Assembly (NCBI RefSeq): GCF_003205515.1
Contig: NZ_KZ826486.1
Coordinates: 124,001 to 188,000 of the forward strand
Length of the DNA stretch: 64,000 nt
Origin: Litorivita pollutaquae
GTDB taxonomy: Bacteria > Pseudomonadota > Alphaproteobacteria > Rhodobacterales > Rhodobacteraceae
Direction: 5' to 3'
Made by a program: the position numbers and the translations under genes. This document shows positions 1 through 64,000 of the stretch, piece by piece (the stretch's first letter is position 1; every line of letters begins with the position of its first letter). The notes under the pieces were generated by a model. That model had not been told where the DNA came from. It was given only the letters and a program-made list of their open reading frames with translations, and did not search any database.

Positions 1-791
1 GTGTTGATCACAATCGCATCCAGCCCCCCCGCCGCGATTTCGGCATCCCATGCTTCGATATTGGCGCGGGCGGCGGCGTGGCTTTCCTTCTCTTTGCCCA
101 TGTGGTGCGTCAACGCCCCGCAGCATCCCGCGCCCTTGGCAACAACCACCTCGCATCCCAGACGGGTCAAAAGCCGGATCGTCGCATCATTGATATCGGT
201 GTTGAGCGCCTTTTGCGCGCAGCCCGTCATCAGGGCCACCCGCATTTTACGCGGGGCCTGCGGCGCAAAGCGTTGCGGATCGTCATTGCGGCTAACCGGC
301 GGGATATGTTTGGGCGCCATGGCAATCATCGCGCGCAATCGCGCATCCGGCATCGCCCATGCAAAAGGCCGCGCGATTTTTGCCCCCAACAACGCCAGAC
401 GAAACCGTGTGGGATAGGGCAGGATGCGCGCCAAAATCCACCTGAGCGCCCGATCCGAAAACGGGCGTTTGTAGCGCTCTTCGATATAGGCGCGGGCATG
501 ATCAACCAAATGCATATAATGCACCCCCGATGGGCAGGTCGTCATGCAAGCCAGACAGCTCAAACAACGATCAATATGCCCGACGGTTTTGGCATCCGGC
601 TGCCGCTCGTTTTCGAGCATATCTTTGATCAGGTAAATCCGCCCGCGCGGGCTGTCCAATTCGTCGCCCAGCACTTGATAGGTCGGGCAAGTCGCAGTGC
701 AAAACCCGCAATGCACGCAGGCGCGCAGAATTTCATTGGCGCGCGCGGTGGCGGGATTTTCAAGCTGTTTGGGGGTGAATTCAGTGCGCAT
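1..791 (-). CDS. glcF: glycolate oxidase iron-sulfur subunit GlcF (partial, 3' end outside window)
   Basis: Iron-sulfur subunit of membrane-associated glycolate oxidase, which passes electrons from glycolate (oxidised by GlcD/GlcE) to the respiratory chain. Reading the minus strand from ATG at 791 gives a protein with two ferredoxin-type Cys motifs, Cys25-28-31-35 and Cys76-79-82-86, each followed by Pro as in two [4Fe-4S] clusters. A CCG-type motif (GAGCCGALTHH) of the cysteine-rich domain follows. The gene runs off the left edge with about 263 codons visible. It starts 2 bases after the stop of the preceding small membrane gene, so it belongs to the glcD-glcE-X-glcF operon. Confidence 0.95.
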   Translation of the reverse strand, partial: MRTEFTPKQLENPATARANEILRACVHCGFCTATCPTYQVLGDELDSPRGRIYLIKDMLENERQPDAKTVGHIDRCLSCLACMTTCPSGVHYMHLVDHARAYIEERYKRPFSDRALRWILARILPYPTRFRLALLGAKIARPFAWAMPDARLRAMIAMAPKHIPPVSRNDDPQRFAPQAPRKMRVALMTGCAQKALNTDINDATIRLLTRLGCEVVVAKGAGCCGALTHHMGKEKESHAAARANIEAWDAEIAAGGLDAIVIN

Positions 792-793
792 CG

Positions 794-1132
794 TTATAGG
801 GCCACCATTCTTGCAAGATAAAATCCGAACCACGGCAATGTGGTCGCCATCGCGCCAAGCGCATAGATCACCCGCGCCGATGACGGCAGGCGTGTGCGCA
901 GGGCCTGCACCAACAAGGTCACCGCCGCGATCCACGCCAGCCACAACATCACCAATGTGGCGATTTGAGCCGTTTGCCCCGCAGCGCGCCCCATCAGGAT
1001 CGACGCCGCAAGGGTCAGCCCCGCCGCCATCGTCCCCAATGACCAAAGCGCCACGCGTCCGCGCGATCGCCGCGCCAGCACAAAAAACACCGCCGGTCCG
1101 GCAACAAACGCGATGAGAAAAGACAGCAGCAT
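794..1132 (-). CDS. small four-helix membrane protein between glcE and glcF
   Basis: I do not recognise a named family. The 112-residue product is almost entirely hydrophobic, with about four predicted transmembrane segments (roughly residues 1-18, 27-47, 55-77, 86-108) and an Arg-rich cytoplasmic-type loop near residue 22. Its start codon overlaps the glcE stop (TAATG), and it ends 2 bases before glcF, so it is translated within the glycolate oxidase operon. By position it could help anchor or assemble the peripheral GlcDEF complex at the membrane, but that is inference only. Confidence 0.75.
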   Translation of the reverse strand: MLLSFLIAFVAGPAVFFVLARRSRGRVALWSLGTMAAGLTLAASILMGRAAGQTAQIATLVMLWLAWIAAVTLLVQALRTRLPSSARVIYALGAMATTLPWFGFYLARMVAL

Positions 1133-2259
1133 TATCCCATCAGCCCCGCGTTCAATATGCCGCGCGGGTCAAACTTGCGCCGCAAGGCTGCGCTCAGCCG
1201 TGCAACACCCACCGATTCGGGTTGAAAGCGGGGCAAATCCATCGGTGCAGCACTGTGGATCAAGGTCACATGCCCTCGCATTTGGGCCGCAAGGGTTTGC
1301 AACGCAGAGTGCAAACCTGCAGCGCTGGCCATCGGCGCGCCGATCCAGATACGCCCGCCGCTCCAATCCATATGCGCAGAGGCATTTGCGCCATCCGGCA
1401 GTTGGCGGATCTGGGTCAGAAACTTCGGCGCGTCGCTGGGTCTCAGCGCGACACGCCACAGCGTTTGCGCATCCTCCATCACCGACAGATCACGCAGACC
1501 CGCCCAGATATCGCCGTCGCAGGCAACCACCGCGCCATAGTCGTGCAGTGCCGCGCGCAACGCCTTTGCGCGATAGGCAACCGAATCTTCAAACCCCTCG
1601 ACGCGCACGAATGTCCGCCCGCCCTGTGCATCCAGATGCGCCGCAGCAGACACATCATAAGGCGTGCCCATCGCCGCCGACATCGCCGCAACCGCCCGCG
1701 TTGCATCAAGCCCCTTGATCTCCAGCGTTGCAGTGGCTTCGGGCTGCGGCAAGGTTTTAAGGCTGACCTCGCTGAGCACGCCCAATGTGCCATAGGCCCC
1801 CGCCATGAGTTTCACCAAATCATAGCCGGTGACATTTTTCATCACGCGGCCGCCGTTTTTGACGATCCGCCCCGCCCCGTCGACAAACCGCACCCCGAGC
1901 AGAAAATCACGCGCCGCGCCGACCTGCACGCGGCGCGGACCGCTGGCATTGCTGGCAAAGACCCCGCCGATGGTCGAGGCACCCGAAGCCCCCGTCACAA
2001 CAGACAGATCATAGGGCTCAAACGCCAACATTTGCCCTTCGGCCTCAAGCGCCGCTTCGATCTCGGTCAGGGGCGTGCCCGCACCCGCAACCATGGTCAA
2101 AGCCCCCGGATCGTAGAGGCTGATCCCGCAAAGCCCCCGCGTTGACAAAACCTCGCCTGCGACCTGCATTCCGCGCGTACCGCCGCCTTGCACCGCCAAT
2201 CCCCCGCTCGCATCGCGGATGGCTTCGGCAAGCTGCGCGTCGCTGTCGGGCCGCATCAT
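1132..2259 (-). CDS. glcE: glycolate oxidase FAD-binding subunit GlcE
   Basis: FAD-binding subunit of glycolate oxidase (glycolate to glyoxylate). The N-terminal half is a PCMH/FAD_binding_4 domain: a GGGTRG-type nucleotide loop near residue 27, then SGASTIGGVFASNASG and a GGRVMKNVTGYDL segment typical of GlcE. About 375 residues, the usual size. I chose the ATG that overlaps the glcD stop (ATGA); the upstream in-frame start would add 20 residues lying inside glcD. The stop overlaps the next gene (TAATG). Sits between GlcD and the small membrane protein in one operon. Confidence 0.95.
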   Translation of the reverse strand: MMRPDSDAQLAEAIRDASGGLAVQGGGTRGMQVAGEVLSTRGLCGISLYDPGALTMVAGAGTPLTEIEAALEAEGQMLAFEPYDLSVVTGASGASTIGGVFASNASGPRRVQVGAARDFLLGVRFVDGAGRIVKNGGRVMKNVTGYDLVKLMAGAYGTLGVLSEVSLKTLPQPEATATLEIKGLDATRAVAAMSAAMGTPYDVSAAAHLDAQGGRTFVRVEGFEDSVAYRAKALRAALHDYGAVVACDGDIWAGLRDLSVMEDAQTLWRVALRPSDAPKFLTQIRQLPDGANASAHMDWSGGRIWIGAPMASAAGLHSALQTLAAQMRGHVTLIHSAAPMDLPRFQPESVGVARLSAALRRKFDPRGILNAGLMG

Positions 2260-3689
2260 CGGCCGCGCCTTGCATCCGAGGCGGACAACGGAAACACCTT
2301 GGCCGAGTTGAGCAACCACTTGGGGTCGAACACATCCTTGATCCGCATCTGCGCCTCCAAATCCGCATCGCTGTATTGATGGCCCATAAGGTCGCGTTTT
2401 TCGACACCGACGCCATGTTCACCGGTCAGGCAACCGCCGACCTCAACGCAAAGCTTGAGGATATCGGCGCCCATGGCCTCGCATTTCTCCAAATCACCGT
2501 CCTTGTTGGCATCAAACAAAATCAGCGGATGCATATTGCCGTCGCCTGCATGAAACACATTGCCGACGCCAAGCCCGTATTGATCCGACAATTCGCCAAT
2601 CCGGCGCAAAACATAGGGCAATTCCGACACGGGGATCGTCCCGTCCAGACACATGTAATCGTTGATCTGCCCCATGGCGCCAAAGGCCGATTTGCGGCCG
2701 AGCCATATGCGCGCGCTTTCCTCGGCTGATTTGCTTTCGCGCAACTCCACCGGATTGTGCCGCTTGGCGATTTCGATGATCCGCGCCAGTTGTGCGTCAA
2801 TTTCGGCTTCCGATCCTTCGACCTCGATAATCAAAAGCGCCTCGCAATCGGGGTATCCGGCCTTGGCGAAAGCTTCAGTCGCGCGAATGCAGGGGCGGTC
2901 CATGAATTCAATCGCCACGGGTAGAACACCGGCCTTGATGATGTCCGACACGCAGGCTCCCGCGACCTCGTTGCTGTCATACCCGATCAGAACCGGCCGT
3001 GCGCCTTCGGGTTTGGGCAAGATGCGCAAGGTTGCTTCAGTCACCACCCCGAGTTGCCCTTCGGAGCCGCAAATCACCCCCAGCAAATCCAATCCGCCCG
3101 CATCAAGATATCCGCCGCCGATCTCAATGATCTCGCCATCCATCATCACCATGGTCACGCCCATCAGGTTGTTCGTCGTCACACCGTATTTGAGGCAATG
3201 CGCCCCGCCGGAGTTCATCGCAATATTGCCCGCGATGGCACAGGCAAGTTGGCTCGACGGGTCGGGGGCGTAGAAAAAACCGTCTTGTTCCACCGCGCCG
3301 GTGACGCTCAAATTCGTGCGTCCGGTTTGGACGCGGATCAAGCGATTGGCGTAATCGGTTTCAAGCACATCATTCATCCGCGCCACGCCCAAAATCACAC
3401 TGTCCGCCGTGGGCAAAGCCCCCCCCGCCAAAGACGTGCCCGCCCCGCGCGGCACCACCGGTACGCCCATCTCGTGACAGATCTTCAACGCCGCCGAAAC
3501 CTCGGCAGTTGTGCCGGGCAAAATCGCCACCAGAGGCGCGCATTTATAGGCCGTGAGCGCGTCACATTCATAGGCGCGCGTCTCCATCGGGTCATCAATC
3601 ACCGCGCCCTCGGGCAGAACCGCGCGCAACCGCACCACCAAATCACGTTTCGAAGCCAAAACCGCAGGATCGACATCGGGCATTTGCAT
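2256..3689 (-). CDS. glcD: glycolate oxidase catalytic subunit GlcD
   Basis: FAD-linked oxidase that oxidises glycolate (also D-lactate in some homologues). About 477 residues, with FAD_binding_4 at about 55-190 (PRGAGTSLAGGA, then AGNIAMNSGGAHCLKYG) and a C-terminal FAD-oxidase domain ending in the conserved GEHGVGVEKR segment. I start it at the ATG at 3689 because AGGAGG lies 9 bases upstream; the longer reading adds 16 unconserved residues. First gene of glcDEF. The spacer upstream holds a perfect inverted repeat that may be its operator. Confidence 0.96.
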   Translation of the reverse strand: MQMPDVDPAVLASKRDLVVRLRAVLPEGAVIDDPMETRAYECDALTAYKCAPLVAILPGTTAEVSAALKICHEMGVPVVPRGAGTSLAGGALPTADSVILGVARMNDVLETDYANRLIRVQTGRTNLSVTGAVEQDGFFYAPDPSSQLACAIAGNIAMNSGGAHCLKYGVTTNNLMGVTMVMMDGEIIEIGGGYLDAGGLDLLGVICGSEGQLGVVTEATLRILPKPEGARPVLIGYDSNEVAGACVSDIIKAGVLPVAIEFMDRPCIRATEAFAKAGYPDCEALLIIEVEGSEAEIDAQLARIIEIAKRHNPVELRESKSAEESARIWLGRKSAFGAMGQINDYMCLDGTIPVSELPYVLRRIGELSDQYGLGVGNVFHAGDGNMHPLILFDANKDGDLEKCEAMGADILKLCVEVGGCLTGEHGVGVEKRDLMGHQYSDADLEAQMRIKDVFDPKWLLNSAKVFPLSASDARRGR

Positions 3690-3787
3690 CGGCAGGCTCC
3701 TCCTGAGATCCGCATCACAACCTTGCCAGAAAGACATTTACAGCCGCAAGGGGGCGTAGGCCCGCAGCCACCGGCACATATGGGACT

Positions 3788-3810
3788 ATTGGTAAGTTTA
3801 TATTACCAAT
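3788..3810. promoter_or_regulatory. inverted repeat upstream of glcD, candidate operator
   Basis: ATTGGTAA and TTACCAAT form a perfect 8-base inverted repeat separated by 7 bases. It lies in the divergent spacer between glcD (minus) and the DUF599 gene (plus). The half-site TTGGT/ACCAA resembles those of FCD-type GntR regulators (GlcC, LldR, PdhR), but those operators normally have a 3-base centre, so the match is only partial. No regulator gene is adjacent. Confidence 0.5.
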
Positions 3811-3853
3811 ATTGCCGCATGACAAGAGCCCGCACCACAGGCTATGACACAGT

Positions 3854-4594
3854 ATGAACTGGACAGACCGCCTCTCGCTTTTTGCCCCGATCGATTATTT
3901 CGCCGTCTGCGTGCTCTTTCTGGTGTGGATGTTGATCGGTTGGCGCATTGAACACCCATCCAGAACGCGCCCTTCTGTGTCCGTTCTCATGGCGCAATAC
4001 CGCCGCGAGTGGATGCGCCAATTGGTGACGCGCCAGCCGCGTATTTTCGATGCACAAACGCTTGCCACCCTGCGCGAAGGCACGTCGTTTTTCGCCTCGG
4101 CGGTGATGATTGCCATTGGCGGCGGTCTGGCGATAATTGGCAATTCCGAGCGCCTCGTCGGGGTCGCAAATGATCTCACGCTAGAAAGTGATCCGGCCAT
4201 TGTTTGGGAAATCAAGCTGATGGTAACGCTGGTGTTTCTTGCCAATGCATTTTTTAAATTCGTCTGGTCGCATCGCCTGTTCGGCTATTGTCTCGTGCTC
4301 ATGGCCGCCGTGCCCAATGATACGGCAGACGCCAATGCCTTGCCCCGCGCCGCCAAAGCCGCCGAGATCAATATCACCGCCGCGCGCGGGTTCAATCGCG
4401 GACTGCGGTCGATCTATTTTGCCCTTGGCACGACTGCTTGGCTGTTGGGTGCCTACGCCCTTCTGGCGGCGACGATCTTCACAGTTTTGGTGCTGTGGCG
4501 GCGTGAGTTCGCTTCGCATTCCCGCGCGGCCGTCATGGGCGACAGTGACGGCATGGGCCATGCTGCACATTCAAAAAACCACACTACATCGTGA
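3854..4594 (+). CDS. DUF599 family membrane protein
   Basis: Integral membrane protein of 246 residues matching what I know of DUF599: an N-terminal segment with DYFAV, about four transmembrane helices (near 15-32, 80-100, 118-150, 190-215) and a conserved central SRTRPS / NDTADANALPRAAK stretch. The function of the family is unknown. It stands alone, divergent from glcD, with a 36-base gap to the next plus-strand gene. The last 25 residues are His-, Ser- and Asp-rich and look disordered. Confidence 0.85.
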   Translation: MNWTDRLSLFAPIDYFAVCVLFLVWMLIGWRIEHPSRTRPSVSVLMAQYRREWMRQLVTRQPRIFDAQTLATLREGTSFFASAVMIAIGGGLAIIGNSERLVGVANDLTLESDPAIVWEIKLMVTLVFLANAFFKFVWSHRLFGYCLVLMAAVPNDTADANALPRAAKAAEINITAARGFNRGLRSIYFALGTTAWLLGAYALLAATIFTVLVLWRREFASHSRAAVMGDSDGMGHAAHSKNHTTS

Positions 4595-4630
4595 TCTCCC
4601 GCGCGGCACAAATCTACTAGGCTGCCCCCT

Positions 4631-5020
4631 ATGAAGAATGACACCCCCCGCCTTGGCCTATGCGCCTTACCGTCTTTTGTAATCGCTCTGTCGACATGGG
4701 CTGGCGCGGCGTGGGCCGATCCGCCCGACATCACCTCGGTCACCGCCCAGCGCAGCGCCGCGATGGGGTGGCGGTTCGACGTTACCCTATCGCATCCCGA
4801 TACCGGATGGGACCATTACGCCAATGGGTGGCAGGTCGAATTGGCGGATGGCACCGTGCTTGGCGCACGCGAACTGCACCACCCGCACGTGGATGAACAG
4901 CCCTTCACTCGCAGCCTTTCAAGCGTCATGCTGCCTGATGGCACGCGGCAGGTGTTCATTCGCGCACATTGTTCAAAAGACGACCATAGTGTAGCGGTCG
5001 CGGTAGAAGTTGCTCCCTAA
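4631..5020 (+). CDS. small exported protein of unknown function
   Basis: 129 residues with a clear Sec signal peptide (hydrophobic stretch about 8-25, cleavage probably after AWA at residue 29). The mature part is rich in Trp, His and Asp (SHPDTGWDHYANGW, HHPH) and has the look of a single beta-sandwich domain. One Cys remains near the C-terminus. I do not recognise a named family. The start ATG lies 36 bases after the DUF599 stop, so cotranscription is possible. It converges with the large membrane gene on the other strand, 6 bases away. Confidence 0.75.
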   Translation: MKNDTPRLGLCALPSFVIALSTWAGAAWADPPDITSVTAQRSAAMGWRFDVTLSHPDTGWDHYANGWQVELADGTVLGARELHHPHVDEQPFTRSLSSVMLPDGTRQVFIRAHCSKDDHSVAVAVEVAP

Positions 5021-5026
5021 ACCGCC

Positions 5027-7117
5027 CTATCGCCGTCCTTCGCGCAGCCATCCGGCAAGGATCAACCCCGAAGCCATGAGCAGCACAAGCCAAACCGGCA
5101 GCAGCGGAATTTGCTTAAGCGACAGGGTCTCATAGGCCCCGCGTGGCGTCAGTCCGATCCATCCACGCCCCGCCGCAGGCCGCCCTGTCCGCACTTCGCG
5201 CACCATCGGAAGCCCATCGGACAGACGCAAAATGCCGCCGCGCTGCGCGGCAATCACCGGCGCAAGCGCCTCGCCCGTAGCAATGGTTTCCTCGAATTCC
5301 TTTGGTGCGGCCGGGCCAAGCCCGGCAACGATGCTCAAATCCCCCTCACTGATCCGGTAAAGCCCGATCTCCGGCCCCTCATAGACCGCCTCAAACCGCC
5401 CCTCGGCGCTTTGCGTCAAGGGCACCTCGACCTCGTCCCCGGACGGGGTGACCACCACCGCCGGGCCAACGCGCTCGCCCAAGGTCCGCCGGACAATCCG
5501 CAAGCTTTGCCCTTCGGCATCCGCGACAAGCGCTTCTTCCTCAAGCTCGGGCTCTTTCATCATCCAATGCGCCAACCGTTTCAGCAATCCGGCCTGTGGC
5601 CCGCCGCCTTCGAATCCCCGATCCCAAAGCCATGCCTGATCCGACGCCAAAAGCGCCACACGGCCTTCGCCCACACGGTCAAGAACCAGCAACGGCCGAT
5701 CTTCGACGCCGCTCATCACCGTGGTGCCGGACAAAGCCTCGACCTCGACCTGCCGAAGCCAGCGCCCCCAAGGCGCGGTTTCCTCGCTTACCTCACGGCC
5801 CTCGGCCCGCTGGTGCTCTGCGGCATCCTTGATCAACCCCGCAGTCACCGGATGACGCGCGCCAATCTCGGTCACGGTGGGCAGATACCCCTGCTCGATC
5901 ACGCGCGCCGAAGGTCGTGCCGGCACGATCGGCGCCAAGGGGGATCGATAAATGCTGTCAGCACTGGCAAAATCCGGCCCCGCCGCAATCAATACTGCGC
6001 CGCCGCGTCGCACATAATTGGCAACGTTCTCAAGATACAGTGATGGCAACAATCCGCGCCGTTTGTAGCGGTCGAAAATAATCAAATCAAAATCATCGAC
6101 CTTTTCCAAAAACAGCTCGCGCGTTGGAAAGGCAATGAGAGACAATTCCGCCACCGGCACCCCATCTTGTTTTTCCATCGGACGCAGAATGGTGAAATGC
6201 ACGAGATCGACAGAGCTGTCTGATTTTAACAGATTGCGCCATGTGCGTCCGCCCGGATGCGGCTCTCCGCTGACCAGCAGCACCCGCAAACGATCCCGCA
6301 TGCCGTTGATCTGCACAAGCGCGGCATTGTTGCGCGCCGTCAATTCGCCCGCCACTTCGGGGACCGAAAAACGGATCACATTGCGTCCGCCGTGTTCCAA
6401 TGTGATCGGCAATTCGATTGCCTGTCCAATCGGCAGGGAAAACCGTTGCGGGGCGGCCCCATCGACAGCAATATCCAACGGTGCCGAGCGCGCGCCTTCG
6501 GGCGCCGCGCCGCTGTCTTCGATCCGCAGTTTCAACGTCACCGGCTCGCCCAAAATCGCAAATGCTGGCGCGGCCTCGACAATCAGCCGGCGATCCCAAT
6601 CGTCAGGCCTGCCTGACAACAACACATGCATCGGGGCGGGCAATTCCGGCGCACGGTCCAAATCATGCACCCTCCCGTCCGACAGCGCCACAATCCCGGC
6701 AATACGTCCGCGCGGCTCTTCGGCCAAGGCCTCCGCCAATGCGCTCATCAACCGGGTGCCCTCGTCGCCTTGCCCGTCCGGCACGGTGATCCGCCGCACC
6801 TCGGTATTGCCACGCGCCGCAAGCCGCGCCGCCAGTTCATCCGCCGCCGCAGAGGTCTGCGCGGCCCGATCTGCTAGATTTTGACTGGCGCTGTCATCTT
6901 CGAGCAACAGCACAATATCGGTGAGCGCCGCGCGATCCTCGCTTTGCATCACCGGCCCGGTGAGCGCCGCCAAGATCACCGCAGCGCCCGTCCCGCGCAA
7001 CGCCCATCCGGCCAAGCCGCGCCAAAGCGCCAAAACAACAATGCCCCCGCTCAGGAGCGCCAAAAACACGATCAAGGCCCAAGGCACCAGAGGATCAAAC
7101 AGAATAGTTGTGGTCAT
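5027..7117 (-). CDS. membrane-anchored protein with amidotransferase-like fold, last gene of moxR operon
   Basis: About 696 residues: two N-terminal transmembrane helices (about 10-30 and 37-57), a large periplasmic part and one C-terminal helix ending in Arg-rich sequence. The middle (about 285-400) has the strand-helix pattern of the class I glutamine amidotransferase-like domain (LLVSGEPHPG near 292, then RRGGAVLIAAGPDFA), but no catalytic Cys-His-Glu set that I can assign. The N-terminal part is vWA-like. I chose ATG 7117 because GAGG lies 6 bases upstream; ATG 7129, which overlaps the previous stop, is the alternative. Always accompanies MoxR/DUF58/DUF4159 genes in related bacteria. Exact role unknown. 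Confidence 0.85.
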   Translation of the reverse strand: MTTTILFDPLVPWALIVFLALLSGGIVVLALWRGLAGWALRGTGAAVILAALTGPVMQSEDRAALTDIVLLLEDDSASQNLADRAAQTSAAADELAARLAARGNTEVRRITVPDGQGDEGTRLMSALAEALAEEPRGRIAGIVALSDGRVHDLDRAPELPAPMHVLLSGRPDDWDRRLIVEAAPAFAILGEPVTLKLRIEDSGAAPEGARSAPLDIAVDGAAPQRFSLPIGQAIELPITLEHGGRNVIRFSVPEVAGELTARNNAALVQINGMRDRLRVLLVSGEPHPGGRTWRNLLKSDSSVDLVHFTILRPMEKQDGVPVAELSLIAFPTRELFLEKVDDFDLIIFDRYKRRGLLPSLYLENVANYVRRGGAVLIAAGPDFASADSIYRSPLAPIVPARPSARVIEQGYLPTVTEIGARHPVTAGLIKDAAEHQRAEGREVSEETAPWGRWLRQVEVEALSGTTVMSGVEDRPLLVLDRVGEGRVALLASDQAWLWDRGFEGGGPQAGLLKRLAHWMMKEPELEEEALVADAEGQSLRIVRRTLGERVGPAVVVTPSGDEVEVPLTQSAEGRFEAVYEGPEIGLYRISEGDLSIVAGLGPAAPKEFEETIATGEALAPVIAAQRGGILRLSDGLPMVREVRTGRPAAGRGWIGLTPRGAYETLSLKQIPLLPVWLVLLMASGLILAGWLREGRR

Positions 7118-7125
7118 GCCGCCCC

Positions 7126-9906
7126 TCATTGCCCCAACCGGTCCAACAAGGCTGGCACATGGACCTGATCGGATTTGTAGTTTCCGGTCAGCACATACAT
7201 CACCAAATTCACTCCAAAACGATGCGCCAATTCCCGCTGCCGCTCGCCGGCAAACCCGCGCCCGACCGGATAAAGTGGCGCGCCATTTTCATCGATCGCC
7301 CATGCAGCGGCCCAATCATTGCCCCCGATCACCACCGGAGACACCCCGTCATTGAGATTGCGGAACGGCATGCCTTCGATTTTTTCGGCATCCGCAGGCG
7401 CCGCTTCGACCCATACTTCGCGGCTGGCCCAACGCCCCGGGAAATCTTGCAGCAAGTAAAACGCCCGGGTGAGAACATGATCGCCGGGCAAAGGCTCCAG
7501 CGGCGGAATGTCCAAAGGCGCGGCCAGTTGTTGCAATTTGCGACCTGTGGGGCTGGCGCTGCCATAGCGTGCGATATCGGCGTCACGCGTATCAAACACG
7601 ATCATCCCCCCCGCGCGCAAATACCGGTTGAGCCGCGCATAAGCTGCATCAGACGGCTGCGATTGCACCGACGTCACGGGCCAATAAAGGAGAGGGTAGA
7701 AGGCCAGCTCATCGGCCTCCAAATCCACCCCTCTGGGCGGTGCCGGCTCGACCGAGGTCCGAAAATACAAGGTTTCCGACAGGCCCAAAAGCCCCGCCCG
7801 CGCGGTGGCATCAATGCCTCTATCGCCGGTGATCACATGCGCGAGAACAATTTCAGCAGAGGCATCAATCGCTGCGATGTCATCTTGCGCGCGCGCCGCG
7901 TGTGGGCCACCCATCACCGCTGACACAGCCAGTGCACCAAGGATCACGGCGGCTTTGCCCATCCGGGGCCGCGCCGATATGAGCCGCCCAGACACAGCCA
8001 AAGAGGCCACCACATCCGCCGCCAAAGCCAATAGCGCCAGCGCCAGAAGCCACCCGCCCAAAGGTACCGCAGGTCGCCGCGCCAATCCGATCACGGTCGC
8101 CGTCGCGGGCCATGTCGCAGCCTCAAGCGCCGCGTCGCGCGGCAATACACTGCGGGCGATACGGCGATCCGCGCCTTCGTAAATTCCCGGATGTAAATCA
8201 CGCCCCAAGGGCGCCGCCATCAAATCCGCTCCGTCCACTCCGGCCAAGGTCGCGGCATTGCTGATCCGGCCAAAGGCATCCAGAACCTGCACCGGCTGCC
8301 ATGTGGTTCCGGCCAAAATTTCGGCTTCGGGCGCGGCCATCGCAGAGAGCACCGCGAGCCGTTCCAGCATTTCGACAAAAAGCCCCGTGAGCGGCAGGGT
8401 CGACCAATCGGCATTTGCCGTAACGTGGAACAAGATCACCTGCCCCGCGCCCAAAGATTTACGCGTCACCAAAGGCGTGCCATCGCCCAACGCCGCAATC
8501 ACGCGCGCCGCCAATTCGGGATCGGGCTGCGCCAGCACCTGCGCCGACACGGTCACGTCCTCGGGGATATCCAACCCCGCAAAGGGGCTATCGTCCGAAA
8601 AGGGTGCCAGAGTTTTCGGCTCGCCCCAACTCATCGCGCCGCCAACCGCCCGTCCACCTGCGCGCAACCGCACCGGCATCAAGGGATCTTCGGTGTCGCG
8701 GCTGACATCGCTGCTGGCCAAACGCGGCCCGGCAAAGCGCAGCAAAAGCCCCCCGCGCTCGACCCATGCGGTCAATTCCGCCGCCTCCGCCGCCGCCAGT
8801 GTCGCCACATCAGCCAGAATGATCACATCAGGATTAGCGGGCAGAACATCAACCAAATCGCCTTCGATCATATCGGCAGATGGCTCTAACGCGCGGTCAA
8901 GATAGTGGCGGGGTGACAATAATTCCATGCCTTCGCGGGCGCGCCCGCCGCCGATAATCGCGATCTCGCGGCGGTGCAGGCTGTCATCCGACAAGCCCAC
9001 GGCCCCCGCGCTGCGCTGCCCCTCGATCTCGAACCGAGTCACCCGGGCGCGCAGTTCGGACGGCAGGCTCAACTCCGCTTCCGCCTCCATCGCGCCACTC
9101 TCGAAAACCATGGGAACACGGGCCAAAATTTGTGGGTTGCCGGCAGGATCAAACCCGTGCACCGCCACGGAAACCTCACGCATACCCTCATCCCCACTGC
9201 GCAGCGCCCGTAAAGACACCCCCGCCCCATTAGGCACAGCAGGCGTGAGGCCAAGCACCTCGCCTGCGCTTTGATAAACGGTCACTTCGCCACGCGCCTC
9301 CAACGCAGCAAGGAGCACCGCGCGGCCCGCACGATCCAATCCGTCCGACATCCAGATGCTGTCGAAATCCTCATCCGGCAAGGCGGCAATCGCCGCCTCG
9401 GCATCGCCGGTTTGCGGCGTCCAGGGCAGGGGCACCATGCTGCCAATCCGGCGCTTGAGGTCCGCCGCAGGTGCAAACCGAACGCCCTGCGCCACATCCG
9501 TCAACCGCAGGTAGGCCGCGCGGCGCCCGTCGCGCGCCGCCTCGTCTAGAATGTCTTCAAGCAAGGCCGATTGCGCGGTCCAGTCTGCCGCGCTCGCCCA
9601 AGTGGCGTCCAACACCACCAACAAAGGCGCGCGACTTGGGGCGGCGTCCGGACTGCGTGGGTTCAATACCGGCCCCGCCAGCCCGATGATCATCGCCGCA
9701 ACCGCCAACATTCGTAAGAGCATCAACCACCACGGCGTGCGATCCGCGACGCTATCGCTATCGGTCAAGCCCAGCAAAAGCGCCACGCCCGGAAACCTGC
9801 GGCGCACCGGCGCGGGCGGCACCGCGCGCAAGATGATCCACAGGACCGGCAAAGCCACCAACGCGGCCAATAGCCACGGCGCAGAAAACCCCAATGCGCC
9901 GATCAT
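7126..9906 (-). CDS. BatA-like N-terminal / DUF4159 C-terminal membrane protein
   Basis: 926 residues. The N-terminus is an aerotolerance-regulator (BatA) type domain with two transmembrane helices (about 7-25 and 58-78) followed by a vWA-like region (LLVVLDATWASAADW). Another membrane segment lies near 650-670, and an AQA-type processing motif is followed by the C-terminal DUF4159 domain (about 700-926), which resembles a degenerate amidotransferase. The start overlaps the DUF58 stop as ATGA. Family knowledge: these genes form MoxR-associated envelope operons, probably a chaperone-like assembly at the membrane. Function here is inferred from context only. Confidence 0.88.
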   Translation of the reverse strand: MIGALGFSAPWLLAALVALPVLWIILRAVPPAPVRRRFPGVALLLGLTDSDSVADRTPWWLMLLRMLAVAAMIIGLAGPVLNPRSPDAAPSRAPLLVVLDATWASAADWTAQSALLEDILDEAARDGRRAAYLRLTDVAQGVRFAPAADLKRRIGSMVPLPWTPQTGDAEAAIAALPDEDFDSIWMSDGLDRAGRAVLLAALEARGEVTVYQSAGEVLGLTPAVPNGAGVSLRALRSGDEGMREVSVAVHGFDPAGNPQILARVPMVFESGAMEAEAELSLPSELRARVTRFEIEGQRSAGAVGLSDDSLHRREIAIIGGGRAREGMELLSPRHYLDRALEPSADMIEGDLVDVLPANPDVIILADVATLAAAEAAELTAWVERGGLLLRFAGPRLASSDVSRDTEDPLMPVRLRAGGRAVGGAMSWGEPKTLAPFSDDSPFAGLDIPEDVTVSAQVLAQPDPELAARVIAALGDGTPLVTRKSLGAGQVILFHVTANADWSTLPLTGLFVEMLERLAVLSAMAAPEAEILAGTTWQPVQVLDAFGRISNAATLAGVDGADLMAAPLGRDLHPGIYEGADRRIARSVLPRDAALEAATWPATATVIGLARRPAVPLGGWLLALALLALAADVVASLAVSGRLISARPRMGKAAVILGALAVSAVMGGPHAARAQDDIAAIDASAEIVLAHVITGDRGIDATARAGLLGLSETLYFRTSVEPAPPRGVDLEADELAFYPLLYWPVTSVQSQPSDAAYARLNRYLRAGGMIVFDTRDADIARYGSASPTGRKLQQLAAPLDIPPLEPLPGDHVLTRAFYLLQDFPGRWASREVWVEAAPADAEKIEGMPFRNLNDGVSPVVIGGNDWAAAWAIDENGAPLYPVGRGFAGERQRELAHRFGVNLVMYVLTGNYKSDQVHVPALLDRLGQ

Positions 9907-10784
9907 ACCGCCCCCCGATCCAGCGCGCGATAGAGCCAAAGCAGCGCCGCTTGCGCGCTATCGGATGTGTGATGGGTGCGAAATTGCCATCCGGTCAAGG
10001 CACAAAGATCGGCCAATTCGGATTTGCGCGCCGCCAATCGTTCAAGATACCGCCCCCGCAGATCCCCCGCTTTGAGGGTCTCATGCGCCACCGTGCCGCC
10101 GATGCTTTCGAAAATCGTGCGGCCACGGTAGGGAAATGCCTCTTCGGCGGGATCAAGCACCTGCAAAAGCACCCCGCGCACACCGCGATCTGCGGCTTTG
10201 GTCAGTGCAGTTTTGACCCCGGACACATCGCCCATGAAATCCGAAATAAAAACGGCCCGCGCATTGGGGATCATCGCGCGGCTTTCCGGCACGCCGAAAT
10301 CCTCTGCATCGACTTGCGAGAAAAATTCGGCCAATCGCCAAATCTGGTTCTTGCCGCGCCGTGGCGGCAACAACGTGCCGGTCAACCCCACACGTTCGCC
10401 GCCGCGCACCAACAGCACCGCAATCGCCAAAGCCAACACCCGCGCACGGTCGATTTTCTCGGGATGATCATCCGCAGATGTGAATTGCATCGACGCCGCC
10501 TGATCAATCCAGAGCATCAAGCTTTGCGCAATTTGCCATTCGCGTTCGCGCACAAATCGTTCATCGCCGCGCGCCGAGCGGCGCCAATCAATCATCCGCG
10601 TAGAATCGCCCTGCTGTTCGGGGCGGTATTGCCAAAAATCATCCCCCATACCCGCGCGTCTGCGGCCATGATCGCCCAATAGAACCGTCCCCGCCAATTG
10701 CTCGGCCCGCGCCAGCAAAGGCGGGAAACGCGCGGCCTCTGTTTCGGCGCGCGCGCGCAACATTTGAGGGACGGCATCGCTCAC
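9903..10784 (-). CDS. DUF58 domain protein
   Basis: 293 residues, cytoplasmic, with the DUF58 signature DWRRSAR at 66-72 preceded by DFWQYRPEQQGDSTR and followed by a vWA-like fold. DUF58 proteins are the usual partner of MoxR AAA+ ATPases. Begins with GTG that overlaps the moxR stop (GTGA), with GAGG 7 bases upstream; the next ATG, 7 codons in, has no better support. Its stop overlaps the next gene (ATGA). The whole moxR operon is therefore translationally coupled. Confidence 0.93.
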   Translation of the reverse strand: MSDAVPQMLRARAETEAARFPPLLARAEQLAGTVLLGDHGRRRAGMGDDFWQYRPEQQGDSTRMIDWRRSARGDERFVREREWQIAQSLMLWIDQAASMQFTSADDHPEKIDRARVLALAIAVLLVRGGERVGLTGTLLPPRRGKNQIWRLAEFFSQVDAEDFGVPESRAMIPNARAVFISDFMGDVSGVKTALTKAADRGVRGVLLQVLDPAEEAFPYRGRTIFESIGGTVAHETLKAGDLRGRYLERLAARKSELADLCALTGWQFRTHHTSDSAQAALLWLYRALDRGAV

Positions 10785-11809
10785 GCGGCGGCCTCGCTCC
10801 GGCTGAGCCGTGCGGCCGTTTCTGCAATCAGATCCGGCAAGCTGTCACCGCGCGCCCGCGCGGCAAAATTCAGCGCCATACGGTGAATCAAAACCGGTTC
10901 GGCCATGGCGATCACATCCTCCGCCGAAGGTGCCAAACGTCCGCCAAGCATCGCCCGCGCCCGCACCGTCATCATCAACGCCTGCGCCGCGCGCGGCCCC
11001 GGCCCCCATGCCACGGTGTCGCGCACCCTGTCCGATGCCGAGGGATCATCAGGACGGAAGGCCCGCACCAGATCAAGGATCATTTCGACCACGCTTTCAC
11101 CCACCGGCATTTGCCGCAATAAATCCTGCGCTGCGAGCAATTCTGCCCCCGTAAACACAGCATGGGCGTCGGTTTCGGTCACGCCCGTGGTCGACAGCAA
11201 GATATCCCGCTCTGTATCGCGGTCGGGATAGGCGACGTTGATTTGCACCAAAAACCGGTCGAGCTGCGCCTCCGGCAAAGGATAAGTGCCCTCTTGCTCA
11301 ATCGGGTTTTGTGTCGCAAGCACATGAAACGGCTTGCCCAACGCGCGATCCTCGCCCGCCACGGTCACACGCTTTTCCTGCATCGCCTGCAGCAAGGCCG
11401 ATTGCGTGCGCGGGCTGGCGCGGTTGATCTCGTCGGCCATCAGCAATTGGCAAAACACCGGTCCGGGCACGAACCGGAAATTGCGCGTGCCGTCTTTGGC
11501 CGTTTCCAACACCTCCGACCCGAGGATATCGGCGGGCATCAAATCGGGCGTGAATTGAATGCGCGACCCGTCAAGCCCCATAACCGTGCTGAGCGTTTCA
11601 ACAAGCCGTGTTTTGCCCAGACCCGGCAAACCGATCAACAAGGCATGACCGCCGCATAAAAGCGCCGAAAGCGTCAGGTCCACAACTTGCTCCTGACCGA
11701 TGAACCGCGCCGTGATCGACGCCTTGGCCTCGGCAAGCTTTGCCTCCAACGCTTCGATCTGCGACACCAAATCAGACGGATCAATCGGGGCAGTCGTCGT
11801 AGCAGACAT
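10781..11809 (-). CDS. moxR: MoxR family AAA+ ATPase
   Basis: 342 residues. Walker A GLPGLGKT at 60-67, Walker B LLMADEIN around 125-132, sensor region [13 protein letters not shown]: the standard MoxR subfamily architecture. MoxR proteins act as ATP-driven chaperones for maturation of complexes handled by their vWA/DUF58 partners. ATG at 11809 is preceded by GAGGAG at 7 bases; longer in-frame readings run through the divergent gene and are not credible. First gene of a four-gene coupled operon, divergent from the DUF1285 gene with an 87-base spacer. Confidence 0.95.
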
Positions 11810-11896
11810 GGCAAAACTCCTCAGTGGCCTATATGCTTTGTTGTAACTGTATCGTGCAAACTGCAAATGACAAAAGCAATGAGGGGACAAAATACC

Positions 11897-12502
11897 GTGA
11901 CCGAGACCAAAGCAGCCCCATCCGCCGAGGGTATCGCCGCCGCCGCGCGCGCCGCCTCCGGCACATCGGGAACCAAAAAACGCGGGCTTCCGCCTGTGCA
12001 TCTGTGGAATCCGCCGTTTTGCGGCGATCTGGACATGCGCATCGCGCGGGACGGCACATGGTTTTATTTGGGCACGCCGATCGGCCGGCCCGAGTTGGTA
12101 AAACTGTTTTCCACCATTTTGCGCCGCGATGGCGACGATTATTTTTTGATCACCCCGGTGGAAAAGGTTGGAATCACCGTCGATGACGCGCCTTTCGTGG
12201 CGGTGGATTTCACCGCGACCGGCACTGGACGCGATCAGGTTTTGACCTTTGAAACCAATTTGGGCGAAACCGCCGTGGCCGGCCCCGAACACCCGATCCG
12301 CGTAGAGCGCGACGAAGATGGCGAACCTTCGCCCTATGTTCTGATCCGCTCGAACCTCGAAGCGCTGATCGACCGCAAAAGTTTTTACCGCCTTGTCGAG
12401 ATCGGTTCTCGCGAGAACATTGGCGACACCTTGTGGTTCGGGCTCTGGTCGGGCGGCGAATTTTTCCCCATAATCCCGAGCGACGAGTTGCCCGAGGACT
12501 GA
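11897..12502 (+). CDS. DUF1285 family protein
   Basis: Soluble protein of 201 residues matching DUF1285: the segment [18 protein letters not shown], then [27 protein letters not shown] and a C-terminal [17 protein letters not shown]. The family is of unknown function. I prefer the GTG at 11897 because AGGGG lies 10 bases upstream; ATG at 11867 or 11879 would add 6-10 residues without a good ribosome site. It ends 4 bases before hyi, so the two are probably one operon, divergent from moxR. Confidence 0.87.
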
Positions 12503-12506
12503 ACCG

Positions 12507-13286
12507 ATGCCTAAATTCGCCGCCAACCTGTCCTTTCTGTTCAAGGAAGGCCCGTTTATCGAGCGGTTCTCGGCGGCCATGGCGGCGGGTTTTGACGCGG
12601 TCGAGGTGTTGTTCCCTTATGACACCCCTGCCAAGGACATCATCGAAGTGCTGCGCATCACCGGGTTGCCCTTGATTTTGATCAATACACCGCCGCCCAA
12701 TTACACCGGCGGCGCGCGCGGTTTTGCGGCCACGGTGGGCGGCGAAGAACGCTTCCAACATGATTTTCGCCGCGCCTTGCGCTTTGCCGATGCGCTTGGT
12801 GCGCGACATGTGCATATCATGGCGGGAGAGGCCGACGGCGGCGCCGCGCATGACACATTTGTGGCCAACCTGACATGGGCCGCAGAGTTCGCCGCCAAGA
12901 AATCACCGCAGCGCAGCCTGACGATCGAGCCGATCAACACCACGGATATGCCCGGCTATTTTCTCAATGATTTTGATCAGGCCGCCGAGATTTTGGATCA
13001 GGTGGGCGCGCCCAATCTGGGCCTGCAATTCGATGCCTATCACGCCCATAAAATCACCGGTGATATGCCCGCCACATGGGCCAAACACGGTGCGCGCGCC
13101 GTGCATATCCAAATCGCCGATCCTGACGGACGCCGCGAACCCGTGGCCGGTGCAATCGACTATCCCGCGTTTTTTGCGCAGCTCGATGCCGAAGGCTATG
13201 CCGGATATGTCAGCGCAGAATACACCCCGCGCACATCCACCGATGCGGGATTGAAATGGCTCAAGGCCGCCAAAACCGCAGCCTAG
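12507..13286 (+). CDS. hyi: hydroxypyruvate isomerase family protein
   Basis: 259-residue TIM barrel of the AP endonuclease 2/xylose isomerase-like superfamily, closest to hydroxypyruvate isomerase (hydroxypyruvate to tartronate semialdehyde). Supporting segments: FAANLSFLFKE at the start, VHIMAGE, LTIEPIN with the metal-ligand Glu, LQFDAYHAH and VSAEYTPR with the second Glu. Follows the DUF1285 gene by 4 bases. Fits the glyoxylate/glycerate route also served by glcDEF and the ureide genes, though 2-oxo-tetronate isomerase (OtnI-type) activity is an alternative for this family. Confidence 0.85.
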   Translation: MPKFAANLSFLFKEGPFIERFSAAMAAGFDAVEVLFPYDTPAKDIIEVLRITGLPLILINTPPPNYTGGARGFAATVGGEERFQHDFRRALRFADALGARHVHIMAGEADGGAAHDTFVANLTWAAEFAAKKSPQRSLTIEPINTTDMPGYFLNDFDQAAEILDQVGAPNLGLQFDAYHAHKITGDMPATWAKHGARAVHIQIADPDGRREPVAGAIDYPAFFAQLDAEGYAGYVSAEYTPRTSTDAGLKWLKAAKTAA

Positions 13287-13318
13287 GGGGCAAGGGCCAT
13301 AAGGCCAGCGCGCCCAAC

Positions 13319-14311
13319 CTAATGCCCGATCAAAGGCGCTTCTTTGCAGCCCGCGCCGTCGCGCTCGACTTCAAGCGTGCTGTGCAGGATCGCAAAGCGC
13401 TCGAACAACTGCGCTTTGATCCGGTCTTTTATCTCTTGCGGGTCGGTCCCCTCGGTGATCACCACATGGGCCTCTAATGCAGTCTCATGCTCTTGCATCC
13501 GCCACAGATGCAGGTGGTGCAAATCCGAAACCCCCTCAGTGGCGCGCAGGGCTGTGATCACCTCGTCCAAGGCCGTATCTTCGGGCGCGCCAAGCATCAA
13601 GATCCGCACCACCGGCCCGACCTCTCGCCCCGCATGCCACAGGATATATCCGGCGATCAGCAGCGTGATCAAGGGATCCACCAACCGCCAGTCATAGAGC
13701 AAAATCAACGTGCCCCCGATGATCACAGCCACCGAGCCGAGCGCATCCGCCACATTATGCAAAAACGCCGCGCGGATATTGACGCTATCGCGGGCCATGC
13801 GCATCACCAACAGCGCCGTAATCGTGTCGATGATCAAGGCCACACCGGCAACCACCACGACGATCCATCCCTCGACCTGCGCAGGATTGAACAATCGCTC
13901 GACACCCTGCGCCGCCAAATACAGCGCGACGATGATCAAAGTGGTGTAGTTGATCAAGGCCGCCACCACCTCGGCGCGGCCATACCCGAACGTCATTTTT
14001 GCATCCGCAGGCCGCCGCCCGATCTTGCGTGCAAAAAAGGCGATGATCAACGACAGCGCGTCAGACAAATTGTGAATGGCGTCCGCGACCAAGGCCAAAG
14101 AGCCGGAAATCACCCCTGCGATGATCTGCACCGCAGTCAACAGAAGGTTTACCGCCACCGCCGCCTGCATACGGCGATCCCCTTCTTTGATCTGCGGATG
14201 ATGGTGGCCGTGATGGGAACGGCTCTGGCCACCGTGATCATGGTCTAAACGGTCCTGATCCGGGCGGCCCTGATCTGAACGGTCGTGGTCTGGGCGATGA
14301 TCGTGCGGCAT
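13319..14311 (-). CDS. cation diffusion facilitator (CDF) metal exporter
   Basis: 330-residue inner-membrane divalent metal/proton antiporter (Zn, Co, Cd or Fe type). Six transmembrane helices with the metal-site motifs HNLSD (His80, Asp84) in helix 2 and HNVAD (His185, Asp189) in helix 5, which suggests Zn-type selectivity. C-terminal cytoplasmic domain from about 245. The N-terminal 38 residues are a His/Asp/Gln/Arg repeat with a period of 5 (D-H/Q-x-R-x), a plausible metal-buffering tail, encoded by degenerate 15-base repeats. Converges with hyi. Confidence 0.93.
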   Translation of the reverse strand: MPHDHRPDHDRSDQGRPDQDRLDHDHGGQSRSHHGHHHPQIKEGDRRMQAAVAVNLLLTAVQIIAGVISGSLALVADAIHNLSDALSLIIAFFARKIGRRPADAKMTFGYGRAEVVAALINYTTLIIVALYLAAQGVERLFNPAQVEGWIVVVVAGVALIIDTITALLVMRMARDSVNIRAAFLHNVADALGSVAVIIGGTLILLYDWRLVDPLITLLIAGYILWHAGREVGPVVRILMLGAPEDTALDEVITALRATEGVSDLHHLHLWRMQEHETALEAHVVITEGTDPQEIKDRIKAQLFERFAILHSTLEVERDGAGCKEAPLIGH

Positions 14312-14371
14312 TGAAAGGGCCCTTATGGTTCCGAGCCAAGCCTACGCCTCCGCCGGACAAAACCCAAGAGC

Positions 14372-15301
14372 CTAGCGGCTGCGCGTCAGATCAAGGAACA
14401 CATCCTCCAGATCCGCCTGTTCGGTCTTCACATCCGAAATCGAAATGCCCGCCGCATGCACCGCTTGCAACACTTGATCCGCTGTTGTGGTTTTGGAATT
14501 ATAGTTCAAGGCAATGGCCCCGCCTGCGCGTTGCTCAACCGTGATTCCCGCCGCATCAGGCAAGGTTTCGGGCGGCACCGAGGGTTGGATCACCATGGTT
14601 TTTGCATCCAGCGACCCCAGAAGATTCGCCGTGGTGTCGCGCGCCACCACTTCGCCGTGGTTGATGATGGCAATCTCGTCGCACATTTCTTCGGCCTCTT
14701 CGAGGTAATGCGTGGTCAGAATGATGGTCATGCCTTGGCGGTTCAATTTGCGCACGTTTTCCCAAAGCATCTGGCGCAGCTCGATATCCACACCTGCCGT
14801 GGGTTCATCAAGGACCAGAATATGCGGGTGATGCACCAGAGCCTTGCCAAGCAACAGCCGCCGCCGCATCCCGCCCGACAGAGTGCGCGCATAGGCTTCG
14901 GCCTTATCTTCGAGGCCGATCATCTTCAAAATGCCGTCGCTGTCGCGGTCCTTTGCGGCCACGCCATAAAGTCCCGCCTGCACCTCAAGCGCGCCGCGCG
15001 GGGTGAAAAACGGATCAAGGTTCAACTCTTGCGGCATCACCCCGATCGAGGCCCGCGACATGCGCGGATTTTCATCCTGATCAAAGCCCCAGATTTTCAC
15101 CTTGCCCTCACTCTTGAGCACCAGCCCGGCCAAGATATTGATCAAGGTAGATTTGCCCGCGCCATTGGGCCCGAGCAAACCAAAAACCGACCCCTGCGGG
15201 ATATTCAAATCGATCCCCTTGAGCGCCTCTTTCTCCGGCTCGCCCTTGCTGCCGCGATAGATTTTGCGCAAGCCGCTGATCTCGATTGCATTGGATGTCA
15301 T
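14372..15301 (-). CDS. ABC transporter ATP-binding protein (ABC-2 type, YadG-like)
   Basis: 309 residues. Walker [10 protein letters not shown] at 44-52, signature LSGGM at 141-145, Walker B ILVLDEP at 161-167, then a [13 protein letters not shown] switch region: the ABCA/YadG-type ATPase paired with ABC-2 permeases. A C-terminal domain of about 75 residues follows. ATG 15301 has AGGAG 10 bases upstream; an open extension upstream overlaps the divergent zinc finger gene. No permease lies next to it here, so its partner must be elsewhere. Confidence 0.92.
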
Positions 15302-15388
15302 GGCGCTCTTGCTCCTGCTCGCTGCTTCGCTCATATTCGCGAGGTAATTCATAGCCTGCCATTCGGCAACCGAAAGAAGGAAACCGCG

Positions 15389-15568
15389 ATGACCATCGAG
15401 GCCCCCGAAACCATAATTGTTGACACCTACAAAGTCGCCTGCGACGGCGGTGACATCGCCGGTGGGCATCCGCGCGTGTGGCTGCAAATTCCGGCTGACA
15501 CCGGATTTGTCGAATGCGGCTATTGTGATGCGAAATACGTCCATAAGGATTTCGAAGGCAAAGCTTAA
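15389..15568 (+). CDS. CHCC zinc-finger protein (NDUFS6-like)
   Basis: 59 residues with Cys18, His27, Cys43 and Cys46, the zf-CHCC pattern of alphaproteobacterial homologues of the mitochondrial complex I accessory subunit NDUFS6. AAGGA lies 7 bases before the ATG. Family knowledge suggests a role connected with respiratory complex I. Divergent from the ABC ATPase gene and 131 bases ahead of polA. Confidence 0.9.
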
Positions 15569-15699
15569 CGCCTTTGGCGCGCTGCGACCAACGGCCCGTC
15601 ACAAGCGCACCCGCCCTCATTTTGCATATTGCCCGCTGGAAGAATGGCGGAAAACGTGGCACTGAGACCCGTGAAGCTGCGCGGATGTGAGGATAGGAT

Positions 15700-18513
15700 A
15701 TGAGCTTGAATTTCGGGAAGGGATGCCACCTGCATCTGATCGACGGATCGGCCTTTATCTTTCGTGCCTATCACGCTCTGCCGCCGCTGACGCGCAAATC
15801 CGACGGGCTGCCCATCGGCGCCGTGGCGGGGTTTTGCAATATGCTGCAAAAATACATCGAGGAAGACAACGGTCCCGATGCGCCCACCCATGCGGCGGTG
15901 ATCTTCGACAAGGGCAGCCATACGTTTCGCAATGATATGTATGACCTCTACAAAGCCAACCGCGATGCGATGCCCGAAGATTTGCGCCCGCAAATGCCAC
16001 TCACGCGCCGCGCCACCGAAGCGTTTAACATCGCCTGCGAAGAGCTTGAAGGCTACGAGGCCGATGACATCATCGCCACGCTGGCCGTTCAGGCCCGCGA
16101 AGCGGGCGGGCGCGTCACCATCATCTCGTCGGATAAGGACCTGATGCAATTGGTTGGCGGCGGGATTGAAATGCTTGATGCAATGAAAAACCGCCGCATC
16201 GACGTCGAAGGCGTCGAAGAGAAATTCGGCGTCGGCCCCGACCGCGTTGTCGATGTGCAAGCCTTGGCCGGTGACAGCGTCGATAACGTCCCCGGTGCGC
16301 CCGGTATCGGGATCAAGACCGCCGCATTGCTGATCAACGAATATGGCGATCTGGAATCGCTGCTCGACCGCGCCGAAGAAATCAAACAACCCAAGCGTCG
16401 CCAGACCCTGATCGAGCACCGCGCGCAGATCGAATTGTCGAAAAAACTGGTGCAGCTCGACTGCAATACGCCGCTGGAATTCACGCTCGATGATCTCGAA
16501 GTGCGCGACCCCGAGCCCGACGTTTTGCTGCCCTTCCTGACAGAAATGGAGTTTCGCACCCTATCGAAACGCGTGGCCGACCGGTTTGGCCGAGAGGCCC
16601 CCGAAATCCAATCCGGCCCCGCGACCCCCAACGCCACCGATGCGCCCAGCACCCCCGAGCAGCCCGATTTCGCCGATGCGCACTATGAATGCGTCCGCGA
16701 TATGGCGGCGCTCGAAACATGGATCGGGCAGATCCGCAAACGCGGCTATGTCGCCGTCGACACCGAGACCACGGGCCTGAACGAGATGCGTGTTGATCTC
16801 GTCGGCATCTCGCTCTGTGTTGAGGCAGGCCATGCCTGCTATATCCCGCTGATCCACCGCGAAGGCGCCTCGGATGACCTCTTTGCCGAGGACAAATTGG
16901 CCGATGGGCAATTGCCAATTGCCGATGTTCTGGCGGCCCTGAAACCGGTTCTGGAGGATCCGGCGATCCTCAAGATCGGGCAGAACATGAAATATGACGC
17001 CAAGATTTTTGCGCGCAACGGAATAGACATCGCCCCCATCGACGACACGATGTTGATCTCTTATGCCCTGCATGCCGGGTTGCACGGGCATGGCATGGAC
17101 ACGCTGTCCGAACGGTACCTCGACCATACGCCGATCCCGATCAAACCACTGCTTGGGTCGGGCAAATCGGCACGCACGTTTGATTTGGTGCCCATCGACG
17201 AAGCGGTTCCCTACGCTGCCGAAGATGCCGATATCACCCTGCGCCTTTGGCAAACATTGAAACCGCGCTTGCATGCGGCCAAAGTCACCCGTGTTTACGA
17301 GAGGTTGGAACGCCCATTGGTGCCCGTATTGGCCGAAATGGAAATGCATGGCGTCAAAGTGGACCGTGATACGCTTTCGCGCATGTCCAACGCCTTTGCC
17401 CAAAAAATGGCGGGGCTTGAGGCAGAGATTCACGCCTTGGCTGGTCGCAGCTTCAACGTCGGATCGCCCAAGCAGCTGGGCGAGATTCTTTTTGACGAGA
17501 TGAGCCTTGAGGGCGGTAAAAAAGGCAAAACAGGCGCCTATGCCACCGGCGCCGATGTGCTCGAAGACCTTGCCGCAATGGGCCATGAGTTGCCCGCGCG
17601 CGTGCTGGATTGGCGCGGCCTCAGCAAGCTCAAATCCACCTATACCGACGCGCTGCAAGAACATATCAATCCCGAGACGGGGCGCGTCCATACTTCATAT
17701 CTCATCGCCGGGGCCAACACCGGACGCCTCGCGTCGTCGGACCCGAACCTGCAAAATATTCCCGTACGCTCCGAAGACGGCCGCCGCATCCGCGAAGCCT
17801 TTATCGCAGATGAGGGGAAAACCCTGATTTCGCTCGATTACAGCCAGATTGAATTGCGTATCCTTGCTCATATCGCGAATATAGACGCGCTAAAGCAGGC
17901 CTTCCGCGACGGTCAGGACATCCACGCGATGACCGCATCGGAAATGTTCGACGTGCCGCTGGACGAGATGACACCGGAGATTCGCCGCCAGGCCAAAGCC
18001 ATCAATTTCGGCGTGATCTATGGCATCTCCGGCTTTGGCCTTGCGCGCAACCTACGCATTCCGCGCAGCGAGGCGCAGGGCTTTATTGACCGCTATTTTG
18101 AACGTTTCCCCGGCATCAAACAATATATGAGCGACACCACCGAATTTGCCAAAGAGCACGGATTTGTGCGCACCCTTTTTGGGCGCACCATCCACACGCC
18201 GGAGATTGCCGCCAAAGGCCCCCGCGCCGGGTTTGCCAAACGCGCCGCAATCAACGCGCCCATCCAAGGCACCGCCGCCGACATCATCCGCCGCGCGATG
18301 ATCCGCATGCCGGACGCCATCAACGATCTGCCGTGCAAAATGCTGCTACAGGTCCACGATGAATTGATTTTCGAAGTCGATCACAGCGCAGCGGATCAAT
18401 TGATCGATGTGGCGCGCACGGTAATGCAAAATGCCGCCGATCCTGTGGTAAAACTCGACGTGCCGCTCATCGTAGATGCCGGCCGAGGCGCCAACTGGGC
18501 CGAGGCGCATTAA
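15700..18513 (+). CDS. polA: DNA polymerase I
   Basis: 937 residues with all three domains. 5' nuclease domain at 1-300 (DGSAFIFRAYHA, then EADDIIATL and SSDKDLMQLV). 3'-5' exonuclease domain from about 335 with intact catalytic Asp354 and Glu356 (VDTETTG), so it proofreads. Polymerase domain with motif A Asp713 (LDYSQIELR), motif B RRQAKAINFG, and motif C VHDE at 885-888. Performs Okazaki fragment processing and repair synthesis. Start supported by GAGG upstream. Transcription probably ends in the palindromic element immediately downstream. Confidence 0.98.
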   Translation: MSLNFGKGCHLHLIDGSAFIFRAYHALPPLTRKSDGLPIGAVAGFCNMLQKYIEEDNGPDAPTHAAVIFDKGSHTFRNDMYDLYKANRDAMPEDLRPQMPLTRRATEAFNIACEELEGYEADDIIATLAVQAREAGGRVTIISSDKDLMQLVGGGIEMLDAMKNRRIDVEGVEEKFGVGPDRVVDVQALAGDSVDNVPGAPGIGIKTAALLINEYGDLESLLDRAEEIKQPKRRQTLIEHRAQIELSKKLVQLDCNTPLEFTLDDLEVRDPEPDVLLPFLTEMEFRTLSKRVADRFGREAPEIQSGPATPNATDAPSTPEQPDFADAHYECVRDMAALETWIGQIRKRGYVAVDTETTGLNEMRVDLVGISLCVEAGHACYIPLIHREGASDDLFAEDKLADGQLPIADVLAALKPVLEDPAILKIGQNMKYDAKIFARNGIDIAPIDDTMLISYALHAGLHGHGMDTLSERYLDHTPIPIKPLLGSGKSARTFDLVPIDEAVPYAAEDADITLRLWQTLKPRLHAAKVTRVYERLERPLVPVLAEMEMHGVKVDRDTLSRMSNAFAQKMAGLEAEIHALAGRSFNVGSPKQLGEILFDEMSLEGGKKGKTGAYATGADVLEDLAAMGHELPARVLDWRGLSKLKSTYTDALQEHINPETGRVHTSYLIAGANTGRLASSDPNLQNIPVRSEDGRRIREAFIADEGKTLISLDYSQIELRILAHIANIDALKQAFRDGQDIHAMTASEMFDVPLDEMTPEIRRQAKAINFGVIYGISGFGLARNLRIPRSEAQGFIDRYFERFPGIKQYMSDTTEFAKEHGFVRTLFGRTIHTPEIAAKGPRAGFAKRAAINAPIQGTAADIIRRAMIRMPDAINDLPCKMLLQVHDELIFEVDHSAADQLIDVARTVMQNAADPVVKLDVPLIVDAGRGANWAEAH

Positions 18514-18532
18514 AGAAACAAAAACTTTCAGG

Positions 18533-18606
18533 CCTTCGGCGAGGATATTTCAGGAAAGCAGAAAGCGCGCAGCTCTTCTGCTTTCTCTGATGATCTCCGC
18601 CGGAGG
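18533..18606. repeat. palindromic element between convergent polA and HIT gene, probable bidirectional terminator
   Basis: An imperfect inverted repeat of about 31 bases per arm, with a perfect inner stem GAAAGCAGAA / TTCTGCTTTC (18554-18563 and 18576-18585) and outer arms CCTTCGGCG / CGCCGGAGG. It fills the space between two convergent genes, and the plus strand ends in a GTTTTT run just beyond. Similar CGGCGAGGATATTT-type sequences recur near gene ends in Rhodobacteraceae as far as I recall, so it may be a family member of a dispersed repeat. Confidence 0.6.
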
Positions 18607-18616
18607 TCGGGCGTTT

Positions 18617-19000
18617 TTACTCGGCTTTTTCCAACATCCGGCCCAAGCGGCGCCCGCCCATGATATGCATATGCAAATGCGGCACCTCTTGGATCCCTGC
18701 CTCGCCAGCATTTGAAATCGCGCGGAAGCCGCCAAAACCTGCGCCTGGTGCCACTTCCATGATCCGGCACACTTCACCGATCGCACGGGTGAAATCGACA
18801 ATCTCGGCATCCGTGGCGCTGTCGGCGAAATGATCATAGGTCACATATGGCCCTTTGGGGATCACCAAAACATGCACGGGCGCCTGTTCGGAAATGTCAT
18901 GGAATGCCAAGCTATGCTCGGTTTCCAGAATTGTCTTATTGGGGATTTCTCCGCGCAGGATTTTAGCGAAAATGTTTTGATCATCATAGACATAAGCCAT
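18617..19000 (-). CDS. HIT family nucleotide hydrolase (HinT-like)
   Basis: 127-residue histidine triad protein with the catalytic motif HLHMHIMGG (His108, His110, His112) and the usual FAKILRGEIP start. HinT-type enzymes hydrolyse AMP-lysine and other nucleoside phosphoramidates in the cytoplasm. Length and architecture are normal. Converges with polA; the glycosyltransferase gene lies 14 bases upstream of its start on the same strand, so they could share a transcript. Confidence 0.93.
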   Translation of the reverse strand: MAYVYDDQNIFAKILRGEIPNKTILETEHSLAFHDISEQAPVHVLVIPKGPYVTYDHFADSATDAEIVDFTRAIGEVCRIMEVAPGAGFGGFRAISNAGEAGIQEVPHLHMHIMGGRRLGRMLEKAE

Positions 19001-19014
19001 GCGTGTCCGTTCCT

Positions 19015-20592
19015 TTAGTCAGTAAACAAATGTGGCGTTTGAGCGATAGCATGGGCTTTGTCCGGCGCGATGGCAAGGAAATCAGCCAGCGGTTTGGTAT
19101 TTTCTTCCGGGCTGGCCGTTTGCCGGATACGGTACAAATATTCGAACCCTGCCGCGCGGATATGATCGCGTTCATAGATCATATCATTGCGGATGGTCGG
19201 CAACAGCCGATCCAGCGTCTCGGGCGAGGTTTGCTCGCCTGCCAATCCAACCCGTTTGGCATGGCCAACCAGATAATCGTCATCAAACACGCATTCGACA
19301 TCCAAAATCCGCGTGGCCGAACGGTCGGCATTGAAATCCTGCATCAACTCGACGTTGGACGGATCGAGGCAGATGATAAGTTGATCCGTATCATAGTAAT
19401 CAAACAACATCCGCATCAGGGCCCGGCGATGCCGGGTGCGCTTGCCCAAGGTGGATTGTATACCGCCCAAATCCGGTAGCTCGGTGCTTTCTTCATTAAA
19501 GAGATATTCAATCGCCGGCACATTGGTCACCTGCCGGATTCCACTCAACAACCGTTTGGCCACATGCCATTTCTTGCACACCACGATCATCAACTCGCGT
19601 TCGCGGCCAAAGGTGCTTTCGGTCTCCCAAAACCGTGTGGCAAAGCGCCGCCCGATACGGCCGCGCCCGGTGAGAAATTTAAACAGGCTGCGCCCTTCGT
19701 TGGAGACTTTGAACTCAACGCCTTCGGTTGCGTAAAGCCGCCCGAGGCGCCGCTTCAATTCATCAGCTTCGGCGCTGATCTTGCGGGCAAAGAGGAAATC
19801 CTGACCGAGTAACAGGTCATAGTGATCATTATAAAACGTCACCGGCATGCCATAATCGGTAAACATCAAGAACGTCAGCGTGCGATTTTCAATCTCGTTT
19901 TCCGGTACCAGATGGCGCACCAAGGTTTGGAAAAACGTTTCGTCGGGAATCCAGGTGGTGCGAAAGAACCGCATGACATCGCGGCGCTGTTTGGTGAATT
20001 CGAGGATCCACTCGATCGTCCGCCGGCGTAGGCACCACCATTGGCTGCCGATCATCATTTGCAAATCATGCGGCACATCGCGTTTGAGGCCAAGCCGCCG
20101 CTGCACATTCATAGAGGTATAGAACAATCGTTTATGCATGCGTTCATTGAAAAAATGACGGTAGGTCAGCCGCTCTTCTTTGATGCCGGTTTTGATCCAA
20201 TCACTGTCGAAATAATCAACGCTCTCGATGTAATCGCAGTCACGCCTGTCGAGGAATTCATGCACGTATTCCGCCGACTTAATTGCCATACAATCGCCCG
20301 ACAGCATATAAAAATTCGTGGCGCGCGGAAAGGCGTCGACCGCGGCCTCAACGGCATAAAGGGTCGCCTGTACAAGGCTCCATTCCCCCCATCCGCATTT
20401 GATCCGTGTACGCGCAAAGGTCACATTGGGGTTGTCGCCCAAAGCATCGCGAATTTTTTGGAAATCTTCGGGTTTGGCGCGAGCGTCAAAATGGATCGAC
20501 ATCACATCGCCCACCGCAGTCAACCGCTCCGCCTGCTTGATAATGGCGTCGGGATCCTTGTGACACAAAAGAATGAAGGCGATTTTTGCCAT
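19015..20592 (-). CDS. core-2/I-branching-type glycosyltransferase with C-terminal DUF5927-like domain
   Basis: 525 residues. Residues 1-240 match the Branch (GT14, beta-1,6-N-acetylglucosaminyltransferase / xylosyltransferase) fold: AFILLCHKDPDAI at the start, KCGWGEWSLVQATL, FYMLSGDCMAIK, then a GSQWWCL motif and a PDETFFQTL segment. The remaining 280 residues resemble the rhodobacterial DUF5927 extension, of unknown role. No signal peptide. Start at ATG 20592; the upstream in-frame TTG is less likely. Divergent from a sulfotransferase gene, a pairing that suggests a sulfated surface glycan; the acceptor is unknown. Confidence 0.85.
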   Translation of the reverse strand: MAKIAFILLCHKDPDAIIKQAERLTAVGDVMSIHFDARAKPEDFQKIRDALGDNPNVTFARTRIKCGWGEWSLVQATLYAVEAAVDAFPRATNFYMLSGDCMAIKSAEYVHEFLDRRDCDYIESVDYFDSDWIKTGIKEERLTYRHFFNERMHKRLFYTSMNVQRRLGLKRDVPHDLQMMIGSQWWCLRRRTIEWILEFTKQRRDVMRFFRTTWIPDETFFQTLVRHLVPENEIENRTLTFLMFTDYGMPVTFYNDHYDLLLGQDFLFARKISAEADELKRRLGRLYATEGVEFKVSNEGRSLFKFLTGRGRIGRRFATRFWETESTFGRERELMIVVCKKWHVAKRLLSGIRQVTNVPAIEYLFNEESTELPDLGGIQSTLGKRTRHRRALMRMLFDYYDTDQLIICLDPSNVELMQDFNADRSATRILDVECVFDDDYLVGHAKRVGLAGEQTSPETLDRLLPTIRNDMIYERDHIRAAGFEYLYRIRQTASPEENTKPLADFLAIAPDKAHAIAQTPHLFTD

Positions 20593-20740
20593 ACCGGAAA
20601 CCAATAGCCTCTATTTACGCAGATTGTTTACCTTGATAGAGGTGAACAAGCGTTGAATAAACCGTAATTCTCTGCTTTTTTAGTGAGATAGTAACTGCGG
20701 TCGCGGAAAAAAGCCGCAGAGCGATTGGAGACAGCACTTT

Positions 20741-21559
20741 ATGGGTTTTCCCGGAACATGGATGACGGAGAGCGAAAGCGTTGTCTATCGCGTGGTGCCG
20801 AAATGCGCTTGCTCGACCATTGGGCAAATCATGCATTACTCCGATCACGGCCGGTTTTTCGACGGCGATATTCATGACGCCCAAGAAGGGTTGCATAAAT
20901 GGGCGCTGGAGCAAAGCCAGCCAAAGATCGAAGCGAATGTAACCGCACATAAATCCTATGCCTTCACCTGTGTGCGCAATCCGTACACGCGCATCTTGTC
21001 GTCCTTTTTCGACAAGATTTGCGGGATTCAACGCAACGGCAAACGCTACCGTGGGAATCTGGTGCCGCTCTTGATCCAAAAATACGGGATCGACGTGGGT
21101 GGGCCGGACGGTCAGGACGAGTTTGACCAGATCCAAAGCTTTCGCCGGTTTTTGCTGTTCGCCCGCGATAGCATCCGGTGGCGCCGCCCGATGGAGCCCG
21201 ACATTCATTGGTCGGCCATGGCGGGGCATATCTCGACCTTTATTATCAATGGCGGTCACTACGATAAAATATTCTGGACCGAGCGCTTTAACGACGGGAT
21301 GCAAGACGTTCTCGATGCGATCGAAACACCCCATGCCGTCGACCTAGAAAACATTCCGCGGTTCAACGAAAGCGAAGGCCACGGGCCAAAACGCGCCCAT
21401 CCGGTCGAGGACTATTTTGACGATCTGTCGATGCATTTGGTCTATGAAATCTACAAGAAAGACTTCTTGCTGTTTCAATATGATGCAGAAGATCCGTCAA
21501 ACAAAATGCCGGTGGGCGAGATCGACCTCGATGAGGTGCATGCCAAGCTCGGAGACTGA
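20741..21559 (+). CDS. sulfotransferase family 2 protein
   Basis: 272 residues with the PAPS-binding motifs of the Sulfotransfer_2 family: the 5'-phosphosulfate loop VPKCACSTIG (Lys21 to Ser25) and the 3'-phosphate motif VRNPYTRILSSFF (Arg79, Ser87). Such enzymes move sulfate from PAPS onto carbohydrate hydroxyls. GGAG lies 10 bases before the ATG. It shares a divergent promoter region with the GT14-like gene, so a joint role in making a sulfated polysaccharide is likely but inferred. Confidence 0.85.
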   Translation: MGFPGTWMTESESVVYRVVPKCACSTIGQIMHYSDHGRFFDGDIHDAQEGLHKWALEQSQPKIEANVTAHKSYAFTCVRNPYTRILSSFFDKICGIQRNGKRYRGNLVPLLIQKYGIDVGGPDGQDEFDQIQSFRRFLLFARDSIRWRRPMEPDIHWSAMAGHISTFIINGGHYDKIFWTERFNDGMQDVLDAIETPHAVDLENIPRFNESEGHGPKRAHPVEDYFDDLSMHLVYEIYKKDFLLFQYDAEDPSNKMPVGEIDLDEVHAKLGD

Positions 21560-21678
21560 GCGGCACGGCTCCTATGGCCGTCACCTTCGGCAAAGCGCCC
21601 CCGCAAGTTTAGGTGATTTTTCTGCATTCCGGTAACGCGCTGTTAATGCTGGCTCCGCTACATACGACATAGGGAACA

Positions 21679-21870
21679 GGCGGAAGCGCCGATGACCCTG
21701 CAAGGCAGATCCTTCACGGGACTGCCTTGGCCCTCCAGAAGACTGCACGTGCGCAGAATGCCGCGTGGTGCCATTGCGCAAAATGCCTATGGCAAAATGA
21801 TACGGGAAACCCGTATCTTTACAAATCAAATGGCGCGGGGCGAGGCGGAAAGCCTTTCCCCGCGTTTTTT
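21679..21870 (+). ncRNA. candidate structured small RNA with Rho-independent terminator
   Basis: Within a 340-base gap the plus strand contains a run of hairpins: GGCG/CGCC (21679-21690); CAAGGCAG/CTGCCTTG with an inner TCC/GGA (21701-21729); TGCGC-AATG/CATT-GCGCA with an AG bulge (21750-21780); GATACGGG-AAA-CCCGTATC (21799-21817). The run ends in a G+C-rich terminator followed by six T (21834-21870). The plus-strand reading frame across it continues past the terminator and resembles no protein I know. I could not match it to 6S, SRP, RNase P or tmRNA. The 5' end is a guess. It could instead be a structured 3' UTR of the sulfotransferase mRNA. Confidence 0.55.
21834..21870 (+). terminator. 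intrinsic terminator of the candidate small RNA
   Basis: CGCGGGG (21834-21840) pairs with CCCCGCG (21858-21864); an inner AGGC/GCCT stem closes the loop, and TTTTTT follows at 21865-21870. The T run is only on the plus strand, so it acts on plus-strand transcripts, 30 bases before the convergent adenosine kinase stop. Confidence 0.8.
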
Positions 21871-21899
21871 GTGCGATATCAGCTGGGTCGCATGTGCAA

Positions 21900-22883
21900 T
21901 TAAGACAACCCGGCGGTGCGGAACAACGCCTTGAGATCGGCCTCAGGCCGCGCGCCATAATGGCCGATGACTTCCTGCGCCGCGACGCATCCCATCCGGC
22001 CCGACACCTCTAGCGATTGATCTGTGGCCAGACCATAAAGAAAACCGGCGGCGAATTGATCGCCCGCGCCGGTGGCATCAACCACTTTGACCGGGGTGAC
22101 CGGCACCGTGGCTTCCTCGTCGCCGCGCACCAACACCACATCGGACCCGCCACGCGTGCACACAACAAGACCCGCCTCGCGCGCCGCCTGTTCAAGCGCC
22201 GAGGAGAGATCGGTTTGATAAAGCGATTCCCATTCGTGCTCATTGCCGATGACATAATCGAGATCTTTGACCAAACGCCGGAAATCATCGCGGTGACGAT
22301 CGACGCAAAACGGATCAGAGAGAGAAATCCCCGCCATGCCGCCGCCGGTTTTGCACGCCTTGGCAGCCGCCTCAAACGCGGTCTTGCCCTTGTCTTTATC
22401 GTAAAGATATCCCTCAAGGAACAGCAGCGCCGCCGCTCCGGCAACTTCATCGGAAACGTCGTCGGGGCCAAGGTCTGCGGAAATGCCGAGATAGGTGTTC
22501 ATAGATCTCTCGCCATCGGGCGAGACAAAGATCATCGAGCGCGAGGTTGGCAAATCGCCGCCCTGCACCGGCGGGTTGACGAAATCCGTGCCGCCTTTGG
22601 CCATTTCATCGGCGTAAAACCGGCCCAGCGCATCATCGTGGACGCGCCCGATGAACCCCGTGGTCAGACCCAGATTACCCAACCCTGCCAGCGTATTGGC
22701 GACCGAACCGCCGGGCGCCTGCACCCGTTCTTTCATGGCGTCATAGAGCATCTCGCCACGCGCCTTTTCGATCAGCGTCATGATGCCCTTTTCAATCCCC
22801 ATCAGATCGAGAAAGCTATCGTCTGCGGGGCTGATCACATCGACAACCGCATTCCCGATTCCGACGACTTGGTATTTATTCAT
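21900..22883 (-). CDS. adenosine kinase, PfkB family
   Basis: 327-residue ribokinase-like enzyme that phosphorylates adenosine (or a related nucleoside) in purine salvage. PfkB signatures: the GGSVANTLAGLGNLG motif near 58-72 and the C-terminal DATGAGDQFAAGFLYG motif with the catalytic Asp near 281. The N-terminal GIGNAVVDVIS and substrate-lid region match alphaproteobacterial adenosine kinases. Its start overlaps the nth stop (ATGA), so it is the second gene of an nth-adk operon. Confidence 0.9.
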   Translation of the reverse strand: MNKYQVVGIGNAVVDVISPADDSFLDLMGIEKGIMTLIEKARGEMLYDAMKERVQAPGGSVANTLAGLGNLGLTTGFIGRVHDDALGRFYADEMAKGGTDFVNPPVQGGDLPTSRSMIFVSPDGERSMNTYLGISADLGPDDVSDEVAGAAALLFLEGYLYDKDKGKTAFEAAAKACKTGGGMAGISLSDPFCVDRHRDDFRRLVKDLDYVIGNEHEWESLYQTDLSSALEQAAREAGLVVCTRGGSDVVLVRGDEEATVPVTPVKVVDATGAGDQFAAGFLYGLATDQSLEVSGRMGCVAAQEVIGHYGARPEADLKALFRTAGLS

Positions 22884-23524
22884 AGGTTCTTTTCCTCAAA
22901 TTCACACAGGTCGCGTATCAGACACGTCCCACAAAGTGGTTTACGCGCCTTGCAAGTGTATCGTCCGTGCAAGATCATCCAGTGATGCGCGTGGCGTTGG
23001 AATTCGGCAGGGATTTGATCTTCGATGGCCCGTTCGACCACGACGACATCTTTGCCGGGGCAGACGCCGGAGCGGTTGCCGAAACGAAAGATATGGGTAT
23101 CGACGGCCTGCGCTGGCATGCCCCACCACATATTGAGCACCACATTGGCGGTCTTGCGCCCGACACCGGGCAGCGATTGCAATGCCGCACGGCTTGACGG
23201 GACCTCGCCGTCATAGTCGCGGACCAAAATCTCGCTCAACTTCATGACATTCTTGGCTTTTTGCCGGAACAAACCAATGGTTTTTATATGCTCCGTCAAC
23301 CCATCCAGGCCCAGATCAAGCATTTTTTGCGGCGTATCCACGATCTTGAATAACTTTGCCGTGGCTTTATTGACCCCCACATCCGTTGCCTGCGCCGACA
23401 GGGCCACCGCCACCACCAAGGTATAGGCATTGGTGTGGTCCAGCTCGCCTTTCGGCTCTGGCTCCGCTTCTGCAAAGCGCGAGAAAATCTCGTAGATGGT
23501 ATGATAATCAAGTTGCTTGGCCAT
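22880..23524 (-). CDS. nth: endonuclease III
   Basis: 214-residue DNA glycosylase/AP lyase of base excision repair for oxidised pyrimidines. Helix-hairpin-helix LPGVGRKTANVVLN with catalytic Lys124, catalytic Asp142 in VDTHIFR, and the [4Fe-4S] loop Cys191-x6-Cys198-x2-Cys201-x5-Cys207. ATG 23524 gives the family's normal N-terminus; the longer open frame adds 19 unconserved residues. Its stop overlaps the adenosine kinase start. Confidence 0.96.
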   Translation of the reverse strand: MAKQLDYHTIYEIFSRFAEAEPEPKGELDHTNAYTLVVAVALSAQATDVGVNKATAKLFKIVDTPQKMLDLGLDGLTEHIKTIGLFRQKAKNVMKLSEILVRDYDGEVPSSRAALQSLPGVGRKTANVVLNMWWGMPAQAVDTHIFRFGNRSGVCPGKDVVVVERAIEDQIPAEFQRHAHHWMILHGRYTCKARKPLCGTCLIRDLCEFEEKNL

Positions 23525-23884
23525 GATCGCTCTATGCCCGCCCTGCCCGCGCATGACAAGTTGCATGACGCGGCAAACCAAGCTTAGGGACAGTTCGGTG
23601 CGATTAGTGTTATAGCTTTCGGGGGGCTGATCCGACGTTTCTGGCCCTGATTAGGCTTTTGCCCACAAAGTGAGCGGGGCATCGGAATACATCTGAGGCG
23701 ATGACGCCAATGCCGCGCCTCATTTCCGGGTTTGTACCCGACACGATTTTGATAATCGCTGCGGATAAAACCCTATCTCTTGCCGCATAACCTCCGCCTG
23801 CGATCTCGGCCATTGCGCAATATTCGGGTCGCGTGGCATTAACGCTACGGCTAGGGTCGTGTCATCCCAGTATTGAGACAAACC
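23525..23884. other. 360-base divergent intergenic region with two short hairpins
   Basis: No credible gene. It lies between nth (minus) and the AraC-MGMT gene (plus) and must hold both promoters. Two hairpins stand side by side: TGAGGCG/CGCCTCA with a 15-base loop (23694-23722) and CGGGT-TTGT-ACCCG (23727-23740). Short reading frames crossing it show no recognisable protein. Confidence 0.5.
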
Positions 23885-24751
23885 ATGACCCAACCCACCG
23901 GCCCTCAATCCCCTGACGATAATTCCGCACAGGGCAGCTATCACTATGAGGTGATGCGCCGCGCCATTGCGGCGATTGACGCTGCCGATGGCCCGTTGGC
24001 GCTTGAAACGCTGGCCGGCGAGATCGGCCTCAGCCCTGCGCATTTTCAACGGCTGTTTTCGGCTTGGGTCGGGGTATCGCCCAAACGCTACCAACAATAC
24101 CTGCAGCTCGACCAAGCCAAACGCATGCTCTGCGAAAACATGACCACATTGAGCACCAGCCACGCCATTGGCCTATCGGGCAGCAGCCGGTTGCACGATC
24201 TTTTCATCCGTTGGGAGGCCATGAGCCCCGGTGAATTTGCCCGTAAAGGCGCAGGGCTCAAAATCAACTGGGGATGGTTCGACAGCCCCTTTGGCCCCGC
24301 GCTTGTCATGGGCACAGGCCGGGGGATTTGCGGGCTGGCTTTTGCCGCCGAAACCGGCCGCGACGCCGCGATGAACGACCTGCGCGCCCGTTGGCCAAAA
24401 GCCCGATTCACCGAAAACCCCGACGCCCTTGCCCCCATGGCCAACGCGGCCCTCGCACAGCAAGGGGAAACCCGCCTGCACCTGATTGGCGCGCCTTTTC
24501 AGATCAAGGTCTGGGAGGCTTTGCTGCGCATCCCCTCGGGCCATGTCACCACCTATAGCGAGATCGCCGGTGCGATCGGCAACCCCCGCGCCGTGCGCGC
24601 CGTGGGTACCGCCGTAGGGCGCAATCCGGTCAGCTGGCTCATCCCCTGCCATCGCGCCTTACGCAAATCCGGCGCATTGGGCGGCTATCATTGGGGTTTG
24701 CCCGTCAAACGGGCGCTCTTGGCCTTTGAAGGCGCCCGCGCGGACGGGTGA
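23885..24751 (+). CDS. AraC-type HTH / methylated-DNA-cysteine methyltransferase fusion (Ada-like)
   Basis: 288 residues. An AraC-family helix-turn-helix half (about 20-122, with ETLAGEIGLSPAHFQRLFSAWVG) is joined to an O6-alkylguanine-DNA alkyltransferase domain (about 128-285) with acceptor Cys255 in PCHR and the GNPRAVRAVGTAVGRNP loop. Repairs O6-methylguanine by suicidal alkyl transfer. Unlike E. coli Ada it has no N-terminal zinc domain with the phosphotriester-sensing cysteines, so methylation-triggered activation as in Ada is not expected. Start at ATG 23885; an in-frame TTG 12 bases upstream is less likely. Confidence 0.92.
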   Translation: MTQPTGPQSPDDNSAQGSYHYEVMRRAIAAIDAADGPLALETLAGEIGLSPAHFQRLFSAWVGVSPKRYQQYLQLDQAKRMLCENMTTLSTSHAIGLSGSSRLHDLFIRWEAMSPGEFARKGAGLKINWGWFDSPFGPALVMGTGRGICGLAFAAETGRDAAMNDLRARWPKARFTENPDALAPMANAALAQQGETRLHLIGAPFQIKVWEALLRIPSGHVTTYSEIAGAIGNPRAVRAVGTAVGRNPVSWLIPCHRALRKSGALGGYHWGLPVKRALLAFEGARADG

Positions 24752-24896
24752 GACGGCCAGACCTACGCGCCTCCATGCGCTGTTTTCCGCCTATTTCGCC
24801 GGCAATACCGCGCCACCCCTGTTGGGCGGGCCAAAAACTCGGCCTATATACAACGAAACCCTGCCCGAAGCGGGCCAAATTGACCGAGGCACATAT

Positions 24897-25589
24897 ATGA
24901 CCCAGACCCCATCGATCACGCCGCGCGCGCGCAGCTTTTCCAAAACCACATTGACCCTTGGCGTGGCGTCGCTGATTGCTCTGTCGGCCTGCACCGACCC
25001 GGCGATGATGGATCCTGATGATTCACGCCGCAACACCAAACAAGGCACATTGATCGGCAGCCTCGTCGGCGCCGCGACCGGTGCTCTGGTTTCGGACGAC
25101 AAAGGCAAAGGCGCCGTAATTGGCGGCCTTGTGGGCGCCGGCGCCGGCGCTGCAATTGGTAACAACCTCGACAAACAAGAAGCCGCGTTGCGCAATGATC
25201 TGGGCAATGACAATGTCACCATCCGCAACACCGGTGACCGGTTGATCGTCACCCTGCCGCAAGACATCTTGTTCGCCACCGACAGCGCATCCCTGCGCCC
25301 CGACCTGCAAGGCGATTTGCGCGTTGTTGCTGCGAATCTGAATGATTACCCGAACACCACTGTGCAAGTGTTGGGCCATACCGACAACACCGGCGGCGCG
25401 TCCTATAACCTTGACCTGTCTGCCCGCCGCGCGAGCACCGTGGCCAATGTGTTGATCTCCGCAGGCGTCGCCCCCTCGCGCATCGTCACAACCGGTCGCG
25501 GCGAGGATCAACCGGTCGCCTCGAACCTCACCGCAGAAGGCCGCGCGCAAAACCGCCGCGTCGAGATTGTGATTCTACCCAACGCCTAA
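24897..25589 (+). CDS. OmpA-family lipoprotein with glycine-zipper segment
   Basis: 230-residue envelope protein. Lipoprotein signal with lipobox LSAC (Cys32), then a glycine-zipper hydrophobic stretch (about 50-90, GTLIGSLVGAATGALV and GLVGAGAGAAIG), and an OmpA C-terminal peptidoglycan-binding domain (about 105-230) with GHTDNTG and the SARRASTVANVL helix. Expected in the outer membrane, holding it to the cell wall. GAGG is 7 bases before the ATG. Followed by a strong terminator, so probably monocistronic. Confidence 0.92.
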   Translation: MTQTPSITPRARSFSKTTLTLGVASLIALSACTDPAMMDPDDSRRNTKQGTLIGSLVGAATGALVSDDKGKGAVIGGLVGAGAGAAIGNNLDKQEAALRNDLGNDNVTIRNTGDRLIVTLPQDILFATDSASLRPDLQGDLRVVAANLNDYPNTTVQVLGHTDNTGGASYNLDLSARRASTVANVLISAGVAPSRIVTTGRGEDQPVASNLTAEGRAQNRRVEIVILPNA

Positions 25590-25615
25590 AACACGAGGCC
25601 CACCCACGAAACACC

Positions 25616-25645
25616 CGCCCCGACCCAACACAGGTCGGGGCGTTT
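25616..25645 (+). terminator. intrinsic terminator after OmpA lipoprotein gene
   Basis: Perfect 10-base stem CGCCCCGACC / GGTCGGGGCG around a 7-base loop, followed by TTT, 26 bases after the lipoprotein stop. Confidence 0.85.
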
Positions 25646-25715
25646 GCATTTGCGCGTTTCGGACCGCAGCACGGCAATAAATACCCCCACCGATATCCGC
25701 TCCAGGTTCAGCACC

Positions 25716-26285
25716 ATGTCCCAAACACCTCACTCCGACAGCATCGCCGCCCCTGCCACGGGCCCGCTCCTCGGTCTGTCGGGATCGCTGCGCGCCGGAT
25801 CTTCAAACAGCTTGCTTCTGGCCGAAGCCGCACGGCTATATGGCGGGGCTTACCGCGCCGGCAATCTCGATCTGCCACTTTACCGCGCCGAAATCGAACA
25901 GGCCGCCATGCCCGACGCCGTTCTGCATCTGGCGCAATCCATCGCAGATGCCCCGGCCGTGATTATCGCCACACCGGAATACAACAGCGGCCTTTCCGGC
26001 GTGTTGAAAAATGCGCTCGATTGGGTCAGCCGCACCAAACTGCGCCCCTTTGCCGGTAAACCCGTTGCCGTGATGTCAGCAGCCGCAGGCATCACCGGCG
26101 GCGCGCGGGCGCAGGTGATGCTGCGCGCTTGTCTGACCCCATTTCGGGCGCGGATCGTGGCGGGGCCGGATGTCATGTTGGGCGATTGCCGCACAGCCTT
26201 CGATGCCGATGGGCGGTTGATCCGCGAGGGCACCGAAGCCTTGCTCGCGGATCTGATGGCCGCGCTGCACCGGGAAGCGGATTAA
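25716..26285 (+). CDS. NADPH-dependent FMN reductase family protein
   Basis: 189-residue flavodoxin-like protein. The FMN phosphate loop GSLRAGSSNSLLL lies near residue 23, TPEYNSGLSGVLKNALDWVSR near 88 binds the isoalloxazine, and a GITGGARAQ segment follows: the NADPH_FMN_red family (YieF/ChrR/AzoR-like quinone or chromate reductases). Substrate not deducible. ATG 25716 is the family-like start; the longer frame runs through the terminator of the preceding gene. Its stop overlaps the convergent VOC gene stop within TTAA. Confidence 0.88.
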   Translation: MSQTPHSDSIAAPATGPLLGLSGSLRAGSSNSLLLAEAARLYGGAYRAGNLDLPLYRAEIEQAAMPDAVLHLAQSIADAPAVIIATPEYNSGLSGVLKNALDWVSRTKLRPFAGKPVAVMSAAAGITGGARAQVMLRACLTPFRARIVAGPDVMLGDCRTAFDADGRLIREGTEALLADLMAALHREAD

Positions 26286-26689
26286 ACCCGGTTCGACACC
26301 TCAAGCAGATTGCCGTCGGGATCACGCAGATAAATTGACATGATCGGGCCCTGTGCGCCCGTGCGCGACACCGGCCCTTGCTCTATGGTGATGCCCGCCG
26401 TCGCCAGATGCGCAATCCATGTCTCTAGCGGCGTTTGCGACAAAAAGCACAGATCCGCCGATCCCGCCGCCACATGACGGGCTTTGGGTTCAAACTCCGC
26501 GCCAAGAATATGCAGGTTGATTTTCTGCGCCCCGAACCTCAAGGCGTGGCGGGGTTGCCCGCCTTGAGGGGAAAAACACTCTGCTCTCATTCCCAGCGCA
26601 GCATAAAATTCAACGGTTTCCTCTAAATCGCGCACGGTCAAAACCAGATGATCCAGCGCATCGATCTGTGGCGCATTGCCCTGTTGCAT
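26282..26689 (-). CDS. VOC family (glyoxalase/dioxygenase superfamily) protein
   Basis: 135 residues with one vicinal oxygen chelate domain: LDHLVLTVRDLEETVEFY at the start (metal-ligand His), INLHILG in the middle, and SIYLRDPDGNLLEVSN at the end with the second-site Glu. Typical virulence-protein/VOC ring-cleavage fold; substrate unknown. Two ATGs lie 6 bases apart; I chose 26689 because AAGG is 7 bases upstream of it. Convergent with the FMN reductase gene. Confidence 0.85.
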   Translation of the reverse strand: MQQGNAPQIDALDHLVLTVRDLEETVEFYAALGMRAECFSPQGGQPRHALRFGAQKINLHILGAEFEPKARHVAAGSADLCFLSQTPLETWIAHLATAGITIEQGPVSRTGAQGPIMSIYLRDPDGNLLEVSNRV

Positions 26690-26903
26690 ATACATCCCTT
26701 CCTGCGCCGCATAGGCGCCAGCTTCAGCGCGAATTGATGTCAAACCCGCATTAGGTCAAACCCCTTCGATCGCCCACCCGCCGCGCATTTCGCATCCCAT
26801 CACCGCGCCTTTGAATGAGGCCAAAGCGCCACGCCCGATACGAGTGAGAAGGCGCTAGAACCGGCACGGCACAGGCACCGAGGCGCGACAGACCGCGCAA
26901 GCG

Positions 26904-27950
26904 CTAAAAACTTGCTTCCGGCTCGAACCCGTCGGGGATCTGCGCGGCACCGTCGAGCACCAGATCGGCCATGACCTCGCCCACTTTCGGTGCCATGCCA
27001 AAGCCGATCTTAAACCCGCCGTTGGCGATATACGCGCCCCTGTGCACCGGATGCGCGCCCAGCATCGGCGCCCGCGACCGTGATCGGGGGCGCACCCCGG
27101 CCCAACGTTCCATCACCGGCGCATCGGCCAATACCGGCACCGCCGCACGCGCCGCCGCAAGCACCGCATCCAACTGCGCATCCGTGCTGCGCGGATCATC
27201 ATAGTCGCGCTCCGAAGTGGATCCGATCGCCACCGTGCCGTCCGCATGGGGCACCACATGCACGCCCTGTGCAAAGAGCTGTGGCAGGCCGCCAGCCTCA
27301 TACCGCAGCAACGCCCCCTGCCCCTTGACGCCGGCGCCCATGACCCGTGGACGAGAGGCCGACATCGCCATCAAATCCGCTACGCCCGTGCAATAAATCA
27401 CATGCCCTTCCGCATCCCCCGTAGCAGAGATCTCTCCGCCCTTGGCTCGTAGGGCTTCGGCCAAAGACTGCACCGCCAGACGCGGGTGCATCCGCGCCGA
27501 CAGCGTATCAAAGATGTAGTATCCGGTCGGGCTTTCGGGTCGCCATACGCCCCATTCGGACGCCTCTTGCGCGTCCACCACCCGCCATTGCGCACGGCCC
27601 TGCCATAACGCAGCTGCGCCCGAAACACGAGCCCGGGCCAAATCCAACCCGCGCGCATCCAAGATCGGTTGAACCCGCCCTAAACGGCCATAACCCGTGG
27701 GCAATCCGGACGCGGATTCGACATCGGCCCAATACGCTTCGGCCATCAGCAAGCTATCCAGTTGAAAGGCCTTTTTCGGATTCCAGTTTTCCGGCACATG
27801 CGGCGCCAAGGCGCCAACCACGCCGCCGCTGGCCCCTGAGCCAACGCCATAAGGATCAATCACCCGCACCCGCGCCCCGCGCCGCGCCATCGACCACGCC
27901 ACCGACAGGCCAAAAATCCCCGCGCCATATATCGTAGCCTCAACAGCCAT
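26904..27950 (-). CDS. mnmC: FAD-dependent oxidoreductase, MnmC C-terminal (oxidase)-like
   Basis: 348 residues, DAO-family flavoprotein: dinucleotide-binding GAGIFGLSVAWSMARRG near residue 9 and the C-terminal GGFKIGFGMAPKVGE segment. It is divergent from, and about 100 bases away from, an MnmD methyltransferase gene, so it is most likely the separate oxidase half of MnmC. That enzyme converts cmnm5s2U34 to nm5s2U34 in tRNA before MnmD methylates it. Generic glycine/D-amino acid oxidase activity is the alternative; the symbol rests on context. Confidence 0.75.
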   Translation of the reverse strand: MAVEATIYGAGIFGLSVAWSMARRGARVRVIDPYGVGSGASGGVVGALAPHVPENWNPKKAFQLDSLLMAEAYWADVESASGLPTGYGRLGRVQPILDARGLDLARARVSGAAALWQGRAQWRVVDAQEASEWGVWRPESPTGYYIFDTLSARMHPRLAVQSLAEALRAKGGEISATGDAEGHVIYCTGVADLMAMSASRPRVMGAGVKGQGALLRYEAGGLPQLFAQGVHVVPHADGTVAIGSTSERDYDDPRSTDAQLDAVLAAARAAVPVLADAPVMERWAGVRPRSRSRAPMLGAHPVHRGAYIANGGFKIGFGMAPKVGEVMADLVLDGAAQIPDGFEPEASF

Positions 27951-28049
27951 AGCCGCTCCCCATTGCCATTTGCCCGCAGCCTGCGCATCTTGGGCGGGCG
28001 CGGCCCGCTACGACCCGCGCGTTTTCAATCACTTTTAGGGGACCACGCA

Positions 28050-28754
28050 ATGCAAAGCCAGCATGCAGAACTCGAATGGCGCGACAGCGGCGTGCCGGTT
28101 TCGACGCATTTCGATGATCCGTATTTCAGCCTCGACAATGGACTGGCAGAAACCGCCTATGTGTTTTTGCAAGGCAATGATTTGCCGCAGCGATTTACCG
28201 ATGGCTTCCATATTGCCGAATTGGGATTTGGCACCGGGCTGAACCTCTTGGCGGCTCTGCGGCTCTGGCGACAAACCGGCCAAAGCGGCGCGCTTCACTT
28301 TACATCGTTCGAAGCCTTTCCCATGCGCGCAGACGAGATGCGCCGCGCCCATGAAGCGTTCCCCGAGATTGCCGCAATCAGCGCCGAAATCATGCCGCTA
28401 CTGGAGGCCACGCCGCGACGTCTCAGCCTGCCGGATCTGGAATTCACCCTCATCATCGGAGACGCGCGCACGACGGTCGCCGGATGGGACCGCCGTGCCG
28501 ATGCATGGTTCCTTGACGGGTTTTCTCCCGCCAAAAATCCCGAATTATGGGATGCGGATTTGATGAAGGATGTCGCCCGCCACACCGCCCCGGATGGCAC
28601 CGCCGCGACCTATACCGCCGCCGGATTTGTCCGCCGCAATCTGGCGGAGGCGGGATTTGACGTGCGCCGCATCAGCGGATTCGGCCGCAAACGCCACATG
28701 ACCGTGGCCCGGTTACCCGCCAGTCCCTGCGGCCCACACGACCCGACCGGATGA
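28050..28754 (+). CDS. mnmD: tRNA (5-methylaminomethyl-2-thiouridine)(34)-methyltransferase MnmD
   Basis: 234-residue SAM-dependent methyltransferase equivalent to the N-terminal half of MnmC. The SAM motif ELGFGTGLNLL lies at 57-67, followed by the family-specific DAWFLDGFSPAKNPELW and a C-terminal GFGRKRHM. It methylates nm5s2U34 of tRNA to mnm5s2U. ATG 28050 has AGGGG 8 bases upstream; the longer frame begins with TTG and is not conserved. The stop overlaps the EamA gene start (ATGA). Confidence 0.92.
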   Translation: MQSQHAELEWRDSGVPVSTHFDDPYFSLDNGLAETAYVFLQGNDLPQRFTDGFHIAELGFGTGLNLLAALRLWRQTGQSGALHFTSFEAFPMRADEMRRAHEAFPEIAAISAEIMPLLEATPRRLSLPDLEFTLIIGDARTTVAGWDRRADAWFLDGFSPAKNPELWDADLMKDVARHTAPDGTAATYTAAGFVRRNLAEAGFDVRRISGFGRKRHMTVARLPASPCGPHDPTG

Positions 28755-29617
28755 GCACCGGCCAAAACACCCGCCTTGGCATCATGTTGATGATCGCCAC
28801 AACCTTTGTCTTTGCGGTTCAGGACGGCGTTTCGCAATATCTCGTGCGTGAATATAATGTGCGCATGGTGGTGATGATCCGCTACTGGTTTTTCGCGCTC
28901 TTCGTCATCACCGTGGCCACGGCCCAAGCCGGCGGTTTGCGCGCTGCCGCGCTCACGCCGCAACCGTTGGTCCAAATCCTGCGCGGGACGCTTCTGGCGG
29001 CGGAAATTTGCGTCATGGTCTTCAGCTTCAAACTGCTCGGCCTTGTGGAAAGCCATGCGGTGTTCACCTGCTATCCGCTGCTTGTTGCCGCTTTGTCGGG
29101 GCGCATTTTGGGCGAACAGGTCGGATGGCGCAGATGGGCGGCTATTGGCATCGGATTCACCGGCGTCATCATCGTCTTACAACCCGGGGTCGAGGTCTTT
29201 CGCCCCGCAGCGATCATCCCGCTGATCGCCGCGCTGATGTTTGCGATTTATGGATTGCTGACCCGCTATGCGGCCCGCCGCGACAGTTCCGCCACCAGCT
29301 TCTTCTGGACCGGCGTCACCGGCGCCGTGGTTCTGAGCATCGCAGGTATCGGCAGTTGGGAGCCGATGAGTGGTCCCGATTGGCGATGGATGGGGATGCT
29401 ATGTCTCACCGGCGCGCTCGGGCATTATCTGTTGATCCGCTGCTATGAAGTGGCCGAAGCCAGCGCTGTTCAACCCTTTGCCTATCTACAATTGGTCTTT
29501 GCCTCGGGCATCGGCGTGATGTTCTTTGCCGAGGTGGTGCCCCATCATGTTGCCATCGGCGCGGGGATCATTGTGTGTGCCGGACTTTTCACCCTCTGGC
29601 GGGAACGGCGCAATTGA
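28751..29617 (+). CDS. EamA/DMT family transporter
   Basis: 288-residue inner-membrane protein with ten predicted helices in two EamA repeats (about 8-140 and 150-285). The first repeat has the QDGVSQYLVREYN region and a GRILGEQVGWRRW loop typical of drug/metabolite transporters of the RhaT/YdcZ type. Substrate unknown. It overlaps mnmD by the ATGA of its start, hence translationally coupled to a tRNA methyltransferase with no obvious functional link. Confidence 0.88.
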   Translation: MSTGQNTRLGIMLMIATTFVFAVQDGVSQYLVREYNVRMVVMIRYWFFALFVITVATAQAGGLRAAALTPQPLVQILRGTLLAAEICVMVFSFKLLGLVESHAVFTCYPLLVAALSGRILGEQVGWRRWAAIGIGFTGVIIVLQPGVEVFRPAAIIPLIAALMFAIYGLLTRYAARRDSSATSFFWTGVTGAVVLSIAGIGSWEPMSGPDWRWMGMLCLTGALGHYLLIRCYEVAEASAVQPFAYLQLVFASGIGVMFFAEVVPHHVAIGAGIIVCAGLFTLWRERRN

Positions 29618-29707
29618 CAGCCTGTGCAATCATGAGCGCCGCGCCGCTGCAAAGTGGCCTTCTCGCCACAACCGCCGCATCGGCCCCGGTCAACCGACCA
29701 TTTGGCG

Positions 29708-31849
29708 CTAACGAACCGGCACCTGCAACGTATGGCCCGACAATTCGGCGCTGAACGGGATGGGCAAGGGATCACCGCCCAAACGCGCCCGATAAACCGG
29801 CAAGCTTTCGGCCACCCGCATCACATAATTGCGGGTCTCGCGGAACGGGATATGTTCGATCCAATCCACCATATCGACCTCCCCCGCCAATGGATTTCCA
29901 AATTCCTCCATCCACCGCAAAGGCCGCGACGGACCAGCATTATAGGCCGCCGCGACCATAATCACATTGCCCTCGAACTGTTCGGCCACATGGGCCAGAT
30001 AGGCGCTGCCCAAGGTGGCATTATACCGCCAATCCTCACCCAAACGCCGCGCGTCATATGGCAAACCCAAACCGGCGGCGACCTCTTTGGCGGTGGCTGG
30101 CATCAATTGCATAAGCCCCTGCGCGCCCACGCCGCTGCGCACGCGCGGGTCAAATTCGCTCTCGCGGCGCGCAATCGCCAAGGCCATCTCTCTGGCAATC
30201 GGCAGATCCATAAAGCGCATCTCATGCAACGCATAATACGGCCCCGGCAAGGTATGCCCCGCCCGCGCCGACCGCTTGCCGACCATAACCTGCAAATGCG
30301 GACGATTCATCGCCTCCAGCATCGCGCCCATTTGCCCAATCTCGGTGCGCTCCAGACTTTCCGCCAGATGGGTATAAAACCGCTCGGCCAAGCCGACCTC
30401 CCCCGCCTGCAAAAGCGCACGCGCCACCCGTGCTACCGGACGTTGCAAAAACGCCGCCGTGCGCCAATCATCAAACACCTCATCCCCGGCAAGATCATCA
30501 TCCACCGGCAAGCCCGCCCGTTCGGCGGCCAAAAGCCCATAAAAGCTGGTTTGATACTGCGCGCCCAAAACATATCCCCGCGCCGCAGCATCCGCGTCGC
30601 CAATCGCCTCGGCAGCACGTCCAATCCAATAGCCCGCACGCCCAATCGAAATTGGCGTTTCCACCGCGTCTCGAAACCGCTCGAAATGCTGCAATGCCAA
30701 CATCGGGTCATCCAGATAGCGCAGCGCCAGATACCCCGACAGCCATTCCAGATCGGCAAAATTCGACCCCGATTCCAATTGATGCAGCGACGCCAGTTGA
30801 TAGGCCAATTGCGCCTCGCCCGCCCGCATCAACTGCCGCGCCAACGCGCGCCGCTCGCTGGCCCAGCGCTCGGGCATACCAAGGCCCCCGACGATTTCGG
30901 AGCGCGCCAACATTAACGCCGCAGCCTCCTCGGCGGTGCCGCTTTTCATGATCCGTCGGAACCGGTCGTAGGCAAGCCCCGCATCGTCGCGTTGTGCGGT
31001 GGGCAGGGATGCAATCATCGACGCCGCGCCGCGATGCCCGTTTTGCACCGCTTGGCGCGCCTGTGCCAAAGCCCAATCCTGTTCACCAACCAAAGGCTGC
31101 ATCAGCGCCACATCTGCATCGCGCCCACGCCAAAGCGCCATATCAAGCCGCGCCCGGTGATGCGCCTTCAGCAACTTTGCGTAGCGGTCGAGAAACGCCT
31201 CGGACAGCTCTGTGCCCAGCTCGAAGTTGCGCCATGCCTGCACCACCAAAGCCTCGGCCAAGGATGGTTTTCCCGCCGCCTCCAATGCGGCGGCATAGCG
31301 CAACACACCGCCACCGGTTTGCGGCGCGTGCCCGTCATAAAATGCCAGAACCTGTGCATCTGTGGCGGTGTCGAAACCTGCTTCGGATTGCCTACGCAGA
31401 TATTCGAGCCCCGGCCAATCCCCATGCGTGGCCAAGAAGTTCTGCACCTGCTCCGGCGTGCCCTGTCCCGCCCGCAATCGCACCCATTCGATCAGATCCG
31501 CCCCAAGAGGATCGACCCGCACCGCCAGTTCCATCGCCTCATTCCAACGCCCCGCCTCGGCCAACCGCAGCGCGCTCGCCAAAGGACGCGGCGCAAGGCG
31601 CGAAGGCGGCAAGGGCGTGACTTCGGACGCCGCAGTGGCCCCTGTATTCGGCAATACGGCCCCCTGCGGCGGCGCTTCGGCGGCCGCAACGGGGGTCTCT
31701 GCTTCTGCAGGCGCGGGCACCGCAGCCCCCTGTAAACCCGCCTGCACCATCGGACGCACCATCGGGCGCAGAGATGACGACACGGCTTGCGCCGCCACCC
31801 CATCGGGCAGACACAGGCCAAGCGCTATGATCCATAGGTTACGCAACAT
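29708..31849 (-). CDS. slt: soluble lytic murein transglycosylase
   Basis: 713-residue periplasmic enzyme that cleaves the MurNAc-GlcNAc bond in peptidoglycan with formation of 1,6-anhydro ends. A signal peptide ends near VAAQA (residue 22). A Pro/Ala-rich stretch to about 75 is followed by a long alpha-helical superhelix region and the SLT domain (about 545-680) with catalytic Glu563 in RRESEFD, then GLMQLMPATA and AAYNAGPSR. ATG 31849 places the signal peptide at the N-terminus. Divergent from dapA. Confidence 0.92.
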   Translation of the reverse strand: MLRNLWIIALGLCLPDGVAAQAVSSSLRPMVRPMVQAGLQGAAVPAPAEAETPVAAAEAPPQGAVLPNTGATAASEVTPLPPSRLAPRPLASALRLAEAGRWNEAMELAVRVDPLGADLIEWVRLRAGQGTPEQVQNFLATHGDWPGLEYLRRQSEAGFDTATDAQVLAFYDGHAPQTGGGVLRYAAALEAAGKPSLAEALVVQAWRNFELGTELSEAFLDRYAKLLKAHHRARLDMALWRGRDADVALMQPLVGEQDWALAQARQAVQNGHRGAASMIASLPTAQRDDAGLAYDRFRRIMKSGTAEEAAALMLARSEIVGGLGMPERWASERRALARQLMRAGEAQLAYQLASLHQLESGSNFADLEWLSGYLALRYLDDPMLALQHFERFRDAVETPISIGRAGYWIGRAAEAIGDADAAARGYVLGAQYQTSFYGLLAAERAGLPVDDDLAGDEVFDDWRTAAFLQRPVARVARALLQAGEVGLAERFYTHLAESLERTEIGQMGAMLEAMNRPHLQVMVGKRSARAGHTLPGPYYALHEMRFMDLPIAREMALAIARRESEFDPRVRSGVGAQGLMQLMPATAKEVAAGLGLPYDARRLGEDWRYNATLGSAYLAHVAEQFEGNVIMVAAAYNAGPSRPLRWMEEFGNPLAGEVDMVDWIEHIPFRETRNYVMRVAESLPVYRARLGGDPLPIPFSAELSGHTLQVPVR

Positions 31850-32012
31850 CTCTTGCAATTCCTGCCAAGGCAAAGGATAGACAGCGTCAATCTAAAGGTG
31901 CGCCCCGCATCCGTCCATTCACAAACTTGGCAGTGCGCCATGGGACGGCTAAAGTCCGCGCCACATCACCCCTGCGGGCCCATCGCCCGTCATTTTGGAA
32001 AAGGAGCGTCAC

Positions 32013-32885
32013 ATGTTGAAAGGGTCAATGCCCGCACTGGTCACGCCGTTCAAAAACGGCGAGCTGGATCTGGAGACGCTTAAAAAGCTGGTCGAATGGC
32101 ACATCGGCGAAGGCACACATGGCCTTGTCCCCGTCGGCACAACCGGCGAAAGCCCGACGCTCACCCACCGCGAACATGAAACCGTGGTCGAGGAAGTCGT
32201 GCGCGCCGCCGCAGGCCGCGTGCCCGTGATCGCAGGTGCCGGCAGCAACAATACGCTCGAATCGATCCGCTTGATCCAACATGCGGAAAAGGTCGGCGCG
32301 GATGCGGCTTTGGTCGTCACGCCCTATTACAACAAACCGACGCAACGCGGGTTGATCGCGCATTTCACGGCGGTGCACGACTGCTGCACCCTGCCAATCG
32401 TGATTTACAACATTCCCGGCCGCTCGGTGGTCGACATGATGCCGGACACCATGGGCGAATTGGCCAAACTGCCGCGCATCATCGGCGTCAAGGACGCCAC
32501 CGGCGATCTGGCGCGTGTCTGCATGCAGCGCATAACCTGCGGCACGGATTTCATCCAACTGTCAGGTGAAGACCCCACCGCCCACGGGTTCAACGCCCAA
32601 GGCGGCACCGGATGCATTTCGGTGACGGCCAATGTCGCACCGCGCCTGAGCGCCGATCTACAAAATGCCTGCCTTGCGGGAGATTACGCAAAGGCCTTGG
32701 AAATCCAGGACAAATTGATGCCGCTGCACAAAGCGATCTTTACCGAGCCGGGCGTCGTCGGGGTAAAATACGCAATGTCCCTGATGGGTCTGTGCGGAGA
32801 CGAAGTGCGCCTGCCGCTAACCGGCCTTTTGGACAGCACCAAAGCGATGATCAAAGACGCATTGCAACACGCCGGCCTGCTCTAA
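32013..32885 (+). CDS. dapA: 4-hydroxy-tetrahydrodipicolinate synthase
   Basis: 290-residue class I aldolase of lysine/diaminopimelate synthesis, condensing pyruvate with aspartate semialdehyde. Schiff-base Lys160 in GVKDATGD, Tyr of YNIPGRS, and GTTGESPTL near 44 all present. AAGGAG lies 6 bases before ATG 32013; an upstream in-frame start adds 6 residues and is less likely. A strong terminator follows. Divergent from the slt gene. Confidence 0.97.
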
Positions 32886-32906
32886 GCGCCAGCCCCCCAG
32901 ACATAG

Positions 32907-32943
32907 AAAAGCCCCGCCAGAGTGATCCAGCGGGGCTTTTTCT
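32907..32943. terminator. bidirectional terminator between dapA and aminotransferase gene
   Basis: GCCCCGC (32911-32917) pairs with GCGGGGC (32930-32936). AAAA precedes and TTTTTT follows, so it can end dapA on the plus strand and the convergent aminotransferase on the minus strand. Confidence 0.85.
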
Positions 32944-32961
32944 TTGTCTGTCACGATCGGC

Positions 32962-34146
32962 CTAGATGCCGACGTCGATGATAGCTTTGGCCAGAATAGG
33001 GATCGTCTTTGCGTTCAATCCGGCGATGTTCAAACGGCTGTCGCCAACCATGTAAATCCCATGCTCGACCCGCAATTTTTCGACCAATTCCGGCGCCGCG
33101 CCCAAACGCGAGAACATGCCGCGGTGCTGCGCGAGGAACCCGAACCGGTCCGAGCCAGACAACCGTTGCAATTCGCCTGCCAAATCGGACCGCAGACCAA
33201 GCATCGAATTGCGCACATCTTCCAATTCGGCGGCCCAATCGGCGCGCAAGGCCTCATCTTGCAAAATCATCGTCACCACCCGCGCGCCATGGTCCGGCGG
33301 GAAGGAGTAATTTTGCCGGTTCAAAAACGCCAGCGTTCCTTGTGTGACCGCGCGCAATCCACTGTCCTGGCCGATGGCCATAAGCAAACCGGTGCGTTCG
33401 CGGTAAACCCCGAAATTCTTCGAACAGCTCGCAGCGATCAAGCATTCGGGCACCGACCCCGCAACCAGACGTGTCGCCGCCGCATCGGCTTGCAACCCGT
33501 CGCCAAAGCCTTGATAGGCGATGTCGATCATCGGGATGGCGCCCTTGGCATTGAGCACATCAATGACCTCTTGCCACTGCGTCAGGTTCAAATTCGCGCC
33601 TGTCGGATTGTGGCAGCAACCGTGCAACAACACCACATCACCGGCGCGCAGCCCGCCGAGGTCTTCGATCATACCGCCGAAATTCACGCCACGCGTTTCA
33701 CCATCAAAGTAACGATATGGCACCGCTTCCATGCCGAGATATTTGAGAATGCTCAAATGGTTCGGCCATGTCGGATCGGACACGAACACCCGCGCATCGG
33801 GGTTGGCCAGGCGGATCATCTCAAAGGCCTGACGCACGGCACCGGTGCCGCCGGGTGTGGCGGCGGCGGCGATATTGGCGCGCCCCACCGCATCGCCCAA
33901 AATCAGATCAATCATCCCATCCGAAAACGCCGGATCGCCAAGCAGCCCGACATAGGCCTTGCTCTCTTGCTCTTCCACCAAACGCCGCTCGGCGGCTTTG
34001 ACGGCGCGCATCACCGGCGTATTGCCCGAGGCATCCTTGTAGACCCCGACGCCGAGATCGATTTTCGTCTCGCGCGGATCATCCTTATACATCTGCATCA
34101 AGGCCAGGATTTTATCCGCCGGTTGCTCTTTCAGGTTTGAAAACAT
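32962..34146 (-). CDS. aspartate/aromatic amino acid aminotransferase (TyrB/AspC type)
   Basis: 394-residue PLP enzyme of aminotransferase subgroup Ialpha. PLP-binding Lys243 in SCSKNFGVYRERTG, HGCCHNPTG near 186, and the N-terminal LGVGVYKD segment. Transfers amino groups between aspartate or aromatic amino acids and 2-oxoglutarate; homologues in Rhodobacterales are usually called aromatic amino acid aminotransferases. Two ATGs in tandem follow the sulfurtransferase stop; I use 34146 with GGAG 7 bases upstream, while 34149 would overlap the stop as ATGA. Confidence 0.92.
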   Translation of the reverse strand: MFSNLKEQPADKILALMQMYKDDPRETKIDLGVGVYKDASGNTPVMRAVKAAERRLVEEQESKAYVGLLGDPAFSDGMIDLILGDAVGRANIAAAATPGGTGAVRQAFEMIRLANPDARVFVSDPTWPNHLSILKYLGMEAVPYRYFDGETRGVNFGGMIEDLGGLRAGDVVLLHGCCHNPTGANLNLTQWQEVIDVLNAKGAIPMIDIAYQGFGDGLQADAAATRLVAGSVPECLIAASCSKNFGVYRERTGLLMAIGQDSGLRAVTQGTLAFLNRQNYSFPPDHGARVVTMILQDEALRADWAAELEDVRNSMLGLRSDLAGELQRLSGSDRFGFLAQHRGMFSRLGAAPELVEKLRVEHGIYMVGDSRLNIAGLNAKTIPILAKAIIDVGI

Positions 34147-35024
34147 CATGCCTCTCCTGTGGCGACGGGAAGCGTCGGGAACATGCCCCATTCCGCCCAA
34201 GACCCGTCATAAAGGGAATAATCCGATTTGCCCAACCGCTCCATCGCGAGGCACAAAATAGCGGCTGTCGCGCCCGATCCACAGGTGGTGATCACCGGCT
34301 TTTTCAAATCCACCCCCGCAGCATCAAACGCCAACTTTAATCCTGCCGGCCCTTTTAACGTGCCATCCGCGAGCAGCAACTCGGTGAACGGCACATTCTT
34401 CGATCCCGGAATTCGACCACGGCGCAAACCCGGACGCGGTTCGTCCACCTCGCCGCGAAACCGCTCGGGGCTGCGCGCATCGACGATATGATAATCGCCC
34501 AATTTGGCAGCCGCAGAGACCTGTGTGACGTCTTTGACCAAGTGATTTTGCCGCCGCACCGTCATGTGGCGATCGCGTATCACTGGCGGCATATCTTCGA
34601 GCGGCCTGCCTTCGGATTGCCATTTCGGCAACCCACCGTCGAGCACCGCAACATCGTTCTGCCCCATCAGTTTGAACAGCCACCACACCCGCGCGGCCGA
34701 GAACAGGCCCTGACTGTCATAGACCACAACCTGATGCCCGTCGCCGACGCCCATCGCGCGCATCCGCGACATGAATTTTTCGACCGGCGGCACCATATGC
34801 GGCAAGTCCGAACGCAGATCGGAAATTTCGTCGATATCAAAAAACCGCGCACCGGGGATGTGAGCGGCCTCATATTCCGCCCGCGCGTCACGGTCGACAC
34901 CGGGAAGAAAGTAACTCGCATCAAGCACCCTGATGTCAGGATCTTTCAAATGCTGTGCCAGCCAGTCAGTGGACACCAGCACGCGAGGGTCATCGCTTGC
35001 CATTCGTGGATCATCGCTTGCCAT
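34146..35024 (-). CDS. sseA: 3-mercaptopyruvate sulfurtransferase-like protein
   Basis: 292 residues with two rhodanese domains. The active-site loop is CGSGATA with Cys248; the CGSG(V/A)TA form points to 3-mercaptopyruvate sulfurtransferase rather than thiosulfate sulfurtransferase. The N-terminus is a perfect heptapeptide duplication, MASDDPRMASDDPR, encoded by a 21-base tandem repeat, so a second start at 35003 is available. Coupled by its stop to the downstream aminotransferase, which could deaminate cysteine to mercaptopyruvate: a plausible shared cysteine degradation route (inference). Confidence 0.92.
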   Translation of the reverse strand: MASDDPRMASDDPRVLVSTDWLAQHLKDPDIRVLDASYFLPGVDRDARAEYEAAHIPGARFFDIDEISDLRSDLPHMVPPVEKFMSRMRAMGVGDGHQVVVYDSQGLFSAARVWWLFKLMGQNDVAVLDGGLPKWQSEGRPLEDMPPVIRDRHMTVRRQNHLVKDVTQVSAAAKLGDYHIVDARSPERFRGEVDEPRPGLRRGRIPGSKNVPFTELLLADGTLKGPAGLKLAFDAAGVDLKKPVITTCGSGATAAILCLAMERLGKSDYSLYDGSWAEWGMFPTLPVATGEA

Positions 35025-35154
35025 CGTCGGCCCCCAAGATCAGAAATTCAGTTCAAAAATGGTCTTGCCCTTGCTACGCGGCTTGGCCGGATCGTGCAAG
35101 CACCACACAAGGACGGCGGCGGCAAAAACAAGGGGCGCAGAGCAAAACTCCGGA

Positions 35155-35631
35155 CTATTCGCCGTGCCGCAACAACCGCGCTTTTTGCCGGCCCCAATCG
35201 CGCTTGGCTTCTGTGGCGCGCTTGTCATGGTTCTTTTTGCCTTTGGCGATGCCGATTTTGATCTTCACCATGCCACGATGATTGAAATACATCACCAACG
35301 GCACCAACGTCATGCCCTTGCGGTTCGTGGCATTCCATAGCCGTGCCAGTTCCTTACGCGACACCAACAGCTTGCGGCGGCGGCGTTCTTCGTGTTTGAA
35401 CGACTTCGCCTGTTTGTAGGGTGCGATGTATCCGTTCACCAACCACAATTCGCCATCGTCCACGGTCGCATAGCTTTCGGCGATGTTCGATCCTCCCATC
35501 CGCAGGGATTTAACCTCGGACCCTTCCAGGATGATCCCGCATTCGAGATCGTCCTCGATCGCATAGTCGTACCGCGCACGCCGGTTTTCGGCGATGACTT
35601 TGTAATTGGGGTCTGTCTTTGGTTTGGCCAT
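35155..35631 (-). CDS. smpB: SsrA-binding protein SmpB
   Basis: 158-residue tmRNA-binding protein of trans-translation. Conserved [27 protein letters not shown] start, the RKLLV / RKGMTLVPL core and the basic C-terminal tail [20 protein letters not shown] that folds as a helix in the decoding centre. Normal length. No ssrA gene visible in the window. Lies downstream of the nucleobase permease on the same strand and 130 bases ahead of the sulfurtransferase. Confidence 0.97.
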
Positions 35632-35731
35632 GGAGGTGGTATCTATCTGCCCGATGCGGCGCTGTCTATCCTGTCCGGCTTATGTAGGGTGGCGCATGGC
35701 GAAAGCCAAGGCGAGCAGCACACATGCAGAC

Positions 35732-35763
35732 GCAGCGCCCCTGCTTGCGGGGCGCTGCTCTTT
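35732..35763 (+). terminator. strong hairpin with T-run on plus strand, between permease and smpB
   Basis: Perfect 10-base stem GCAGCGCCCC / GGGGCGCTGC with a 7-base loop. TCTTT follows on the plus strand, whereas the minus strand, from which the neighbouring permease is transcribed, lacks a T run. It may still end the permease mRNA, or terminate an unrecognised plus-strand transcript. Confidence 0.5.
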
Positions 35764-35775
35764 ATCAACGGTAGG

Positions 35776-37125
35776 TCAGTCCAGATCTTGCGGCAAAACA
35801 AGATTGAGGATGATCGACAACGTCGCCGCTGGCAGCAAACCCGATGTCAGCAGAATTTGTATCGGCTTAGAGGTGTGCTGCAAGGCTTCGGGCACCAATT
35901 GCAAACCGAATCCGACCGACAATGAAATCGCGAAGATCACCATATTGCGGCGGCTCCAGACCACATCTGACAACATGTTAATGCCGGCTGCGGCCACCAT
36001 GCCGAACATCACAATCACCCCGCCGCCCAACACGTTGATCGGCACAGTCGAAACGATTGCACCGAATTTCGGGATCAAACCGCATAGGATCAAGAACACC
36101 GCGCCAATGGTGACCACATTTCGGCTCATCACGCCGGTCATCGAAATCAAACCGACGTTCTGGCTGAACGAAGTGTTTGGCAATCCGCCAAAGACACCGG
36201 CAATCGCGGTGCCCAAACCATCGGCAAAAGTGGCGCCGGCAATCTCTTTGTCCGTGGCTTCGCGGCCTGCGCCGCCCTTGGTGATACCCGACACATCACC
36301 GACCGTTTCAATCGCCGAAATTACCGCCATGAAGCACATGCCAACGATGGTCGCCACGTTGAATTCGATCCCCCATTTGAAGGGAACGGGAGGCGCAAAC
36401 ATCGCCGCGCGTCCCACGTTGGCGAAATTCACCTGCCCCATCAAATAGGCCACGATATACCCCGCAATCAGCCCCAAAAGGACCGAGGCCACGGACCAAA
36501 GCCCTTTGGTGAAAAAGCTAAGTAACAAAGAAACGGCGATCACAACTAAGGCCGGAATCCACATCGCCAGCGACCCGAATTCGGGTTTGCCAATCAAAGG
36601 CACACCGCCCGCCGCGTATTGAATGCCGACCTTGAGCAGCGCCAAACCGATCATCAAAACGATCAACCCGGTCACCAAGGGCGGCAATGCAAAACGGATG
36701 CGGCCAATCACCGTGCCGAGCAGGAAGTGGAATATTCCGCCAATCACAATTCCGGTCATCAAACCCGAGAGCCCGGCAGTGCCTTGGCCCGCCACCGCCG
36801 GTATCATCACCGGCAAAAAGGCAAAACTTGTCCCCTGAACAATCGGCAAACGTGCGCCCACAGGCCCCATGCCAAGGGTTTGGAACAAGGTCGCGATCCC
36901 GGCAAAGAGCATCGACATCTGGATCATGTAAATCAGGTTTGGAAACTCCGGCGAATTTGACCCGAACCCAAATCCCGCCGCGCCCGCAACGATAATCGCA
37001 GGGGTGACGTTGCTGGCGAACATGGCCAAGACGTGTTGAATGCCCAAAGGCACAGCCTGTGCCATTGGCGGCGTGTAATTGGGGTCGCGCAGCTGATCTG
37101 GCGTCCCGAGTGATGCGTTACTCAT
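35776..37125 (-). CDS. NCS2/NAT family nucleobase permease (urate/xanthine/uracil type)
   Basis: 449-residue inner-membrane symporter with about 14 helices. Nucleobase-ascorbate transporter features: QHVLAMFASNVTPAIIV in TM1, the SAIETVGDVSGIT motif near 280 with the substrate-binding Glu, and the GLPNTSFSQNVGLISMTGV signature. Given its position at the end of a ureide catabolic operon, urate or xanthine is the likely substrate. Starts 13 bases after the AllA gene. Confidence 0.92.
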   Translation of the reverse strand: MSNASLGTPDQLRDPNYTPPMAQAVPLGIQHVLAMFASNVTPAIIVAGAAGFGFGSNSPEFPNLIYMIQMSMLFAGIATLFQTLGMGPVGARLPIVQGTSFAFLPVMIPAVAGQGTAGLSGLMTGIVIGGIFHFLLGTVIGRIRFALPPLVTGLIVLMIGLALLKVGIQYAAGGVPLIGKPEFGSLAMWIPALVVIAVSLLLSFFTKGLWSVASVLLGLIAGYIVAYLMGQVNFANVGRAAMFAPPVPFKWGIEFNVATIVGMCFMAVISAIETVGDVSGITKGGAGREATDKEIAGATFADGLGTAIAGVFGGLPNTSFSQNVGLISMTGVMSRNVVTIGAVFLILCGLIPKFGAIVSTVPINVLGGGVIVMFGMVAAAGINMLSDVVWSRRNMVIFAISLSVGFGLQLVPEALQHTSKPIQILLTSGLLPAATLSIILNLVLPQDLD

Positions 37126-37138
37126 TGATGTTCTCCCA

Positions 37139-37669
37139 TCAGTCCTTCCGGTTGGAATGCCCGCTCTTTTTGGCGGTTAATCTGCCCCTCTCGATCAAAA
37201 TCGGCGGATCAAGGGGATATTCTTCAAGGTTCGCGCCCGCGCCGATCCGGTCGATCACGGCAAACAGGCCCGGCGCGGCAAGCGGGGTCAAAACCCCGTG
37301 CCATGTGCCGCGTAGAAAATTGATCGCTTGGCCGGGTGCGGCGATAAAGGCGCGCGGCATGGCCGGTTTGCCGTCCGCGTCGGGGGCGACGATCACCAAC
37401 CATTCATCCATGCTCATCGGCACAAAGGCCTGACTGCCATCGGGGTGACGCTCCATAAGGTCGAGCGTATAGGGCAAGGCGCGCGGATCGGCCTTAAAGA
37501 TGCTGACGCCTGCGCGTCCGTCCGAAAAATCCAATCGCGCGCGGTCGTGATAGCGCCCGCAAAAGCCTTGGTTGATGATTTTGTCGGGATCGCCTGCGGC
37601 CTCAAGCACATCGCCAAAAGGCGCAAAAGCCTCTGCCGTCAGGGGTTCGGTGACGATCCGCGCAGTCAA
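37139..37669 (-). CDS. allA: ureidoglycolate lyase
   Basis: 176-residue cupin that splits ureidoglycolate into glyoxylate and urea, the last step of allantoin degradation. Conserved EAFAPFGDVLE start, DRARLDF, MERHPDGSQAFVPM and NFLRGTWHGVLTPL. It appears to begin with TTG, overlapping the previous stop as TTGA; no ATG or GTG fits the conserved N-terminus. Followed by the permease in the same operon. Confidence 0.93.
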   Translation of the reverse strand: MTARIVTEPLTAEAFAPFGDVLEAAGDPDKIINQGFCGRYHDRARLDFSDGRAGVSIFKADPRALPYTLDLMERHPDGSQAFVPMSMDEWLVIVAPDADGKPAMPRAFIAAPGQAINFLRGTWHGVLTPLAAPGLFAVIDRIGAGANLEEYPLDPPILIERGRLTAKKSGHSNRKD

Positions 37670-38478
37670 AGCGTCAACCCGACATGCCGGTTCACGTCCT
37701 TATAAAGCAGATAGCGGAAGGGCGTGTTCCCGGTCGCAATACAGGCCTGCGGGCAAAACGCGCGCAGCCACATGAAATCTCCGGGCCCGACATCAACCCA
37801 ATCGTCATTGAGCAAGTAACGCGCCGTGCCCTGCAACACATAAAGCCCGTGTTCCATCACATGGGTTTCGGCAAAGGGAATCACGCCGCCGGGTTGAAAG
37901 GTGACGATATTGACGTGCATGTCATGGCGCATGTCGGAGGGATCAACAAAGCGTTGCGTCGTCCAATTGTCGGTGTTGGGCATGGTGTTAAAGGCCACGT
38001 CGCGTTCATGGGTGACAAAGGCCGTTGGCCTATCAATCCCCGGCACCGGCTCGTACCGCTTGCGAACCCAATGAAATTGCAACGGCGCATCGCCGGTGTT
38101 CTTCACCCTCCACCCGCAGCCCGCAGGCAAATAGGCATAGCCGCCCGCCCCCAAAACATGCGCATCGCCGTCGATGGTCAATTGCATCTCGCCCGAGGCC
38201 ACGAACACGACGCCCTCCGCGCCCTTATCGGGTTCGGGTCTATCGCTGCCGCCGCCTTTGGTGACCTCGACCGCATATTGCGCGAAAGTCTCGGCAAAAC
38301 CGCTGAGGGGCCGCGCCAATATCCACGCCCGCGTGCCGCTCCAATGCGGCAAGTTCGAGGTCACGATATCGCGCATCGTGATCGCGGGGATAAAGGCATA
38401 GGCAGTTTTGAACACCGCCGCGCCTTCGGGGTTCACGTCTTGCGCGGGCAAACCGCCCATGGGGAAGGCATAGCTCAA
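37666..38478 (-). CDS. (S)-ureidoglycine aminohydrolase (AllE/UGHY-type bicupin)
   Basis: 270 residues with two cupin domains (about 60-130 and 180-255). Converts ureidoglycine to ureidoglycolate and ammonia; many databases call this family a bifunctional allantoicase. Conserved AFIPAITMRDIVTSNLPHW, the metal-ligand cluster around HVMEHGLYVLQG in the second cupin, and a MWLRAFCPQACIATG end. Start is TTG at 38478: GGAGG stands 7 bases upstream and the next six residues SYAFPMGG are conserved, whereas the first ATG would remove them. The TTG overlaps the preceding stop (TTGA). Confidence 0.9.
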   Translation of the reverse strand: MSYAFPMGGLPAQDVNPEGAAVFKTAYAFIPAITMRDIVTSNLPHWSGTRAWILARPLSGFAETFAQYAVEVTKGGGSDRPEPDKGAEGVVFVASGEMQLTIDGDAHVLGAGGYAYLPAGCGWRVKNTGDAPLQFHWVRKRYEPVPGIDRPTAFVTHERDVAFNTMPNTDNWTTQRFVDPSDMRHDMHVNIVTFQPGGVIPFAETHVMEHGLYVLQGTARYLLNDDWVDVGPGDFMWLRAFCPQACIATGNTPFRYLLYKDVNRHVGLTL

Positions 38479-39887
38479 AACATATCCTCCAACCGCAGCC
38501 GCGCAATGCGCTCGACCTGACGGCAGGCCTCAGAAAATTCAATGTCGCGGTCATGGCCAATCCGGCGCTCGAAAGCGGCGAGAATGCTGGCTTTGTCATG
38601 GTCGCGCACGGCAATGATAAAGGGAAACCCGTGTTTGCGCACATAGGCGTCGTTCAATTGGGTGAACTGGGCGCGCTCGGCATCGGTCAACGCATCCAAC
38701 CCCGCGCCGGCCTGCTCGGCGGTGCTTTCGGCGGTTAAACGTTTTGCCGCCGCCAGTTTTCCGGCCAAATCGGGATGCGCGTTGAGCACGCCCAAACGCT
38801 CCTCCTCCGGCGCACTGCGGAATACCCGCGCCAAGGCGTTATGCACCCCCGCCGCGCAATCATGGGCGGGGCCAAGCTCCAACCCATGGGCGCGCTCGGC
38901 AATCCACGGGCTGTGCTCAAACACGCCGCCATAGGCTTCGACAAATCGCGCGACACTCATCCGGCTGGGGCGCTCGATCCGCTTGGGCGGATGCGCCTTG
39001 GCCCAATGCTCGGCCACATCAATCCGGCGCGGGCACCATACGTCTTCGAACCCTTGGATATAGTCGATGAAGCGTTTCAGCCCCGCCAATTTCCCCGGCC
39101 GGCCGATAAGACGGCAATGCAACCCCACAGACATCATCTTCGCCGCGCCAGCCTCGCCTTCGGCGTAAAGCACGTCAAAGGCATCCTTGAGATAGGTGAA
39201 AAACTGCTCTCCGGTGATATATCCCGGCGCGGTGGCAAAGCGCATGTCGTTGGCTTCAAGCGTATAGGGGATGATCAATTGATCGCGCCCGTCTGCGTCG
39301 ATCCAATAGGGCAGGTCATCGTCATAGGTGTCGGAGATATAATCAAACCCACCCTCTTCGGTGACCAGACGCACGGTGTTTGCGCTGCACCGTCCGGTAT
39401 ACCAACCGCGCGGGCGCGTGCCGGTGACTTCGGTGTGCAACCGCACGGCTTCGGCAATCGCGGCGCGTTCTTCGGCCTCGGGCATGTCTTTGTGTTCAAC
39501 CCATTTGTGGCCGTGGCTGGCAATCTCCCATCCGGCCTCTTGCATGGCTTCCACCTGCGCCGGACTACGCGCCAAGGCCGTGGCCACGCCGTAAATCGTC
39601 ACAGGGATCTTCGCGCCGGTGAACAGACGGTGCAGCCGCCAAAACCCCGCGCGCGCACCGTATTCATAGATCGATTCCATGTTCCAATGGCGTTGCCCTT
39701 GCCATGGGGCGGCCCCGGCGACATCGGACAAAAACGCTTCGGAGGCCGCATCCCCATGCAAGATGCAATTCTCGCCGCCCTCTTCATAGTTCAGTACAAA
39801 TTGCACCGCGACGCGCGCGCCGTCCGGCCACGCCGCATCCGGTGCCTCTTTGCCATAGCCAAGCATATTGCGATCATAGCGCTGCAT
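38475..39887 (-). CDS. puuE: allantoinase PuuE fused to OHCU decarboxylase UraD
   Basis: 470-residue fusion. Residues 1 to about 305 form a polysaccharide-deacetylase-fold allantoinase (Puu[42 protein letters not shown]), which hydrolyses allantoin to allantoate. Residues about 315-470 are 2-oxo-4-hydroxy-4-carboxy-5-ureidoimidazoline decarboxylase (Ura[33 protein letters not shown]), which makes (S)-allantoin. Two consecutive-pathway activities thus share one chain. AGGGG lies 9 bases before ATG 39887. First gene of the ureide operon, divergent from hiuH. Confidence 0.94.
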
Positions 39888-39982
39888 CAAACGGATCCCC
39901 TTTGCCAAATTTCTATGCGATCCCACCCAAAGGCATTATCAATTTTTTCAAGAAACACTTTCAGGGGTGCTTTGCCAGACAA

Positions 39983-39994
39983 GATACGCGTATC
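39983..39994. promoter_or_regulatory. 12-base perfect palindrome between puuE and hiuH, candidate operator
   Basis: GATACGCGTATC, perfectly symmetrical, lies near the middle of the 151-base divergent spacer. It is flanked loosely by TGCC and GGCA. By position it could be the operator of a urate or ureide-responsive regulator controlling both sides. No regulator gene is adjacent. Confidence 0.45.
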
Positions 39995-40038
39995 AATCAG
40001 GCAAGCATATACAAAGCTGCACATCAAAGGAGCATCGC

Positions 40039-40398
40039 ATGGCCGACGGCTATCTGACCACCCATGTTCTCGACACCGCCCAAGGCTGCCCCGCCGCCGG
40101 ATTGCGTATTGATCTCTACCGGATCGAAGGCGAAAGCCGCAGCCATTTGGCCACGATGGCGACAAATGATGACGGACGCACCGATGCGCCAATCCTGCCA
40201 AAAGAGGCGTTCGCCGTCGGGGAATACGAATTGGTTTTTGCAGCCGGAGCCTATTTGGACGCTTGCGATACACCGCCGGAGGCACCGCGATTTTTGAACA
40301 TCATCCCGATCCGGTTTGGGATTTCCGACGCAGAGGCGCATTACCACGTGCCGCTGTTGCTCTCACCGTTCAGCTATTCGACCTATCGAGGGAGCTAG
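40039..40398 (+). CDS. hiuH: 5-hydroxyisourate hydrolase
   Basis: 119-residue transthyretin-related protein that hydrolyses 5-hydroxyisourate (from urate oxidation) to OHCU. Begins [11 protein letters not shown] with the active-site His9 and ends with the diagnostic tetrapeptide YRGS at 116-119; a central Arg (about 45-50) completes the site. AAGGAG lies 6 bases before ATG 40039. Divergent from puuE-uraD, which performs the next step. The urate oxidase itself is not in this window. Confidence 0.95.
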
Positions 40399-40503
40399 GC
40401 CGCTAACGCCCCGCGCCTGCGACACCTGTTGCAAACCACACCGGATCCACCAGCTTGGAACGGCCTTTGGTTCTAGTGCATCTGAGAAATCTCAGCCGGC
40501 CAG

Positions 40504-41193
40504 TTACCCCAACGCATATCCCGCGCCGCGCACCGTGCGCAGGGGATCATCGCCGCCATATACGCAAAGCGCCTTGCGCAGCCGGCCGATGTGCACATCC
40601 ACGGTCCGCGTATCCACATAGATATCGCGGCCCCAGACCCGATCAAGCAATTGCTCGCGGCTCCACACCCGTCCCGGCTTTTCCATAAAGGTCGACAGCA
40701 ACCGGAACTCGGTCGGTCCCAATTTCAACGGTTGCTCGTCGCGTGTGACCTTATGGGTTTCCGCATCCAATACGATCCCGTCAAAATTCAACTTCTGCCC
40801 CACCGCCGCCGGACGGGTGCGGCGCAATTGTGTGCGCACACGCGCCATCAATTCGACCACGGAATAGGGTTTCACCACATAATCGTCCGCGCCTGTCTCA
40901 AGCCCGCGCACGCGGTCGGCCTCTTCAGAGCGCGCCGACAACATGATAATCGGCACATTCCGCGTTGCCGGACGGGTCTTGAGGCGTCGGCAGATCTCGA
41001 TCCCCGACACGCCGGGCAACATCCAGTCGAGCACAATCAAATCCGGCACCACCTCGTCCACCAACATCAGGGCTTCGTCGCCATTGACCGCACGGCTGAC
41101 CTCAAAGCCTTCCGCTTCGAGGTTATAGGCCAAGATCTCGCGCTGCGCCGGTTCATCTTCTACCAACAAAACCCGCAAGTGATCTGCCGCCAT
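40504..41193 (-). CDS. phoB: phosphate regulon response regulator PhoB
   Basis: 229 residues: receiver domain (1-125) with phosphoacceptor Asp56 in LDWMLPG and Lys in VVKPYS, then an OmpR/PhoB winged helix (about 133-229) with SREQLLDRVWG and the recognition-helix TRTVDVHIGRLRKAL. Activates Pho boxes under phosphate starvation. Last gene of pstSCAB-phoU-phoB, starting 3 bases after phoU. Its kinase PhoR is not encoded next to it. Confidence 0.95.
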   Translation of the reverse strand: MAADHLRVLLVEDEPAQREILAYNLEAEGFEVSRAVNGDEALMLVDEVVPDLIVLDWMLPGVSGIEICRRLKTRPATRNVPIIMLSARSEEADRVRGLETGADDYVVKPYSVVELMARVRTQLRRTRPAAVGQKLNFDGIVLDAETHKVTRDEQPLKLGPTEFRLLSTFMEKPGRVWSREQLLDRVWGRDIYVDTRTVDVHIGRLRKALCVYGGDDPLRTVRGAGYALG

Positions 41194-41196
41194 GAG

Positions 41197-41916
41197 TTAG
41201 CCCTCCACCTCGATGGCCACGGTTGATGTCACATCCGCTTTGGTGCGCGCCTCTTCCGGCATCTCGCCCGTGACCAGATAGATCACCTGCTCGGCGATCG
41301 ACGTCGCGTGATCGCCCATCCGCTCGATGTTCTTGGCGATGAAGTGCAAGTGCATACAGGCGGTGATGTTGCGCGGGTCTTCCATCATATAAGTCAAAAA
41401 TTCACGGAACAGCGCATTATACATCTGGTCGACTTCGCGATCGCGCTCGCGCACCGCCTCGGCCATATCCACATCGCGTTGGATATAGGCATCCAGCGAC
41501 ATTTTCAGCATCTGCTCGACTTCGCGCGCCATCCGGCGGATAGATTTGGACGCGCCGCCAACGGGTTGCATTTGCACCAGAACGCCCGTGCGCTTGGCAA
41601 GGTTTTTGGCATAATCTCCGCAACGCTCCAAGGATGATGCGATCTTCATCACCGTCAGAACCGTCCGCAAATCGGTGGCCTGCGGCGCCCGCAAGGCAAT
41701 CACCCGCGCGGCCTCGTCGTTGACCTGCTCCTCAAGGCCATCAATCACCTTGTCGAGCGCGCGCACCTTTTCCGCCAGTTCATCGTCGCGTTCTTCAAGC
41801 GAGCGCGCGGCATCGGCGATATTGGCTTCGACAAGGCCACCCATTTTCATGATCAGCGCCTGAATGGCCTCAAGGTCGCGGTCGAAAACGCTGGCGATAT
41901 GTTGATCGTTTACCAT
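41197..41916 (-). CDS. phoU: phosphate transport regulator PhoU
   Basis: 239 residues with two PhoU three-helix repeats, carrying the metal-site motifs ASSLERCGDYAKNLAKR and AKNIERMGDHATSIAEQV. Links PstB activity to PhoR signalling and dampens phosphate uptake. Start at ATG 41916, 4 bases after the pstB stop; the longer frame overlaps pstB. Normal length. Confidence 0.96.
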   Translation of the reverse strand: MVNDQHIASVFDRDLEAIQALIMKMGGLVEANIADAARSLEERDDELAEKVRALDKVIDGLEEQVNDEAARVIALRAPQATDLRTVLTVMKIASSLERCGDYAKNLAKRTGVLVQMQPVGGASKSIRRMAREVEQMLKMSLDAYIQRDVDMAEAVRERDREVDQMYNALFREFLTYMMEDPRNITACMHLHFIAKNIERMGDHATSIAEQVIYLVTGEMPEEARTKADVTSTVAIEVEG

Positions 41917-41920
41917 CTGA

Positions 41921-42718
41921 TTATCCAATCCGTCCGGTGATATAGCTCTCGGTGCGCGGGTCGACGGGGTTGGTGAAAATCTGCCCCGTTTCGCCAAACT
42001 CTACCAGATTGCCAAGGTGGAAGAACGCGGTTTTCTGACTGACGCGCGCGGCTTGTTGCATCGAATGCGTCACGATGACGACGCTATATTGCGAGCGCAA
42101 TTCATCGATCAATTCTTCGACCTGCGCCGTCGCAATCGGGTCAAGCGCCGAACATGGCTCGTCCATCAACAGCACTTCGGGTTCGGTCGCCACTGCCCGC
42201 GCGATGCACAACCGCTGCTGCTGCCCGCCGGACAATCCGGTGCCGGGCGCGTCGAGGCGGTCTTTGACCTCGTCCCAAATGGCACCACGACGCAGGCTCT
42301 TTTCGACGATGATATCGAGATCGGCTTTGGTCTTGGCCATGCCGTGAATGCGCGGGCCGTAAGCGATATTGTCATAAATCGATTTCGGGAACGGATTGGG
42401 TTTTTGAAACACCATCCCGACCTTGGCGCGCAATTGCACCGGATCGACTTTGGGGTCGTAGATGTCTTCGCCATCAAGGCGAATCTCGCCTTCGACGCGG
42501 CAAATATCAATCGTGTCATTCATCCGGTTAAGGCAACGCAAAAAGGTGGATTTGCCGCAACCCGACGGCCCGATAAATGCCGTCACGGTCTTGTCTTCGA
42601 TATCGACATCGACGTCTTTGATCGCATGGGTGTCGGCGTAGTAAACCTGACAACCCCGGGCCGCGATCTTGATTTCATTCACGTCCACGTCTCTCTCCAT
42701 TATTCGCATATCATTCAT
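41921..42718 (-). CDS. pstB: phosphate ABC transporter ATP-binding protein PstB
   Basis: 265 residues. Walker [10 protein letters not shown] near 50-58, Q-loop [14 protein letters not shown], signature LSGGQQQR, Walker [15 protein letters not shown]-loop [12 protein letters not shown]. Energises high-affinity phosphate import. An internal ATG three codons in is an alternative start. Lies 11 bases after pstA. Confidence 0.97.
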
Positions 42719-42729
42719 GTCACTTGCCC

Positions 42730-44094
42730 CTACCAGCGGCGTTCAAAACGGCGGCGCAGCATCACCGCTACGGCATTCATCGCCACAAGGAAAATCAACA
42801 ATACGATGATCGCACCCGAAGCACGCTCAACAAAGGCCGGATCAGCGCGTTGGGTCCAGTTAAAGACCTGCACCGGAAGCGCCGTGGACGGTTCGCCAAA
42901 AAGGCCGCTCTCGGGGCTCCACGCAGCGGGATATTCGCGCACAAAAGCCACCATCCCGATCAAGAGCAAAGGCGCGGTTTCGCCCAAGGCCTGCGCCAAT
43001 CCGATGATTGTGCCGGTCAAAATGCCCGGTGCCGCCAACGGCAGGACATGGTGCATCACCGATTGCATTTTCGAGGCGCCCAACCCCAGCCCCGCGTCGC
43101 GGATCGACGGCGGGACCGCCTTAAGCGCGGCGCGTGTGGCGATGATGATCGTCGGCAATGTCATCAAGGTCAGAACCAGCCCGCCAACAATCGGCGCAGA
43201 CGCTCGCATACCGGCGAAGTTGATGAAAATTGCCAGACCAAGAATACCGAACACAATCGACGGAACCGCCGCAAGGTTCGAAATATTCACCTCAATAATG
43301 TCGGTCCAACGGTTCTTGGGCGCAAATTCTTCGAGATAGATCGACGCCGCAACGCCGATCACCGGTGCCAGTATCAGAACCGTCAGCATCATGTAGATCG
43401 ATCCGAGGATCGCCACTCCCAACCCTGCCGCTTCGGGACGTTGATCCGAGGCATCCGGTGCAATCAAGAACGCCCAGTTGAATTTGGTCTTGAGCAAGCC
43501 GCGCTCTTTGAGCGCATCAGCCAACATCAATTGCTCGGGCGTCACATTGCCGTCCAACTCGGCGCTGTCCATCGTGACGCGGCCCTTGTAATACCCGTCG
43601 ATCCGTCCGTTGGCCAGTAAGGTGAAGTCCTGCGTTGTTCCGATCAAATCAGGATCGGCCAAAACCGCATTGCGCACGGTTGCGGCCGCCTCTTTCGAGA
43701 TGATCTTCCCCGCATCCTTGTCGCTCAGCCCGTCAATCTCGATCCCTTCCTGGGCGAGAAAATCGTTCAAAGAGGTCTTCAATACTCCGGCATAGCCGAT
43801 GGTTGTCACCTTCTTCAGGTTCGCCAGCTCCCGGTCGCCTTTTTTATCAAGCTTGGCCTCGTTGAGATGCACGGGGATGGTCAAATAGGTCTGTTTAAAG
43901 GCGCCCGATCCGGTTCCGACGATCGACACCAACAACATCACCAGAGCCAGAACCCCGATCCCGACCGCTGCAAGGCCATAGGCGCGAAAGCGGGCCTCGG
44001 CGGAATTGCGGCGCTTGGTCCGTGCGTCCGGTTGCAATAGCGATTTACGCGGGACCGGCACGGCGCCGCTCTTTGACATATTCGCGTCGGTCAT
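42730..44094 (-). CDS. pstA: phosphate ABC transporter permease PstA
   Basis: 454 residues, longer than E. coli PstA because of an N-terminal extension of about 190 residues (first helix at 37-60, then a large periplasmic DUF3333-type segment), as usual in Alphaproteobacteria. The BPD-type permease core (about 220-450) has the EAA-like loop [25 protein letters not shown]. Start overlaps the pstC stop (ATGA). Confidence 0.95.
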
Positions 44095-45329
44095 TCGTAT
44101 TGCTCCCGATATTTGCGCACGACGTAGAGCGCCAGCACATTGAGGCCGAGTGTGAACACAAACAGCGTCAACCCCAAGGCAAAGGCCACCAAAGTTTCCG
44201 GCGCGGCAAAATCCGTATCGCCGGTCAACTGGCTGACAATTTTAACTGTGATGGTGGTCATCGCCTCAAAGGGATTTACCACCGCGCCAACGCCTGATTT
44301 GAACTGTGCCGCTGCGGCGCCCGCACCCAACACCACAATCATCGTTTCGCCAATCGCGCGGCTCGCCGCCAAAAGGATCGCGCCGACAATACCCGGAAGC
44401 GCCGCAGGCACGACCACCTGTTTGATGGTCTCAGATTTTGTCGCGCCAAGCCCCAAAGAGCCATCGCGCATCGCCTGTGGCACCGCATTGATAATATCGT
44501 CGGACAAGGAAGACACGAAGGGGATCAACATGACGCCCATCACCAACCCCGCCGTCATCACCGATGATCCGCTTTCGCCCAACCCCATCGGCTGTGCAAA
44601 GTAGTCGCGCAACATTGGTCCGACGGTGATCAACGCGAAGAGACCGTAAACGATGGTCGGAATACCTGCGAGAACCTCGATCAACGGCTTGGCCACTGCG
44701 CGGATTTTCGGCCCGGCGTATTCCGACAAATAGATCGCCGCAAACAACCCGATCGGCACCGCAACCACAAGCGCGATCAGGCTGATGTAAAGCGTGCCCC
44801 AAAGCAGTGGCAAAATCCCGAGCTCGCTATCGCCGCGAAAATCCGGTGCCCAGGTCACCCCGAAAAAGAACTCTTTCCACGAATATTGCGAAAAGAAATT
44901 CCCGGTTTCCAACAACATTGACATCACAATGCCGACGGTGGTGAAAATCGCGATGGAGGCAGAAAAAATCAACAGCACCAAGATCCATCTCTCGGCTGCA
45001 TTGCGCGCGCGATACTCCGGCGAAATTCTGGCCAACGCCAAAATCGCCCCCGCGAGAGACAGCGCCAGAACCACCCATGGCACCCCGACGTCCATGCCCT
45101 CTGGCAGGGTGAATCCGTCGGATTTCAACGCGACCTGCCGCACCATCATATAGGCCAGGAACAGAGCCGTCGCAGGCACAAAAGCCGTCAGCGCCGTGTT
45201 GAGCCCGTGGTAAACTGCGCGCGAATGGCGGCGCACCGACCCATCCGTCGCAGCGATCCGCAGGCGCCCAAAAAAATACCCCACGACGGAAATCACGAGG
45301 ACGCAGATAAAGGAAAGAGCCAAGGACAT
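44091..45329 (-). CDS. pstC: phosphate ABC transporter permease PstC
   Basis: 412 residues; N-terminal helices and an extended periplasmic region precede the permease core (about 165-405) with the EAA loop DGSLGLGATKSETIKQVVVPAALPG. Forms the membrane channel with PstA. Stop overlaps the pstA start. Separated from pstS by a 78-base gap, the only real spacer in the operon, where mRNA processing could set the excess of binding protein. Confidence 0.95.
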   Translation of the reverse strand: MSLALSFICVLVISVVGYFFGRLRIAATDGSVRRHSRAVYHGLNTALTAFVPATALFLAYMMVRQVALKSDGFTLPEGMDVGVPWVVLALSLAGAILALARISPEYRARNAAERWILVLLIFSASIAIFTTVGIVMSMLLETGNFFSQYSWKEFFFGVTWAPDFRGDSELGILPLLWGTLYISLIALVVAVPIGLFAAIYLSEYAGPKIRAVAKPLIEVLAGIPTIVYGLFALITVGPMLRDYFAQPMGLGESGSSVMTAGLVMGVMLIPFVSSLSDDIINAVPQAMRDGSLGLGATKSETIKQVVVPAALPGIVGAILLAASRAIGETMIVVLGAGAAAAQFKSGVGAVVNPFEAMTTITVKIVSQLTGDTDFAAPETLVAFALGLTLFVFTLGLNVLALYVVRKYREQYE

Positions 45330-45407
45330 GCAGAATTCGCTTTTGCTTTGGGTAGAAGAGTGGCGGCCTGCAATCAGGCCACCACCGAGAGTGCATAAGC
45401 CCTGGGC

Positions 45408-46451
45408 TTACATGGCGTTGCCACCTTCGACAGCCGCCTGGGTTTGCTCAAGCTCGGGATCAGACACGAGGCCATATTCGGCGAGCGGGCCATCGGGGCC
45501 AGCCATGTCGTCAGAAACGAAGAACTCGGCATATTCTTGCAAGCCGGGGACCTCGCCCAAATGCGCACTCTTGACGTAGAAATAGAGCGGACGCGACACG
45601 GGATATTCACCGGAAGCAATGCTTTCGGTCGAAGGCGCAACGCCGGACATGGTTGCGACCTGCAACTTGTCGGTGTTGTTTTCGTAGAAGGCCAGACCGA
45701 AGACACCGATGCCGTCTTTGTTGCTTTCGATACGGGCAAGTGTTTCGGTGTAATCGCCGTCAATATCGACCGAAGTGCCATCGGTGCGCAGCGAGATACA
45801 AGCCTTCTCGGCAGCTTTCTTTTTGGCCTTGTCGCTGTCGCCTTGCGCCACTGCGAGGAACGCTTCAAAGGCGCCGGTATCTTCACATCCTTTAAGGATC
45901 ACTTTGTCTTCAAACACTTCGCGCGTGCCGTGCTTGGTGCCGGGGACAAAGGCTTGGATATTTTGCGCCGGAAGGTCCGGGTTCACATCGGCCCATGTTT
46001 TGTTCGGGTTGGCGACGATCTGACCATCTACGACGATCTTGTCGGACAGCGCCAAAAACCAATCGGACGGCGTGTATTCGAAACCGTTGCCGTTGATGTC
46101 CGAGGCAAAGACGATGCCGTCATAACCGATGCGGACTTCCATGATATCGGTCACACCATTCTCGGCGCAGGCCTTGATTTCGGAGTCTTTGATTTTGCGC
46201 GAAGCATTTGCCACATCGATGGTGCTTTCGCCGACACCTTCGCAGAATCTCTTGAGACCGGCGGACGAGCCGCCCGATTCCACAACCGGTGTCGGGAAGT
46301 CAAAGTTTTCGCCAAACGCTTCGGCAACGATGGCCGCATAGGGCAGGACGGTCGAAGAACCGGCAACTTGAACTTGGTCACGCGCCGAAGCCGCAGTGGC
46401 GGAAACGGCAGCGATCGCCAGAGCGGAGGCGGACAGTTTGATAAGGGACAT
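45408..46451 (-). CDS. pstS: phosphate ABC transporter substrate-binding protein PstS
   Basis: 347-residue periplasmic phosphate-binding protein. Signal peptide to about residue 23 (cleavage after ASA), phosphate loop VAGSSTVLPYA near 28 and ESGGSSAGLKRFCEG near 60, GTKHGTREVFEDKV in the second lobe. AGGAG lies 5 bases before ATG 46451; the longer frame adds 13 residues without support. First gene of the Pst operon, directly behind the Pho box. Confidence 0.95.
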   Translation of the reverse strand: MSLIKLSASALAIAAVSATAASARDQVQVAGSSTVLPYAAIVAEAFGENFDFPTPVVESGGSSAGLKRFCEGVGESTIDVANASRKIKDSEIKACAENGVTDIMEVRIGYDGIVFASDINGNGFEYTPSDWFLALSDKIVVDGQIVANPNKTWADVNPDLPAQNIQAFVPGTKHGTREVFEDKVILKGCEDTGAFEAFLAVAQGDSDKAKKKAAEKACISLRTDGTSVDIDGDYTETLARIESNKDGIGVFGLAFYENNTDKLQVATMSGVAPSTESIASGEYPVSRPLYFYVKSAHLGEVPGLQEYAEFFVSDDMAGPDGPLAEYGLVSDPELEQTQAAVEGGNAM

Positions 46452-46527
46452 GATAGCTCCTACAGGGTTATATCTCGCGGCCGACTTCATCTTCGGCCTT
46501 AGGGTGACCTAAAACCTCGGCATGTCG

Positions 46528-46561
46528 CTTATGTAATGGTTTTGTAACAGATTTATGAAAC
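46528..46561 (-). promoter_or_regulatory. Pho box upstream of pstS
   Basis: On the minus strand, GTTTCATAAATCTGTTAC closely matches the Pho box CTGTCAT-N4-CTGTCAC, and a third half-site, CATTAC, follows at the same 11-base period. It lies about 77 bases upstream of the pstS start. Predicts PhoB activation of pstSCAB-phoU-phoB and hence autoregulation. Confidence 0.8.
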
Positions 46562-46694
46562 CCCGAAAAATACACCTAATTACTTGAAGTAGAACAATTA
46601 AAATACGCCATCATAGATCAAAAATCGCACAAAAGCGCCCCATGGCACCCCTCAGATGTAACAAAGAATCAAACCGCCCGCGCCGGATGCTAAC

Positions 46695-46724
46695 AAAAAA
46701 GCCGCCCCATTTCCGGGGCGGCTT
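46695..46724 (-). terminator. intrinsic terminator after pheT
   Basis: GCCGCCCC / GGGGCGGC with a 6-base loop, followed on the minus strand by TTTTTT. Separates the pheST transcript from the downstream pst promoter region. Confidence 0.9.
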
Positions 46725-46747
46725 CATGTTTGCGATCTGCAGCGGCT

Positions 46748-49159
46748 TCAACCGCGCAGCGTGCCGCCTGTCGCCTTGGCAACCTTTTCGACAATCTTGG
46801 CGCTGACCGCCTCGATATCCGCTTCTTTCAGCGTCTTATCGACCGGTTGCAACCGCACCGTCACGGCGATGGATTTCTTCCCCGCGCCCATCTGTGCTTC
46901 GGCCGTCTCGCCGGTGAATTCATCGAACACATGCACGTTCTCGATCAAAACCTTATCCACACCTGCCGCCGCATTGACCAATGTCAGCGCTTCAACATCC
47001 GTGTCGACCACAAAGGCAAAATCGCGTTCAACCGCTTGCAGATCGCGGATCGCCAAAGCAGGCCGCGTCGCGGATTTCTTCTTCGGCAATGGCACCTCGG
47101 CGGGATAGATCGTGAAGCCAACCACCGGCCCTTTGACGCCCATTTCGGCCAGAACCTTGGGGTGCAATTCCCCAAAGACACCCAAAACCTTTTTCGGCCC
47201 AAGGCAGAGTTTACCGTGACGCCCCGGATGCCACCACGCGTCGGCACCGCGCAGGATTTGCACCTTGGCGGGGGCACCAATGGCGGACAAAACCGCTTCG
47301 GCATCGGCCTTGGCATCGTAAAGATCAACGCTGCGCATCTCACCATGCACATCGCGCGGACCGGTGCGGCCCACAAGAATGCCGCTGATCTGCACCTGTT
47401 GATCGTCCGGCTCACCGCCGCTAAATGCGGGGCCAACCTCGAACAGCGCCAGATCATGAAAGCCGCGCGATTGGTTGCGCGCCGCCGCTTGCAGCAAACC
47501 GGCCAACACCGACGGGCGCATATGGCTCATTTCGCTGGAAATCGGGTTTTCAAGCATCGTTGCATCGGTGCCGCCGCCGAACAGCGCCGCAGAGGCCTGA
47601 TCGATGAAGCTATAGGTCACACATTCATTGTAGCCCAAGCTCGCCGCCATCCGCCGCGCCGCGCTTTCGCGCACCTGCGCCCGGCTGAGGATCGGGGCGG
47701 GAATGCCGTCCGTTCCGCGCGCCAAGGGCCGCCCTTCGAGCTTGGTCAAGGACGCCACACGCGCCACCTCTTCGACCAGATCGGCAGAGCCTTGCACATC
47801 GCCGCGCCATGACGGCACATGCGCCATATCGCCTTCGATCACAAAACCCAACGCCGTCAACGTGCGGCGTTGCTCGTCGGCGGGAATGTCCATGCCGACG
47901 AGGCTTTGCACGCGGTCGGTATCAAGCTTGTAGGCCCGCGCCACATCGGGCACCTCGCCCGCGACAACGACTTCGGAGGCCTCACCGCCGCAAAGATCAA
48001 GGATCATCTGCGCGGCATCCTCGATGGCCTGCATGTTATATGCCGGATCGATGCCACGCTCGTTGCGATAGCGCGCGTCCGAATTGATCTTGAGCGCGCG
48101 GCCGGTTTTAGCGATCTGGATCGTGTCCCAAAGCGCCGCTTCGAGAAAGACGTTTACCGTCTCTTCGGTGCAGCCCGTCGCCGCGCCGCCCATGATACCT
48201 GCGATGCTCTCGACGCCCGTGTCATCGGAAATCACCACCATGCCCTCGGCCAGCGTATAGTCCTTGTCGTCAAGCGCGGTCATCACTTCGCCGCCTTTGG
48301 CGCGATGAATGCGAAGATCGCCCTTAACCTTGTCGGCATCAAAGACATGCAGCGGCCGGTTGCGGTCATAGGTGAAGAAATTGGTGATATCGACCAAAGC
48401 CGAAATCGGGCGCAAGCCGATGGCGCGCAAACGGGTTTGCAGCCATTCCGGCGACGGTCCGTTTTTCACGCCGCGGATCAGCCGTCCGGCGAAAACCGCG
48501 CAGCCGCCATCGCGGGCGTCCGTGTCGATGCGCACGCCGATGGACGAAGCAAATGCGCCCGCAACCTTGGCCGTTTTGGCGGGCTTCATCGTGCCAAGCC
48601 CGCGCGCCGACAAATCCAACGCAATGCCGCGCACGCCAAGCGCATCGGGGCGGTTCGGCGTGATGGCAATGTCGATCACCGGATCGACCTTGGCCGGATC
48701 ATGCTCAGTCAGCCAATCGGTGAATTCCTGCCCGACCTCACCCGAAGGCAATTCGATGATGCCGTCATGCTCTTCGGAGAGTTCCAATTCGCGTTCAGAG
48801 GCCATCATGCCGTGGCTTTCCACGCCGCGAATATTGCCCACCGAAAGCGTCACATCGATGCCGGGCACATAATCGCCCGGTTTACACAGAACCACAGTGA
48901 TGCCTTCGCGCGCATTGGGTGCGCCGCAAACGATTTGCTTCTCGCCCTCGTCGGTTTGCACGGTGCAGACGCGCAATTTATCCGCATCGGGATGCTTTTC
49001 CGCATGGGTGACTTTGGCAAGGGTAAAGCCTGACAGCTTGGCCGCCGGATCACTGACCTCTTCGACCTCAAGCCCGAGGTCGGTCAGTGCATAAAGGATC
49101 TCGTCCAGCGTCGCGGTCGTATCCAGATGCTCTTTGAGCCAAGAGAGTGTGAATTTCAT
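46748..49159 (-). CDS. pheT: phenylalanine-tRNA ligase beta subunit
   Basis: 803 residues with the expected order: N-terminal B1, tRNA-binding EMAP/OB domain at about 40-150 (LAKVTHAEKHPDADKLRVC), B3/B4 editing domain, B5, catalytic-like core, and the C-terminal ferredoxin-fold anticodon-binding domain (about 710-803). Acts with PheS as an alpha2beta2 synthetase. Its ATG overlaps the stop of the small membrane gene (ATGA) and has AAGGA upstream within that gene. Confidence 0.97.
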   Translation of the reverse strand: MKFTLSWLKEHLDTTATLDEILYALTDLGLEVEEVSDPAAKLSGFTLAKVTHAEKHPDADKLRVCTVQTDEGEKQIVCGAPNAREGITVVLCKPGDYVPGIDVTLSVGNIRGVESHGMMASERELELSEEHDGIIELPSGEVGQEFTDWLTEHDPAKVDPVIDIAITPNRPDALGVRGIALDLSARGLGTMKPAKTAKVAGAFASSIGVRIDTDARDGGCAVFAGRLIRGVKNGPSPEWLQTRLRAIGLRPISALVDITNFFTYDRNRPLHVFDADKVKGDLRIHRAKGGEVMTALDDKDYTLAEGMVVISDDTGVESIAGIMGGAATGCTEETVNVFLEAALWDTIQIAKTGRALKINSDARYRNERGIDPAYNMQAIEDAAQMILDLCGGEASEVVVAGEVPDVARAYKLDTDRVQSLVGMDIPADEQRRTLTALGFVIEGDMAHVPSWRGDVQGSADLVEEVARVASLTKLEGRPLARGTDGIPAPILSRAQVRESAARRMAASLGYNECVTYSFIDQASAALFGGGTDATMLENPISSEMSHMRPSVLAGLLQAAARNQSRGFHDLALFEVGPAFSGGEPDDQQVQISGILVGRTGPRDVHGEMRSVDLYDAKADAEAVLSAIGAPAKVQILRGADAWWHPGRHGKLCLGPKKVLGVFGELHPKVLAEMGVKGPVVGFTIYPAEVPLPKKKSATRPALAIRDLQAVERDFAFVVDTDVEALTLVNAAAGVDKVLIENVHVFDEFTGETAEAQMGAGKKSIAVTVRLQPVDKTLKEADIEAVSAKIVEKVAKATGGTLRG

Positions 49160-49500
49160 GTGTCCGTTTCCTTAGACTTAGTCAGCAGCACGAATAGCCC
49201 TATCCCTGAGCAAATCAGAAATAGGGGCACGACGAAAAACCAACTAAAGATCGCAATGATCGACGCGCCAATACCCATTGTTCCGGCAACATATCCGCTT
49301 CCTGCGGTAATAATCGCCGCGCCCGAACTGTGAGTCACGGCAGAAATCCCCAATACTGCGAGTAGTGATTTCGCGCCAAGAGCCAGAGCGCCAACACCGG
49401 AGGCTACCCCCGCACTCCATTGGCCTGTCTTGGTATCACGTGTGTATCCCGCCAATTTGAAAAGCTTTTCAGAAACCGAAGCTTTAAGCTGCCTAATCAA
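49156..49500 (-). CDS. small membrane protein inserted between pheS and pheT
   Basis: I do not recognise this family. 114 residues: a basic amphipathic N-terminus ([23 protein letters not shown]), a Gly/Ala/Ser-rich hydrophobic part (about 33-75, zipper-like [15 protein letters not shown]), a strong helix around 78-105 ([19 protein letters not shown]) and a charged tail. Start is taken as TTG at 49500: GGAGG lies 9 bases upstream and the TTG overlaps the pheS stop (TTGA); its own stop overlaps pheT (ATGA). Base composition is visibly more A+T-rich than pheS and pheT, suggesting later acquisition. Function unknown. Confidence 0.7.
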
Positions 49501-50570
49501 CGGCTGAGCCCTCCGTGCAATGTCGGTTGGTTCAAACACGAGAACCCGTAATGGCGCAGCCAGCGCAGGTCGCTGTCGAAAAACGCGCGCAGGTCGGGGA
49601 TGCCGTATTTCAGCATCGCCAAACGGTCGATGCCCATGCCAAAGGCAAAACCTTGCCACGTGTCGGGATCAACGCCCGCCGCTTGCAAAACCTTGGGGTG
49701 CACCATGCCGGAGCCAAGGACTTCCATCCATCCGTCGCCTTCGCCGATGCGCAATTGGCCATCCACCCAAGAACATTGAATATCCACTTCCGCCGAAGGT
49801 TCGGTAAAGGGGAAATGCGAGGCGCGGAAACGGGTTTTGATGCCGTCGATTTCGAAAAAGGCGGCAAAGAACTCTTCCAGAACCCATTTGAGGTTCGCCA
49901 TAGAGATATCCTTGCCGATGGCGAGCCCCTCGACCTGATGGAACATCGGGGTGTGGGTTTGGTCATAATCCGACCGATACACCCGCCCCGGCGCAATCAC
50001 GCGGATCGGCGCGCCGCTTTTCTCCATCGCGCGGATTTGCACCGGCGAGGTATGGGTGCGCAAGACATGCGGCGGGCGGTCGTCGCCTTCCGCACGGTGC
50101 ATATAGAAGGTGTCGAATTCTTGCCGCGCGGGGTGATGCGGCGGGATGTTGAGCGCATCGAAGTTGTAGAAATCATTCTCGATCTGCGGCCCTTCGGCAA
50201 CGGCGAACCCGAGGTTGGCAAAAATCGCGCTGATCTCTTCGGTGACTTGGCTGACCGGATGCACGGTGCCTTGGGGGCGTCCGCGCGACGGCAGGGTCAC
50301 GTCGAGCCATTCCGTCGCCAAACGCGCATCCAAAGCCGCATCGGACAAGGCCGACTTCTTCGCCGTCAGCGCCGTGTTGATCTCGTCCTTGAGGGCGTTC
50401 AATTTCGGCCCGACACTTTGGCGCTCTTCGGGGGTCATTTTGCCAAGCTCGCGCATCTTGAGCGCGACCTCGCCTTTTTTACCCACAGCAGCGATGCGGA
50501 TCTCTTCCAGCGCCGCCTCGTCAGAGGCCGCTGCAATTGCAGCGATATACTTGTCTCTCAGATCGTCCAT
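49497..50570 (-). CDS. pheS: phenylalanine-tRNA ligase alpha subunit
   Basis: 357 residues: N-terminal coiled coil (1-90), then the class II catalytic core with motif 1 ([19 protein letters not shown]), motif 2 ([16 protein letters not shown]) and motif 3 ([18 protein letters not shown]). Charges tRNA-Phe with PheT. AGGAGG stands just before the ATG. Separated from pheT by the inserted membrane gene, which is unusual. Confidence 0.97.
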
Positions 50571-50658
50571 CCGATCCTCCTGTTCGTCCTTGGTCCCATC
50601 GACACGCGGATGCGGGCGGGGTTTGGGCCGTTGCTACCCAGCGGGGCGCGCAAACGCA

Positions 50659-50691
50659 AGAAGCCGCGGCCCATAAAGGCCCGCGGCTTCT
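50659..50691 (-). terminator. hairpin between rplT and pheS, terminator or attenuator-like
   Basis: AGAAGCCGCGG pairs perfectly with CCGCGGCTTCT around an 11-base loop. The minus strand continues TTGCG, so the T run is weak. It follows rplT by 29 bases and precedes pheS by 89 bases, so partial termination or attenuation are both possible. Confidence 0.6.
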
Positions 50692-50719
50692 CAAATGTCT
50701 AATCCCTGAACGGGATGGG

Positions 50720-51082
50720 TTACGCGAGCGCCGCCTTGGCTTGATCAACGATCGCGCCAAATGCTTCGGGCTCATGCACGGCCAGATCGGCCAGAACCTT
50801 ACGGTCCACTTCAATACCGGCCAAGGACAGGCCGTTGATGAAGCGCGAGTATGTCAGCGCTTCGTCGTGGCTACGCACGGCGGCGTTGATCCGTTGGATC
50901 CACAGCGCGCGGAAGCTGCGCTTGCGCGCCTTACGGTCGCGTGTGGCATATTGGTTGGCCTTGTCCACGGCCTGCGTGGCGACGCGGAAAGTATTCTTAC
51001 GGCGACCGTAATAACCTTTCGCGGCTTTGATGATTTTCTTGTGACGCGCGTGCGCGACGGTTCCGCCTTTGGTACGAGACAT
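50720..51082 (-). CDS. rplT: 50S ribosomal protein L20
   Basis: 120 residues, typical L20: [28 protein letters not shown] start, [23 protein letters not shown] core and the globular C-terminal domain. Binds 23S rRNA early in assembly and can repress its own operon by binding mRNA. Starts 12 bases after rpmI. The usual upstream gene infC is not here. Confidence 0.98.
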
Positions 51083-51094
51083 ATCAAACCCTCC

Positions 51095-51295
51095 TTAACG
51101 CGAATACGGCATCATCGACTTGACGATTTTCTCGTCAGGCGCCGACAGCGTGGTTGTTCCGCGTGCATTGCGGAGGAATTTATTGGTGCGTTTGATCATG
51201 CCGTGCTGCTTGCCCGCTTGCGCGGCTTTCACACGGCCGCTGGCCGTCACTTTGAACCGCTTTTTGCAGCTCGATTTGGTCTTCATCTTGGGCAT
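51095..51295 (-). CDS. rpmI: 50S ribosomal protein L35
   Basis: 66 residues, highly basic: [20 protein letters not shown] start and [16 protein letters not shown] core. The ATG at 51295 is the conserved start; the longer frame is not. First gene of rpmI-rplT, separated from the upstream stress genes by a strong terminator, so its promoter must lie in about 51296-51405. Confidence 0.97.
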
Positions 51296-51407
51296 TTCCG
51301 TCTCCTGATTTTGGGTCGGTGTCAAACGCGACTCGGCATGCCACTTCGGGCCGGTCGCGCGATGGAAGCGCCTCATTAGGCGCAAACAGGTAAGCTGGCA
51401 AGCAAAA

Positions 51408-51449
51408 ATCCAGCGTCCACCCCTAAAAATCATGGGGCGAACGCTGGAT
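51408..51449 (-). terminator. intrinsic terminator after the DUF1469 gene
   Basis: ATCCAGCGT pairs with ACGCTGGAT (9 bases), with an inner CCCC/GGGG helix. On the minus strand the stem is followed by TTTTTG. Ends the DUF883-DUF1469 transcript before rpmI. Confidence 0.85.
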
Positions 51450-51483
51450 TATCTTGGCTTCGCGGTGCTGGATCGCGGACGAC

Positions 51484-51825
51484 TTATCTGCGCGCGCGTT
51501 GCATCGCAGACCCCGCTTCAAGCCCGAAGGCAAAGGCCTGCGCCAGATTAGAGCCTTGCTTGGGGGCCTCTGCGCGCGGGGGCGCGGCGGGGGTACTGAT
51601 CCGCTCGGGCTTTGACGCCGCGATAGCAAACAACACCGCCGCCAACCCGAAATACACCAAGGCGATGATCAATGCCGCACCTTGAGGCGCGTAATGCACC
51701 TGTAAAAACAGCCATGCCGCGACGGTCAAAAAACCCGCCCCGACCAGCAGCGCGATAAGTGCCACAAAGGATAGCGCGGCTTGGCGCGCCATCCTTCCGG
51801 CTTTGAATTTCAAAGAGGTGAGCAT
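51484..51825 (-). CDS. DUF1469 (holin-superfamily III-like) membrane protein
   Basis: 113 residues with two transmembrane helices (about 14-40 and 47-68), a short loop between them and a Pro/Ala-rich tail. Matches the YqjE/DUF1469 pattern normally paired with a DUF883 protein, as here. Despite the superfamily name there is no phage context. ATG 51825 is 10 bases after the DUF883 stop. Probably part of the EcfG-controlled envelope stress response through the promoter upstream of its partner. Confidence 0.85.
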   Translation of the reverse strand: MLTSLKFKAGRMARQAALSFVALIALLVGAGFLTVAAWLFLQVHYAPQGAALIIALVYFGLAAVLFAIAASKPERISTPAAPPRAEAPKQGSNLAQAFAFGLEAGSAMQRARR

Positions 51826-51835
51826 TGGCGCACTC

Positions 51836-52162
51836 TTATTTACGCGCCAGAAACAAACCGGCAATGAAACCGATACCTGCGGCAACACCCACCGAAAGCG
51901 CGGGTTTTTCCTGCACAAACTCTTCGGCCTGTTTGCTCAATTCGGCAGACTGCTCGCGCAACTGCGCCACCTGTGCCTCGCCGGTGGCACGGGCCGATGC
52001 GGCGCGCGCCTTGGCACCCTCTTTCAGATGCTCGCCTTGGGTCTTGCCGTACTCTGCCAATGTGCCGGTCAAGGCGGCCAGATCAGCTTTGAGCGCATCA
52101 ACCTGCGCAGCCAGATCTTCGGTGGTGGTTTCAGCGGATTTCAATTTGGTTGCAGTCGCCAT
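51836..52162 (-). CDS. DUF883 (ElaB/YqjD-like) membrane-anchored protein
   Basis: 108 residues: a long amphipathic, coiled-coil-prone helix (about 10-85) and a C-terminal membrane anchor (PALSVGVAAGIGFIAGLFLARK) with the Gly-rich end typical of ElaB/YqjD. E. coli relatives tether ribosomes to the membrane in stationary phase. A consensus EcfG promoter lies about 73 bases upstream, so it is likely a general stress gene. Followed by the DUF1469 gene. Confidence 0.88.
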   Translation of the reverse strand: MATATKLKSAETTTEDLAAQVDALKADLAALTGTLAEYGKTQGEHLKEGAKARAASARATGEAQVAQLREQSAELSKQAEEFVQEKPALSVGVAAGIGFIAGLFLARK

Positions 52163-52234
52163 GATGTCTCTCCTGAGTATATATGAAACCGGCAGCGCGC
52201 GGTGCGCGATACTGCGGGCCGTTATTGCAGGTAT

Positions 52235-52260
52235 AACGCACCTTCAGGGCATATGGTTCC
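52235..52260 (-). promoter_or_regulatory. EcfG-type promoter of the DUF883-DUF1469 operon
   Basis: On the minus strand GGAAC (52260-52256), a 17-base spacer and CGTT (52238-52235): an exact match to the alphaproteobacterial general stress sigma factor consensus GGAAC-N16/17-CGTT. Confidence 0.8.
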
Positions 52261-52293
52261 ATCCGCGTGCAAGAAAATGATCCATAAAATACG

Positions 52294-52319
52294 GGAACCG
52301 AACGGTGCGGCGGCGCGTT
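52294..52319 (+). promoter_or_regulatory. EcfG-type promoter of the DUF1328 gene
   Basis: GGAAC (52294-52298), 17 bases, CGTT (52316-52319), 53 bases before the DUF1328 start. It faces away from the EcfG promoter on the other strand, 33 bases apart, in one short intergenic region. Confidence 0.8.
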
Positions 52320-52371
52320 ATTTATCCACAACGCGCATCCTGCGCCTTCTCAACCGGAAAGGATCAAGGCC

Positions 52372-52542
52372 ATGCTATATTGGGCTGTAATTTTCTTCGT
52401 TGTCGCTATTATCGCCGGCGTGTTCGGCTTCGGTGGCATCGCCAGCGCCTCCGCTGGCATCGCTCAACTTCTCTTTGTGATCTTCTTTGTGCTGTTCATT
52501 ATTGCAATGGTGGTGCGGGCGCTCAAAGGCCGCACGCCCTGA
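52372..52542 (+). CDS. DUF1328 (YtjA-like) small membrane protein
   Basis: 56 residues, almost all in two helices: [20 protein letters not shown], a Gly/Ala-rich hinge, and [16 protein letters not shown]. This is the compact DUF1328 family, of unknown function and common next to stress genes. AAGG precedes the ATG. An exact EcfG promoter lies upstream. Confidence 0.9.
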
Positions 52543-52611
52543 ATGTGACTTGCGGCGCGGGCACCACAGGCCCGTGCCGTGTCTGCCTCGCAAGGCAGAG
52601 CAGAAGACAGG

Positions 52612-52646
52612 AAAAAGGCCGCACGGTTTATACCGCGCGGCCCTTT
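52612..52646. terminator. bidirectional terminator between DUF1328 gene and phyR
   Basis: GGCCGCACGGT pairs with ACCGCGCGGCC (one A-C mismatch) around TTAT. The plus strand continues CTTTC; the minus strand ends in TTTTTC. Fits both the DUF1328 gene and the convergent phyR. A second small hairpin, CTGCCT/AGGCAG, precedes it. Confidence 0.75.
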
Positions 52647-52723
52647 CTATTGCTCTTTTATCTATCGCCGGTTTTGCCCGATCATCCGCGCCGCAACGCC
52701 TCGCGACACCCGGGCGCCGCCAC

Positions 52724-53566
52724 TCAGACCAACAAGGTTTCCGTCGACGAAAAGAACATCGCCTGGCTGGCAGCAAGCCGCACCTGTTCCTCGCTATAGG
52801 GTTTGGTGATTAAAAACGCCGGTTCGGGTTTTTCACCCGTGAGCAAACGTTCAGGGAAAGCCGTGATGAAAATCACCGGAATATCGCCCAGCGCCTTGAG
52901 AAGATCATTGACCGCGTCAATCCCTGACGAATTATCTGCCAATTGGATATCGGCGAGGATCAAATCAGGCCGCTCGGCCTTGCCCAATGCCACGGCCTCG
53001 GTGCGGGTGCGCGCAACGCCGGTGATCGCATGGCCCATGTGGGAGACGATGCTTTGCAAATCCATCGCGATAATCGCTTCGTCCTCGATGATCATGACCT
53101 TGCCCAAAATGCTATCGGCGATCTCGCGCTGTGCGATGGCGATCAATTCTTCTGCTTCGGCGTCGGAGACATCCATGATCTGCGCGACCTGACCAAAACG
53201 GAACTCCTCCACCGTATGAAGCAAAAGCGCCTCGCGGGTGTTGCGGGTCAGTTTCGACAAATGCGCCTGCGCTTTGGCAAAGGCTCCGTCTTTACCGGTT
53301 TCAACCGGCGCGCCGGAGCTGGCCCAAATCGCATGGAAGGCACGAAACAGCGCAACTTTGGCATCCAGTTCTTTATCGATGATATCAGGCGTTTCAAGCA
53401 TCGCCTCAAGCGTGGCCGCAGCATAGGTATCGCCCGATGTTTGCGATCCGGTCAGCGCCCGCGCGTAACGACGCAAGTAGGGCAGGTTTTGGCCGATCTG
53501 GGTTACGAAATCACCACCGGTTTGTCCCGCAGTGGCTTCGTTCTCATTCGCAGCGGAAATCGTCAT
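52724..53566 (-). CDS. phyR: general stress response regulator PhyR
   Basis: 280 residues: an N-terminal sigma-factor-like domain (about 22-150, with LPYLRRYARALTGSQ and EEFRFGQVAQIMDVSDAEAEELI) joined to a receiver domain (about 158-270) with phosphoacceptor Asp206 in ILADIQLAD and Lys in TKPYS. When phosphorylated it sequesters the anti-sigma factor NepR and so frees EcfG. ATG 53566 is preferred to the upstream GTG. Divergent from nepR-ecfG with an EcfG promoter of its own. Confidence 0.96.
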   Translation of the reverse strand: MTISAANENEATAGQTGGDFVTQIGQNLPYLRRYARALTGSQTSGDTYAAATLEAMLETPDIIDKELDAKVALFRAFHAIWASSGAPVETGKDGAFAKAQAHLSKLTRNTREALLLHTVEEFRFGQVAQIMDVSDAEAEELIAIAQREIADSILGKVMIIEDEAIIAMDLQSIVSHMGHAITGVARTRTEAVALGKAERPDLILADIQLADNSSGIDAVNDLLKALGDIPVIFITAFPERLLTGEKPEPAFLITKPYSEEQVRLAASQAMFFSSTETLLV

Positions 53567-53596
53567 TGTAGAAAACACCCTTTTTTTCGTTTTTCA

Positions 53597-53628
53597 GGAA
53601 CCAAACGCCGCAATCTGCGTTAAGTTCC
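53597..53628. promoter_or_regulatory. interlocked bidirectional EcfG promoters for phyR and nepR-ecfG
   Basis: Plus strand: GGAAC 53597-53601, 16 bases, CGTT 53618-53621, reading toward nepR. Minus strand: GGAAC 53628-53624, 16 bases, CGTT 53607-53604, reading toward phyR. Each promoter's -10 element lies inside the other's spacer, so the two are nested in 32 bases. Both spacers are 16 bases and both elements are exact consensus. Confidence 0.85.
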
Positions 53629-53670
53629 AAGAAATCTCTTCAGAACCAGAAAATATCGTAGAAGGTCAGC

Positions 53671-53829
53671 ATGTCGAACAAAAAACCAGACAGCAATGTG
53701 CAAAGGCAAATTGATGAAAACCTGCGGCGGGTGTTTCAGGCCACCGAGGAAGAGGCTTTGCCGGACCAGTTTACGCAACTTTTGGCTCAGCTTCGAGAAC
53801 AAGAGAACCAGAGCGAGCGCGTAAAATGA
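53671..53829 (+). CDS. nepR: anti-sigma factor NepR
   Basis: 52 residues with the NepR core: IDENLRRVFQATEEEALPDQFTQLLAQLRE, the two short helices that bind the sigma factor and PhyR's sigma-like domain. The flanks are charged and disordered. Its TGA overlaps the ecfG ATG (ATGA), which ties anti-sigma and sigma translation. Preceded by an exact EcfG promoter at about 50 bases. Confidence 0.93.
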   Translation: MSNKKPDSNVQRQIDENLRRVFQATEEEALPDQFTQLLAQLREQENQSERVK

Positions 53830-54431
53830 GCGCCCCCTCCCCCGTGGTAGACAAATCCAGCGCTGCCCAACCCATCGCCAAAGTCGATCCGCGCGATGCC
53901 ATCATCGAGCATCTGCCCGCCCTGCGCGCCTTCGCGCTCAGCCTGACCCGTAACGGATCGGCCGCCGATGATCTTGTGCAAGATACCATCGTCAAGGCGT
54001 GGAGCAAATTTGCCAGCTTTAAGCCCGGCACCAATCTGCGCGCATGGCTTTTCACAATCTTGCGCAACACGTTTTATTCGGGTCGCCGCAAATCCAAACG
54101 CGAGGTGGCCGATGTCGATGGCGCCTATTCCAACAATCTGGCCTCGAAACCCGAACATGACGGACGGCTGGCTCTGCAAGATTTTCAGCGCGCCTTTGTC
54201 CAATTGCCGGATGAGCAACGTGAAGCATTGATCCTCGTCGGAGCCTCGGGTTTTACCTACGAGGAGGCCGCCGAGACATGCGGCTGTGCCGTAGGCACGG
54301 TCAAAAGCCGCGCCAATCGCGGGCGCGCGCGTCTGGTTGAATTGTTGAAGCTGGACGATGAGGACAAACTCGAACTCACTGACGAATCGACCATGGCCGT
54401 GATCTCCGCCAATGCCAATCCGACCGGCTGA
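53826..54431 (+). CDS. ecfG: general stress ECF sigma factor EcfG
   Basis: 201 residues: region 2 (about 29-95, LPALRAFALSLTRNGSAADDLVQDTIVKAW) and region 4 (about 130-180, QLPDEQREALILVGASGFTYEEAAETCGCAVGTVKSRANRGRARL), the EcfG arrangement without an extra domain. Directs transcription from GGAAC-N16/17-CGTT promoters, several of which are found around it. Coupled to nepR and 10 bases ahead of the kinase gene. Confidence 0.96.
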   Translation: MSAPSPVVDKSSAAQPIAKVDPRDAIIEHLPALRAFALSLTRNGSAADDLVQDTIVKAWSKFASFKPGTNLRAWLFTILRNTFYSGRRKSKREVADVDGAYSNNLASKPEHDGRLALQDFQRAFVQLPDEQREALILVGASGFTYEEAAETCGCAVGTVKSRANRGRARLVELLKLDDEDKLELTDESTMAVISANANPTG

Positions 54432-54441
54432 CGGCGAATAG

Positions 54442-56241
54442 ATGCGCGTTAAAACTACTGATAGGCTTGCCTTTAGGCTAATCATGATGTTGTCGGTGGC
54501 TTTGCTTCCGGTGGGGTTGATCGCCTTTTTTCAAACCCAAAACGTCGCACGGCAGGCCGAAGAGCTGAGCCGTGCCGCCGTGCTTGGCCGGACTTTGATC
54601 GCCGTCGAGCCGCAGCGCACCTTGCTTTATCGCGGCTTTGCTGCGGCACGGGTTCTGGGCGAGGAAATCAAGGAAACGCTGGACGACCGCGCAACCTGCA
54701 CCCGTACCACGCAAAATTTCCTGCGCTCGCATCCCGAATATGTGCTGGCGATGTTTGTGCCGCTGGATGGCGTTTCAACCTGCAATTCCAACGCCCGCCC
54801 CGCTGATGTTCGTCAAAGCGAAGTCACGCGCCGAATGATCGAAAACCCGCGCCCGCGGGTGATGAACCTCCAAATGGGCCGCGTTTCGCAACGCCCTGTG
54901 ATCGTGATTGTCCAGCCGATCACTGTCGAAGGCGCCTACATCGGGTTTTTGTCACTGTCCCTCCCCTATGAGGACGTACCACACGATGTGCCGGGTCAAA
55001 ACGCGCTGCGCCACGACGATCACCGTCCGGGTTTGCAAGATCTGCCAACCGGCAGCAAGCCGGTGCAACTGATCAGCTTCAATCAGGACGGCGATCTTTT
55101 ACTCACTCTCAGCGACCGCGAGGCCGCAGATACCGAATTGCCGAAGGGATATGCTCTAACCTCAATTGCGCTGCAGCGGGCGCAAACTTTTTCGGCGTTT
55201 AACCAAGAAGGGGCGGCACGAATTTACTCTGTCGTACCGGTCATCCCCGGCGTAGCCTATAGCTTTAGCGTCTGGAAAACTGCGGATTTCCTTGGCGATC
55301 GCAATCTGATTGACCGCGCGGCCTTCCTGTTCCCGCTGATCATGTGGCTGCTCAGCCTGCTGGTGGCTTATGTCGCAGTGCACCGCTTGGTGATCCGTCA
55401 TGTGCGCGCCCTACGCTTTAAAATGCGCCGGTTCGCCGCCGGCAGCCGCAGCTTTTCGCCGGACGATGTGCGCCCTGCACCCACCGAATTGCGCCAAATG
55501 GAAGAGACGTTCAACCAAATGGCCCACACCATTTCACTGGACGAAGCCGAGCTGGAAGACGGTCTGCGTGAAAAAAATGTCCTGCTTAAAGAGGTCCACC
55601 ACCGCGTCAAAAACAACCTGCAACTCATTGCCTCGATCATCAGCATGGAGACCCGCAAAACCCAGAGCGACGAAACCCGCGCCGCTCTTCGCCGTGTGCA
55701 AGACCGCGTTTTGGGTCTCGCCACCGTGCATGGCAACCTGTACAAAACCTCGCGTCTGGCGTCTGTGCATGCCCGCACTCTGCTGACCGAGGTGATCAAC
55801 CAAACGCTCAAATCGTCGCTACCGCCCTCCGGCGTGTCGGTCGATGTGGATATCGATGATTTCTCTCTGCTCCCGGATCAGGCCGTGCCGCTGTCGCTTT
55901 TGACCACCGAAGCGCTGACCAACGCAGTGAAATACCTTGGCCGCCCCTCCAAAGACCGCCCGCCCGCCATTTCGGTTCAGTTCAAGCAGCTACCCGATGG
56001 TCAGATCGACGTGGTGATCAGCAACACCACAGGCACCCATGTGGATGAAATGCCCCATATCGGCACCAGCACCGGCCTTGGCGGTCAATTGATCAAAGCC
56101 TTTGCTATGCAAATCGGTGCAACGCTCGATATATCGGATACAGCGGGGGTCTACCGGCTTCATCTGCTGCTGACCTTGGCCGAAGACACACCGGAGGAAG
56201 ACGACGCACAAGACGGATTTTCCACCCAACCGGAGACCTAG
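54442..56241 (+). CDS. HisKA_2-type sensor histidine kinase, probable PhyR kinase
   Basis: 599 residues: TM1 at about 9-30, a periplasmic sensor domain (about 31-290), TM2 at about 293-318, a HAMP-like linker, then HisKA_2 with the phosphoacceptor motif EVHHRVKNNLQ (His386/387) and an HATPase with TTEALTNAVKYLG and GTSTGLGGQLIKAF. This subfamily phosphorylates PhyR in the general stress pathway. Ten bases after ecfG, so probably cotranscribed. The periplasmic domain shows no motif that reveals the signal; it contains two cysteines (CTRTTQ, STCNSN). Confidence 0.92.
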   Translation: MRVKTTDRLAFRLIMMLSVALLPVGLIAFFQTQNVARQAEELSRAAVLGRTLIAVEPQRTLLYRGFAAARVLGEEIKETLDDRATCTRTTQNFLRSHPEYVLAMFVPLDGVSTCNSNARPADVRQSEVTRRMIENPRPRVMNLQMGRVSQRPVIVIVQPITVEGAYIGFLSLSLPYEDVPHDVPGQNALRHDDHRPGLQDLPTGSKPVQLISFNQDGDLLLTLSDREAADTELPKGYALTSIALQRAQTFSAFNQEGAARIYSVVPVIPGVAYSFSVWKTADFLGDRNLIDRAAFLFPLIMWLLSLLVAYVAVHRLVIRHVRALRFKMRRFAAGSRSFSPDDVRPAPTELRQMEETFNQMAHTISLDEAELEDGLREKNVLLKEVHHRVKNNLQLIASIISMETRKTQSDETRAALRRVQDRVLGLATVHGNLYKTSRLASVHARTLLTEVINQTLKSSLPPSGVSVDVDIDDFSLLPDQAVPLSLLTTEALTNAVKYLGRPSKDRPPAISVQFKQLPDGQIDVVISNTTGTHVDEMPHIGTSTGLGGQLIKAFAMQIGATLDISDTAGVYRLHLLLTLAEDTPEEDDAQDGFSTQPET

Positions 56242-56245
56242 ACCA

Positions 56246-57892
56246 ATGGCCTATGCAATCTCTGCCGCGCCGGATCCGTCTATCGCGGCCGCTGCGCCGC
56301 GTCCCGATACGGCGGATGCCCCGATCCAAACGCTCAAAGTGCTGATCACCGCCGAAGAAGCCTTCCCTGAACTGGAGCGGCTTTTTTTGACCGCGCGCCA
56401 CCATATTCGTGCCAGCTTTCGCGTGTTCGACCTTGCCACCAAGCTGCGCAGCACAGAGGCGCGCACCATTGGCGATACCTGGTTGGATCTTGTCGCGCAC
56501 ACCTTGTCACGCGGTGTCGAGATCAACATCGTGATCGCGGATTTCGATCCGATTGCTGCCGCCGATCTGCACCGAAGCACATGGCGCAGCGTCCGGCAAT
56601 TCACCGCCGCCGGAGCCATCGCGGGCGATACCGCCCGATTGTCGGTCAAGGCGGCGCGCCATCCCGCCCGCGTCGGGGTGATGCCGCAGATGATCTTTTG
56701 GCCGATGGCGGCACAAAAACTGCGCCACCATTGCCGCGATCTCGCCCAGCTGTCGCCAGCCGTCCGCCACACACGGTTGCGCGACATGCCGAACCTGCGC
56801 GCCAACTTAAAACCCTTCACAGAGGCGCACGATCAACCGCGCGCTCGATTTACGCCGCCGCCGCATCTCTACCCGGTCACGCACCACCAAAAGCTTGCCT
56901 GTTTCGACAGCGAGACACTCTATATCGGCGGGCTGGATTTGGACGAGCGACGATTCGATACCAAAGATCACAAGCGCGCCGCAGGGGCGACATGGCATGA
57001 TGTGCAATTGATTGTCACCGGCCCCGTGGTTGCCGATGCCGAAACACATTTGCGCGGTTTTCACGCCGCGACCCAGGCCGGCGCGGCGGCGCCAAAGCCC
57101 CCGGCCTCGCCGGATTTTCTAACCACGCTCTCACAAGCTCGCGGTTTCGGCCCCACCGCAATTGCCCCGCATAACATCTCTGCCTCCTTGCTCGAGGCAC
57201 ATTTGCAGGGGATCAAGGCGGCGCGCAGGCTTATTTATATCGAGACACAGTTCCTGCGTGATCGAAGGATATCCAAAGCCCTCTGCGCCGCAGCCAAGGC
57301 GCGCCCAGAACTGCGCGCGATTATAATCCTGCCCGCCGCACCCGAAGATGTCGCATTTGAAAACAACACCGGGCCTGATGCACGTTTCGGCGAATATCTA
57401 CAGGCCCGCAATCTGCGCCATATGCGCCGCGCCTTTGGTGCCCGCCTCTTTGTGGGCGCACCGGTGCGCCCCGTCACCGCCCCCGACACAGATGCCGACG
57501 AAGACGCAGACCAAAATCGCGCCGCACTGCACCGCGCTCCGCTGATCTATGTGCATGCCAAGGTGTCGATTTTCGACGATCAAAGCGCCATCGTGTCCTC
57601 AGCCAATCTCAACGGTCGGTCATTGCGGTGGGACACCGAGGCCGGTTTGCGGATCACCGATCCCGAGCAAATCACCCACCTGCGCCAACGGGTTTTTTCC
57701 CATTGGCTGACCGACGACGGAACAGCAGCCCATTTCGATCCCGCAACAGCGCAAGCCGCTTGGGCCGACACCGCGCAGGAAAATGTCACCCGTCCTCCGG
57801 AACGCCGCGAGGGGTTCATCGTTCCCTATGATCGCCGCGCCGCCGAAAATTTCGGCGCGCCGGTGCCGGCCGTGCCCGAGGAAATGGTCTGA
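56246..57892 (+). CDS. phospholipase D-like / cardiolipin synthase-like protein
   Basis: 548 residues with two HKD motifs: HQKLACFD (His214, Lys216, Asp221) followed by YIGGLDLDERR, and HAKVSIFD (His437, Lys439, Asp444) followed by SSANLNGRS, both complete. No transmembrane helix is evident, so it is probably soluble or peripheral, unlike ClsA. Likely acts on phospholipids by hydrolysis or transphosphatidylation. It starts 4 bases after the PhyR-kinase stop, which puts membrane lipid remodelling in the general stress operon. Confidence 0.88.
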   Translation: MAYAISAAPDPSIAAAAPRPDTADAPIQTLKVLITAEEAFPELERLFLTARHHIRASFRVFDLATKLRSTEARTIGDTWLDLVAHTLSRGVEINIVIADFDPIAAADLHRSTWRSVRQFTAAGAIAGDTARLSVKAARHPARVGVMPQMIFWPMAAQKLRHHCRDLAQLSPAVRHTRLRDMPNLRANLKPFTEAHDQPRARFTPPPHLYPVTHHQKLACFDSETLYIGGLDLDERRFDTKDHKRAAGATWHDVQLIVTGPVVADAETHLRGFHAATQAGAAAPKPPASPDFLTTLSQARGFGPTAIAPHNISASLLEAHLQGIKAARRLIYIETQFLRDRRISKALCAAAKARPELRAIIILPAAPEDVAFENNTGPDARFGEYLQARNLRHMRRAFGARLFVGAPVRPVTAPDTDADEDADQNRAALHRAPLIYVHAKVSIFDDQSAIVSSANLNGRSLRWDTEAGLRITDPEQITHLRQRVFSHWLTDDGTAAHFDPATAQAAWADTAQENVTRPPERREGFIVPYDRRAAENFGAPVPAVPEEMV

Positions 57893-57893
57893 C

Positions 57894-59723
57894 CTATTCG
57901 CCCAAAGCCACGCCTTCGCGGCGTGGATCGGCCCCACCGGACAACCGCCCGCCACGCATCTCAATCGCATGTAGCCCTGAGTTCAGATCGCGCGTCGTGA
58001 CCTCATATCCCATCTCTTGCAGCGCGGCGCGTTGCGCTTCGGCGGCAGTGCCTTCCTCGACATCATAGATGCCAAAACGGTTCACTAAATGCGGCATCGC
58101 CAGTGCGGATTGCACATCCATCCCCCAATCGGCCCAAGCAATAATTGCCTGCGCCACATAGCCGATGATGCGGCTGCCGCCGGGGCTACCGATCACAAGA
58201 ACCGGCACGCCATCCTTCATCACAATCGTCGGCGCCATCGAGGAGCGCGGACGCTTACCCGGCTCGACGCGGTTGGCGATGGGCACACCATCGTTGTGAC
58301 TGCGAAAGGAAAAATCCGTCATCTCGTTATTGAGCAAAAATCCCCCCGCCGTCATCAAGCGGCTGCCAAAGGCGTTCTCCACCGTGCTGGTCATCGACAA
58401 CGCGTTGCCATAACGATCTACGATCGACATATGCGTGGTCGAAGGCAATTCGATCGCCTCGTCATCGGCCCATATCTGCGCGTGATCCCATTTGGGATGG
58501 CCCGCTGGGGCCGTCTCGATCCGTCGCCCCTCCGCCATCAAAGCGCTGCGCGTCGCCAGATACCCTGCCTCAGTCAGCCCTTTGGTCGGCATCGGCACGA
58601 AATCACTGTCGGCCATATAGCGCCCGCGATCGGCAAAAGCGAGACGCGAAGCATCACCGATCAATCGCCAGCTATGCGCATTTTCTGGCCCCAACGCCGC
58701 CAGATCATAGGCGTTCAGCATACCCAAAATCTGCCCCACGGTGAGGCCCCCCGATGACGGCGGTCCCATGCCACAGACCTCATAGACGCGGTAAGGCGCG
58801 CAAACCGGCGGGCGTTCCTTGACGCGGTAAATTGCCAGATCAAGCGACGCGAGCCGTCCCGCGCGCGGCGCATTTTGAACCGTCTCAATGATATCTTGTG
58901 CCACCTTGCCGCTATAAAATGCTGCGGCGCCGCGCGTGGCCAACGCCCGCAGCGTCTCGCCATATTCCGAATTGTCGCGTATATCCCCCACCGCCAAAGG
59001 CGCACCTTTGGGTAAAAAATACGCCGCCGCGCGCGGATCGCGCGCCAAACGTTCCGCGTCACGGGCAATCAAATCAGCCAAACGCGGCGACACCGCGAAC
59101 CCGTTATCCGCCAATGCAATCGCCTGATCAAACAGGGTGGTCCACGCGGTCTTGCCCCACCGCTCATGCGCGGCCTGCATCAAGGCCGGCGTGCCCGGCG
59201 TGCCGACAGACAAACCGCCCACCACCGCATCGAAGAATTTCAACGGTGCCCCGGCATCATCCAAGAACAAGTCAGGCGTGGCGGACAAAGGTGCGGTTTC
59301 GCGCCCGTCGAGTGTCGTCAAGGCACCGCTTTTCGCATCATACCACACCAGAAACGCCCCACCGCCAAGACCCGAGGATTGCGGTTCAACCAAGCCTAAA
59401 ACCGCCTGCGCGGCCACCATCGCATCCACCGCCGTGCCACCCGCGCGTAAAATCTCCGCCCCCGCTTCGGCGGCCAAAGGATGCGCCACGGCGATCATCC
59501 AGTCCTGTGCCGCAACCGGCTGACCGGCGTCTTTCGCCGCCATGGCGGCCAAGGTCGCGGGTGCGAGCCGATCCGCCAGCCCCCCCATACCCGTATCCGG
59601 CACTGTTGAGCGCGCCTCCGGCGCCACCGCATCCGCAGCTTGCTGCGCCGCGACAGGTGAGACCAGAACCAAGGCCAGCGCGGCGACAGACCGGCGGGCC
59701 GCACGGGCAAGAGCGGACAACAT
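57894..59723 (-). CDS. ggt: gamma-glutamyltransferase
   Basis: 609-residue periplasmic Ntn-hydrolase that removes or transfers the gamma-glutamyl group of glutathione and related peptides. Signal peptide to about residue 26. The autoprocessing site is Thr429 in STTHMSIVD, giving a large subunit and a 181-residue small subunit; GSPGGSRIIGYV near 512 and the GPPSSGG motif of the large subunit are present. Its stop is 1 base from the convergent PLD gene stop. Divergent from the formate dehydrogenase operon. Confidence 0.95.
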   Translation of the reverse strand: MLSALARAARRSVAALALVLVSPVAAQQAADAVAPEARSTVPDTGMGGLADRLAPATLAAMAAKDAGQPVAAQDWMIAVAHPLAAEAGAEILRAGGTAVDAMVAAQAVLGLVEPQSSGLGGGAFLVWYDAKSGALTTLDGRETAPLSATPDLFLDDAGAPLKFFDAVVGGLSVGTPGTPALMQAAHERWGKTAWTTLFDQAIALADNGFAVSPRLADLIARDAERLARDPRAAAYFLPKGAPLAVGDIRDNSEYGETLRALATRGAAAFYSGKVAQDIIETVQNAPRAGRLASLDLAIYRVKERPPVCAPYRVYEVCGMGPPSSGGLTVGQILGMLNAYDLAALGPENAHSWRLIGDASRLAFADRGRYMADSDFVPMPTKGLTEAGYLATRSALMAEGRRIETAPAGHPKWDHAQIWADDEAIELPSTTHMSIVDRYGNALSMTSTVENAFGSRLMTAGGFLLNNEMTDFSFRSHNDGVPIANRVEPGKRPRSSMAPTIVMKDGVPVLVIGSPGGSRIIGYVAQAIIAWADWGMDVQSALAMPHLVNRFGIYDVEEGTAAEAQRAALQEMGYEVTTRDLNSGLHAIEMRGGRLSGGADPRREGVALGE

Positions 59724-59920
59724 GATGGCAAAACCTCCGTTGGATGCCCCGCACTATCTGCTCTTACCACGCCGGAGGCAATGCCAAGCCGCTTTGGCCC
59801 TCTGGCCGCCATGTCCATCCCGATGCCCATAGCAAGAATAGGCAAATCCTGTCACTCACGGATCACTGTTATTGATTTCATCCGCAAAACCCGTCTAGCT
59901 GATTGGAACGGAGGAGCCCC

Positions 59921-60421
59921 ATGACCATCACCGCCCCCGCGCACCAGCGCCTGCCATCGCCGCAAAGCATAACCGACGCCTGCAGCGCCGCGCTCGCCGC
60001 ACATGCCGATGCCGAAGGCCCGCTCTTGCCGATCTTGCACGAGGTTCAAGCCCGGCTGGGTTGCCTCCCGAACGCGGTGTTCCCAATCGTGGCCGAGGCG
60101 TTGAATATCTCTGCGGCCGAAGTGCATGGGGTGGCCTCGTTTTATCCTGATTTTCACACCGCGCCTGCCGGGCAACATCGCCTCAAAATCTGCCGCGCAG
60201 AGGCCTGTCAGGCCGTTGGCGGGCGGGCCATCGAAACCATGGCGCAAGAGATATTCGGCGTGGCCTGGCACGGCACCACCGACGATGGCGCATTGACGCT
60301 AGAGCCTGTTTATTGCCTCGGGCTTTGCGCCTGCGGGCCCGCCGCGATGCTGGACAACACACCGGTCGGGCGGGTAGATGCCGCCGCCTTACAACAGATC
60401 AAGGCACAGGTGCAATCATGA
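59921..60421 (+). CDS. fdsG: NAD-linked formate dehydrogenase gamma subunit FdsG
   Basis: 166-residue NuoE-like subunit with a [2Fe-2S] site: Cys91 and Cys96 (KICRAEACQ), Cys132 and Cys136 (YCLGLCACG). Passes electrons between clusters and the FMN/NAD site of FdsB. GGAGGAG precedes the ATG. Its stop overlaps fdsB (ATGA). First gene of the operon; about 197 bases separate it from ggt, with no adjacent LysR regulator gene as found in some relatives. Confidence 0.94.
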   Translation: MTITAPAHQRLPSPQSITDACSAALAAHADAEGPLLPILHEVQARLGCLPNAVFPIVAEALNISAAEVHGVASFYPDFHTAPAGQHRLKICRAEACQAVGGRAIETMAQEIFGVAWHGTTDDGALTLEPVYCLGLCACGPAAMLDNTPVGRVDAAALQQIKAQVQS

Positions 60422-61941
60422 GCCGCAAGATTTACCTTTCCGCCGACAGCGCCGCCAGAGCCCTTGGTGCCGATGCGGTTGCCGATGCGATTTTAACACA
60501 GGCCAAGGCGCGCGGCGAGGACATCACATTGATCCGCACCGGCACGCGCGGGATGATCTGGCTCGAACCCTTGATCGAGATGGAGGTAGAAGGCACACGA
60601 ATGGCCTTTGGGCCGGTAACCCCCGACGATGTATCCGACCTGTTGGGTGGCACATTGGCCAGCCACGGAGCCACCGAAGATATCCCATATTTCGCGCTGC
60701 AAACCCGCCGGACTTTTGCCCGCTGCGGCGTGATCGACCCCTTGGATCTGGCTGCATATGAGGCGCACGGCGGATGGGCCGGATTGCGCCGCGCGCTTGG
60801 CATGAGCAGCGCCGACATCACCAAGGAAGTCACCGACAGCGGCCTGCGCGGACGCGGCGGCGCGGGGTTTCCCACGGGCATCAAATGGGACACCGTTCGC
60901 CAGACAGAAGCCGCGCAAAAATACATCGTCTGCAATGCCGATGAAGGCGACAGCGGCACCTTTGCCGACCGGATGATCATCGAAGGCGATCCGTTTTCAG
61001 TGATCGAAGGTATGATCATTGCCGGCCTCGCCGTGGGGGCCACGCGCGGGTATGTCTACCTGCGCAGCGAATATCCCGATGCGATCCGCGTGATGCGCAG
61101 GGCAATCGCAGCCGCGCAGCAAGCCGACATTCTGGGCGCGTCCATCATGGGCCACGGGCCCGCGTTCCACATGGAACTGCGCGTTGGCGCCGGGGCCTAT
61201 GTCTGCGGCGAGGAAACGTCGCTTCTCAACTCTCTCGAAGGCAAACGCGGCGTGGTGCGTGCCAAACCACCGCTGCCCGCGCTTGAAGGGTTTCTGGGCA
61301 GGCCCACGGTGGTCAATAACGTCATCAGCCTTGCCACTATTCCGGTGATTTTCGAACGCGGCGCGGCGGAATACGCCGCCCATGGCATCGGCAAATCGCG
61401 CGGCACGATCCCCCTGCAAATTGCAGGGAACGCCAAATATGGCGGGCTGTTTGAAGCCGCCTTTGGCATGACGCTTGGCCAGATCGTCGAAGACATCGCC
61501 GGCGGCACGGCCACCGGCGGCAAGGTCAAAGCCGTGCAGGTCGGCGGCCCATTGGGGGCGTATTTTGCACCGGATAAATTCAATGTGCCCTTTGGATATG
61601 AGGAATTCGATGGCGCGGGCGGATTGATTGGCCACGCCGGCATCGTGGTGTTCGACTCGGCGGCGGATATGCGCCAAATGGCCCGTTTCGCCATGGAGTT
61701 TTGCGCGGTGGAAAGTTGCGGCAAATGCACACCCTGCCGGATCGGCGCGGTGCGCGGAATCGAAACCATCGACCGGATTGCGGCAGGGGACACGGCAGCC
61801 ACGGAGATCCTCACAGACCTATGCGAAACCATGCGCGACGGATCGCTTTGCGCGCTGGGCGGGTTCACCCCCTATCCGGTTATGTCGGCACTTGAGCAAT
61901 TCCCCGAAGATTTCCACGCCAAAACGGAGGTGATAGAATGA
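60418..61941 (+). CDS. fdsB: NAD-linked formate dehydrogenase beta subunit FdsB
   Basis: 507 residues, NuoF-like: an N-terminal thioredoxin-like part (1-100), the FMN/NAD-binding domain with GLRGRGGAGFPTGIKW near 142 and GAGAYVCGEETSLLNSLEG near 260, a SLBB-like region, and the C-terminal [4Fe-4S] motif ESCGKCTPCR plus a distal Cys in GSLCALGG. Reduces NAD+ with electrons from FdsA. Its TGA overlaps a short ORF that lies before fdsA. Confidence 0.95.
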   Translation: MSRKIYLSADSAARALGADAVADAILTQAKARGEDITLIRTGTRGMIWLEPLIEMEVEGTRMAFGPVTPDDVSDLLGGTLASHGATEDIPYFALQTRRTFARCGVIDPLDLAAYEAHGGWAGLRRALGMSSADITKEVTDSGLRGRGGAGFPTGIKWDTVRQTEAAQKYIVCNADEGDSGTFADRMIIEGDPFSVIEGMIIAGLAVGATRGYVYLRSEYPDAIRVMRRAIAAAQQADILGASIMGHGPAFHMELRVGAGAYVCGEETSLLNSLEGKRGVVRAKPPLPALEGFLGRPTVVNNVISLATIPVIFERGAAEYAAHGIGKSRGTIPLQIAGNAKYGGLFEAAFGMTLGQIVEDIAGGTATGGKVKAVQVGGPLGAYFAPDKFNVPFGYEEFDGAGGLIGHAGIVVFDSAADMRQMARFAMEFCAVESCGKCTPCRIGAVRGIETIDRIAAGDTAATEILTDLCETMRDGSLCALGGFTPYPVMSALEQFPEDFHAKTEVIE

Positions 61942-62072
61942 TAAAGCAGATGTATCCAATTTCCGTGGCGCACAACACCCGATCACGCGCAGCGGCGGCC
62001 GCAACGCCCCCGTTGCAGACCTTGCACTGTGCCACATATATGCGCACCACCGCCGCAGGAATGCCGATATGA
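61938..62072 (+). CDS. 44-residue ORF coupled between fdsB and fdsA
   Basis: ATG overlaps the fdsB stop (ATGA), and its own TGA overlaps the fdsA ATG (ATGA). GGAGG stands 7 bases before the ATG. The product starts MIKQMYPISVAHNTRSRAAAA, is basic, has one Cys and no clear helix or domain that I know. The translation signals argue for real translation; the sequence itself looks unconserved. It may be a coupling leader that carries ribosomes from fdsB to fdsA, or a small subunit/assembly peptide. Confidence 0.5.
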   Translation: MIKQMYPISVAHNTRSRAAAAATPPLQTLHCATYMRTTAAGMPI

Positions 62073-64000
62073 AAGACCTCATCATTCCGTGGAGCGACGA
62101 CCGGGATCTGGGCACGCCTGCCCGTGATGGCATGCCTGTGACATTGACCATCGACGGACAAGAGATCACCGTGCCGGGCGGCACATCGGTCATGCGCGCG
62201 GCAGCTTTGGCGGGGCTCAGCATCCCGAAACTTTGTGCTACCGACAGTGTGGAGGCTTTCGGATCATGCCGCCTGTGTGTGGTGGAAATCGAAGGGCAGC
62301 GCGGCACGCCTGCCTCTTGCACCACCCCCGTGGCAGAAGGGATGCACGTGCGCACCCAAACCCCGAAAATCCAGAAACTGCGCCGCGGCGTGATGGAACT
62401 TTATATTTCCGATCATCCGCTCGATTGCCTGACCTGCGCGGCCAACGGTGCTTGCGAATTGCAAGATATGGCAGGGGCCGTCGGCCTGCGCGACGTGCGT
62501 TACACGGCGGGACAAAACCATTTCGCGCCCCGTCAGAACGGCGAGGCAAATCCCGCCTACATCCCGCAAGACGACAGCAACCCCTATTTCACATATGATC
62601 CGGCCAAATGCATCGTCTGTTCGCGCTGCGTACGGGCCTGCGAAGAGGTGCAAGGAACATTTGCTCTGACAATTGAGGGCAGCGGGTTCAACAGCCGCGT
62701 GTCTGCGGGCACGCCAGAGCAGGATTTCCTCGCCTCCGATTGCGTGTCCTGCGGGGCCTGTGTGGCCGCCTGCCCGACCGCGACATTGCAGGAAAAATCG
62801 GTAATCGAGATGGGCACGCCGCAACGCTCGGTCATCACCACCTGTGCCTATTGCGGGGTCGGATGTTCGTTCAAGGCCGAATTGAACGGCGATCAATTGG
62901 TCCGCATGACGCCCTACAAAAATGGCAAAGCCAATCGCGGCCATTCTTGCGTCAAAGGTCGGTTTGCCTATGGCTATGCGGAACACAGCGACCGCATTTT
63001 GAACCCGATGATCCGTGACAAAATCTCCGAACCGTGGCGCGAAGTGTCCTGGGACGAGGCGCTGACATTTGCCGCCAAACGGATGCGCGGCATCCAAGAG
63101 ACCTTCGGCCAAAAGAGCATCGGCGTCATCACCTCTAGCCGCTGCACCAATGAAGAAACCTATCTGGTGCAAAAACTCGCCCGTGCAGTGTTCGGCAACA
63201 ACAATACCGACACCTGCGCACGGGTGTGCCATTCGCCCACGGGCTATGGCTTGGGACAGACATTCGGCACCTCGGCCGGTACCCAAGATTTCGACAGCGT
63301 CGAACATACCGACATTGCCATCATCATCGGGGCGAACCCGACGGACGGGCATCCGGTCTTTGCCAGCCGCCTCAAAAAGCGCCTGCGCGCGGGGGCGAAA
63401 TTGATCGTCATCGACCCGCGCCGCACCGATATCGTGCGCTCGGCCCATATTGAGGCAGCGCATCACCTCGCCCTGCGCCCCGGCACGAACGTCGCCGTGG
63501 TCACGGCGATGGCGCATGTGATCGTCACCGAAGGTTTGGCAGATGAAACCTTTATCAAGGACCGCTGCGATTGGGAGGAGTATACCGAATACGCCGAGTT
63601 CGCCGCCGATCCACGCCACAGCCCCGAAACCACCGAAAAGCTTACGGGCGTTCCGGCGAATGATCTACGCGCCGCCGCGCGGTTGTTTGCCACGGGGGGC
63701 AATGGCGCGATTTACTATGGCCTTGGCGTCACCGAACACAGCCAAGGATCGACCACCGTGATCGGCATTGCAAACCTCGCCATGATGACGGGAAACATTG
63801 GCCGCCCCGGCGTTGGCGTGAACCCGCTGCGCGGGCAGAACAATGTTCAAGGCTCCTGCGATATGGGGAGCTTTCCGCATGAACTGCCCGGGTATCGCCA
63901 TGTCAAAAACGCCGATGTCCGCGCGACATTCGAGAGCGCGTGGGGCGTGCCGATTGACCCCGAACCAGGGCTGCGCATTCCCAATATGTTGGATGCCGCC
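62069..64000 (+). CDS. fdsA: NAD-linked formate dehydrogenase catalytic subunit FdsA (partial, 3' end outside window)
   Basis: First 644 codons of a molybdenum formate dehydrogenase. N-terminal NuoG-like [2Fe-2S] domain with the GSCRLC motif, a His-Cys3 cluster region (HPLDCLTCAANGACELQ), two [4Fe-4S] motifs (CIVCSRCVRAC and CVSCGACVAACP), then the molybdopterin domain with CAYCGVGC and the active-site Cys387 in RVCHSPTG, so a cysteine rather than selenocysteine enzyme. Oxidises formate to CO2. AGGA lies 8 bases before the ATG. Runs off the right edge; fdsC and fdsD would be expected beyond. Confidence 0.96.
   Translation, partial: MKDLIIPWSDDRDLGTPARDGMPVTLTIDGQEITVPGGTSVMRAAALAGLSIPKLCATDSVEAFGSCRLCVVEIEGQRGTPASCTTPVAEGMHVRTQTPKIQKLRRGVMELYISDHPLDCLTCAANGACELQDMAGAVGLRDVRYTAGQNHFAPRQNGEANPAYIPQDDSNPYFTYDPAKCIVCSRCVRACEEVQGTFALTIEGSGFNSRVSAGTPEQDFLASDCVSCGACVAACPTATLQEKSVIEMGTPQRSVITTCAYCGVGCSFKAELNGDQLVRMTPYKNGKANRGHSCVKGRFAYGYAEHSDRILNPMIRDKISEPWREVSWDEALTFAAKRMRGIQETFGQKSIGVITSSRCTNEETYLVQKLARAVFGNNNTDTCARVCHSPTGYGLGQTFGTSAGTQDFDSVEHTDIAIIIGANPTDGHPVFASRLKKRLRAGAKLIVIDPRRTDIVRSAHIEAAHHLALRPGTNVAVVTAMAHVIVTEGLADETFIKDRCDWEEYTEYAEFAADPRHSPETTEKLTGVPANDLRAAARLFATGGNGAIYYGLGVTEHSQGSTTVIGIANLAMMTGNIGRPGVGVNPLRGQNNVQGSCDMGSFPHELPGYRHVKNADVRATFESAWGVPIDPEPGLRIPNMLDAA

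Follow-up and report, generated by a model that had tools for sequence, protein, structure and literature searches.

Does the gap downstream of a sulfotransferase gene contain an independent small RNA gene, or is it only the structured end of an mRNA? The window analyzed here is the whole 64,000-nucleotide stretch of DNA to which this gap belongs. The original prediction proposed a candidate new structured sRNA in the gap and left the choice between an sRNA and a 3' UTR undecided. With moderate confidence, we favor the reading that 21671-21870 (plus strand) is an independent, CtrA-activated structured sRNA gene. It would be a divergent "terminator-type" member of an RNA family of Rhodobacteraceae. 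Its transcription, CtrA activation, 3' end, and regulatory role are inferred.

The gap and its predicted fold

The intergenic gap (21560-21899) contained 340 bases and was structured, as predicted. The stretch 21660-21880 folds to -97.9 kcal/mol, against a mean of -71.2 for 200 dinucleotide shuffles (z = -5.83), none of which folded as well. We also folded 320 tiles of 200 nt from both strands of the window (median, -69.4). The plus strand of 21671-21870 (-91.2) was matched or beaten by 8 of these tiles and the minus strand (-85.5) by 28. The features of the locus are given in Table 1.

The 8-base perfect stems CAAGGCAG/CTGCCTTG and GATACGGG/CCCGTATC of the original prediction held and are present where it placed them. 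Its bulged stem TGCGC-AATG/CATT-GCGCA held only in part; the letters are present, but the minimum-energy fold favors two separate hairpins (21746-21767 and 21769-21794). Its plus-strand terminator with six T held from the letters and the fold, with CCCCGCG-TTTTTT at 21858-21870. A consensus scan of the gap listed neither a terminator nor a plus-strand sigma70 promoter. It listed one promoter-like site, on the minus strand. The scan seemingly does not allow a bulged stem, which may be how it missed the terminator.

The claim that no convincing protein is encoded also held. The 80-aa and 125-aa open reading frames (ORFs) of the gap had no Pfam match. The absence of any likeness to familiar housekeeping RNAs held as well, as nothing in the whole window reached an Rfam gathering threshold. 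Below threshold, the gap had only two chance-level matches (E 3.2 and E 7.8). The first was isrK (RF01394), which likewise has a terminator hairpin after a short stem. It scored 12.1 bits against a gathering threshold of 50, and its E value is that of chance.

Divergent from the sulfotransferase gene is a Core-2/I-branching glycosyltransferase fused to DUF5928 (5e-132; 19015-20604, minus strand). This fusion and the sulfotransferase resemble what may be a cell-surface polysaccharide pair.

Table 1. Features of the gap and its borders (window coordinates)
Feature	Position	Strand	Remarks
Sulfotransferase ORF	20741-21559	+	Borders gap upstream; Sulfotransfer_2, 3e-36
Degenerate left-flank motif CAAG-TTTAG	21604-21612	+	Family form, NNNN-TATTT
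CtrA-type box GTAA-N7-TTAA, GTAACGCGCTGTTAA	21632-21646	+	7/8 letters; -44 from core; over -35 region
TACATA, -10-like	21659-21664	+	A at both -16 and -12
P1 hairpin and predicted 5' end	21671-21699	+	AGGGA-ACA-GGCG-GAAG-CGCC-GAUG-ACCCU; conserved family module
P2 of window, CAAGGCAG/CTGCCTTG	21701-21708/21722-21729	+	Minimum-energy fold; 4 more pairs extend stem
Two predicted hairpins	21746-21767, 21769-21794	+	Minimum-energy fold
8-bp hairpin GATACGGG-aaa-CCCGTATC	21799-21806/21810-21817	+	Sequence and fold
Intrinsic terminator	21835-21870	+	Bulged G+C-rich stem 21835-21863, then T6 21865-21870
PfkB kinase	21900-22883	-	Convergent neighbor downstream of gap

A conserved 5' hairpin and its RNA family

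DNA homology searches with the whole gap in 60 relatives retrieved nothing beyond the gap itself and three short matches. The informative one was a 35-base 5' piece of the structure, in genome G015. With 2 mismatches at most, the pattern ACAGGCGGNAGCGCCGATGACC was present in 159 of 295 genomes of the bacterial family. Chance origin of the 35-base piece was rejected; the backward pattern gave at least 2 matches in the 295 genomes. Variants of ACAGGCGGNAGCGCCGATGACC revealed a covarying hairpin, P1. A relaxed pattern matched at least 119 stretches in genome contigs and 35 in viral contigs. The named matches with the hairpin were mostly from Rhodobacteraceae and relatives. At least 4 of 5 outer-stem pairs plus the inner pair were present in 120/143 non-viral matches versus 2/33 viral ones. 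The 5' side of the outer stem mostly lies outside the search pattern.

The covariance model R1 was built from 119 members, with the window excluded. Its input was the 176 distinct pattern matches minus 33 viral ones and minus 23 non-viral ones that failed pairing. This filter (4 outer pairs plus the inner pair) inflates the pairing percentage of the R1 alignment. The R1 consensus is a 29-nt module, NCGGU-ACA-GGCN-NNNN-NGCC-GAUG-ACCGN. R1 matched the window at 21670-21707 with 39.0 bits (E 6.8e-7). It also retrieved a second, stronger copy from the window's genome (48.8 bits), and the next match there had 19.5 bits (E 0.18).

The model-found set contained 49 matches from 21 of 41 genomes. It is less biased by the filter, but its alignment was fitted to R1, and one row (L247) is dubious. 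In this set, 97.4% of P1 cells were paired versus 89.1% after shuffling. There were 6 P1 pairs with double changes versus 2.5 shuffled, and none of 500 shuffles scored as high. The window alone among the aligned rows has exchanged C-G for G-C in the outer stem, a double change. Both sides of its outer stem are altered relative to the family consensus, and there is an A-A mismatch at the top. The 5' module of the structure is a divergent member of an RNA family with covarying stems.

The candidate new structured sRNA of the original prediction held to this extent; it is Rfam-negative and its 5' hairpin belongs to a covarying family, with transcription inferred. That prediction overlooked the feature that tells the most, the hairpin at 21671-21699 with which the RNA begins. 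The stems it highlighted, save for P2 (21701-21729), are not the conserved ones. It had set conservation in relatives as a check. The whole gap is not conserved; the 5' 29-nt module of the structure is conserved and covarying. The hairpins at 21746-21794 and 21799-21817 had no counterpart in the five loci compared.

Helix P2, loop-tail pairing, and the left flank

In a typical member, the hairpin P1 is followed by the long helix P2, and the P1 loop pairs with a 3' tail. In P2, an A/G-rich arm after P1 pairs with a U/C-rich arm. The median energy of P2 in 131 members was -16.2 kcal for a member's own arms versus -7.7 for swapped arms. The window's P2 lies directly 3' of P1, where the family has the helix CAAGGAGAAG/CUUCUUCUUG.

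Loop, tail, and flank counts rest on 161 distinct members with 230 bases downstream, drawn from 120 + 48 rows. The motif AARTA is found just 3' of P2 in 132 of the 161, with AAATA 76-164 bases after the core start. The three bases after AAATA pair with loop positions 2-4 in 124/132 members (permuted mean, 51; maximum, 65). The same pairing was found in 33/34 of the model-found set, against 12 permuted (maximum, 21). Loop/tail examples include GGAG/CTCC, GAGG/CCTC, GGCG/CGCC, GCGG/CCGC, and GACA/TGTC. Genomes G003, G006, and G016 contain copies that differ in loop, and each copy fits its own tail where a tail exists. Because copies with different loops within one genome match their own tails, the pairing acts in cis. 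Loop and tail covary; this is shown, as are the stems and the family membership.

The window lacks the tail, with no AARTA in +44..+224. It is one of 29/161 members without it. Besides the box, the window copy retains P1 and a short P2, and it closes with a terminator of its own.

The left flank also matches the loop. Loop positions 2-4 recur as the three bases directly 5' of an upstream TATTT in 123/158 members (40 permuted; maximum, 55), in 31/42 of the model-found set (11 permuted; maximum, 20), and in 18/29 tail-less members (8 permuted; maximum, 14). The match fails in some, e.g., L213, L297, and L328. Most members contain the arms NNNN-TATTT ... AAATA-NNNN, which in the window are degenerate or missing. 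Nearly all left-motif matches in the family are at -47 to -82, and the window's offset of -68 from the core falls inside this range. The AAG of its left motif equals loop positions 2-4 of GAAG. The motif is weak, lacks an intact TAYTT, and was scored as no match. Members often combine a left flank of one type with a right flank of another.

Plasmid copies had a left match in 11/20 (4.6 permuted; maximum, 9), with four copies near-identical, and a tail match in 5/7 (2.6 permuted; maximum, 5). The 14 copies from other families were not above permutation for the left match (3 versus 2.4; maximum, 3) or for the tail match (6/9 versus 4.6; maximum, 6).

We rejected NNNN-TATTT..CAAGAAGAAG as a general gene-end signal. 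Across four versions, 83/102 occurrences were within 300 bases of a core-like site, where 0.30 would be expected by length. The core-bearing loci were preselected, and the count says little about genome-wide frequency. Solitary palindromes without an RNA also exist, e.g., at L108 (~7903-7913, minus strand). The one at L108 reads GGAGTATTT..CAAGAAGAAG-GGGG-CTTCTTCTTG..AAAA, with arms as in RNA-bearing elements. It could be a bidirectional terminator.

Family loops are purine-rich (GGGA, GGAG, GAGG; GAAG in the window). Most carry GGA, and the RNA might then be a decoy for CsrA/RsmA. This reading is all but excluded. The CsrA family PF02599 was absent from 25/25 genomes of the bacterial family searched, including the window's own. 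The control genomes E. coli, B. subtilis, and T. maritima all matched PF02599. Because CsrA is absent there, the decoy is refuted for the window's genome as far as Pfam shows.

The module could also be a short translated ORF, with the P1 loop (GGAG, GGGA) resembling a Shine-Dalgarno site and the AUG following in P1. The AUG is retained in nearly all members, and its spacing from the loop is suitable. However, the AUG letters were fixed by the search pattern, so their invariance there is a selection effect. The first stop after the AUG is scattered (quartiles, 25 and 91 codons), and some copies encode merely MTAQ or MTVKG. In some (L328 and L245), the AUG is replaced by GUG or UUG. The window's 80-aa frame has no Pfam match. 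We consider this reading very unlikely.

Predicted promoter and CtrA-type box

Column counts in 120 members gave T(A/T)A(A/C)(C/G) at -43..-39 and T(A/T)A(A/C)C at -32..-28. A is present at -16 in 82/120, T at -12 in 85/120, and a purine at -5 in 119/120. The pattern TTAA-N7-TTAA (at least 6/8 letters) was found at offset -44 in 53 members and at -43 in 57, against 0.15 per offset elsewhere. By spacer, pattern-found members contained the box with N7 in 104/120, with N6 in 58/120, and with N8 in 38/120. In the model-found set, from which L247 was omitted here, 44/48 members had at least 6/8 letters, the window among them. Three had all 8 letters. The fixed spacing of this box is shown.

TTAA-N7-TTAA is the recognition motif of CtrA, in these bacteria a regulator of gene transfer, motility, and the cell cycle. 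The window's genome encodes CtrA, with 78% identity to the Caulobacter sequence. The box is placed like that of an activator at -35, and transcription is predicted to begin with the first base of P1 (-5). CtrA activation of family members in Rhodobacteraceae is likely; it is inferred without transcript data. The window's -10-like site lacks the usual T at -12.

The box was present in 3/20 plasmid copies and in 0/14 copies from other families (one not assessable). Because these copies mostly lack the box, CtrA control appears to be a Rhodobacteraceae trait added to an older RNA. The second copy of the window's genome has 5/8 letters.

The region may instead be merely where the sulfotransferase mRNA ends, with a structured 3' UTR and a terminator. 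The gap does follow a same-strand gene, and the terminator is on that strand. Against this, family members occur in all four neighbor orientations. The box just upstream of P1 in 44/48 members would also be needless for a 3' UTR. We consider the 3' UTR unlikely. On the choice that the original prediction left open, an independent gene is favored over a 3' UTR fragment because the conserved promoter box sets the 5' end at about 21671. The 5' end near 21670 given earlier is close to this predicted one.

Genomic setting and probable ancestry of the window copy

The flanking ORFs of 109 members were evenly distributed over the four orientations (30/30/27/22). ORF calling was crude (at least 100 aa), and some shadow frames are included. 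A leader or riboswitch was rejected on this even neighbor orientation. At least 15 loci have an acyl-CoA dehydrogenase gene downstream, on the opposite strand, and at least 4 have an acyl-CoA synthetase-like gene as a neighbor (both by motif check). Single-linkage neighbor clusters gave 43 dehydrogenase and 10 synthetase loci. They mix shadow frames, and we prefer the smaller counts.

The RNA might also be a cis attenuator, in which the left arm competes with P1/P2 for the right arm, or an antisense RNA to a convergent mRNA. The left motif and the loop both match the tail, and at least 15 copies face the opposite-strand dehydrogenase gene. However, by the same crude ORF calling, the left ORF points away in 52/109 members and the right ORF is on the same strand in 49/109. 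The window copy has no right arm. Both versions are very unlikely.

A sulfotransferase gene is also upstream of the RNA in L017, L148, and L322, and pfkB is downstream of it in L017, L043, and L158. A gene tied to the pfkB locus was rejected, as the RNA is absent beside pfkB in the loci of 29 relatives, out of 98 other pfkB-matching genomes.

The copy at L148 (Salipiger sp. IMCC34102) contains the window's loop GAAG, a tail AAATA-CTTC, and a long P2. Because the locus is shared and L148 has loop GAAG with tail CTTC, the window copy likely descends from a tail-type RNA. It would have lost the tail and gained the other hairpins and the U6 terminator. It may also be decaying.

The second copy in the window's genome was retrieved at L197 (1501-1538, minus strand; G000:C1:530730-530767). 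It is more canonical and terminator-type, and it lies between what we take to be aspS and carB (named from ORFs). It contains an intact left motif, GGGGATATTT, and lacks a clear CtrA box.

Proposed mode of action

Under the independent-gene reading, phosphorylated CtrA would most likely bind the box at 21632-21646 and activate transcription from about 21671. The transcript would open with the 29-nt P1 hairpin, whose ACA/GAUG internal loop is conserved. The long P2 would follow in typical members, and the 3' tail AAAUA-NNN would then pair with the P1 loop and close the RNA. This closure would be expected to shield both ends and leave the copy-specific interior of P2 exposed. The pairing is inferred to hold the 3' end against P1, with an A-rich strand crossing P1 beside the ACA/GAUG loop. 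In the window, the tail is gone and the bulged G+C-rich terminator would end the RNA, so the GAAG loop would be free. The window RNA most likely would act in trans as a regulator, with P1 as the family recognition site and the copy-specific part picking targets. This role is inferred.

The family resembles CcnA of Caulobacter crescentus, an alphaproteobacterial structured noncoding RNA with a link to the CtrA circuit and an apical loop (PMC8959179). The apical loop of CcnA is its interaction site. This loop, Loop A, has the sequence CCCC, with which it binds GGGG in the ctrA and gcrA leaders (PMC8959179). No such C-rich loop is present here, where the window loop is GAAG and family loops are purine-rich. 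Unlike CcnA, typical family loops match their own tail, and the family is multi-copy and plasmid-borne. EcpR1 of Sinorhizobium is likewise linked to alphaproteobacterial cell-cycle control, as a trans-sRNA (PMC4414408).

HRC-8-4 and uORFC-8-2 are also RNA motifs of Rhodobacterales from comparative genomics. They are tied to ccoP/ccoG and cysS, whereas the P1 family is tied to no single gene (PMC8632094). The SAM/SAH riboswitch (RF01727) is another Rhodobacterales RNA motif, but it is located upstream of metK (PMC2864571). Rfam gave no match at its gathering thresholds for 12 member loci, and none up to E 0.5 for 5 plasmid loci. The P1 module was not found as a named family in Rfam 15 or in the open-access literature searched. 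By undescribed we mean unnamed as a family; members may hide in the sRNA tables of Ruegeria (PMC4809877) and Paracoccus (PMC5107571). A family that is widespread, plasmid-borne, absent from Rfam, and linked by its sequence to CtrA is a concrete and easily tested gap.

Spread across genomes, plasmids, and viral contigs

R1 matched 230/295 genomes of the bacterial family, with 1 to 7 copies each, and the RNA occurs in most of the genera sampled there. At class level it matched 14/289 genomes, 4 of them from the family. Three of the ten class genomes outside the family were weak matches (E 1.9e-4 or worse). At phylum level it matched 27/398 genomes, 26 of them from the family.

Plasmid records with the module numbered 11 and 22 from two queries, partly overlapping. 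All 20 plasmid loci opened matched R1 (E 2.1e-7 or better). The hosts include Paracoccus, Cereibacter, Phaeobacter, Sulfitobacter, Mesorhizobium, Shinella, Rhizobium, Azospirillum, Thiothrix, Nitrosococcus, and Legionella. Four of the 20 records list no gene around the match, leaving 16. Of these, 7 have repA or trfA within about 1 kb, and 5 have toxin-antitoxin genes. The Legionella anisa copy (L349) contains P1, a P2 of GACGTGAT/ATCACGTC, and a matching tail.

The rival reading with the most weight gives the palindromic flanks a role at the DNA level. The family would then be first of all a non-autonomous unit with palindromic borders, either mobile or made of structured DNA (MITE-like, single-strand hairpin, or RNA-guided), whose movement the RNA would serve or merely accompany. 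In its favor, loop positions 2-4 match both the left flank and the tail, so that both flanks carry 5'-AAATA-NNN, inverted. The copies in G003, G006, and G016 with their different loops and matching tails also fit, as do the plasmid copies in alpha- and gammaproteobacteria. Palindromes with the same arms and no RNA exist. Against it, some contexts common to many loci (e.g., the dehydrogenase gene, at least 15) favor vertical inheritance, and the fixed-spacing promoter box requires a transcribed product. A transposase gene begins within 150 bases of the RNA in one case, and no transposase recurs beside the copies in the 16 annotated plasmid stretches. The flank types are also often mixed. On balance we consider a primary DNA element unlikely.

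A bolder reading, also unlikely, is that the RNA loop reads its own flanks, with left motif, loop, and tail sharing a changeable 3- to 4-nt cis code. If true, the RNA would supply recognition in an RNA-guided or hairpin-based DNA process by which palindromic elements and plasmids are maintained, recombine, or spread, and in Rhodobacteraceae it would have come under CtrA control. An ordinary trans-acting sRNA would explain neither the occurrence on plasmids in distantly related proteobacteria nor the three-way agreement of left flank, loop, and tail.

A phage origin was rejected; the phage collection searched gave no match. One IMG/VR viral contig (L189; 2506-2535, plus strand) contains a convincing P1 with 37.8 bits.

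Nearly identical terminator-type copies (L334, L342, L343, and L344) were retrieved from plasmids of Phaeobacter, Paracoccus, and Sulfitobacter. Their left motif, GGGATATTT, is just about 42 bases before the core. They were counted separately in the plasmid box and loop tallies. In the rhizobial plasmid copies L345, L346, L350, and L351 (~2501-2600) and L335 (~4001-4100), the P1 AUG opens MTVKG-stop, five codons. Four of the five adjoin replication genes; for L351 there is no gene table. Outside the family, two alphaproteobacteria with small genomes (L252/L257 and L240/L250/L256) each contain two to three similar copies, which look like duplicates.
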